DNA of 33,156 nt. It comes from a virus. Made by a program: the position numbers and the translations under genes. Position 1 is the first letter of the stretch; the number at the start of each line of letters is the position of its first letter. Under the pieces are notes generated by a model. That model made no database searches. It had not been told where the DNA came from and saw nothing but the letters and a program-made list of their open reading frames with translations. Below are positions 1-33,156 of the stretch, in pieces. The DNA is taken from positions 1 to 33,156 of the IMG/VR virus record IMGVR_UViG_3300010885_035445; one strand, written 5' to 3'.

Positions 1-2
1 CC

Positions 3-116
3 GCAAGAGATTTAGTTAAAGAAAAAGGAATTGAAGCGCTTGAAGCTTTGATCTTGGAGCATGAAAAAGGCGTCATTGAGACAGCCGCCGTAGATCCCAG
101 AGTGGAGATACGATGA
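3..116 (+). CDS. C-terminal fragment of a gene cut by the window edge
   Basis: Only the last 37 codons are present, in the frame that begins at base 3. The peptide is charged and helical, with a Lys/Glu-rich stretch and the ending VDPRVEIR. Its TGA overlaps the ATG of the next gene (ATGA), so both are in one transcript. By position it should belong to the head region that follows the portal on a circular map, but the fragment is too short to identify. Confidence 0.6.
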   Translation, partial: ARDLVKEKGIEALEALILEHEKGVIETAAVDPRVEIR

Positions 117-829
117 AAAGTAAAGATAAAGTTGCCATAGGAATGGTTAACGACGGATCGATTAATGCAAATCTAGTGATTGATTTGATCCAGATCTCAC
201 GAAAGAGATCAGAAAGATTTGATTCTTTTGTTCAAGTTTCTAATATTGGACTTCTTACAAGATCTAGAAATCTTCTAGTAAAGAATTTTTTAGAACAAAC
301 TTCAGCCGAATGGCTGCTTATGATTGATTCAGACGAGCGTTTAGAGCTAGAAACGTTTGATAAATTGGTCAATGCTGTCCACGATAAGGATCGTCCGATA
401 GTATCGGCGCTGGTCTTTGCTGCCTTTTTTGACGATGATAACCATCTTCGGCCGGTACCAACGATTTATCGCGATCTTCCCGAGTCTGGTCTTCAGGCAA
501 TGGACGATTATCCCGTTGATGAACTGATTAAGGTCGATGCCGCAGGAACTGGATGTCTTTTAATCCATCGATCAGTCTTACTTGAGCTTCAAAGCAAAGC
601 TACTGAAAATCAGGGTCCAGATTGGGCCTGGTTTGTAGATGGCGCAATTGCTGGTCGTTGGTTTGGTGAAGATCTACTCTTTTCCCGTCGTCTTGGATCT
701 CTTGGTATCCCGATTTACGCTCATACTGGCGCGATCTGCGCGCATAATAAAACTTTTTGGCTCGATCAACGTCACCACAAGCCGTTTCGCGAGGCGGCTT
801 TGGAAAGTAAATCTAAAGCATCGGACTAG
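113..829 (+). CDS. Glycosyltransferase, GT-A fold
   Basis: This 238-residue protein looks like a nucleotide-sugar-dependent glycosyltransferase. It has an N-terminal Rossmann-like part, a RSRN segment near residue 51, and a DxD-type metal-binding motif (D72-S-D74 in LLMIDSDE). A GEDLLFSRRL segment in the C-terminal third resembles the catalytic-base helix of GT-A enzymes. It lacks a signal peptide and membrane segments, so it should act in the cytoplasm. It lies directly upstream of the collagen-like fibre gene, and a second glycosyltransferase sits at the other end of the fibre cassette, so virion proteins are the likely acceptor. Modification of hydroxymethylated DNA is an alternative. The start is the ATG that overlaps the preceding stop. 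The sugar and acceptor are unknown. Confidence 0.75.
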   Translation: MKSKDKVAIGMVNDGSINANLVIDLIQISRKRSERFDSFVQVSNIGLLTRSRNLLVKNFLEQTSAEWLLMIDSDERLELETFDKLVNAVHDKDRPIVSALVFAAFFDDDNHLRPVPTIYRDLPESGLQAMDDYPVDELIKVDAAGTGCLLIHRSVLLELQSKATENQGPDWAWFVDGAIAGRWFGEDLLFSRRLGSLGIPIYAHTGAICAHNKTFWLDQRHHKPFREAALESKSKASD

Positions 830-858
830 TTGTTACCCCCTGGCAGCTAGTCCGATGC
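818..858 (+). terminator. Perfect 12-bp stem-loop at the end of the glycosyltransferase gene
   Basis: GCATCGGACTAG (818-829) is followed after 17 nt by its exact reverse complement CTAGTCCGATGC (847-858). The left arm includes the stop codon of the glycosyltransferase gene. No U-tract follows (CTCTATAAATCA), so this is not a textbook intrinsic terminator. It may attenuate transcription, be a processing site, or protect mRNA ends ahead of the strongly expressed fibre gene. Confidence 0.5.
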
Positions 859-881
859 CTCTATAAATCAAGGAGATCCTA

Positions 882-4382
<3,501 letters not shown>

Positions 4383-4383
4383 T

Positions 4384-4539
4384 ATGAATAATGTAACTTT
4401 TACTTCAGTCCAAAACCTAGGTGGCTCAAACACAGAATACGCCATCATAGACAACGGCGATGGTTCTTTTACCTCTATGGAAAAAGCCATCTATGACACA
4501 CTCCCATCCAACTCTTCTATCACACAGGCAGGTGAATAA
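4384..4539 (+). CDS. Small fibre-linked ORF, 51 residues
   Basis: A 51-residue acidic protein begins one base after the fibre stop codon and ends in TAATG, sharing bases with the next fibre start. The peptide contains YAIIDNGDGSFTSMEKAIYD, a style seen in tiny ORFs after tail-fibre genes. It may be a fibre chaperone or a fibre extension, but its function is not known. No clear Shine-Dalgarno precedes it, so translation is probably coupled to the large fibre gene. Confidence 0.6.
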   Translation: MNNVTFTSVQNLGGSNTEYAIIDNGDGSFTSMEKAIYDTLPSNSSITQAGE

Positions 4540-5561
4540 TGAGTCGCGCACAACTTACAAGTACGGTAGAGCAGAACTCTGCAGGAGTTGCCAGCCCATT
4601 TGTAGCTGGCAAGAACAAAATCATCAATGGTGACTTTGGAATCTGGCAGCGCGGAACTTCATTCACTCAAACTAATTTCAACGCTGGAAATATCTACACA
4701 GCAGATCGATCTGCAATGATCTGGAATGCAGTTCCTACTTCGGTCACTGTTTCTCAACAGACATTCACTCCCGGATCTGCGCCAGTTGCTGGATATGAGG
4801 GAACATATTATTGGCAATCGGCAATCACAACTGTTGGATCTTGCACCATCTGGGGTTATTCTCAAAGAATCGAAGATGTCCGTCAGTTAGCAGGTCAATC
4901 AGTCACGGTTTCATTCTGGGCAAAAGCAGATAGTGCGCGAAATGTTGCCGTTGAATTAGATCAAAACTTTGGATCGGGTGGGTCATCGTTGGTTATTGCT
5001 GGACCAACTACGATTGCCGTCACTACTTCTTGGGCGCGTTATTCAGCCACATTCTCTTTGCCTTCTATTTCAGGTAAAACCATTGGAACTAACTCTTATC
5101 TTCAATTATTTATTGCTCAAGCTGCGGCTTCGGGTTCAACCTTGAACTTGTGGGGAGTGCAGGTTGAAGCAGGTTCAGTTGCAACTGCCTTCTCAACTGC
5201 TACTGGAACTGTTCAAGGAGAGTTATCGTTGTGCCTTCGTTATTTCCGCAGGTTCGGTGGTAATGCAAGTCAGACTCGCGTAGCCGTAGGTTGGTGTCCA
5301 TCTGGTTCTTCAGCCAATTATATTATTCCATTGACAACACCTATGCGAGCAGCACCATCAGTTTCAATAAGCACCTTGTCAAGCCTTTTATGGTATGACG
5401 GAACTACTGGCGGAAGTTTTACTGGCTTTGGCCCAATTATTGTCACTTACCATTCCATAGAATTGGGTGGTACTGGCTCAAGCGGTCTTACAACTGGAAG
5501 AGCAGTTGGACTTACATTTGACAACATCGGAACTTATATGGATTGGAGCGCTGAACTTTGA
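4539..5561 (+). CDS. Second tail fibre, paralogue of the C-terminal domain of the collagen fibre
   Basis: The 340-residue protein has almost no stalk. After about 25 residues it enters a domain that parallels the end of the upstream fibre: GKNKIINGDFGIWQRG, IYTADR, VTVSFWAKA, then GVQVEAGSVATAFS and VQGELSLCLRYFRR. It ends in the same way (WSAEL against ISAEL). The duplication suggests a spare or alternative receptor-binding tip, or a tip that assembles on the stalk. The ATG overlaps the previous stop (TAATG), and the gene ends in TGATG with the next small ORF. Sugar binding is inferred from the fold-like pattern, not shown. Confidence 0.8.
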   Translation: MSRAQLTSTVEQNSAGVASPFVAGKNKIINGDFGIWQRGTSFTQTNFNAGNIYTADRSAMIWNAVPTSVTVSQQTFTPGSAPVAGYEGTYYWQSAITTVGSCTIWGYSQRIEDVRQLAGQSVTVSFWAKADSARNVAVELDQNFGSGGSSLVIAGPTTIAVTTSWARYSATFSLPSISGKTIGTNSYLQLFIAQAAASGSTLNLWGVQVEAGSVATAFSTATGTVQGELSLCLRYFRRFGGNASQTRVAVGWCPSGSSANYIIPLTTPMRAAPSVSISTLSSLLWYDGTTGGSFTGFGPIIVTYHSIELGGTGSSGLTTGRAVGLTFDNIGTYMDWSAEL

Positions 5562-5704
5562 TGCCTACTTATGAACTCGTACAAGTAACCCCAATGTCGG
5601 GGGAGTTAGTCAAGCGCACCGATGAGGATGGCACAGTTTGGTGGATTCCTACCGACCCAGCCAACTCGGACTACGCAGCCTACCTAGCCAGCCTAGAGGC
5701 GTAA
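5561..5704 (+). CDS. Small fibre-linked ORF, 47 residues, with DPANSDY-type tail
   Basis: This 47-residue protein follows the second fibre with a TGATG overlap. Its C-terminus (WWIPTDPANSDYAAYLASLE) resembles the DPxNxDYxxYL motif common in tiny phage proteins next to tail fibres, some of which are assembly factors. It occupies the same place after fibre two that the 51-residue ORF occupies after fibre one. The exact role is unknown. Confidence 0.65.
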   Translation: MPTYELVQVTPMSGELVKRTDEDGTVWWIPTDPANSDYAAYLASLEA

Positions 5705-5746
5705 CTGGAACACTCCACAGAGAGTTAATCAGATCCAGGGGGATCA

Positions 5747-6799
5747 ATGAAAATTGCAGTCTATACAATCGCGCTTAACGAAGAGCAATTTGTCCAAAAA
5801 TGGTATGAATCAGCCAAAGAAGCCGATGTCTTGCTAATCGCGGACACCGGATCGACCGATGAGACCAGATCTAGAGCTGAAGCTCTGGGCATCAAGGTCA
5901 TCAGCGTTCAGATCTCACCCTGGCGCTTTGATGACGCCCGCAACGCTGCATTAGCCGCACTTCCGCTGGATGTTGACTACTGCATAGCCTTGGACATGGA
6001 CGAAGTCCTTCTCCCCGGCTGGAGATCTGAGCTCGAGACGCTAGACCCTGGCGTTAATCGACCTCGGTATAAGTACACCTGGTCTTGGAACCCAGACGGA
6101 TCCCCTGGCCTTACCTACGGCGGGGACAAGATCCACACACGCAAAGGGTTCCGCTGGAAGCACCCGGTTCACGAGGTTCTTACCTGTCAGGATCAGGAAA
6201 ATCAGCTATGGACCAAGCTTGAGATCCATCATCACCCGGATCAAACCAAGTCCAGGGGTCAATACTTTCCTCTTTTACGTCTGGCGATAAAGGAAGATCC
6301 GACTGATGATCGGAATACCTTTTATTATGCCCGGGAACTCTTCTTTCACAACCATTACACTGAAGCCATTGCTCAGTTTAAGCGTCATCTAGAGCTTCCT
6401 AAGGCGGTCTGGAAACCAGAGCGCGCAGCTTCTATGAGATACCTTGCCAAGATGGAAGATCAGGACCGGGAGAGCTGGCTGTTCAAAGCTATTGCAGAAT
6501 CCCCGATCAGCCGGGAACCCCGGGTTGATCTTGCCGAGCATTACTACTCAGAAGGTCGCTGGATTGAGTGCTATGCTATGGCTCACTCAGCGCTCAGGAT
6601 TACGCAGCAACCGCTGGAATATCTAGTAGAATCGGATGCCTGGGGATACTTGCCTCACGATTTGGTTGCGATTTCAGCATATAACCTTAATAACTATTCA
6701 GAAGCTGTCGAGCATGGCAGAAAAGCCGTCGAACTTGCTCCCTGGATTGATCGTCTCAAGGAAAACCTCAAGCATTATGAAGGAGCTATAAGTGAGTGA
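5747..6799 (+). CDS. Family 2 glycosyltransferase with C-terminal TPR-like helices
   Basis: The first 180 residues are a GT2-type domain. It has the start MKIAVYTIALNEE, the nucleotide-binding segment IADTGSTDETRS (32-43), DDARNAAL (62-69), and the metal-binding LDMDE (D83, D85). A His-rich strand follows (HPVHE, then EIHHHP). Residues about 190-345 are helical repeats of TPR type (FYYARELFFHNHYTEAIAQF, then YNLNNYSEAVEHGRKAVELAP), which commonly hold protein partners. This fits a protein-modifying glycosyltransferase that recognises a virion protein, probably the neighbouring fibre. The AGGGGG ribosome site sits in the loop of a small GATCC/GGATC stem (5732-5745), just before the ATG. Confidence 0.85.
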   Translation: MKIAVYTIALNEEQFVQKWYESAKEADVLLIADTGSTDETRSRAEALGIKVISVQISPWRFDDARNAALAALPLDVDYCIALDMDEVLLPGWRSELETLDPGVNRPRYKYTWSWNPDGSPGLTYGGDKIHTRKGFRWKHPVHEVLTCQDQENQLWTKLEIHHHPDQTKSRGQYFPLLRLAIKEDPTDDRNTFYYARELFFHNHYTEAIAQFKRHLELPKAVWKPERAASMRYLAKMEDQDRESWLFKAIAESPISREPRVDLAEHYYSEGRWIECYAMAHSALRITQQPLEYLVESDAWGYLPHDLVAISAYNLNNYSEAVEHGRKAVELAPWIDRLKENLKHYEGAISE

Positions 6800-6989
6800 T
6801 ATTCAACCTCGCGTAGTTGCCGCTCCTTCTATGAACTGGCGCGAGTCTCACGAGGTGTCCAAATATCACTACCGCTACAATCAAACCGGTGTGATGTATA
6901 ACCAACCTTTAGTTATTTACAACTATTACACAAACCGCGGTGACATGGGTGTCCGAGTCGTTGCGACAACAAATATGAGAGGCAGATAA
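6792..6989 (+). CDS. Hypothetical protein, 65 residues, Tyr-rich
   Basis: The GTG start overlaps the end of the glycosyltransferase gene by 8 nt and has AAGGAG seven bases upstream. The 65-residue product is basic and rich in Tyr and Asn (YHYRYNQTG, YNQPLVIYNYYTNRG). No family is recognised. It lies between the decoration cassette and the connector gene, so it may be a small virion component. Confidence 0.55.
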   Translation: MSDIQPRVVAAPSMNWRESHEVSKYHYRYNQTGVMYNQPLVIYNYYTNRGDMGVRVVATTNMRGR

Positions 6990-6991
6990 TC

Positions 6992-7837
6992 ATGGCCGTT
7001 TATGATTTAGGCGATGTTGTTGCTCTTGGCGTAACGATTACCGACGCGGCAGGGTCACCAGCAGATGCAACAGCGGTTGTAGCAACGGTCGTTGCTCCAG
7101 ACGGATCTTCTTCTGCACCTTCAGTATCCCACTCTGGAACCGGTCTTTATGACATTAACTACACACCAACTCAATACGGTCGTCACACGATCCGCTGGGT
7201 TGCTACCGGTACAAATGCCAGCGCATATGCTGATGAATTTACCGTCCGTAACTTTGCAGATCTTGGCGTAGTTTCACTCGATGAAGTCAAGGCTCATCTT
7301 AATATTGCAGCAACAAATACAACCAACGATGAGGAAATCCGTCGCTTTATTGACGCTGCAACCGATCTTTGCGAGAGCTATCTTGGTGTTATCCTGGGAC
7401 GTCAAACATTTACAAGCGAAAAGTACGACGGGAATGTCGATCATATTCGCCTTCGTAACCCTAAGGCGCTCAGCATTACCTCGATCTATGAAAACGGCCT
7501 TCTCCTTGCTTCAACCGATTACAGCCTAGATCCAACCGGCCAGCGCGTATATCGCGTGACAACCGGAGCGCTTTCTAGTCCAACCTACTTTGGAATCTTT
7601 GCTCCAGGAGCCAATAATATTATTGTAAGCTACGTTGCAGGGTTTATTAATCCACCACCTGCCGCAAAGCAAGGCGTTCTTGAGACTATTCGCCATCTAT
7701 GGCAGACTCAACGAGGCGCTGCAAACGTGATTACACGTAACCAGACCGGAGACGATTTCTATCCAGCGTCAACATATTCATTACCACGTCGCGCAATGGA
7801 ACTCCTCGATCCTCTCTCACTTCCTGGACTTGCCTAA
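6992..7837 (+). CDS. Head-tail connector (gp6/gp15-like) with N-terminal Ig-like domain
   Basis: Residues about 1-90 form a beta-sandwich-like domain (GVTITDAAGSPADATAVVAT, ending YADEFTV). From about 93 the protein follows the phage connector pattern: DLGVVSLDEVKAHLNIA, EEIRRFIDAATDLCESYLG, then beta strands with LRNPKALSITSIYENG, and a final helix (GVLETIRHLWQTQRG). Connectors of this family form a ring under the portal. At 281 residues it is longer than minimal connectors because of the extra N-terminal domain, which could be exposed on the neck surface. It ends in TAATG with the next gene. Confidence 0.8.
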   Translation: MAVYDLGDVVALGVTITDAAGSPADATAVVATVVAPDGSSSAPSVSHSGTGLYDINYTPTQYGRHTIRWVATGTNASAYADEFTVRNFADLGVVSLDEVKAHLNIAATNTTNDEEIRRFIDAATDLCESYLGVILGRQTFTSEKYDGNVDHIRLRNPKALSITSIYENGLLLASTDYSLDPTGQRVYRVTTGALSSPTYFGIFAPGANNIIVSYVAGFINPPPAAKQGVLETIRHLWQTQRGAANVITRNQTGDDFYPASTYSLPRRAMELLDPLSLPGLA

Positions 7838-8295
7838 TGACAACGGTTGCACTGCCGCAGCTGATTGATGGCATTAAAACAGCTTTAAGTTCTGCCGCAT
7901 CTCTTTCTGGCGTCAGAATCTTTGATGGTCCAGAAATTGATGAGTCTTATCCAGGCGATGCCATTTGCGTGGGTCACGATGGATCTGAAGATGGAGAAGT
8001 ACTTGCAGGAACCGCAAACAACGACTGGAACCTTGTCGGTGCCAAGAAGATGTTTGAAATTGGTACGGTAAACTGTTTTCTTTGGTCTTGGGACGGCGAT
8101 ACAGATATTTCTGCCCGTCGCACACGAGCTTATGCTCTTCTTTCGGCTGTGGATACTGTAATCCGCACCGACCCTAGTTTTGGTGGAGTTGTTCTTTACG
8201 CAGGTTTAGAATCGCATTCACCAACCTACCGTCAGACTAACGCTGGCGCTGTAGTCGTAATTAACTTCACCATCGCATATCACGCTCGTACTTAA
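7837..8295 (+). CDS. Tail terminator/completion-like protein
   Basis: This 152-residue protein follows the connector and precedes the major tail protein, the usual place of the tail terminator or tail-to-head joining protein. Its pattern is an N-terminal helix (LPQLIDGIKTAL), a central beta region with repeated Trp and Asp, a helix (RTRAYALLSAVDTVIRTD) and a final beta strand (GAVVVINFTIAYHART), as in gpU-like terminators. No motif decides between terminator and stopper. The start overlaps the connector stop (TAATG). Confidence 0.6.
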   Translation: MTTVALPQLIDGIKTALSSAASLSGVRIFDGPEIDESYPGDAICVGHDGSEDGEVLAGTANNDWNLVGAKKMFEIGTVNCFLWSWDGDTDISARRTRAYALLSAVDTVIRTDPSFGGVVLYAGLESHSPTYRQTNAGAVVVINFTIAYHART

Positions 8296-8308
8296 CAAGG
8301 AGAATCTC

Positions 8309-8515
8309 ATGGCGAAAATTAAGAATGTTTCACCACTTGGCGACTTATCTGTCCCCGCTTTAGGCTTAACTGTTAAGGCTGGCGATGTCGTCGAGGTTAC
8401 AGACGAAGCAGCAGCTTTGCTTCTAGAACAAACAGAAAATTGGGCTGCCGCTGATCAAGCAGCTGCTTCAATGATCCAAACCCCAGCAGCGCCGGACGCA
8501 CCGGCTGCCGAATAG
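8309..8515 (+). CDS. Small protein between terminator and major tail protein
   Basis: A 68-residue acidic, Ala-rich protein with AAGGAG eight bases before its ATG. The first half is predicted beta (VSPLGDLSVPALGLTVKAGDVVEVTD) and the rest is an Ala/Pro-rich tail. Small proteins of this type are common just before the major tail protein in actinophage-like genomes, where their role is unclear. Confidence 0.65.
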   Translation: MAKIKNVSPLGDLSVPALGLTVKAGDVVEVTDEAAALLLEQTENWAAADQAAASMIQTPAAPDAPAAE

Positions 8516-8524
8516 GAGAACAAC

Positions 8525-9472
8525 ATGGCAATCGGTTCCGGTATAGGTTCGCAGCTCGGCATTGCTACCGAGACAACCTTTAACACCAACGTCACCGTGA
8601 CTCGTTTCTACGAGTTCACTGACGAATCTACTCAATACAATAAGAAGATCAGCGAAGGTATGGGGCTTCGTGCTGGTGGACTTCTTCCTCGCTCACAGCG
8701 TCGTGTTGTTACAACATTTGATGCTACGGGCGACATTAATCTAGATCTTCCAACAAACGGTCTTGGACTTCTCCTTGCTCACGCAATGGGTTCATTTCCT
8801 ACTAAGAGCGGATCATCTTTCACGTTTACTCTTGGCGATACTTATACAAAGAGCTTTACCGCTCAGGTTGGTGTCCCTCAGTACGGCGGAACTGTAACTC
8901 CAAAGACTCTTACAGGCTGCAAGATCTCATCATTTGAGCTTGGTGTAGGCGCTGGTGAACTTGCTGTCGGTAAGTTCAGTGTTGATGCTGCAGGTCTTAC
9001 AACCTCAACATCTCTTGCAACAGCTTCTTATCCAGCAAACGGATCTATCTTCCACTTTGCTCAAGGCGCAATTACACTTGACGGAACAGCAATTGCTAAC
9101 GTCAAGGACTTCTCAGTAACCGTAGATAACGTCATTAAGACAGATCGTTACAACCTCGGAGCTGCTGGAGCTAAGTCTGAGCAGGTTATTAATGGCTTCC
9201 GTAAGATTACTGGTAAGCTAACCGCTGAATTTACAGATACAACGCTTCTTGCTAAGTATCTTGCTGATACAACTGCAGCGGTTGCTTTGACATTCACCGG
9301 ATCTGCTGGATCTGCTCTATCCATCACTCTTTCAGCGGTTAAGTTTGACGCTGATACTCCTAAGGTCCCAGGTCCTGGCGTAATTGATCTTGCAATGACT
9401 TTTACCGCATACGATAACGGTACAGATGCACCAATGACTGTCGTTTATACAACTTCGGACTCATCTCTCTAA
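8525..9472 (+). CDS. Major tail protein
   Basis: The 315-residue protein is beta-rich and starts with MAIGSGIGSQLGIATETTFNT, a typical opening for tail-tube proteins of Gram-positive siphophages. Later it has IANVKDFSVTVDNVIKTDRYNLG and GFRKITGKLTAEF, the strand-turn-strand style of tube subunits. It has a good ribosome site (AGGAG) and sits between the terminator-like gene and the chaperone pair. It should polymerise as hexamer rings around the tape measure. Confidence 0.8.
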   Translation: MAIGSGIGSQLGIATETTFNTNVTVTRFYEFTDESTQYNKKISEGMGLRAGGLLPRSQRRVVTTFDATGDINLDLPTNGLGLLLAHAMGSFPTKSGSSFTFTLGDTYTKSFTAQVGVPQYGGTVTPKTLTGCKISSFELGVGAGELAVGKFSVDAAGLTTSTSLATASYPANGSIFHFAQGAITLDGTAIANVKDFSVTVDNVIKTDRYNLGAAGAKSEQVINGFRKITGKLTAEFTDTTLLAKYLADTTAAVALTFTGSAGSALSITLSAVKFDADTPKVPGPGVIDLAMTFTAYDNGTDAPMTVVYTTSDSSL

Positions 9473-9473
9473 G

Positions 9474-10007
9474 GTGTCTAAAGACATTGAGATTTCCTCT
9501 CAGGATCTCCTTAACTTTTATCGCCAGGTAAAGGACGCCGATCCCTTGATCGGCAAGGAGCTCCGGAAGACTCTTGTCAAGTTGTCTAAAAGCATTGTTG
9601 GCGAGGTCCAGCACGCGGCTCTAGAACTCCCTTCGCACGGGGAGAAATCCTCAGGGGGAAAAATGGGTCTGCGTGCTGGCATCGCGGCGGCAACAGAGAC
9701 TAAGATTAACCAGAGTAACCGAAGCGGTTTTAGTATCCGTATTCGAGTCTCGGGAACCAAATTCCAAGCAAAAACTGGCAAGTATAAGAAGCTTCCGCGT
9801 TACGTTGAAGGTCTTTCTAAGAAAGCCTGGCGTCACCCGGTATTTCCTGAAAAAGGATCTACCAATGGAACTTGGCAGGGTAATTGGGTTGCTCAAAAAT
9901 CAACCCCGTTCCTGCTGCGCACGGTACTTCCACATAAGGCAGAACTCAGAGAAGATGTCTATGCAGCTTTTCTGGCCGCACTAAAGAAATCGCACGCACT
10001 CGACTAA
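9474..10007 (+). CDS. HK97 gp10-like tail completion protein
   Basis: The 177-residue basic protein has an N-terminal helical part (LLNFYRQVKDADPLIGKELRKTLVKLSKSI) and a beta region, then RHPVFPEKG...WVAQKSTPFLLRTV and a final helix, which is the HK97 gp10 family layout. Members join the tail to the head. In many phages the gene precedes the major tail protein, whereas here it follows it, just before the chaperone genes. The start is a GTG one base after the major tail protein stop codon. Confidence 0.65.
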   Translation: MSKDIEISSQDLLNFYRQVKDADPLIGKELRKTLVKLSKSIVGEVQHAALELPSHGEKSSGGKMGLRAGIAAATETKINQSNRSGFSIRIRVSGTKFQAKTGKYKKLPRYVEGLSKKAWRHPVFPEKGSTNGTWQGNWVAQKSTPFLLRTVLPHKAELREDVYAAFLAALKKSHALD

Positions 10008-10018
10008 AGGGGAAAATA

Positions 10019-10318
10019 ATGGCACTAGTACTACGTGGCGAAAACTATCCAATGCCCGGAGAAGATAATCAACCAGGACCTACGGGTCGCGAGATTATCC
10101 AGATTGAAGAAGGTTTTGGACTCGATGGTCTGACCTTGCTCAGTACTCTTGGCGAAGATGAGCCTCACGCTAATCCAAAGTATTCAAAGGTTAAAGCTCT
10201 TTATGCTTTAGCATGGATCTGCTTGACTCGCGCTGGAAAGATTGTTTCAATTGATGACGTTCTTAACACATATTCAATTGAAGAAATCGGCGTTGAGGAT
10301 CCTGATCTAAAAAAATAA
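10019..10318 (+). CDS. Tail assembly chaperone, short form (gpG-like)
   Basis: The 99-residue zero-frame product ends at TAA 10316-10318, right after the lysine codons of a slippery run. It lies between the tail-tube and tape-measure genes, the fixed place of the G/GT chaperones, which coat the tape measure during tail assembly. The protein is acidic, with a helical second half (YSKVKALYALAWICLTRAG). AAAGGGG precedes the ATG. Confidence 0.8.
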   Translation: MALVLRGENYPMPGEDNQPGPTGREIIQIEEGFGLDGLTLLSTLGEDEPHANPKYSKVKALYALAWICLTRAGKIVSIDDVLNTYSIEEIGVEDPDLKK

Positions 10319-10482
10319 GTAACCGCCGGGCCTTGATCCGTGGCGGTACAAGACAGAAGATTAGACAGAATATGGCTCTTCTATGTCATAATTATCCAGG
10401 AATCACACCATTTAATGTTTGGGACATTGATATTGATATTATTAATGATCTCATTGCAGCCGTTCCACAAAACAACGATTAG
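10019..10482 (+). CDS. Tail assembly chaperone, frameshifted long form (gpGT-like)
   Basis: A -1 shift on A AAA AAA (10309-10315) opens a frame that runs from ATA at 10315 to TAG at 10480-10482, adding 55 residues for a 154-residue fusion. The extension has no start codon of its own and reads ISNRRALIRGG, then NMALLCHNYPGITPFNVWDID, typical of the T domain, which binds the tape measure. The coding join is 10019-10315 with 10315-10482. A GC-rich stem starts six bases after the slip site. The product ratio cannot be read from the sequence. Confidence 0.85.
10309..10347 (+). promoter_or_regulatory. Programmed -1 ribosomal frameshift site with stimulatory stem
   Basis: The heptamer A AAA AAA occupies 10309-10315 in the correct phase (CTA AAA AAA TAA). 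After a six-nucleotide spacer, ACCGCC (10322-10327) pairs with GGCGGT (10342-10347). The stem can extend inward by two GC pairs after a bulge. Slip site, spacer and stem match the classic arrangement for -1 frameshifting in tail chaperone genes. Confidence 0.85.
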
Positions 10483-10490
10483 GAGAAAAC

Positions 10491-12038
10491 ATGTCTAGTG
10501 ACAAGTCGCTTGGCGTAAATCTTATCGGTCGGGACGTTTCGGCATCAAAGGCATTAAAAAAAGTTGCTGATAGTGCAAAAGAGACCGGCGGCGCGTTTTC
10601 TCGTATTAAAGAAATTGCCGCCGGTATATTTTCTGCTCAGGCACTTGAAGCAGGCGCAAAGAAGGTTGTAGACTTTGCTAATCAGTCAATTCACGCTTTT
10701 GTTGATGTTGGCAAAGAAGTTGCTAAAACTCAGCGCATGGTTGGTGGAACCGTAGAAGAAGCTTCTAAGCTTCGTTTTGCATTTGAAGAATCTGGTCTTT
10801 CTGTTGACAAAGCTCAGATGTCAATTAAAAAGTTTGCTCAAGCAATTGATTCGAACAACAAGCACTTTAAAGAATTAAACATTTCTACAAGAGATTCAGC
10901 GGGTCATCAAAAGTCCTTTAATGACATTCTTCTTGACACCGCTGAAAAGTTTAAGCATATGCCAAACGGTATTCACAAGACCGCAATGGCTGTAAATCTC
11001 TTTGGTCGTACCGGTCTTGATATGCTTAAATTCCTGAATAAGGGTAAAACCGGTTTGCAGGAGTTAGAAGACGAAGCGCAAAAGTATGGTTTGGTTCTTA
11101 CCAAAGACAATATGGAAGCAATTAGTCAAAATATTGAGGCTCATAAAAAGCTTCATGCTGCTGTTTCTGGTCTTCAGGTTCAAATTGGCGCGCATATTAC
11201 TCCGGCACTGACTAAGATGACTGTTGCATTTACAAAAATTTTTCCAATTCTTTTAAAATATGTTAATCCTGCATTTAGAGAAATTGGTAAATTTCTTTCT
11301 CCAATTATTGCAATGTTAAAGAATTTTGCTACTTCTATTATTACATTAGCTAAGCATTTTATTCTTTCTTCATCATCAATGAGTAAATTCCACGATATTG
11401 GTAAAAATCTTGGAATTGTATTTAAGGTTCTTTTTGATTTTATTAAAAACACATGGATACCAGTTCTTAAAGCTGTTTGGACATTTATTTTTAAGTATAT
11501 TGGTCCGGTGTTTTTGTTCCTTGTTGATATTATTTCAAAGGTTCTTGTTGTTGCAATTAAAATTGCCGTAACATCTATCAGATTTTTAATTACAGTTATT
11601 CGAGATGTTATTGGTGTTGCTCGCGCTGTGGCACACGTTATTGCAAATGTGTTTAAGTTTATTGTTAATGGCGTTAAAGCTTATATTAATACAATTATTG
11701 GTTTAATTAATTTTGTAATTGGAATTATTAATAAGCTTCACTTTAAAATTCCTTCATGGGTTCCAAAGTTTGGTGGCAAGGAATTTGGTGTTACTCTTCC
11801 CAAGATTCCAATGCTTGCAGACGGAGGCATTGTAAATAAGCCAACGCTTGCCATGATCGGCGAGGCGGGTCCTGAAGCTGTTGTCCCTCTCAGAGGTGGA
11901 TTTGGCCAGGGCATGATCGTTAATGTTCATGTTGCCGGATCTGTCATTGCTGAAAAGGATCTTGCTGTTAAAGTACGCAATGAGATGGCTCAGCTTTTAC
12001 GGCGAAAAGGTCTTAATCCGGCAATTCTGGGGGTTTAA
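10491..12038 (+). CDS. Tape measure protein
   Basis: At 515 residues this is a short tape measure. By the usual 1.5 angstrom per residue it predicts a tail of roughly 75-80 nm. The N-terminal half is helical and charged (SASKALKKVADSAKETGG, AKTQRMVGGTVEEASKL). The middle (about 235-425) holds several long hydrophobic segments that could insert into the host membrane during DNA entry. The C-terminus has the hallmark GGIVNKPTLAMIGEAGPEAV. The middle third (about 11200-11750) is visibly more AT-rich than neighbouring genes. AGGAG lies eight bases before the ATG. Confidence 0.9.
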   Translation: MSSDKSLGVNLIGRDVSASKALKKVADSAKETGGAFSRIKEIAAGIFSAQALEAGAKKVVDFANQSIHAFVDVGKEVAKTQRMVGGTVEEASKLRFAFEESGLSVDKAQMSIKKFAQAIDSNNKHFKELNISTRDSAGHQKSFNDILLDTAEKFKHMPNGIHKTAMAVNLFGRTGLDMLKFLNKGKTGLQELEDEAQKYGLVLTKDNMEAISQNIEAHKKLHAAVSGLQVQIGAHITPALTKMTVAFTKIFPILLKYVNPAFREIGKFLSPIIAMLKNFATSIITLAKHFILSSSSMSKFHDIGKNLGIVFKVLFDFIKNTWIPVLKAVWTFIFKYIGPVFLFLVDIISKVLVVAIKIAVTSIRFLITVIRDVIGVARAVAHVIANVFKFIVNGVKAYINTIIGLINFVIGIINKLHFKIPSWVPKFGGKEFGVTLPKIPMLADGGIVNKPTLAMIGEAGPEAVVPLRGGFGQGMIVNVHVAGSVIAEKDLAVKVRNEMAQLLRRKGLNPAILGV

Positions 12039-13172
12039 GTGAGTGCTTTTGATGGTACAAATGGACCAACACTCAAGGTTCAGTTCTATTTTGGCGGGTC
12101 TTTTCAGACAGTTCCAGTAGCTGATCTGAGAGAGGTTAACCTTAATCGAGGTCGAGCTCGCGCTGATCAAAAGGTCGATGCTGGCAGCATGAGCGTTGTC
12201 TTTGACAATAGATCAGGCGATTACGATCCAGATAATCTATCTGGACCTTGGGTATCCGGTGGCGTTACTGCGCTGCGTGATGGTCTTCGAGCGCGCTTTG
12301 TAGCTACCTGGTCTGGTTCGGGTTATGTTTTATTTGACGGATACCTTGAAACCACTGACGTTAATGCTGGATTTGACGCGTTTGTTACCATGACTTTTGT
12401 CGATGCTATTGCCAAGTTTTCTAAGGTAACAGCTCCAGCGCTTAAAACTACAGCATATCAAGAGACAACCTCAACGCGTGTTGGTCGTATGCTTACATAT
12501 GCTAGTTGGCCAACGGGATCTTCCTGGCGTAATATCTCAGGATCCGTTGTCATGCAAAAGACTGGTCAAGATCAAAACATTACTGACATGATTAACGAGT
12601 GCGTTCTTGCTGAAGCTGGCGGATTTTATGTCAGTCGAACTGGTGTAGCAACCTTTATTACTAATACTGAGAAGTTTAATCGTCCTACGCAGCTCCTGTT
12701 TGATGATTCTCGCGCAGCAAATACTGTTGAATACAATACCATTAAGACAACTCCTGGAACCCTTCAGGTTATTAATAATGCCGTAGTAACACGAGGTAAG
12801 CTTAAGCAAAAGACCTTTACCTATAAACCAAGCGTAACCAAGTATGGAACCAAGACGGTAAGCGTTGAAACTGCAATTCTTAGTGACAACTCGGCGCAAA
12901 AACTTGCAACATATCTTGCAACCAAAGACGCAAAACCAAATACAACGGTTGCTGAAATTAACTTTACGGCATTGGCACTCGATGTCTTATATCCTGATTT
13001 CTTATCAACAGAACTCTTAGATCAGGTAACAGTTAAAAGAACAACGGTCGACGGACGTAATTTGACCATTTATCTTGTTGTTGAAGGTATGCAACATAAG
13101 ATTACTCCAGACGACTGGAATGTTACTTATCAGACCTCACCCATGAATTCAACCCGACTAGTTCTACCGTAA
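12039..13172 (+). CDS. Tail tip/distal tail-associated protein
   Basis: This 377-residue protein is translated from a GTG directly abutting the tape-measure stop. It is beta-rich, with an early SMSVVFDNRSGDYDPDN motif typical of minor tail proteins in Gram-positive siphophages. It also has a hub-like middle (TDMINECVLAEAGGFYVSRTGVATF) where a short loop carries a reporter-like strand. By position it combines the distal tail and tail-associated hub roles, as in other short-tail-tip actinophage-type viruses. The exact family is inferred. Confidence 0.7.
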   Translation: MSAFDGTNGPTLKVQFYFGGSFQTVPVADLREVNLNRGRARADQKVDAGSMSVVFDNRSGDYDPDNLSGPWVSGGVTALRDGLRARFVATWSGSGYVLFDGYLETTDVNAGFDAFVTMTFVDAIAKFSKVTAPALKTTAYQETTSTRVGRMLTYASWPTGSSWRNISGSVVMQKTGQDQNITDMINECVLAEAGGFYVSRTGVATFITNTEKFNRPTQLLFDDSRAANTVEYNTIKTTPGTLQVINNAVVTRGKLKQKTFTYKPSVTKYGTKTVSVETAILSDNSAQKLATYLATKDAKPNTTVAEINFTALALDVLYPDFLSTELLDQVTVKRTTVDGRNLTIYLVVEGMQHKITPDDWNVTYQTSPMNSTRLVLP

Positions 13173-13183
13173 GGGGATAAAAC

Positions 13184-14650
13184 ATGCCATTAGCTCCTCA
13201 GATTACCAACACGCCTGTTGATATTACTGTTAAAGATTTTGCAATCAGCGCAGTAAGTTACACATCCTCAACCGCAACTTATACTGCCACTGGTCATACG
13301 TTTGCAGCTGGTGATACCGTCATTGTTTCTGGACTTGCTCCAGACGGATATAACGGAACATTTACAATTGCTTCTATTGCCACAAATACTTTTACGGTTG
13401 CTAATACGACAAACTTGGCAGTAACAACCGCAACTGGTGACGCGTATTCTGCTGATAATACTGATTATGATCAATCGGATGTTAGTAGAATTTTTATTCC
13501 AAATTCTGAGGATCTTTCAGATCCAACAATCAACCCAGCGCTTGCTCAGGCTCAACAAGCGATTTCTGATGCAGCAACGGCAATCGCAACGGCAAATACG
13601 GCAAATGCCAACGCGACATCAGCAGCTTACACAGCTGGCGTTGCTCAAACTACGGCTAATGGCAAAAACACTGCTCACTATTCCACCTCTGGTCCTTCAG
13701 GAAGTGGCACTAATGGCGACATTTGGTTCCAGGTTAATGGTGGCGGCACAGTCCTCTATCAGTATGTTTATAACAGTGGCTCCTGGGTTTCCGCTCCGAT
13801 CAGCGATACCGTTATCGCAAACCTTGACGCCGGCAAGATCAACGCAGGAACGATTACTGGTATCGCCTACAACAATGGGTCAGGAACATTCTCGGTATCG
13901 CCATCTGGCGTTCTCGTAGCCTCTAGTGCGACGATTACCGGCAACATTACTGCCACAAGCGGAACATTTACTGGAACGGTCTATGCGTCGGCTGGAACAT
14001 TTACTGGCACTGTAACTGCGACCAGTGGTTCCTTTACTGGCTCAATCTATGCTTCATCAGGAACCATCGGTGGATTTACTATCGTAGGCAATGACTATCT
14101 AAATTATGGATCAACTTATATTTACGGAAACTCTAGCTCATCACCTTATGCCATTCTTGATATTAGCAAAATTATTGGTGCTTCTAGAATAGAGGCTTTA
14201 GGATCAGCTTCTAATGCTCTATATTCAGGTGGTGGCTTGCAAGTAGCGGGGCTTGCAGAAATTTTTGGAAATCTTCAAGTTCACGCTATGTCTGCTAGTG
14301 CATATACTCCTGTTTATTGGAATTCATCAAATTTTCGTTTTTATGCAACTACTTCATCTGCAAGATATAAAGAAAACATTACAGATATTCCTGCTGCTGA
14401 TTATCTTTCAGCAATTCTTAAACTTGAACCCGTAACTTTTACTTACAAATCTGAATACACAGATGATACAAACCGACTGAATTTTGGTCTTATTGCCGAA
14501 AGTGTTGCTCAAATTCCTGAATTAGAAATCCTTGTCAATAAAAATACAGAAGGTCAACCAGATTCGGTTCTTTTTGATCGTCTTGCTATATTTTTAGTGC
14601 CAGCAATTAAACAACTCAACGACAGACTCAAAAAGTTAGAGGGGAAATAA
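13184..14650 (+). CDS. Tail fibre/tip protein with C-terminal S74 intramolecular chaperone
   Basis: The 488-residue protein has an N-terminal beta domain (about 20-90), then an Ala-rich helical linker (120-160), then a repeated beta-helix block near 255-300 (ATSGTFTGTVYASAGTFTG-like units). It ends in an intramolecular chaperone of the peptidase S74 family starting near residue 391. The Ser391-Lys396 pair (SSARYKENI) has the five-residue spacing of the S74 catalytic dyad, and FGLIAESVAQIPE and the closing coiled coil (AIKQLNDRLKKLE) are also typical. These domains trimerise the fibre and then cut themselves off just before the Ser, so about 98 residues should be absent from the virion. Confidence 0.85.
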   Translation: MPLAPQITNTPVDITVKDFAISAVSYTSSTATYTATGHTFAAGDTVIVSGLAPDGYNGTFTIASIATNTFTVANTTNLAVTTATGDAYSADNTDYDQSDVSRIFIPNSEDLSDPTINPALAQAQQAISDAATAIATANTANANATSAAYTAGVAQTTANGKNTAHYSTSGPSGSGTNGDIWFQVNGGGTVLYQYVYNSGSWVSAPISDTVIANLDAGKINAGTITGIAYNNGSGTFSVSPSGVLVASSATITGNITATSGTFTGTVYASAGTFTGTVTATSGSFTGSIYASSGTIGGFTIVGNDYLNYGSTYIYGNSSSSPYAILDISKIIGASRIEALGSASNALYSGGGLQVAGLAEIFGNLQVHAMSASAYTPVYWNSSNFRFYATTSSARYKENITDIPAADYLSAILKLEPVTFTYKSEYTDDTNRLNFGLIAESVAQIPELEILVNKNTEGQPDSVLFDRLAIFLVPAIKQLNDRLKKLEGK

Positions 14651-14812
14651 ATGCCATACCACGTTGGGGAACCTAATTCATATGGATGTAATGGGTTTCC
14701 AGTAATTAAAGACGATGATAATCAGGTTATGGGTTGTCATATCATAAAACAGGATGCAATTAATCAACTTAAGGCACTTTACGCTAACGAACCAGATCTA
14801 AAGGGGAAATAA
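14651..14812 (+). CDS. Small hypothetical protein, 53 residues
   Basis: The start directly follows the fibre stop within GGGGAAATAAATG, where the ribosome site is encoded in the last codons of the fibre gene. The product (MPYHVGEPNSYGCNGFPVIK...) has two Cys and a helical end. The opening resembles short phage proteins encoded behind tail fibres. Function unknown. Confidence 0.6.
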   Translation: MPYHVGEPNSYGCNGFPVIKDDDNQVMGCHIIKQDAINQLKALYANEPDLKGK

Positions 14813-14926
14813 ATGGCAGAAATAGATGTTAATCAGGTTCTTGCTGAGCTCAGAGAAATTATTGGCCAACAGGCGCAAGAAATTGCAGTACTTAAGGCAA
14901 CAGCAAAACAGTCAACCACTAACTAA
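14813..14926 (+). CDS. Very small hypothetical protein, 37 residues
   Basis: It begins immediately after the previous stop within a second exact copy of GGGGAAATAAATG. The peptide is a single predicted helix (QVLAELREIIGQQAQEIAVLKATAK) with heptad-like hydrophobic spacing, so a short coiled coil is plausible. Too short for family assignment. Confidence 0.55.
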   Translation: MAEIDVNQVLAELREIIGQQAQEIAVLKATAKQSTTN

Positions 14927-14944
14927 GAACGGGTAACCGCGCAA

Positions 14945-15208
14945 ATGGCAAACGTCGATACAGCGACCATAATTTATTCATATTTTTTTGTAATAGCGGC
15001 ATTACTTGCCGGAGTGGGAATTATTGCTAAACACGCAATTAAAACTCATACCGAGCACATTGAAGATAAGCTATCGCGGATTGAATACGCGCTGTATAAC
15101 GACGGTAAAACCGGACTGATTAATAAGGTTGAAGAATTACTTACTAATCAGCAATGCATCAGAATTGATGTCGAGGTCATGAAAACGAGGATCAATGAAC
15201 GCGGTTGA
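14945..15208 (+). CDS. Membrane-anchored protein of the lysis cassette
   Basis: This 87-residue protein has one N-terminal membrane segment (about 8-28, IIYSYFFVIAALLAGVGIIA) followed by a charged helical domain that could form a coiled coil. It overlaps the endolysin gene by 14 nt. One membrane span with a cytoplasmic helix fits a holin partner or antiholin, or a spanin-free accessory factor. It could itself be the holin. No strong Shine-Dalgarno is visible before the ATG. Confidence 0.65.
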   Translation: MANVDTATIIYSYFFVIAALLAGVGIIAKHAIKTHTEHIEDKLSRIEYALYNDGKTGLINKVEELLTNQQCIRIDVEVMKTRINERG

Positions 15209-15713
15209 CGTCTTAAAGGCAGCTCAAAGCAAGGTCGGAACCGTTGAAGGCGGAGGAGCTGATGGTAAATCTGGCAATATCGTCTGGGTCTGGGACTGGT
15301 GGAAATTGGTCACCAAAGCCAACCTCCAGGGATCACCCTGGTGCGCTGGATTTGTTTCCTGGTGCTTTGCTCAGGCAAATGTCAGCGCTCTTGTAGCTGC
15401 CGAAAACTCTCACGGATTTGTCAGCACGATCAATGGACTTGCATGGTTTAAGAAAAAGGGTCAGCTTGTCGACCCTAAAACTGCTCAACCAGGGGACATT
15501 GTTTTCTTTGACTGGGACGGTGCAGGTCATGCGGATCATGTGGAGATCGTCGAATCCAACGGAAAGACGTTCCTCACCACGATCGGCGGAAATACTTCTC
15601 CCGAAGGAGTCAAAGGATCTCAACAGAATGGCGGCGGTTGTTATCGCCGGAAGCGCATTCTGGATAAGACCATCATTGGTGTCGCCCGTCCGGCGTGGCC
15701 AGCAAGCAAATAA
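15195..15713 (+). CDS. CHAP-domain endolysin
   Basis: The 172-residue enzyme is a single CHAP amidase/endopeptidase that cuts peptidoglycan stem peptides or cross-bridges. The catalytic Cys is in SPWCAGFVSWCF (C50) and the His in GHADHVEIVE (H115), with PGDIVFFDWDG before it and TIGGNTS after it. It has no signal peptide and no separate wall-binding domain, so release needs a holin. It lies between two membrane-protein genes. GAGG lies upstream of the ATG inside the preceding gene. Confidence 0.88.
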   Translation: MNAVDVLKAAQSKVGTVEGGGADGKSGNIVWVWDWWKLVTKANLQGSPWCAGFVSWCFAQANVSALVAAENSHGFVSTINGLAWFKKKGQLVDPKTAQPGDIVFFDWDGAGHADHVEIVESNGKTFLTTIGGNTSPEGVKGSQQNGGGCYRRKRILDKTIIGVARPAWPASK

Positions 15714-15723
15714 GGAGAAACCC

Positions 15724-15966
15724 ATGGATCTAAATAAAATCAAAAAAGTCGTTGGTACTTACGTCGTAATAGCTGCTCCTTTTGCAACAGCAGCATTCGC
15801 TACAAACGCGTCTTTAACTGTTAAAATTCTATCTATCTTGTCAGGTGTCCTAGGGGTTACCGTCCGCGGTCTTAATCCTAAAGATCCCGCATTCGGCGTG
15901 GTCACTGTAGCTAAGGCTGAAGTGGACGCGCAGATTGCAAAAGAATCCGCCAAGAAAACGAAGTAA
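15724..15966 (+). CDS. Holin-like protein
   Basis: AAGGAGAAACCC precedes the ATG, which selects this start over a longer upstream reading. The 80-residue product has two hydrophobic stretches (VVGTYVVIAAPFATAAFA and LTVKILSILSGVLGVTVRG) and a charged Lys-rich C-terminus, the layout of class II holins. Position right after the endolysin supports this. No family motif confirms it. Confidence 0.65.
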   Translation: MDLNKIKKVVGTYVVIAAPFATAAFATNASLTVKILSILSGVLGVTVRGLNPKDPAFGVVTVAKAEVDAQIAKESAKKTK

Positions 15967-15994
15967 TTTAACCGATCAGGGGGACCTTCTTCTA

Positions 15995-16384
15995 ATGGAA
16001 GAGAAGGAACAACGCAAGCGCTGTAAATACTGTGCTCGGGTTAAAACCTTCTCCGAATTTGGTCAAAGCTCCAGAGAACCCGACGGTCGCCGATCTCAGT
16101 GCAGAGAATGCCGAGAAAAGCAAAGAAAAGCCGTCCGTCAAACTGATTATGACGCTCTTCTGATCTCTCAGGATCATAAATGCGCGATCTGCGGAGTTCC
16201 GGAGGAAGTCCACGGGAAGCGCTTTAGTGTGGATCATAATCATGATCTTTCCCAAGATGCCGTTCGTGGGTTACTATGCGGTCAATGCAATACCCTGATT
16301 GGCATGGCGGAAGATGATGTCCAGATCCTTCGGGCTGCAATAGGATATTTGAAGCACCATAGTATTAAAATCATCGAAGAATAG
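15995..16384 (+). CDS. Endonuclease VII-type HNH nuclease
   Basis: The 129-residue protein matches the recombination endonuclease VII family. It has an N-terminal zinc-binding pair (CKYC, CREC), then CAICG, the catalytic DHNHDLSQDAVRGLLCGQCN segment and the closing helix LRAAIGYLKHH. Relatives resolve branched DNA before packaging, although many are free-standing homing-type enzymes. The ATG at 15995 follows GGGGGACC, and an upstream in-frame start would overlap the holin. Confidence 0.85.
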   Translation: MEEKEQRKRCKYCARVKTFSEFGQSSREPDGRRSQCRECREKQRKAVRQTDYDALLISQDHKCAICGVPEEVHGKRFSVDHNHDLSQDAVRGLLCGQCNTLIGMAEDDVQILRAAIGYLKHHSIKIIEE

Positions 16385-16392
16385 GGGAAAAT

Positions 16393-16659
16393 ATGAACAG
16401 GGGAGAAATCCTAAACGTGGCTTCTGAGCTGATCTACAACGACCGCGAAGCCGAGTACGGAACACCGCAAGAGAACTTCTACAGGATCGCAAAGCTCTGG
16501 AGCATCGTCCTGGAAACTCCAATTACTGAATATCAGGTTGCCTTGTGCATGAATCAGCTCAAGGTTGCCCGATTAGTTCAATCTCCAGATAAACTTGACG
16601 GCTGGATCGACGGCGCGGCTTATATGGCAATCGGCGGCGAATTAGCTACACAGGAATAA
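16393..16659 (+). CDS. DUF6378-like phage protein
   Basis: The 88-residue protein carries the pattern NDREAEYGTPQENFYRIAKLWS, then MNQLKVARL and GWIDGAAYMAIGGELA, characteristic of small phage proteins grouped as DUF6378. Their function is unknown. The MazG-like helical arrangement hints at a link to nucleotides. It is the last gene of the late rightward block and stops two bases before the terminator A-run. Confidence 0.75.
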   Translation: MNRGEILNVASELIYNDREAEYGTPQENFYRIAKLWSIVLETPITEYQVALCMNQLKVARLVQSPDKLDGWIDGAAYMAIGGELATQE

Positions 16660-16660
16660 A

Positions 16661-16730
16661 AAAAGACCGCCTACGGCGGATCATGGCAACCCCTTCTGTC
16701 CATGATCCTGATCGTAGGCGGTCTCTTTTT
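16661..16730. terminator. Nested bidirectional terminator
   Basis: A perfect 12-bp outer stem pairs AGACCGCCTACG (16664-16675) with CGTAGGCGGTCT (16713-16724). Inside, GGATCATGG (16678-16686) pairs with CCATGATCC (16700-16708) around a 13-nt loop. A run of A precedes it and a run of T follows, so it can end transcription from both sides. The rightward late block stops here, and the leftward operon stop codon (16730-16732) touches its edge. It is longer than a normal terminator, so a stable small RNA is possible. Confidence 0.88.
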
Positions 16731-16885
16731 TATTGCTTGGAAGAGTAATACTCCCCCAATTGGCGCTGACGGGCGCGCTCGCAGACGTAATTAAAGACTC
16801 TCCACAGAATCACTGGAACGGTGTAAACTGTCGTAAACACTAAAATTATGAAAGTCCAGGACTCTAAAGGCGACATTGGGAACAT
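16730..16885 (-). CDS. Small single-span membrane protein, 51 residues
   Basis: Last gene of the leftward operon. AAGGAG lies seven bases before the ATG. The protein has a hydrophobic N-terminal span (SWTFIILVFTTVYTVPVIL) followed by a basic tail (RVFNYVCERARQRQ), giving an N-out, C-in anchor. Its stop codon lies at the foot of the bidirectional terminator. Function unknown. Small early membrane proteins of phages often act on host envelope processes or exclude other phages. Confidence 0.65.
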   Translation of the reverse strand: MFPMSPLESWTFIILVFTTVYTVPVILWRVFNYVCERARQRQLGEYYSSKQ

Positions 16886-16960
16886 TTATTTCTCCTTATG
16901 ATGTTGGCATTGGCTTAATGGATACAAACAATCACCACAAATTACTTCTTTTTCAGTCAT
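16886..16960 (-). CDS. Tiny Cys-rich peptide, 24 residues
   Basis: This minute gene is supported by AAGGAGG seven bases before its ATG and exact end-to-end packing with both neighbours. The peptide MTEKEVICGDCLYPLSQCQHH holds three Cys and two His and could bind one zinc ion. Its coding status is plausible but based only on the ribosome site and packing. Confidence 0.5.
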   Translation of the reverse strand: MTEKEVICGDCLYPLSQCQHHKEK

Positions 16961-17269
16961 TTATGCCTCCTTATGCATGTTCATATACTCATAAAAGCTA
17001 TAGATACGACGCGCAATTTCAAGGTCAGATCCAGACTGGACGTATTCAAAAACGCCGTCGCCATCTTCTCCATAACAAAAATCATCAAAATGAGCAACAT
17101 TTTGACCATCACGTCTAAATCCAGGACCAGCAGCAACCGGATATATGCCGTCTTGATCAGGAGTTCCAAGATAAATCGTCATGCAACCGCCACCGGTATG
17201 CCACATTTCAGCATTTACTTCCGAATCGATCTTCTTAATTTCTTCAAGAATAGTGTCCATGTTTATCAT
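16961..17269 (-). CDS. Hypothetical protein, 102 residues
   Basis: The protein begins with a helix (MDTILEEIKKIDSEV), continues with a Gly-rich beta region (MWHTGGGCMTIYLGTPDQDG, VAAGPGFRR) and ends with a helix (SDLEIARRIYSFYEYM). The pattern resembles small phage proteins of unknown function in actinobacterial viruses. The ATG overlaps the upstream stop (ATGA) and has GGAG seven bases before it. It is the largest product of the leftward operon. Confidence 0.7.
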   Translation of the reverse strand: MINMDTILEEIKKIDSEVNAEMWHTGGGCMTIYLGTPDQDGIYPVAAGPGFRRDGQNVAHFDDFCYGEDGDGVFEYVQSGSDLEIARRIYSFYEYMNMHKEA

Positions 17270-17463
17270 TTTTGTACTCCTGCTGCTTCTAGAAATTGTG
17301 TTGGGCGGAAATTAGGATAATTGCGTTCAATTGCGTCAGCAATAATATTTGACGCTAATCCAATTGCTGACTCAGGATCATAAAGTCCTGATTCATTAAC
17401 AACGTTTTTTGCAAAATTCAAAGCTTCAGAAATTAATTCATAATCTTTACGTGACATTGACAT
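17266..17463 (-). CDS. Hypothetical helical protein, 65 residues
   Basis: The 65-residue, mostly helical protein (ISEALNFAKNVVNESG, AIGLASNIIADAIERN) ends in QFLEAAGVQK. Its start overlaps the upstream stop as TAATG, and its stop overlaps the downstream start as ATGA, so it is a coupled member of the leftward operon. An internal Met3 is an alternative start. Function unknown. Confidence 0.65.
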   Translation of the reverse strand: MSMSRKDYELISEALNFAKNVVNESGLYDPESAIGLASNIIADAIERNYPNFRPTQFLEAAGVQK

Positions 17464-17633
17464 TATGCAACCTTCATTTCTGAAGCAGCAAGCTTCACTG
17501 ATAAATTAAATTCGCGCTGAGTACATTCTGAGTAATCAATGCCAATTTCTTCTTCCAAGTAATCCTGAACTTTTTTAGCTTCTTCAATAGAGATATTGAG
17601 TAGTTCAGCAATTTCTTTTGTATAACCGTTCAT
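17463..17633 (-). CDS. Small putative helix-turn-helix-like protein, 56 residues
   Basis: The N-terminal segment TKEIAELLNISIEEAKKVQDYL reads as two helices with a tight turn, like the first part of an HTH. The rest is acidic, then helical (NLSVKLAASEMKV). It could be a small regulator in the leftward operon, but it may be too short for a full DNA-binding fold. It is packed one base from the upstream gene and overlaps the downstream start. Confidence 0.55.
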   Translation of the reverse strand: MNGYTKEIAELLNISIEEAKKVQDYLEEEIGIDYSECTQREFNLSVKLAASEMKVA

Positions 17634-17634
17634 A

Positions 17635-17838
17635 TTAATTACGTCCCATCATAATAAGAGAAACAAAAGCGTCACAAGCTGACTGATATTCTTTAGATCC
17701 TGATTCATACATTTCAATATATTCTGCTTCACTCATATTGCGTGATGCATAATCAAGAACGTTATTCTGAGCGCGAAGCTGATCTGGAAGTCCACACATA
17801 TCGAATTCGTTGCGAACTTGTGTACTAATCTTTTTCAT
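17635..17838 (-). CDS. First gene of the leftward operon, 67 residues
   Basis: The ATG at 17838 is chosen because GAAGGG lies ten bases upstream, and the longer upstream reading passes through the leader hairpin and promoter area. The product (MKKISTQVRNEFDMCGLPDQL...) is acidic and helical with two Cys. No family is recognised. As the promoter-proximal gene of a divergent early operon it could be a host-takeover protein. Confidence 0.65.
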   Translation of the reverse strand: MKKISTQVRNEFDMCGLPDQLRAQNNVLDYASRNMSEAEYIEMYESGSKEYQSACDAFVSLIMMGRN

Positions 17839-18087
17839 GTTATTACCCTTCGTTATCAGCTGATCCCGTCGATCAGCTTCATAGCATAATTCTACTCCCA
17901 TGGAATAGAATAAGCACACTATTTAGAGCAAATTCTTTTACGTGTAAAAATTGGACATTTTGGGCCCATTTTGCCCAATTTTGACTTTTTTTGAAAAAAG
18001 GCCCTAAATCTGCTCCCGGATCTGTTCCCGTAGTGTAGCTTTATCCTTATCGATCCGGACGAACGGGAAGGATCGGAAGGGGAAGAA
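17839..18087. promoter_or_regulatory. Divergent intergenic control region
   Basis: This 249-bp gap separates the leftward operon from the rightward early block. It holds an 8-bp inverted repeat (AGCTGATC 17858-17865 with GATCAGCT 17871-17878) in the leftward leader. It also has three ATTTTG copies at 17957, 17968 and 17978, spaced 11 and 10 bp, overlapped by TTGGGC/GCCCAA arms (17960-17965, 17973-17978). A tandem 12-mer follows (ATCTGCTCCCGG at 18008, ATCTGTTCCCGT at 18020). A rightward TTGACT at 17981 is followed after 18 bp by a weak TAAATC. Promoter assignments are tentative, and the repeat arrangement is directly visible. Confidence 0.6.
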
Positions 18088-18381
18088 ATGTCAACATCAC
18101 GTCGCGTACGAGTTGTTTTAGAGAATAATGAATATGTTCTTGTTCCAAAATATCTTGTTAAAGATATGGTCGGAATTGATGAATATGGAAATCCAATTGT
18201 TCGCGAAACTGAAGCGCCATTTGCTGGTCAATTAATCGGATACACAAATTGCTGCGGATCTTCCGCAAAAGGTTGCGACGGATATATTGGTTGCCGTGAT
18301 TGTTACGGTGAAGTGGAATCATATCTTGGCGCTCCGATGTCAGAATCTTATGTCTTTTTGAAAGTAAAGGCGGTTGCATAA
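18088..18381 (+). CDS. Hypothetical Cys-rich protein, first rightward early gene
   Basis: The 97-residue protein starts with a basic segment (STSRRVRVVLENNEYVLVP) and has a central Cys cluster (NCCGSSAKGCDGYIGCRDC) able to bind zinc. The ATG follows GGAAGGGGAAGAA, a strong ribosome site. It leads a chain of overlapping genes. Function unknown. Confidence 0.7.
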   Translation: MSTSRRVRVVLENNEYVLVPKYLVKDMVGIDEYGNPIVRETEAPFAGQLIGYTNCCGSSAKGCDGYIGCRDCYGEVESYLGAPMSESYVFLKVKAVA

Positions 18382-18554
18382 TGACTAATTTACTTGATAA
18401 GAGAATTGAACGACTTGCATATGAATATTTCTCATCACTTGATTTGAATCCGGATCTTGTTCAGTTTAAGATTAAGGAACTTCAAATATGTGTGGAACGT
18501 GGCTATAACTCAAGATCAGAAATTCTTTCACTGATCAAAAAGGTGGCTGCATAA
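18381..18554 (+). CDS. Small helical protein, 57 residues
   Basis: Start and stop are both shared with neighbours (TAATG at each end), which gives good support for a coupled coding sequence although it is short. The product is a helical protein (DKRIERLAYEYFSSLDLN, FKIKELQICVERGYNSRSEIL). Function unknown. Confidence 0.65.
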   Translation: MTNLLDKRIERLAYEYFSSLDLNPDLVQFKIKELQICVERGYNSRSEILSLIKKVAA

Positions 18555-18835
18555 TGTCATATACACTTAATGAACTGATCGAAAAGCTTGAAGAATTGGC
18601 TGACGAATATCCTGATCTTGCGGATCAAGAAGTCAATGTTGCTTATCAGCGCAGTTATCCGCTTGCCGGATTCATTTCAGCGGTAACCGTTGTGGAAACT
18701 GATGATGAAGATTCCGACGATTGCGAATGTCCAACCACAAAAGAATGTGAACATTGCCCTGAGCCAGCAATTTGGATCGGAATTGAAGACAATTCTCGTG
18801 AACCATATGCTCCAAAGGCGGCTTGGCGCGAGTGA
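18554..18835 (+). CDS. Acidic protein with Cys cluster, 93 residues
   Basis: The N-terminus YTLNELIEKLEELADEYPDLADQEVNVAYQ followed by beta strands resembles small phage proteins of unknown function that begin with an LxELxExLxEL helix. An acidic stretch (ETDDEDSDDCECP) and Cys residues (CECP, CEHCPEP) follow. A DNA-mimic or zinc-binding role is conceivable but unproven. The gene ends in GTGA with the next start. Confidence 0.65.
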   Translation: MSYTLNELIEKLEELADEYPDLADQEVNVAYQRSYPLAGFISAVTVVETDDEDSDDCECPTTKECEHCPEPAIWIGIEDNSREPYAPKAAWRE

Positions 18836-19047
18836 CTATTGAAGATCAGTTAAAACATTGGCACCGAGAAGTCAAAACTCATGCAAATTCAGTAACCAAG
18901 AGTAAAGAAAAGTTCCTTGAAGTGATTCTTCGGGCCAGAAATCAGGGCATGACATATGCTCAGATAGCTGAGATCCTGAATCTTTCCACTTCACGGGTGC
19001 AGCAATTGGTCCGGCAAAGCGATGGTCGAAAGAGATCCTCGCGTTGA
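18832..19047 (+). CDS. Small helix-turn-helix DNA-binding protein
   Basis: The 71-residue protein has a charged helix followed by a clear HTH (GMTYAQIAEILNLSTSRVQQLVRQ) and a basic end (GRKRSSR), resembling sigma region 4 or transposase-type HTHs. It should bind DNA and may regulate early transcription. The GTG at 18832 overlaps the previous stop as GTGA and is preferred to the TTG nine bases upstream. It ends in TTGA with the next gene. Confidence 0.72.
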   Translation: MTIEDQLKHWHREVKTHANSVTKSKEKFLEVILRARNQGMTYAQIAEILNLSTSRVQQLVRQSDGRKRSSR

Positions 19048-19475
19048 GACTGAATTGGACCGAATACGCTCTTGCCCTGGCAGAAACGGCGGCTCTTCGT
19101 AGTGAGGACCCATGGTTAAAAGTCGGTGCGGTTGTACTCAGACCGGATCGATCAGTGGCAAGTATTGGATACAACGGCGCGCCTTCCGGCGTTCAGTTGA
19201 ATTGGGACGATCGAGAATCTCGGCGCCCTTATGTGATCCACGCTGAAGCCAACGCGCTCAGATATGTCACGCCAATGGATACTCGTGGCGGACTTCTGGC
19301 GGTGACGCATCGGCCCTGTATGAATTGCCTTCCGCTGATCTCAGCTTACGGCATAAAAGAGATCTTCTATTTAGGAGAAATCAACCAAGAAACATATCCA
19401 CCAGATCAGCTAAATAGGATCGCAGATCGATTGGGTATCCACGTAAAGAAGTATGAAGGGGAAATAAATGCTTGA
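19044..19475 (+). CDS. Deoxycytidylate (dCMP) deaminase family protein
   Basis: This 143-residue enzyme of the cytidine/dCMP deaminase fold converts dCMP to dUMP. Zinc ligands and the proton shuttle are seen in H66-A-E68 and P91-C92-M-N-C95. The substrate loop GYNGAPSG is typical of dCMP deaminases. It lies in a nucleotide cluster with an NTP pyrophosphatase, a dNMP kinase and a thymidylate synthase-family enzyme. The start is a TTG overlapping the previous stop. Allosteric residues were not examined. Confidence 0.88.
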   Translation: MRLNWTEYALALAETAALRSEDPWLKVGAVVLRPDRSVASIGYNGAPSGVQLNWDDRESRRPYVIHAEANALRYVTPMDTRGGLLAVTHRPCMNCLPLISAYGIKEIFYLGEINQETYPPDQLNRIADRLGIHVKKYEGEINA

Positions 19476-19917
19476 CATGATTTTCGAACGTCAGTCTCAG
19501 CTCCAGCGTGAATCTTTTGGAATAGATCCGCATCGTATGGACGATGAGACCCGAAATCAGTTCATTAGGGATATGGTCCTTGCGGCTACCGATGAACTCC
19601 ACGAAGCTTTGGCTGAGGTGGGCTGGAAGCCGTGGGCTACTTCCCGGCACTTGAACCGGGACGCCTTTATTGGCGAATTGGTTGATGTTCTGCACTTCCT
19701 AGTGAACCTTTGGCTTGCTGCCGGAGCCACAGCGGAAGAGGTTGAAACCAGATATATGGAAAAGGCAAATCGCAACATGATCCGCCAGAACAAGGGATAC
19801 GACGGAGTTTGGGGAAAGTGTACTGAATGTGGTCGTGCTATGGACGATCCTGGAGTTCTTTGCTCAGCTGAAGAAGGCTGCGATCAATCTGAGGACTTTG
19901 GAAAGGATTGCGCATGA
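19468..19917 (+). CDS. All-alpha NTP pyrophosphatase (dUTPase/dCTPase-like) with C-terminal zinc knuckle
   Basis: The 149-residue protein has the ExxE...ExxD metal-binding pattern of the MazG/dimeric dUTPase superfamily (E43, E46, E70, D73 in DELHEALAE and FIGELVDVLHFL). It also has the GWKPW and KANRNMIRQNKGY segments of phage dUTPases. Such enzymes split dUTP and, in T4 gp56, also dCTP to the monophosphate, feeding the next steps and keeping unwanted nucleotides out of phage DNA. The end (CTEC...CSAEEGC) could bind zinc and is an addition to the catalytic fold. It starts inside an exact GGGGAAATAAATG module. Confidence 0.82.
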   Translation: MLDMIFERQSQLQRESFGIDPHRMDDETRNQFIRDMVLAATDELHEALAEVGWKPWATSRHLNRDAFIGELVDVLHFLVNLWLAAGATAEEVETRYMEKANRNMIRQNKGYDGVWGKCTECGRAMDDPGVLCSAEEGCDQSEDFGKDCA

Positions 19918-20393
19918 TCACGATCCTAGAAGGCGTTGATGGGACTGGAAAGAGTTCTCATGCGGCGTGGTTAGCTAAGGAACAGAACGCACGAATCATT
20001 CACGCCGGTGTTCCAACTCATAACCATTGGTTCGATGAATATATTAAGCCAATTGTTGATGCTGAAGAAGAAGAAAACCTGATCTTGGATCGATGGCATA
20101 TGGGCGAGATGATCTGGCCCACGATCTTTAATCGTCCATCGCTTTACAAGCGTCCGGAATCATTCCAACTCTGCAACGCCATGATCGAAGAATTAGGCGC
20201 TCGCTTGATCCTCGTTTATCGAGACATCGACGCCATATCAACAACTCTCATGCTGCGCGGCGAACAAGATCAGATCGACGACGTGATCCGAGCTCAGAGC
20301 ATGTTCATCGATCTTGCTGATCGTATGGACAACGTAGAAATCATTAACTCCAACGACCTTGAAAGGGATCTTCCAGATGTACCTAGAACTTGA
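19914..20393 (+). CDS. Deoxynucleoside monophosphate kinase (thymidylate kinase-like)
   Basis: The 159-residue P-loop kinase begins MITILEGVDGTGKSS, with Walker A at residues 7-15 as in thymidylate kinases. A DRWHMGE segment corresponds to the DR motif of TMKs. It would phosphorylate dTMP or a related, possibly modified, monophosphate such as hydroxymethyl-dCMP, paralleling T4 gp1 in a modified-base pathway. It is shorter than cellular TMKs (about 200 residues). The ATGA overlap sets the start. Confidence 0.8.
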   Translation: MITILEGVDGTGKSSHAAWLAKEQNARIIHAGVPTHNHWFDEYIKPIVDAEEEENLILDRWHMGEMIWPTIFNRPSLYKRPESFQLCNAMIEELGARLILVYRDIDAISTTLMLRGEQDQIDDVIRAQSMFIDLADRMDNVEIINSNDLERDLPDVPRT

Positions 20394-21213
20394 TACTCCG
20401 TCCGAGGTTGTTGAATCAGCTATCGGCATGTGCTTGGTCCACGGGGACAAAATCTCTCCTCGAGGTCAGGATACTCAGGAACTCACCAACGTCACCTTCA
20501 AGGTTAATCGCCCGTGGTTGATGCCATATGAGGTGAAGTACCGGGAACTCAAGCCTTTCATCGGCGCGGTCGAAGCTCTCCAGTTGGTGGGTACTACTGT
20601 CGCACCGGAATTGGTGGTCTCCGGATCTAGCGTCTTTGCGAACTATCTGGACGGCGGCGTCTTTCATGGTGCTTACGGTCAGCGGATCTATGGACGACTT
20701 GAAGCTTTGGTGGATCTGTTGAAATCAGATCCGGATACGCGCCAAGCGATCCTGACGATTTTTGATTCAAAGCAGGATCTTGGAGCTCAAGTTAAAGATA
20801 TTCCTTGCACGTTATCGCTTCAGTTCTTGATCAGAAATGGATCTCTTTGTATGAGAACGACTATGCGCTCGAATGACGTGTGGCTTGGTCTTCCCTACGA
20901 TTTGGTCCAGTTTGCTGCCATGCAAGGCGCCATAGCTAAAGCGTTGGATCTGCCGATGGGTTGGTATTCTCACTCAGTTGGATCTTTGCACTTATACCAT
21001 AGAGACATCGAAAAAGCTGAGCAATTGCGCGCAATTGATGATGGAACTTGGGACTATGAGCCACTTTGGTCAAAAAATACGATCGAAGAAATAAGTTTAA
21101 CCGCAAGAGCGATCCTTTATGGGTGGCAAGCGAACCTTTATCTGCCAGGATTGACCACCTTCGAGCATTGGCTCGAAAGCGCTGTCTATCAAGCTCGAGA
21201 ACGGATCGTATGA
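20377..21213 (+). CDS. Thymidylate synthase-family enzyme, probable dCMP hydroxymethylase
   Basis: The 278-residue protein has the thymidylate synthase fold: SDPDTRQAILTIF, catalytic C144 in DIPCTLSLQFLI, MRSNDVWLG (164-171) and VGSLHLYHRD (201-210). In thymidylate synthases the segment after LG reads PFNIA, where Asn recognises uracil. Here it reads PYDLV, with Asp175 at that position. The same Asn-to-Asp change gives dCMP specificity in T4 gp42, whose MRSNDV and VGSLHVY segments also resemble this protein. The enzyme would then make 5-hydroxymethyl-dCMP from dCMP and methylene-tetrahydrofolate. The start at 20377 is chosen because GGGATC lies upstream, and a TTG 18 nt earlier is possible. 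A thymidylate synthase with unusual residues remains possible. Confidence 0.75.
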   Translation: MYLELDTPSEVVESAIGMCLVHGDKISPRGQDTQELTNVTFKVNRPWLMPYEVKYRELKPFIGAVEALQLVGTTVAPELVVSGSSVFANYLDGGVFHGAYGQRIYGRLEALVDLLKSDPDTRQAILTIFDSKQDLGAQVKDIPCTLSLQFLIRNGSLCMRTTMRSNDVWLGLPYDLVQFAAMQGAIAKALDLPMGWYSHSVGSLHLYHRDIEKAEQLRAIDDGTWDYEPLWSKNTIEEISLTARAILYGWQANLYLPGLTTFEHWLESAVYQARERIV

Positions 21214-21584
21214 GTCAACATCGGAAACATCGCGGCTATGCAACTCAGAAGATAGTGGCAAACTATCTCGCTGATCATGGTTGGCCCTTTGCTGAATCTG
21301 CCGGTGCAGGTCGACAAGGGACCGATGTAACCGGAACTGTAGGAATTGATTGGGAAGTTAAAGCTCGCAGGGGTTTTCCAGTCACGGAAGCAATGAATCA
21401 GGCTGCCGAAAGAATCGCTGAAGGAATCATTCCAGTAGCGGTACTTCGTCCAGACGGATTTGGACCTGCGTCAATAGAGAAATGGCCAGCGATCGTCCCG
21501 CTTAAAGTCCTCGTGGAACTACTACGAGACGCGGGTTATGGCGATCCAAGATCAGAAGGGGAAATAAATGGCTCGAAAGAATAA
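21210..21584 (+). CDS. Resolvase-like PD-(D/E)XK nuclease
   Basis: The 124-residue protein carries the nuclease core GTDVTGTVGIDWEVKARRG (D39, E49, K51) after a GYATQKIVANYL helix and an ESAGAGRQGTD loop, as in phage Holliday-junction-resolvase-like enzymes. It would cut branched recombination or replication intermediates. The ATG at 21210 overlaps the previous stop (ATGA). A longer in-frame reading within the previous gene is ignored. Confidence 0.72.
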   Translation: MSQHRKHRGYATQKIVANYLADHGWPFAESAGAGRQGTDVTGTVGIDWEVKARRGFPVTEAMNQAAERIAEGIIPVAVLRPDGFGPASIEKWPAIVPLKVLVELLRDAGYGDPRSEGEINGSKE

Positions 21585-21849
21585 GAAGTTTTTAGACGAA
21601 AGTCACGATCTCTTTACAACAGCTCACGACGAGTTAGTTCGTAAGGCATCGGTCTATCTTCCAGATCCATCGGCGGATCGTATCCGTCAAATGTTGGTGT
21701 CGGTGGATCGTGATATTCTGCTTGCAGATGCACAACGCGATGCAAACGTAGCTAAGGATCTGGAGCAGACAATGTTCACAATTGGAGTTAAATCTCTGGC
21801 GATGGTTTTGGCCCTTCGTGGCGTCGCAACGGCGGACGACAATGACTAG
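21568..21849 (+). CDS. Hypothetical helical protein, 93 residues
   Basis: The start sits in a GGGGAAATAAATG module inside the nuclease gene. The product is basic at the start (MARKNKKF) and then helical and acidic (LFTTAHDELVRKASVYLPD, VSVDRDILLADAQRDANVAKDLEQ). No family recognised. Position between two nucleases suggests a recombination or replication partner. Confidence 0.65.
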   Translation: MARKNKKFLDESHDLFTTAHDELVRKASVYLPDPSADRIRQMLVSVDRDILLADAQRDANVAKDLEQTMFTIGVKSLAMVLALRGVATADDND

Positions 21850-22600
21850 TCCAGCTCTTGCGGTTACTGTCGGGACTGGACGAGGTTACTCTCACCCGAT
21901 CAGCGGACAAGTTGTTCCTTCGGTAACAACTGTTCTCAATGTTCTCGATAAGCCCGCGCTTCCGCGTTGGGCAGCAAAAGTTGTTGCTGAATTTGCAGCA
22001 GCTAATAAGAATTCATGGATCAATCTTCCGGACGATGCAGCGATCGATATGCTCAAGGGATCTCCCTGGAGAACTCGTGACAAAGCGGCAGCTGCCGGAA
22101 CTGATGCTCATGAATATTGCGAAGGTCTATTGCGTGGAGAAATTGATATTAATTCTCCGTTTGATCCTCCCGGACTAGGTGAAGCCGCGAGAAATCTTCG
22201 TTCGATCCTGAAAACCATTAAACCTCAACCACTTTCTATTGAAGGGACTGTCTGGTCTCATTCAAATGGTTACGCTGGAAGTTTTGATGGAATTCATATT
22301 ATTGATGGTGAAGTTACTCTTGTGGATCTGAAAACTTCCACTGGAGTTTACCCGGACTACTCCATTCAATTAGCGGCGTACAAATATGCTGATGTAATTT
22401 TGCGCCTTGATGGGTCAGAAGTACCGATCCCTCCAATTACTCGTTGCCAGATTTGGCATGCACCAAAAGAAGGAAATGCGTCTGTTGTAGACATGGACGT
22501 AACTGAAGCTGAGTTTGGTGTCTTCAAAGCAGCTTTGGAAGTCTTCAAATGGAAAGCTGAACGATCCAAATCGGTTATGGGTAAGAAGCAGAAAATATAA
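21842..22600 (+). CDS. RecB-like PD-(D/E)XK exonuclease
   Basis: The 252-residue protein follows the RecB/Cas4-type nuclease pattern. It has GTDAHEYCEG (H90), a conserved Glu (E134), GSFDGIHIIDGE (D149), VDLKTS (D162, K164) and YSIQLAAYKYA (Q176, Y180). Phage relatives process DNA ends for recombination. It precedes a protein that may bind single-stranded DNA, so the two may work as a pair. The ATG at 21842 overlaps the previous gene by 8 nt. Confidence 0.83.
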   Translation: MTSPALAVTVGTGRGYSHPISGQVVPSVTTVLNVLDKPALPRWAAKVVAEFAAANKNSWINLPDDAAIDMLKGSPWRTRDKAAAAGTDAHEYCEGLLRGEIDINSPFDPPGLGEAARNLRSILKTIKPQPLSIEGTVWSHSNGYAGSFDGIHIIDGEVTLVDLKTSTGVYPDYSIQLAAYKYADVILRLDGSEVPIPPITRCQIWHAPKEGNASVVDMDVTEAEFGVFKAALEVFKWKAERSKSVMGKKQKI

Positions 22601-22646
22601 GCTTGCACATGCAAGAATCAATCAAAGAAAAAGAAAGAAGGGAAAC

Positions 22647-23153
22647 ATGTTCGAACAACCAAAATCTGGTGGCGGCTTTTTCAAGCCAGCGGATCACCAG
22701 GGACACCTTGTCCTCTTTACAGCGGTCAAGACAAGTAATCGCCGTTACGACGAGCTCCGTAAGGGTGACATCGACGAATTCACGGTTGACTTCGTCGATC
22801 TCGATGGAGATCAGCAACTCAACGTCGACGTCAAAGTCGGTCACGTTGGTATCACCAACAAACTCTCAGTTGGATCAAAGAACGTTCTTGCTCGTGTTGG
22901 CACCGTCGACACAGGTAAGGGAAATCCAGCATGGGTACTCAACAACTTCCAAGATGCTGACGTTGCTCGCGCTCAAGCGTGGGTTGAAGCGCAAGCGAAG
23001 AAGTCTTTTGCTCAGCCTGTTGTTGCAGCCGTTCCTGCGACATCGGCGCCGGTAGCTACACCAGCAAATCCTGCTGCTCCAGTAATGGATCAAGCGGCAA
23101 TTGCTTTGTTGATGCAGCAACTAGGAGCGACTCCGGTCAATCCAACGTTCTAA
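22647..23153 (+). CDS. Putative single-stranded-DNA-binding protein
   Basis: The first 110 residues form a beta-rich domain (GHLVLFTAVKTSNRRYDEL, EFTVDFVDLDG, VGHVGITNKLSVG, VLARVGTV) compatible with an OB fold. They are followed by an Ala/Pro-rich linker and a short C-terminal helix, the layout of phage ssDNA-binding proteins. Position after the RecB-like nuclease and before a strong terminator supports a replication or recombination role. AGAAGGG precedes the ATG. Identity is inferred from layout, not from motif. Confidence 0.55.
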   Translation: MFEQPKSGGGFFKPADHQGHLVLFTAVKTSNRRYDELRKGDIDEFTVDFVDLDGDQQLNVDVKVGHVGITNKLSVGSKNVLARVGTVDTGKGNPAWVLNNFQDADVARAQAWVEAQAKKSFAQPVVAAVPATSAPVATPANPAAPVMDQAAIALLMQQLGATPVNPTF

Positions 23154-23159
23154 TCCGGC

Positions 23160-23200
23160 AGTGAGGGCCAGTATCAGAGGGACTGGCCCTCACTCTTTTT
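23160..23200 (+). terminator. Rho-independent terminator
   Basis: AGTGAGGGCCAGT (23160-23172) pairs perfectly with ACTGGCCCTCACT (23182-23194) around a 9-nt loop, followed by CTTTTTC. It ends the first early transcription unit, behind the putative ssDNA-binding gene. Confidence 0.92.
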
Positions 23201-23216
23201 CTCAGAAGGGGGAAAA

Positions 23217-23321
23217 ATGAAACTCATAACACTGATTAAAAAAATTAAACATAAGAAAGCACTCCGAAGAAACAACCAATGGATCAATTTATTGCGATCC
23301 ATCTATGAATCGAGGAAATAA
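23217..23321 (+). CDS. Tiny basic protein, 34 residues
   Basis: AAGGGGG precedes the ATG. The peptide is very basic (KLITLIKKIKHKKALRRNNQW) and ends in TAATG with the next gene. It may be a leader peptide that couples translation of the transglycosylase-like gene, or a small nucleic-acid-binding protein. Confidence 0.55.
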   Translation: MKLITLIKKIKHKKALRRNNQWINLLRSIYESRK

Positions 23322-23776
23322 TGCAACGCTTAAATCATCGCTTTATCGTGACGTTAATGGTATTCAGTTTAGTGTTTTTTACTGTTGGTACTTTTGTGGC
23401 TAAACCAGATCAGAAATCTGTAACAACACAAAAACAAGTTGATCTCACAACTGAATTTGTTCAAGCATCACAAGCCAGCTTTCAGATGAATGAAGCGCGC
23501 TATCTAGCTTTTCAACTTCTTACCGCTCAGCAATTCAAATGTTTAGATTATGTTTTGACTAAAGAGTCACACTGGAACCCGCTTGCCAAGAATCCTTCAA
23601 CGCATGCTCGTGGTATCGGTCAGCTCTTGGCATCGACTTATCGAAATATAGGCATGAAATACAGCTCAGATCCGCGTTCTCAATTGATCGCCACGTTAGC
23701 TTACATCTCCCGATGGTACGGATCGGCGGGACCGTGCGGAGCTAAAGCGCACTGGGTGAAATATAAGTGGTATTAG
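23321..23776 (+). CDS. Secreted or membrane-anchored lytic transglycosylase-like protein
   Basis: The 151-residue protein has an N-terminal signal or anchor (about 8-26, FIVTLMVFSLVFFTVGTFVA) and a C-terminal domain with the SLT pattern. That pattern is CLDYVLTKESHWNPLAKN (Glu82 as candidate acid), then ARGIGQLLASTYRN, then QLIATLAYISRWYGS. Cys74 and Cys139 could form a disulphide, consistent with export. It cleaves glycan strands if active. It lies far from the late lysis genes and among replication genes, so it may act on the host wall early, for example in superinfection control. Confidence 0.75.
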   Translation: MQRLNHRFIVTLMVFSLVFFTVGTFVAKPDQKSVTTQKQVDLTTEFVQASQASFQMNEARYLAFQLLTAQQFKCLDYVLTKESHWNPLAKNPSTHARGIGQLLASTYRNIGMKYSSDPRSQLIATLAYISRWYGSAGPCGAKAHWVKYKWY

Positions 23777-23783
23777 GAGGAAC

Positions 23784-23954
23784 ATGCCAACATACGACTT
23801 TAAGTGCAATACGTGCGGCATAACAGTCGAAGTTTTTGCAAGCGTAGATGATCAGGCGGCACCGAAGTGTGACTGCGGAGAAATGATGCAGAAGGTTTAC
23901 TCTGCACCAGGAATTGTTTTCAAAGGAACCGGTTGGGCCGGAAAGGGGAATTAA
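23784..23954 (+). CDS. FmdB-type zinc ribbon protein
   Basis: The 56-residue protein opens MPTYDFKCNTCG, then has PKCDCGEMMQKVYSAPGIVFKGTGW, the typical FmdB-family putative regulatory zinc ribbon with C-x2-C and C-x-C ligands. Such proteins are widespread in bacteria and phages, with unclear function. TAGGAGGA precedes the ATG. Confidence 0.85.
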   Translation: MPTYDFKCNTCGITVEVFASVDDQAAPKCDCGEMMQKVYSAPGIVFKGTGWAGKGN

Positions 23955-24173
23955 ATGCCAGGGTTTTCTATGATGGGATCTGGAATATATTCAGAAACCA
24001 TTACTCGAGAAATTGTTTGTAAAGAACGTTGTTCTGAATGCGAAGAAGACGGTAAAACGTGTGATGCATATTGGGAAGAAGATTTTGAAACTGATGATTG
24101 GGGTAATGTCGAAGCTGACGTTACTTGCAAATCATGCGGTCATAGTTATACGTATTCGGAAGAGCGCGAATGA
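23955..24173 (+). CDS. Acidic Cys-rich protein, 72 residues
   Basis: It starts directly after the previous stop, with AAAGGGG upstream. Cys pairs (CKERCSEC, then TCKSCGHSYTY) suggest one or two zinc sites. The middle is acidic (EEDFETDDWGNVEAD). It ends in ATGA with the primase gene. Function unknown. Confidence 0.65.
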   Translation: MPGFSMMGSGIYSETITREIVCKERCSECEEDGKTCDAYWEEDFETDDWGNVEADVTCKSCGHSYTYSEERE

Positions 24174-26347
24174 TGCCAGAACCAGAAGTATCAGTTCAAG
24201 GTCCATACGAGCAAGCAGCTAAAGAATATCGGGCGCTCGGTTGGCTTGATGTGCTGCCACTTCCGGCAGGAAAGAAATCTCACCCGCCGACTGGATTTAC
24301 CGGTAAGCGATTTGCGCACGTATCACCTGACAACGATCAGATCCTTTCGTGGATCAAGAATCGCGGATCTGGAAACGTAGCTCTTCGCATGCCCGCAAAC
24401 GTCCTCGGTATCGATGTCGATGCGTATGGAGATAAGGCGGGACTTGAAAGCTTGACACGAGCCATGTCAAGTTTTGGACCTCTTCCAGATACTTGGCGCG
24501 TCACTTCTCGCGATGATGGAACTTCCGGGATCAGGTTCTACCGAGTTCCAGAAGGTCTTCAATGGCCCAATCAAGTGGGACCGGGAATTGAAACAATTCA
24601 CCGAGGTCATCGATATGCGGTCGTTTGGCCCAGCCTTCACCCCGAGGGAAGAGTTTATCGATGGATCGGTCCCGGAAATATGAGCCATGTCGGCCCGGGT
24701 CCTTCTCCTATGATCCTTCCTGAGCTTCCCGCAACATGGGTTCATGGATTAACTCGAGGTCAGGCAGCGTTGCCAGCCACCGAAAGAGCTGATAGCAACG
24801 CGGAGGAACTCGCAGTCGCTTTTGCTGAGTGGTGCACGGCGGGAATGCCTTGCGGCTTAGTCCACAGAAAACTCGATGAACTCAATGACGCTTTATCTGG
24901 TCGTCTTGGATCTCGCCATGACGCAGTTCGCGATCTCATGTTGGGACTGTTGCGCTTAGGTCAAATTGGGCATCACGGTGTTGGTTACTCATTGCAGAAG
25001 ACCGGAAACGACTTTGTAATGATAGTTGGCGCTGATCGTGGTAATCATGAAGCTGAGTTGGAATGGAAGAGAATGTTGCTTGGCGGCATATCTATTATTC
25101 TTGCAAAGATGCAGCCGCATGAAGTATGTCATGGCAAAGATTGCGATGGCAAACTTAAGGGCATGGAATTTAGTGTTGAACAATTTCTTTCTCCAGTTGA
25201 ATCATTACCGGTTGTAGATCCTGCAACGGGCGAGATTCTTGAACAAGAAGAAGTTTCTATCTATGCTGATCTCTCTTGGTTACTTACTGGCAAAGCACCA
25301 GAAATCGATCCGCCTTCATGGGTAACAAGATCAGACGGCGCAGCGCTTTTCTATCAGGGACGAATTAACGGCGTTTTTGGTGATCCTGAGACAGCAAAGT
25401 CATGGCTTGCCATGTGCGCAGTTGTTGAAGGATTGCACAAGAATCGCAAGGCGGTTTATCTTGACGTGGACCATAACGGATCGGCTGAAATAGCCACTCG
25501 TTTGATTGCTCTTGGTGCGCCAATTGCCTGCGTTGCAAATCCGGAGCTATTTCGTATTGCAGAACCCGAAGACATTATTGGACTTCGTCAGTTTATCCAG
25601 GATATGCTTATTTGGAAACCAGATATTGCAGTCGTTGATTCACTTGGTGAAATTGTTCCAATGTTGGGACTGAAATCCACAGATAACGACGACATCACGA
25701 AGGCAATTCGTGCGGTCTGCAAACCTCTGGCCCACGTCATCGGTGCTTGCGTTATTACCATCGACCACTTACCAAAGGGAGTTGATGCAAGATCCTCGGG
25801 TTATGCGATTGGCGGTACTGCAAAGAAACGCGCCGTTGATGGGACTTATCTATCTGCGGAAGTTTTACTTGCTCCAGCTCCAGGAAAGCTTGGAAAGATC
25901 AGTTTATCAATTGAAAAGGATCGTAACGGCGGACTTAGATCAGCATCACCCGGAAAGCATGCCGGGACTTTTGTTCTTGATTCTCAAGATCCATTGCGTA
26001 CCAAGTGGCATATTGAAATGCCCACGTTATCCTCCGATGGTCGCATGCGGCCAACGCTCTTGATGGAACGATCATCACGATTTGTTATTGAATGGATCGG
26101 GTCAGAGGCGCCAACAAGAAACGAAATTGTTAAGGGTGTCAAAGGTAAAGATTCAGCGGTTGGTTTAGCCGTTGATATTCTTGTTGAAGAGGGTTATCTC
26201 TCTGAGACCAAAGACGGAGACGCAAAGAATTCCGCGCGTCGTTTCACGTCAATTAAGCCATATTCAAGCTCGCTTGATCCTCTTTCAGATCAGGCAGTGT
26301 CAACGTTTACTCAACCAGGGGGAAGAAATGACTTATACTTCGATTGA
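24170..26347 (+). CDS. Primase-polymerase/helicase replication protein
   Basis: The 725-residue protein is the main replication enzyme. Residues about 10-200 form a bifunctional primase-polymerase domain, with catalytic D82 and D84 in VLGIDVDAYG, then GIRFYR and an HRGHRYAVVWPS segment. After a linker, residues about 385-600 form a RecA-like RepA/AAA_25-type ATPase: Walker A GDPETAKS (404-411), Walker B IAVVD (486-490) and VITIDHLPKG. The C-terminus has a winged-helix-like part (NEIVKGVKGKDSAVGLAVDILVEEGYL). It would unwind the origin and prime synthesis. No replicative polymerase is seen nearby, so host polymerase is probably used. It overlaps the methyltransferase by 20 nt. Confidence 0.87.
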   Translation: MMPEPEVSVQGPYEQAAKEYRALGWLDVLPLPAGKKSHPPTGFTGKRFAHVSPDNDQILSWIKNRGSGNVALRMPANVLGIDVDAYGDKAGLESLTRAMSSFGPLPDTWRVTSRDDGTSGIRFYRVPEGLQWPNQVGPGIETIHRGHRYAVVWPSLHPEGRVYRWIGPGNMSHVGPGPSPMILPELPATWVHGLTRGQAALPATERADSNAEELAVAFAEWCTAGMPCGLVHRKLDELNDALSGRLGSRHDAVRDLMLGLLRLGQIGHHGVGYSLQKTGNDFVMIVGADRGNHEAELEWKRMLLGGISIILAKMQPHEVCHGKDCDGKLKGMEFSVEQFLSPVESLPVVDPATGEILEQEEVSIYADLSWLLTGKAPEIDPPSWVTRSDGAALFYQGRINGVFGDPETAKSWLAMCAVVEGLHKNRKAVYLDVDHNGSAEIATRLIALGAPIACVANPELFRIAEPEDIIGLRQFIQDMLIWKPDIAVVDSLGEIVPMLGLKSTDNDDITKAIRAVCKPLAHVIGACVITIDHLPKGVDARSSGYAIGGTAKKRAVDGTYLSAEVLLAPAPGKLGKISLSIEKDRNGGLRSASPGKHAGTFVLDSQDPLRTKWHIEMPTLSSDGRMRPTLLMERSSRFVIEWIGSEAPTRNEIVKGVKGKDSAVGLAVDILVEEGYLSETKDGDAKNSARRFTSIKPYSSSLDPLSDQAVSTFTQPGGRNDLYFD

Positions 26348-27479
26348 TTGCCAATCGTTTGCAGGTGGATTTACACTAGGAACTAAGCTTGCGGGATTCC
26401 AGATCATCGGCAAGCGTGAAGCTGTCGGCGGCTTTGGCGTCCCGGCTGTGGAAGGTAACAAAAAGTTACTTGGGGACTTTGAGATCGAGGTCGGGACTCC
26501 AGATACTTGGACGCCTCTTAAAGCCGATCTGGTCTTTGGAAATCCTCCGTGCTCAGGGTTCTCTAACCGATCCTCAATGGTTCGAGGTCTCAATGCCGAT
26601 GGTGTGATCCAAAGGATCAATTACACGGGTTACTCAGCTTCGCCAAATCAATGCATGTGGGATTTGGTCGAATATGCTGCCGCTTGTGATCCTGAAATTG
26701 TGATGTTTGAGTCAGTTCAAGGCGCCTATAACAAGGGCCGAGACCTCATGCAGGATCTAAGAAGTCATCTGGAGCTTAAAACTGGATCTCAGTATAACCT
26801 CTTTCACGTTCTGCATGACGTAGCCAAACTTGGCGGCGCGCAGGAACGAAAGCGCTACTTCTGGGTAGCTTCTAGGATCGAATTCGGGGTAGATCCGGTC
26901 GAGAGATCAGCAACAACGGTCCAGGATCGGATCGGTGACCTTGAGAACGTTGCTCTTGGATCTATCGATGGTCATGTGATCGAAGATACGCCTAGAGGTC
27001 GCAGAGTAGCTGAATTGGCGTCCAAGATCCAATGGGACCCGTGGGAAGTCATCGGGACGGTTTATCAGCGAGCTATGGAAGAAGGCGTGGAGTTATCTGA
27101 GGAAAACTGGCCCGATCATATTCAATCGGAGAAGCGCGTTACTCAGTTCGTTCCAAAGCGCCTAGATTACTCAAAGCCGTCGAACGTTCTCGCAGGTGAT
27201 TGCCTTTGGATGCAGGTTCACCCAACTCTGCCCCGGACTCTGACCCACCGCGAGATTGCTCGGCTGTCCGGGTATCCCGATGAGTGGTCGTGTGATCCTT
27301 ATATTCAAAAGAAAGCTCACTCTCGTTTCTGGGGTAAAGGGATCTGTGTCGAAGCTGGCAAGTGGATTGCGACGGCTGCCTACGATGCCATTTCCGGATC
27401 ACCTCAGCAATATCAGGGTGAACTGATCGGCGATCGTGAGTTCCTAATCGACTTCAGCAAGGCTAAAAAAAATGGATAA
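26328..27479 (+). CDS. C5-cytosine DNA methyltransferase
   Basis: The 383-residue protein has the order of C5-MTase motifs. Motif I is SFAGGFTLGTKLAGF and motif IV is GNPPCSGFSN, with catalytic C75. Motif VI is FESVQGAY, where Glu128 is kept but the usual ENV is ESV. Motif VIII is AQERKRYFWV, motif IX is HPTLPRTLTHREIARLSGYP, and motif X is GKGICVEAGKW. It would methylate cytosine in phage DNA, probably against host restriction. The recognition sequence cannot be read from the protein. It sits between the primase gene and the repeat array. AGGGGGAAGAA precedes the ATG at 26328. Confidence 0.83.
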   Translation: MTYTSIDCQSFAGGFTLGTKLAGFQIIGKREAVGGFGVPAVEGNKKLLGDFEIEVGTPDTWTPLKADLVFGNPPCSGFSNRSSMVRGLNADGVIQRINYTGYSASPNQCMWDLVEYAAACDPEIVMFESVQGAYNKGRDLMQDLRSHLELKTGSQYNLFHVLHDVAKLGGAQERKRYFWVASRIEFGVDPVERSATTVQDRIGDLENVALGSIDGHVIEDTPRGRRVAELASKIQWDPWEVIGTVYQRAMEEGVELSEENWPDHIQSEKRVTQFVPKRLDYSKPSNVLAGDCLWMQVHPTLPRTLTHREIARLSGYPDEWSCDPYIQKKAHSRFWGKGICVEAGKWIATAAYDAISGSPQQYQGELIGDREFLIDFSKAKKNG

Positions 27480-27735
27480 ATTTAACACTTGTACTGATTG
27501 CGGAAGGTTAAATCTTGGTCTTTGGCGTTGCGAATGCACCCAAAACGGCTCAGTTCCTCCCGTTCCTCCCAGTTCCTCCCAAGCTCCTCCCGGAGGAACG
27601 TCTAATAACCCAAAAAGAGGTTCCTCCCGTTCCTCCCGTTCCTCCCTAAGAGGAGGAACGGAGAGGGAGGAAGCTCTTGGATTAGAGAATCAAAGATTAT
27701 TCAAAAGCTCCTCCCGAGGATTTTCTAATGAGTGA
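27472..27735 (+). CDS. Small zinc-knuckle protein with repeat-derived low-complexity region
   Basis: The 87-residue product starts with a zinc-like MDKFNTCTDCGRLNLGLWRCEC and then becomes Pro/Ser/Arg-rich (VPPVPPSSSQAPPGG; GSSRSSRSSLRGG). That part is encoded by the GTTCCTCCC array, read in different frames in the two halves, so the peptide there is likely unconstrained. It overlaps the methyltransferase by 8 nt and the next gene by 8 nt. It may be a real gene hosting a DNA or RNA element. Confidence 0.55.
   Translation: MDKFNTCTDCGRLNLGLWRCECTQNGSVPPVPPSSSQAPPGGTSNNPKRGSSRSSRSSLRGGTEREEALGLENQRLFKSSSRGFSNE
27553..27715. repeat. GTTCCTCCC direct-repeat array with inverted copies
   Basis: Exact GTTCCTCCC occurs at 27553, 27562, 27572, 27620, 27629 and 27638. 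Variants GCTCCTCCC lie at 27583 and 27707. Inverted copies GGAGGAAC lie at 27592 and 27652, and GGGAGGAAG at 27665. An AT-rich stretch (about 27679-27706) with TTATTCAAA adjoins. This fits an iteron-type replication origin next to the primase-helicase gene. The RNA form repeats CCUCC, the anti-Shine-Dalgarno core, so an RNA role is an alternative. Confidence 0.7.
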
Positions 27736-28039
27736 ACCCTTCAAGACAACAGCGGTAGAAGAATCGATATGTGCTCGCTGCAAGGCGGTCGTTTGGCAAT
27801 GCTGGGCCGGAGGGTTCGATGTGAAGTTGGATCGAATCTTGTTATCCAAGTTTGAGGAACTTCAGATTCACCTGCAAGGCGGATCGACGTTTAAGCTGGT
27901 GATGACCATGAGGGAAACAACGGCGAAACTCCGGTTACTCCGGGATCTTCAAAATGGGATCAATGGACCTCAACCTTTGGTACTTTCTCTTCATGAATGC
28001 AAAGAGGAGACACTCGTAAATGCGCAGCTCCCGTTCTGA
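27728..28039 (+). CDS. Hypothetical protein with CxxC pair, 103 residues
   Basis: The protein starts with SICARCKAVVWQCWAGGFDVKLD, a possible partial zinc site also seen in small actinophage proteins, and continues with mixed helix and strand (ILLSKFEELQIHLQGG, LRLLRDLQNG). It overlaps the preceding gene by 8 nt and the next by 20 nt. GAGGA precedes the ATG. Function unknown. Confidence 0.65.
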   Translation: MSEPFKTTAVEESICARCKAVVWQCWAGGFDVKLDRILLSKFEELQIHLQGGSTFKLVMTMRETTAKLRLLRDLQNGINGPQPLVLSLHECKEETLVNAQLPF

Positions 28040-28625
28040 ACTGATGGCGACGCTGATCGATGACGTGGCGCACCTGACGAAGGCTTACGATCACGAAGAG
28101 CCAATGGACAACGGTAAAACACACGTTTCCCGCCACGAGAGCCTGCTTAGGCAGCTTTACGCTGAGGTTTATGAGTCTACACCTAGCTCCAACGCGGACG
28201 GATCTTCTAAGAGGTCTCAGGCGGGTTCTAAGACGCCAATTAATGACGAATTAATGGAGTTGCTGATTAACGCGGATCGGTTAAGCATCAATTTGGTCAT
28301 GATGTCCGGAGGAAAGCTTCAAACCTCAATTGCTGAAAATTTTTACCAATTGCCAAGTGCCTTGATCAACGCTACCGATGAATTGGTGGATCACGTTTCA
28401 GGTCAGGTCGCGTTTTATCGAAATCAGGTCGAATTAGCTCTTAACTGGAAAGAGAAGCCTCGCAAGATTAGCCGAGCGTGTCCTCTTTGCAGTATGAGTA
28501 ATGCGATCACGGTCCAGATGGATCATTACGGACCAACCTCAGCAAGATGTACAAAATGTCATGCTGAGTGGGATAAGACGCAATTGGGTATCCTGGCCGG
28601 ATCTATGAAGAAACACCCGGAGTAA
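28020..28625 (+). CDS. Hypothetical protein with C-terminal zinc ribbon, 201 residues
   Basis: The N-terminal two thirds are helical (SELMATLIDDVAHLTKAYD, then NDELMELLINADRLSINLVMM). The C-terminus holds a zinc ribbon (CPLCSMSNAITVQ, then ARCTKCHAEWDK) with two C-x2-C pairs. This design recalls actinophage proteins of unknown role, often near replication genes. It is the last gene before a new promoter. Confidence 0.7.
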   Translation: MRSSRSELMATLIDDVAHLTKAYDHEEPMDNGKTHVSRHESLLRQLYAEVYESTPSSNADGSSKRSQAGSKTPINDELMELLINADRLSINLVMMSGGKLQTSIAENFYQLPSALINATDELVDHVSGQVAFYRNQVELALNWKEKPRKISRACPLCSMSNAITVQMDHYGPTSARCTKCHAEWDKTQLGILAGSMKKHPE

Positions 28626-28629
28626 ACAA

Positions 28630-28660
28630 TTGTGCTTCATTTGTCCATTTGTGATATAAA
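28630..28660 (+). promoter_or_regulatory. Extended -10 promoter
   Basis: TGATATAAAT gives a TGn extended -10 with TATAAA at 28655-28660. A TTGTGC at 28630-28635 could be a -35, but with a wide 19-bp spacer. Transcription would begin near 28667, directly at the foot of the following hairpin, in the 98-bp gap before the protease-like gene. Confidence 0.55.
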
Positions 28661-28663
28661 TGT

Positions 28664-28710
28664 CCTCGGCGAGGTGTCTGTTGGGGAAGGCAGCCCTCGC
28701 CATTATTATT
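28664..28710 (+). promoter_or_regulatory. 5' leader stem-loop with two competing pairings
   Basis: GGCGAGG (28668-28674) pairs with CCTCGCC (28695-28701) around a 20-nt loop, followed by ATTATTATTT. GAGG (28671-28674) can instead pair with CCTC (28664-28667). If transcription starts near 28667 the hairpin caps the mRNA 5' end and may stabilise it. If it starts upstream the element looks like a weak terminator. AGGGAG of the next gene lies eleven bases past it. Confidence 0.5.
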
Positions 28711-28723
28711 TCAGGGAGATCCG

Positions 28724-29326
28724 ATGACAACGCTAATTGCTTTCCAGCATGATGATTGGTGCATGATCGCAGCGGACTCTCAAACTTCTTTTGGTCATTT
28801 AAGAGCTGATTGCTCACCAATGGGAAAAATTGCAATTAATGGAAAATATTTAGTTGCAGCAGCAGGAACAGTTCGCGGAATGAACATCGTTCAACATTCG
28901 TTTCGTCCACCTGCACCACCTAAGACAAATCTTGATTCATTTATGGTGAATAAATTTGTTCCGGCATTAAGAAAAACTTTTATTGATTCCGGATACGAAA
29001 TGAAAGAAAGCGGCGATGTTGCTTCTTTTGATAATGATTTAATTGTTGCAGTAAATGGAACAATTTATTTTATTGATGAAGTTTACGGATTAGAACGCAA
29101 CAAAGAAAATCTTCATGTCACCGGGACGGGGCGACAAATAGCTTTGGGCGCAGCGGTTGCTTTAGGAATTAACGATGTTGATTCATTTGAAGAAGCTGTT
29201 GATATTTTAGAACAAGCCGTTAAAACAGCAATTAAATTTGACATATATTCAGGGGATGCAGTGCAGGTTGCGATTCAACATAAAGATGGTCGCACTTATA
29301 TTGCATTACTCGACGACGAAGAGTAA
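28724..29326 (+). CDS. HslV/proteasome-beta-like Ntn hydrolase
   Basis: The 200-residue protein follows HslV and proteasome beta subunits almost step by step. It begins MTTLIAF, so removal of Met leaves the N-terminal Thr nucleophile. IAADSQT puts Asp at position 17 counted from that Thr, as in HslV. GKIAING gives a Lys at 34 (33 in HslV), and TGTGRQIALGAAVAL matches the GSG-helix segment. It ends with a helix and strand (DIYSGDAVQVAI). It could form a peptidase ring or be an inactive relative. No HslU-like ATPase is seen in this window. It has its own promoter and lies directly upstream of the packaging genes. Confidence 0.8.
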   Translation: MTTLIAFQHDDWCMIAADSQTSFGHLRADCSPMGKIAINGKYLVAAAGTVRGMNIVQHSFRPPAPPKTNLDSFMVNKFVPALRKTFIDSGYEMKESGDVASFDNDLIVAVNGTIYFIDEVYGLERNKENLHVTGTGRQIALGAAVALGINDVDSFEEAVDILEQAVKTAIKFDIYSGDAVQVAIQHKDGRTYIALLDDEE

Positions 29327-29328
29327 TC

Positions 29329-29652
29329 ATGCCTAAGATGGCGTGCCTTACCTGTGGCATACCTACAGCAAGAAGTAGATGCGATAGATGCCAAGCAATA
29401 AGAGATGCTGATCAACCACCACGAGTACGCACCACAGCGCAGCAACGTGGTTACGATTCAGCATGGTCCAAGATTCGCCTACAAATACTAGCCCGCGATA
29501 ACTGGGTGTGCTATCTATGCGAGAAGAGACTGATCGGTAGAGATGCCACGGTTGATCACGTGGTGGCGCTAGCTAATGGTGGAGCGAGGTTAGATCCGAA
29601 TAATCTGCGTGCATGTTGTTTAAGTTGTAATAGTAAGAAGCAGCATCGCTGA
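29329..29652 (+). CDS. HNH endonuclease next to terminase
   Basis: The 107-residue protein has N-terminal CLTCG and CDRC pairs, then the HNH core: WVCYLCEKRL, ATVDHVVALANGGARLDPNNLRACCLSCNSKK. In HK97-like phages an HNH protein beside the terminase is needed for cutting at cos and packaging. It sits two bases after the protease-like gene and 187 bp before terS, the expected place. Confidence 0.87.
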   Translation: MPKMACLTCGIPTARSRCDRCQAIRDADQPPRVRTTAQQRGYDSAWSKIRLQILARDNWVCYLCEKRLIGRDATVDHVVALANGGARLDPNNLRACCLSCNSKKQHR

Positions 29653-29839
29653 TCAACCTGATCTGATCGATCTGTGAGATGCAGAGCGCGGAGTGATACC
29701 ACATATCACTCAGATAATAAATAAAATATACGCAAAAATATTTCCATTTTTTCTGAGTAGAACCTACAGACCCCTCGCCCCCGCTTCGAATAAACATGCT
29801 CAAAATTACGAAATGGGCTTGACGCGATAGGATTTTGAT
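29653..29839. other. Packaging intergenic region, candidate cos/pac site
   Basis: This 187-bp gap between the HNH gene and terS is AT-rich except for a GC-rich core CCCCTCGCCCCCGC (29771-29784). It also holds a perfect inverted repeat GAGTGATA (29691-29698) / TATCACTC (29704-29711) with a 5-nt spacer, suited to binding a dimeric protein such as the small terminase. Cohesive-end sites of related phages lie here. No promoter is clear. Confidence 0.5.
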
Positions 29840-30298
29840 ATGGGAAGACCTCCGAAACCAGCTGAAATCAAACGAGCGACCGGTCGTACGCCGGGCCATG
29901 ACTCAGGCGGACGTCCGTTGCCCGAACTTGCGAACGTTACGATCCTGCCGATGGCTGAGATCAAACCTGAAGCTCCAGCAATGCTTGGAGAAGATGGCAA
30001 GTTGTTCTGGAATAGGATCTGGGATAACGCAATAACTTGGCTTTCTCCCGTCTCTGATCTGAGCGCAATTGAGAATGCCGCCAAGCTTGCCGATGCCGTG
30101 ACTGCGGCCCGGACCAAGTACATGGCAACCCTTGAATCTGCGGACGGTCGAGCTTATGTCCAGATCAATAAAGCTTTCACTGACTCACTCGCGTCGCTTG
30201 GATTTGATCCGGTATCGCGATCACGCCTTGGAGTAGCTGAAGTGAAGCGCGTAAGCGCTATCGATCAGCTTCTCGAAAAGAGGTTGAATAGAAAATAG
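29840..30298 (+). CDS. terS: Terminase small subunit, P27 family
   Basis: The 152-residue protein begins MGRPPKPAEIKRATGRTPGHD and GGRPLPE, the signature of P27-type small terminases, followed by helical segments (LFWNRIWDNAITWLSPVSDLSAIENAAKLADAV, split by short loops). It recognises phage DNA and recruits the large subunit encoded just downstream. Its ATG follows the weak site AGGA. Confidence 0.9.
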   Translation: MGRPPKPAEIKRATGRTPGHDSGGRPLPELANVTILPMAEIKPEAPAMLGEDGKLFWNRIWDNAITWLSPVSDLSAIENAAKLADAVTAARTKYMATLESADGRAYVQINKAFTDSLASLGFDPVSRSRLGVAEVKRVSAIDQLLEKRLNRK

Positions 30299-30306
30299 GG
30301 GAAATC

Positions 30307-31845
30307 ATGGGGAAACAAATTAAGGGCTGGCCGCCGCGTTATGTTTCACCACTGACCCCGGCGGATCTTAAAAAGACTCGCGGCGATGACATCATAGATT
30401 TCAGCGAAGCTCTTTGTTCGATTACAAAAGATTCAGTTGCCGGAGCAGCCGGAGAACCTTTAATCTTTAGAGACTGGCAAAAAAATTTAACCCGAGGTTT
30501 ATTCTCAGTAAAACAAGATGGATCGTTAAAGCACAAGCGCGCACTGATCGGTCTTCCTCGCAAGAATGGAAAGTCCGCGTGGTTATCTGCTCTTGCTCTT
30601 GAACATTTAGTTCTTGGTCCTACCGGCGGGGAAACATATTCCTGCGCAGCGGAAAAAGAACAAGCAAAAATTGTGTTTGGCACTGCCAAGCGCATGGTTG
30701 AAATGCAGCCCGAATTATCAGAGATGCTCGATGTATATCGAGACGCAATCTACAATCCAAAGACCGGATCGGTCTATCGGGCACTTTCAGCGGAAGCATT
30801 CTCAAAAGAAGGTTTATCACCAACGTTTGTTGCTTTCGATGAGCTTCACGCTCAGCCAAATCGTGAACTTTTTGATGTTATGTCTCTCGCAATGGGTGCT
30901 CGTCGCGAACCTCTCCTCGTTGCGATCACCACTGCGGGAGTCAAAACTGATACTTCGGGAAAAGATTCGTTGTGCTATCAGCTCTACGAGTACGGTAAAA
31001 GAGTTGCGAGCGGTGAAGTTGTTGATCCAAGTTTCTACTTTGCATGGTGGGAAGCTGACCCGGAATTAGATTTTAGGGAAAAAATTTCCTGGGAATCTGC
31101 AAATCCAGGGTTCAACGATATCGTTGCGCAAGACGACTTTGCTTCAGCGGTGCTGCAAACACCGGAAGCTGAATTTAAGACAAAGAGATTAAATGTTTGG
31201 ACATCGACCTCGGATGCGTGGCTTCCTCATGGTGCTTGGGATTCTTGCTTTGATGCACGTGCTATCGAAGAAGGCGGTCAAGTTGTACTTGGCTTCGATG
31301 GATCATTTAACGGAGACTGCACGGTAATTGTCGCGGTAACGTGCGATGAAGTTCCTCATATTGTTCCGCTTTATGTCTGGGAAAAACCAGAAGAAGCTGG
31401 AGCAGATTGGCAAGTCCCGGTGCTTGACGTTGAAGACGCAATCAGGGAAGCTTGTAAGAAATATGAAGTTTTAGAAATTGCCTGCGATCCTTATCGTTGG
31501 GCTAGAACATTTCAGATTCTTGAAGAAGAAGGTTTGCCAGTCGTAACCTTCCCGCAAACAGCTTCAAGAATGACACCGGCAACGACTCGTTTTTATGAGG
31601 CTGTTGTTAACAAATCAATAACTCATGACGGCGATCCTCAAATGTCACGTCATATTGCTAATGCAACTCTTCGAGTAGATCAACGCGGATCACGTCTTGC
31701 AAAAGAAAAACGTGGATCAACTCGTAGAATTGACTTAGCTGTGTCCGCTGTAATGGCGCTTGAACGCGCCGTTTGGTGGCACTCACAGGGTGGGAATCTT
31801 CCCATGATCTTTGATCCGTGGACTATGGAGGACAACAATGCTTGA
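30307..31845 (+). CDS. terL: Terminase large subunit, HK97-like
   Basis: The 512-residue packaging motor has Walker A IGLPRKNGKS (81-90), an adenine-side segment SCAAEKEQAKIVFG, Walker B TFVAFDELH (173-181) and coupling motif ITTAG. The C-terminal RNase H-like nuclease shows LGFDGSFNGD (near 330), IACDPYRW and RRIDLAVSAV acidic residues. Complete in length for Terminase_1 proteins. AGGGGAAATC precedes the ATG. Overlaps the next small gene by 8 nt. Confidence 0.95.
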   Translation: MGKQIKGWPPRYVSPLTPADLKKTRGDDIIDFSEALCSITKDSVAGAAGEPLIFRDWQKNLTRGLFSVKQDGSLKHKRALIGLPRKNGKSAWLSALALEHLVLGPTGGETYSCAAEKEQAKIVFGTAKRMVEMQPELSEMLDVYRDAIYNPKTGSVYRALSAEAFSKEGLSPTFVAFDELHAQPNRELFDVMSLAMGARREPLLVAITTAGVKTDTSGKDSLCYQLYEYGKRVASGEVVDPSFYFAWWEADPELDFREKISWESANPGFNDIVAQDDFASAVLQTPEAEFKTKRLNVWTSTSDAWLPHGAWDSCFDARAIEEGGQVVLGFDGSFNGDCTVIVAVTCDEVPHIVPLYVWEKPEEAGADWQVPVLDVEDAIREACKKYEVLEIACDPYRWARTFQILEEEGLPVVTFPQTASRMTPATTRFYEAVVNKSITHDGDPQMSRHIANATLRVDQRGSRLAKEKRGSTRRIDLAVSAVMALERAVWWHSQGGNLPMIFDPWTMEDNNA

Positions 31846-31996
31846 CATCATCACCAGTATTGCAGAAATTATCGGAGCAATTCTTATTGTTGCGGGCATT
31901 TTTATTCTTGCTGGAACAGGGGCCGGATTGATTTCAGCAGGACTTTCAATCTTTATCTTGTCGTATCTAGCATCAGAACCGGAGCCTAAGCAATGA
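31838..31996 (+). CDS. Small two-span membrane protein, 52 residues
   Basis: The ATG lies within the end of terL after GGAGGAC. The product is almost fully hydrophobic (IAEIIGAILIVAGIFILAG, then LISAGLSIFILSYLA) with a short polar end, so it crosses the membrane twice. Its ATGA overlap with the portal gene ties it to head expression. Small membrane proteins between terL and portal are known in several actinophages, with unknown function. Confidence 0.7.
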   Translation: MLDIITSIAEIIGAILIVAGIFILAGTGAGLISAGLSIFILSYLASEPEPKQ

Positions 31997-33156
31997 GTTT
32001 AATTAAGCGCGCAGGACTTGTTGGTCGTTACCCACAATTCAACAATTACGTTGCGCCACTCTCTCAGCTTTACGGTCAGACAAATATTACGTCTGCCGCC
32101 GGAGAGCGTATTGATGAATGGACAGCTCTCGGAGTTAGCGCGGTTCTTGGATCTGTATCACTGCTTGCTGATACTGTAGCTTCATTACCACTTCGTGCAT
32201 ACCGAACAAAAAATGGTAAGCGTGAATCAATTGCTCTTCCAGACATTATTGCAAATCCAGATCCGGAATCAAATTCATATGAATTGATTCACCAAACTAT
32301 GGCTTCGCTTGCTCTTCATGGCAATGCTTATATCCATATTGACCGCGATCGATCAGGAAATGAGATTGGTTTAGTACCTCTTCACCCTTATCAAATGCAG
32401 GTTTTGCCTACTGGAGATCAGATCGGTCGCAAGTATTTGCACCTTGGCAACCCAATTGATCAAGCAGATTTGATTCATATTCGTTGGTTTACACCTCCAC
32501 AATCACTTGTTGGCGTGTCTCCTATGATCCAAAATCGCAATCTAATCGGTATTGCGCTTGCTATGGATCGTCATATTTCACAATTTTATGCTGAAGGAGC
32601 AACACCTTCTTCAGTATTAGAAACAGATCAGAAGCTTACTTTAGATCAGGCGCGTACAATTCAAGGCACTTGGGAATCAACTCATCGTCGCCATCGTCGC
32701 CCTGCCGTACTTTCTGACGGTCTTAAGTGGCGTCCGGTTACAACATCGGCAGCAGATCAGCAAATGATTCAGACTCGTGAACAGTTGATCCGTGACATTG
32801 CTCGTATCTTTAGAATTCCTTCACACTTGATCGGCGCAACCGGTGATTCTCAGACTTACCAGAACGTTGAACAAGCGTCATTGAATTTCTTAGTTCATAC
32901 AATCATGCCGTGGCTTCGTCGTTTAGAAGTTGCATTTAGCAGAATGCTTCCACCAGGAACAGATGTTGCTTTTGACACTGCAACTCTTCTTCGTACTGAC
33001 GCTCTTACACGCGCTGAGGTTGGCAAGATCCTCGTATCTACAGGACAACGCTCACCAAACGAATTAAGAAATCTTGATGGCTTTGAGTCTTATGAAGGTG
33101 GAGACGTATTCAATCAAGCGTTCCAGGGAACGGCGCTAGCCGGTGGTGAATTGCCA
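31993..33156 (+). CDS. Portal protein, HK97 family, partial at 3' end
   Basis: The reading frame stays open to the window edge, giving the first 388 residues. The portal pattern is clear: WTALGVSAVLGSVSLLADTVASLPL, HQTMASLALHGNAYIHI, IHIRWFTPPQSLVGVSPM, EQLIRDIARIFRIPSHLIG, then YQNVEQASLNFL. The dodecameric portal is the DNA gate of the head. A typical full length is 400-450 residues, so little is missing. The protease and capsid genes should follow. Confidence 0.92.
   Translation, partial: MSLIKRAGLVGRYPQFNNYVAPLSQLYGQTNITSAAGERIDEWTALGVSAVLGSVSLLADTVASLPLRAYRTKNGKRESIALPDIIANPDPESNSYELIHQTMASLALHGNAYIHIDRDRSGNEIGLVPLHPYQMQVLPTGDQIGRKYLHLGNPIDQADLIHIRWFTPPQSLVGVSPMIQNRNLIGIALAMDRHISQFYAEGATPSSVLETDQKLTLDQARTIQGTWESTHRRHRRPAVLSDGLKWRPVTTSAADQQMIQTREQLIRDIARIFRIPSHLIGATGDSQTYQNVEQASLNFLVHTIMPWLRRLEVAFSRMLPPGTDVAFDTATLLRTDALTRAEVGKILVSTGQRSPNELRNLDGFESYEGGDVFNQAFQGTALAGGELP

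Follow-up and report, generated by a model that had tools for sequence, protein, structure and literature searches.

A proteasome-fold threonine peptidase gene in a freshwater actinophage, probably an accessory infection enzyme

Introduction

Proteasome homologs carried by phages have been on record since 2021, when the families PPH, AAH and CPH were described by Fuchs, Alva and Lupas (PMC8665760). The same work covers the beta-proteobacterial proteasome homolog BPH, which has a long acidic pore loop and seems to work without an unfoldase, and connectase, a monomeric specific ligase among the proteasome-fold homologs (PMC8665760). We found no paper assigning a function to any phage proteasome homolog.

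Here we describe a gene of this fold in a stretch of viral DNA of 33,156 nucleotides (IMG/VR record IMGVR_UViG_3300010885_035445, positions 1 to 33,156), referred to throughout as the window. An original prediction had read the gene as an HslV/proteasome-beta-like protease with an apparently intact active site, located beside the packaging genes, and had called such proteins rare in phages. The claim of rarity is not supported: these proteins have a PHROG, their phage families were published in 2021, and relatives of the window protein are encoded by hundreds of IMG/VR loci. The analysis below delimits an actinophage group of these proteins in which the catalytic residues are invariant.

Results

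The open reading frame runs from an ATG at 28724 to a TAA ending at 29326 and encodes a protein of 200 aa with the N-terminus MTT. The protein was matched by the Pfam Proteasome family above the gathering cut-off (PF00227, E 8e-7), by the PHROG profile annotated 'peptidase HslV family' over residues 1-188 (phrog_1040, E 2.4e-22) and, over its full length, by the proteasome beta subunit of M. jannaschii (1.5e-7). When a family profile built from 34 relatives was compared with the PDB, the first matches were BPH (1.7e-10) and HslV (3.5e-10). An AlphaFold2 model (mean pLDDT 85, pTM 0.83) returned BPH chains as the top Foldseek matches (E 1.3e-11) and aligned with 20S beta subunits in VIA-align at Z ~21, with model residue 2 superposed on Thr1 of the 20S beta chains in most rows. 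The model has the beta-sheet core and flanking helices of an Ntn-hydrolase fold, and two helices (residues 50-59 and 70-88) lie ahead of the strand at 104-110. Taken together, these matches confirm that the gene encodes a phage-borne proteasome-fold Ntn-hydrolase, as the original prediction had proposed.

Curated family models set a limit to this assignment. The window protein scored 22-23 bits against HslV equivalog models with cut-offs of 137-158 and 44.5 bits against arc_protsome_B with a cut-off of 224, and the 20S_bact_beta model gave no match at E<=1. Membership of HslV or of the 20S beta family is therefore ruled out by these cut-offs, and the statement that the protein follows HslV closely was too strong. 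By profile comparison, the family appears nearest to BPH.

The active site was compared across 109 aligned relatives from five groups. In mature numbering the residue that follows the initiator Met (residue 2 when Met is 1) is Thr1, and the catalytic Lys is offset by one residue from Lys33. Thr1, Asp17 and the Lys33 equivalent are present in all of the relatives and Gly47 in 108, and the window protein has all four. The TGTG motif is followed by a helix, as predicted, and in the actinophage kin its two Gly are separated by Thr or Ser; FDIYSG, close to the C-terminus, supplies the D166/S169 equivalents. Compared with its two nearest relatives, the gene has a dN/dS of ~0.07-0.1 (dN and dS pairs within this lineage of 0.035/0.34, 0.031/0.43 and 0.049/0.58). 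In the lineage at 69% identity (L004), dN of 0.004-0.054 against dS of 0.13-0.59 gives ratios mostly below those of the window lineage. As read from these alignments, the protease gene is intact and selected. The features of the locus are collected in Table 1.

Table 1. Features of the protease locus and of genes discussed in the text (window coordinates)
Feature	Position	Strand	Evidence
Proteasome-like (BPH/HslV-type) Thr peptidase gene	28724..29326	+	PF00227, phrog_1040, PDB profile matches to BPH/HslV, AlphaFold2 fold
Thr1 codon, nucleophile after Met removal	28727..28729	+	109/109 conserved; model residue 2 on 20S beta Thr1
Asp17 codon	28775..28777	+	109/109 conserved
Lys33-equivalent codon (Lys34 in mature numbering)	28826..28828	+	109/109 conserved
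TGTG motif, Ser129-region equivalent	29120..29131	+	both Gly in 108/109
GC hairpin GGCGAGG...CCTCGCC, between zinc-ribbon gene and protease start	28668..28701	+	identical in three window-lineage genomes
Likely ribosome-binding site AGGGAGA	28713..28719	+	sequence; conserved in 3 genomes
Upstream neighbour gene, 201 aa, zinc-ribbon-like C-terminus	28020..28625	+	gene/Pfam analysis; neighbour only
HNH endonuclease gene, neighbour, adjoins terminase	29329..29652	+	phrog_144 6.6e-23
Terminase small subunit (TerS), neighbour	29840..30298	+	phrog_83 8.9e-11
Terminase large subunit (TerL), neighbour	30307..31845	+	phrog_9 3.1e-116
Portal gene, broken off by contig end	31993..33156	+	Phage_portal 7.8e-79
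DUF6378 gene	16393..16659	+	PF19905 2.8e-29; homolog directly upstream, overlapping protease gene in 67-69% relatives

The hairpin upstream of the protease start is a possible terminator or attenuator. It was called terminator-like by a scan in which the number of such calls was near the shuffle expectation, and its fold was no better than that of shuffles (z-score only -0.6).

The gene order in the window (HslV-like protease, HNH, TerS, TerL, portal) bears out the predicted placement beside packaging genes, but among relatives that position is not conserved. The window and two relatives at 93-94% identity carry the protease after the zinc-ribbon gene and ahead of HNH. At 67-69% identity it lies downstream of lysis genes, overlaps DUF6378 by 4 bases (ATGA) and is followed by a convergent DUF932 gene. 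In a further set of loci (L161-L176) it stands alone, on the strand opposite to DUF6378 and MPE350, our working name for a 350-aa gene upstream of DUF6378 in which no Pfam family was found. Among 69 sampled loci around MPE350 with enough room, the protease was present in 49 and absent from 20. Since its position varies and part of the loci lack it, we regard the protease gene as accessory in freshwater actinophages and its packaging neighbourhood as incidental. DUF6378 was considered as a specific partner and rejected: the two genes adjoin and overlap in one sub-lineage only, are 12 kb apart in the window and lie on opposite strands in another lineage, and the neighbouring block is also found without the protease.

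Among relatives with a complete genome, the nearest (G001, contig of L002, 36,216 bases) encodes a 93% identical protease. Its two ends fall next to each other in the window, at 29763 and 29764, and the genome is therefore a complete circle. The window itself is a fragment that breaks within the portal gene and is without only bases 3394-6362 of the relative (~3 kb). That segment encodes a Peptidase_S78 protein (5.5e-44), which fills the protease slot between the portal and the presumed capsid, and a 447-aa protein whose N-terminal region is coiled-coil-like and which, from its sequence and its place in the major-capsid position, is presumed to be the major capsid protein. S78 was also found in five sister phages (~1e-44). 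With a canonical S78 in the complete relative and its sisters, head maturation in the window lineage thus has its own protease, and the proteasome-like protein is unlikely to be the capsid-maturation enzyme there, contrary to one of the roles first suggested for it.

A large and widespread sister lineage of freshwater actinophages includes two isolated Planktophila phages, LanE43AprF5 and LanE43AprE7 (OX376641 and OX376640; PMC10202952). In this lineage (L022, L026, L030-L109) the homolog lies directly downstream of the portal in 81 of 82 loci, a position that holds down to 52% identity. No S78, S14 or S49 protease was found in the tested records of the lineage; in the S77 search the controls themselves gave no match, and the absence of a head protease accordingly covers S78, S14 and S49. 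Genes for a major head protein (phrog_1357) and for a 158-aa protein that resembles a scaffold lie farther downstream in the cluster. As the homolog is fixed behind the portal and no known prohead protease was found in this lineage, the proteasome-type enzyme may be a head protease there. We put forward only tentatively the fuller reading, in which it would be a head-maturation or scaffold-digesting protease of the Planktophila phages and the window copy would serve, or would once have served, elsewhere in infection.

An ATPase partner, whose search had been proposed as a check, was not found. No AAA_2 protein (PF07724; HslU/ClpX/ClpB) scored above the cut-off in 20 records that include the window, the complete relative and its sisters; the same search gave a match in 14/14 control genomes, and HslU could be supplied by the host. 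ClpP was not found above the cut-off in 19 phage records, whereas the controls gave matches. PF00004 scored above the cut-off for a 260-aa P-loop protein of the Planktophila phages, which by sequence looks like a RecA/RepA-type helicase, and below the cut-off for a 161-aa protein of the window; neither was counted as an unfoldase. The pore loop, which follows helix 2, has 16 residues and a net charge of -4 in the window protein, with relatives reaching -6; the loop of E. coli HslV has 12 residues and a charge of +1, that of BPH 18 residues and a charge of -6.

WhiB is encoded in 14/20 phage records and is absent from the window and its two nearest kin; among the control genomes it was found in Corynebacterium only. 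The best match of the window TerL is that of Pontimonas phage phiPsal1 (49%). Judged from the WhiB-bearing sisters and TerL, the host of the window phage is probably an actinobacterium.

More distant homologs were compared in a tree. The nearest plasmid-borne ones (24-32% identity) are rhizobial and Streptomyces sequences, here called putative AAH on the basis of their taxonomy and not by comparison with reference AAH sequences. They fall in a 100/100 clade separate from the actinophage group, and the same clade takes in phage members from Geobacillus E3, Vibrio, Psychrobacter and Pseudoalteromonas phages. The deep branches (HslV, BPH, archaeal beta, actinophage group) have no firm order. GTDB genome scans with the window-family alignment and the Planktophila-phage protein as queries gave no cellular relatives, and the Pumpernickel homolog as query gave none in IMG/VR; the distant phage members, when all were aligned together, proved too variable for use as a query. 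The proteasome-like genes on rhizobial plasmids and a Streptomyces plasmid (L116-L119) are annotated as hypothetical, and the one on a plasmid of Rhizobium sp. CB3090 lies near nifHD. In L122 (327 aa) and L123 (388 aa), Vibrio and Pseudoalteromonas phages, the protein has a C-terminal extension; its gene lies close to ribonucleotide reductase and comes after PhoH, either directly or with a single small gene intervening.

Several other features of the window were recorded. A near-identical leader, AGGGGAAATAAATG, occurs eight times (10008, 14640, 14802, 16883 on the minus strand, 19457, 21557, 23944 and 26317), against 0.32 expected by shuffles (0/100 shuffles reach 8); several copies end at gene starts, and we read it as a shared translation-start or regulatory motif. 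Just after DUF6378, at 16655-16740, a very strong hairpin (-45.5 kcal/mol, z -10.5) with A and T runs at its flanks is probably a bidirectional terminator. Positions 882-4382 encode a tail fibre of 1166 aa with long collagen-like G-P-T repeats. A C-5 cytosine methyltransferase at 26172-27479 (PF00145, 1.9e-18), whose longest reading frame overlaps the end of the primase gene, is absent at the matching place from the gene calls of a close relative (L003).

Discussion

We consider it probable, from sequence comparison and the predicted structure, that the window protein is a catalytically competent, ring-forming and ATPase-independent Thr peptidase that serves as an accessory infection enzyme and is not the capsid-maturation protease of its lineage. 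Host methionine aminopeptidase would remove the Met of MTT and expose Thr1 without a propeptide, and Thr1, Asp17 and the Lys33 equivalent, to go by their conservation and the predicted fold, would make up the active site. Subunits would probably assemble into a BPH/HslV-like ring chamber. Because no HslU/ClpX-type ATPase was found in the phage, the digestion of peptides or unfolded proteins in such a chamber would need no dedicated one. During infection its targets may be proteins of the host or of the phage, and its role host takeover, protein turnover or the removal of a specific host protein. Two observations pull in other directions: the pore loop of the window lineage is only moderately acidic, and the post-portal placement in the Planktophila-phage lineage suggests that the homolog serves the head there.

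A more specialised activity is conceivable but improbable. Here the protein, as a sequence-specific protease, ligase or deamidase, would use connectase-like chemistry to modify a single host factor, for instance in counter-defence or regulation. The existence of connectase within the fold, the patchy accessory distribution, which suits a conflict gene, and the want of an unfoldase partner would fit such an enzyme; against it, strands 3 and 4 are not separated by an evident connectase-type insertion in the alignment, the closest folds are the ring-forming BPH and proteasome beta, and PADLOC gave no match, although that library is one of host defence proteins. More doubtful is a protease of head maturation or of the scaffold in the window phage, processing capsid, scaffold or portal proteins within the prohead. 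The gene does lie two genes upstream of TerS, and the Planktophila-phage homolog takes its place behind the portal where S78, S14 and S49 give no match, but the canonical S78 of the nearest complete genome and its five sisters, the variable position within the window's own family and the absence of the gene from part of that family argue otherwise. That the protein is a decoy or poison subunit, co-assembling with and disturbing the host Pup-proteasome, is hardly credible: the hosts are likely actinobacteria, a group with many members that possess a 20S proteasome, and the fold is that of 20S beta, but the invariant catalytic residues and strong purifying selection make a dead decoy unlikely, and the bacterial 20S beta model does not recognize the protein.

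The preferred reading, an accessory Thr peptidase, concerns a group found both in phages that have a dedicated head protease and in phages where none was found, and its presence/absence variation can be used for experiments. Its function is testable in isolated phages, namely Planktophila phages E7 and F5 and Arthrobacter phage Pitbull.

Among known systems, the annotated members of PHROG 1040 (Actinomycetia phage DSL-LC01, Arthrobacter phages Pitbull and Hum25, Microbacterium phage Pumpernickel, Geobacillus virus E3 and Vibrio phage 166E36-1) resemble the window protein in being phage-borne, with the same catalytic triad and no propeptide. They differ in sequence (21-37% identity) and in lying in early or middle accessory regions (WhiB, ThyX/MazG, TS/DHFR, PhoH), away from the terminase. 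PPH, AAH and CPH likewise share with it a place among the bacterial and phage group I homologs, a compact subunit and phage carriers. However, PPH has ~140 residues and is missing the second helix (H2; PMC8665760), whereas the window protein has 200 residues with both helices predicted, and membership of PPH was rejected on size and predicted helices. The putative AAH sequences carry a GFTSSFRM motif that the actinophage group does not have. HslV (ClpQ) has the same fold, Thr1, Asp17 and activation by Met removal, but the equivalog score is far too low, the phages encode no HslU and the pore loop of the window protein is longer. BPH (PDB 5ovs/5ovt/5ovu) is a cellular and not a phage protein and is only ~20-23% identical, yet it is the best match by both profile and Foldseek, and with the window phage it has in common a long acidic pore loop and the lack of a dedicated unfoldase.
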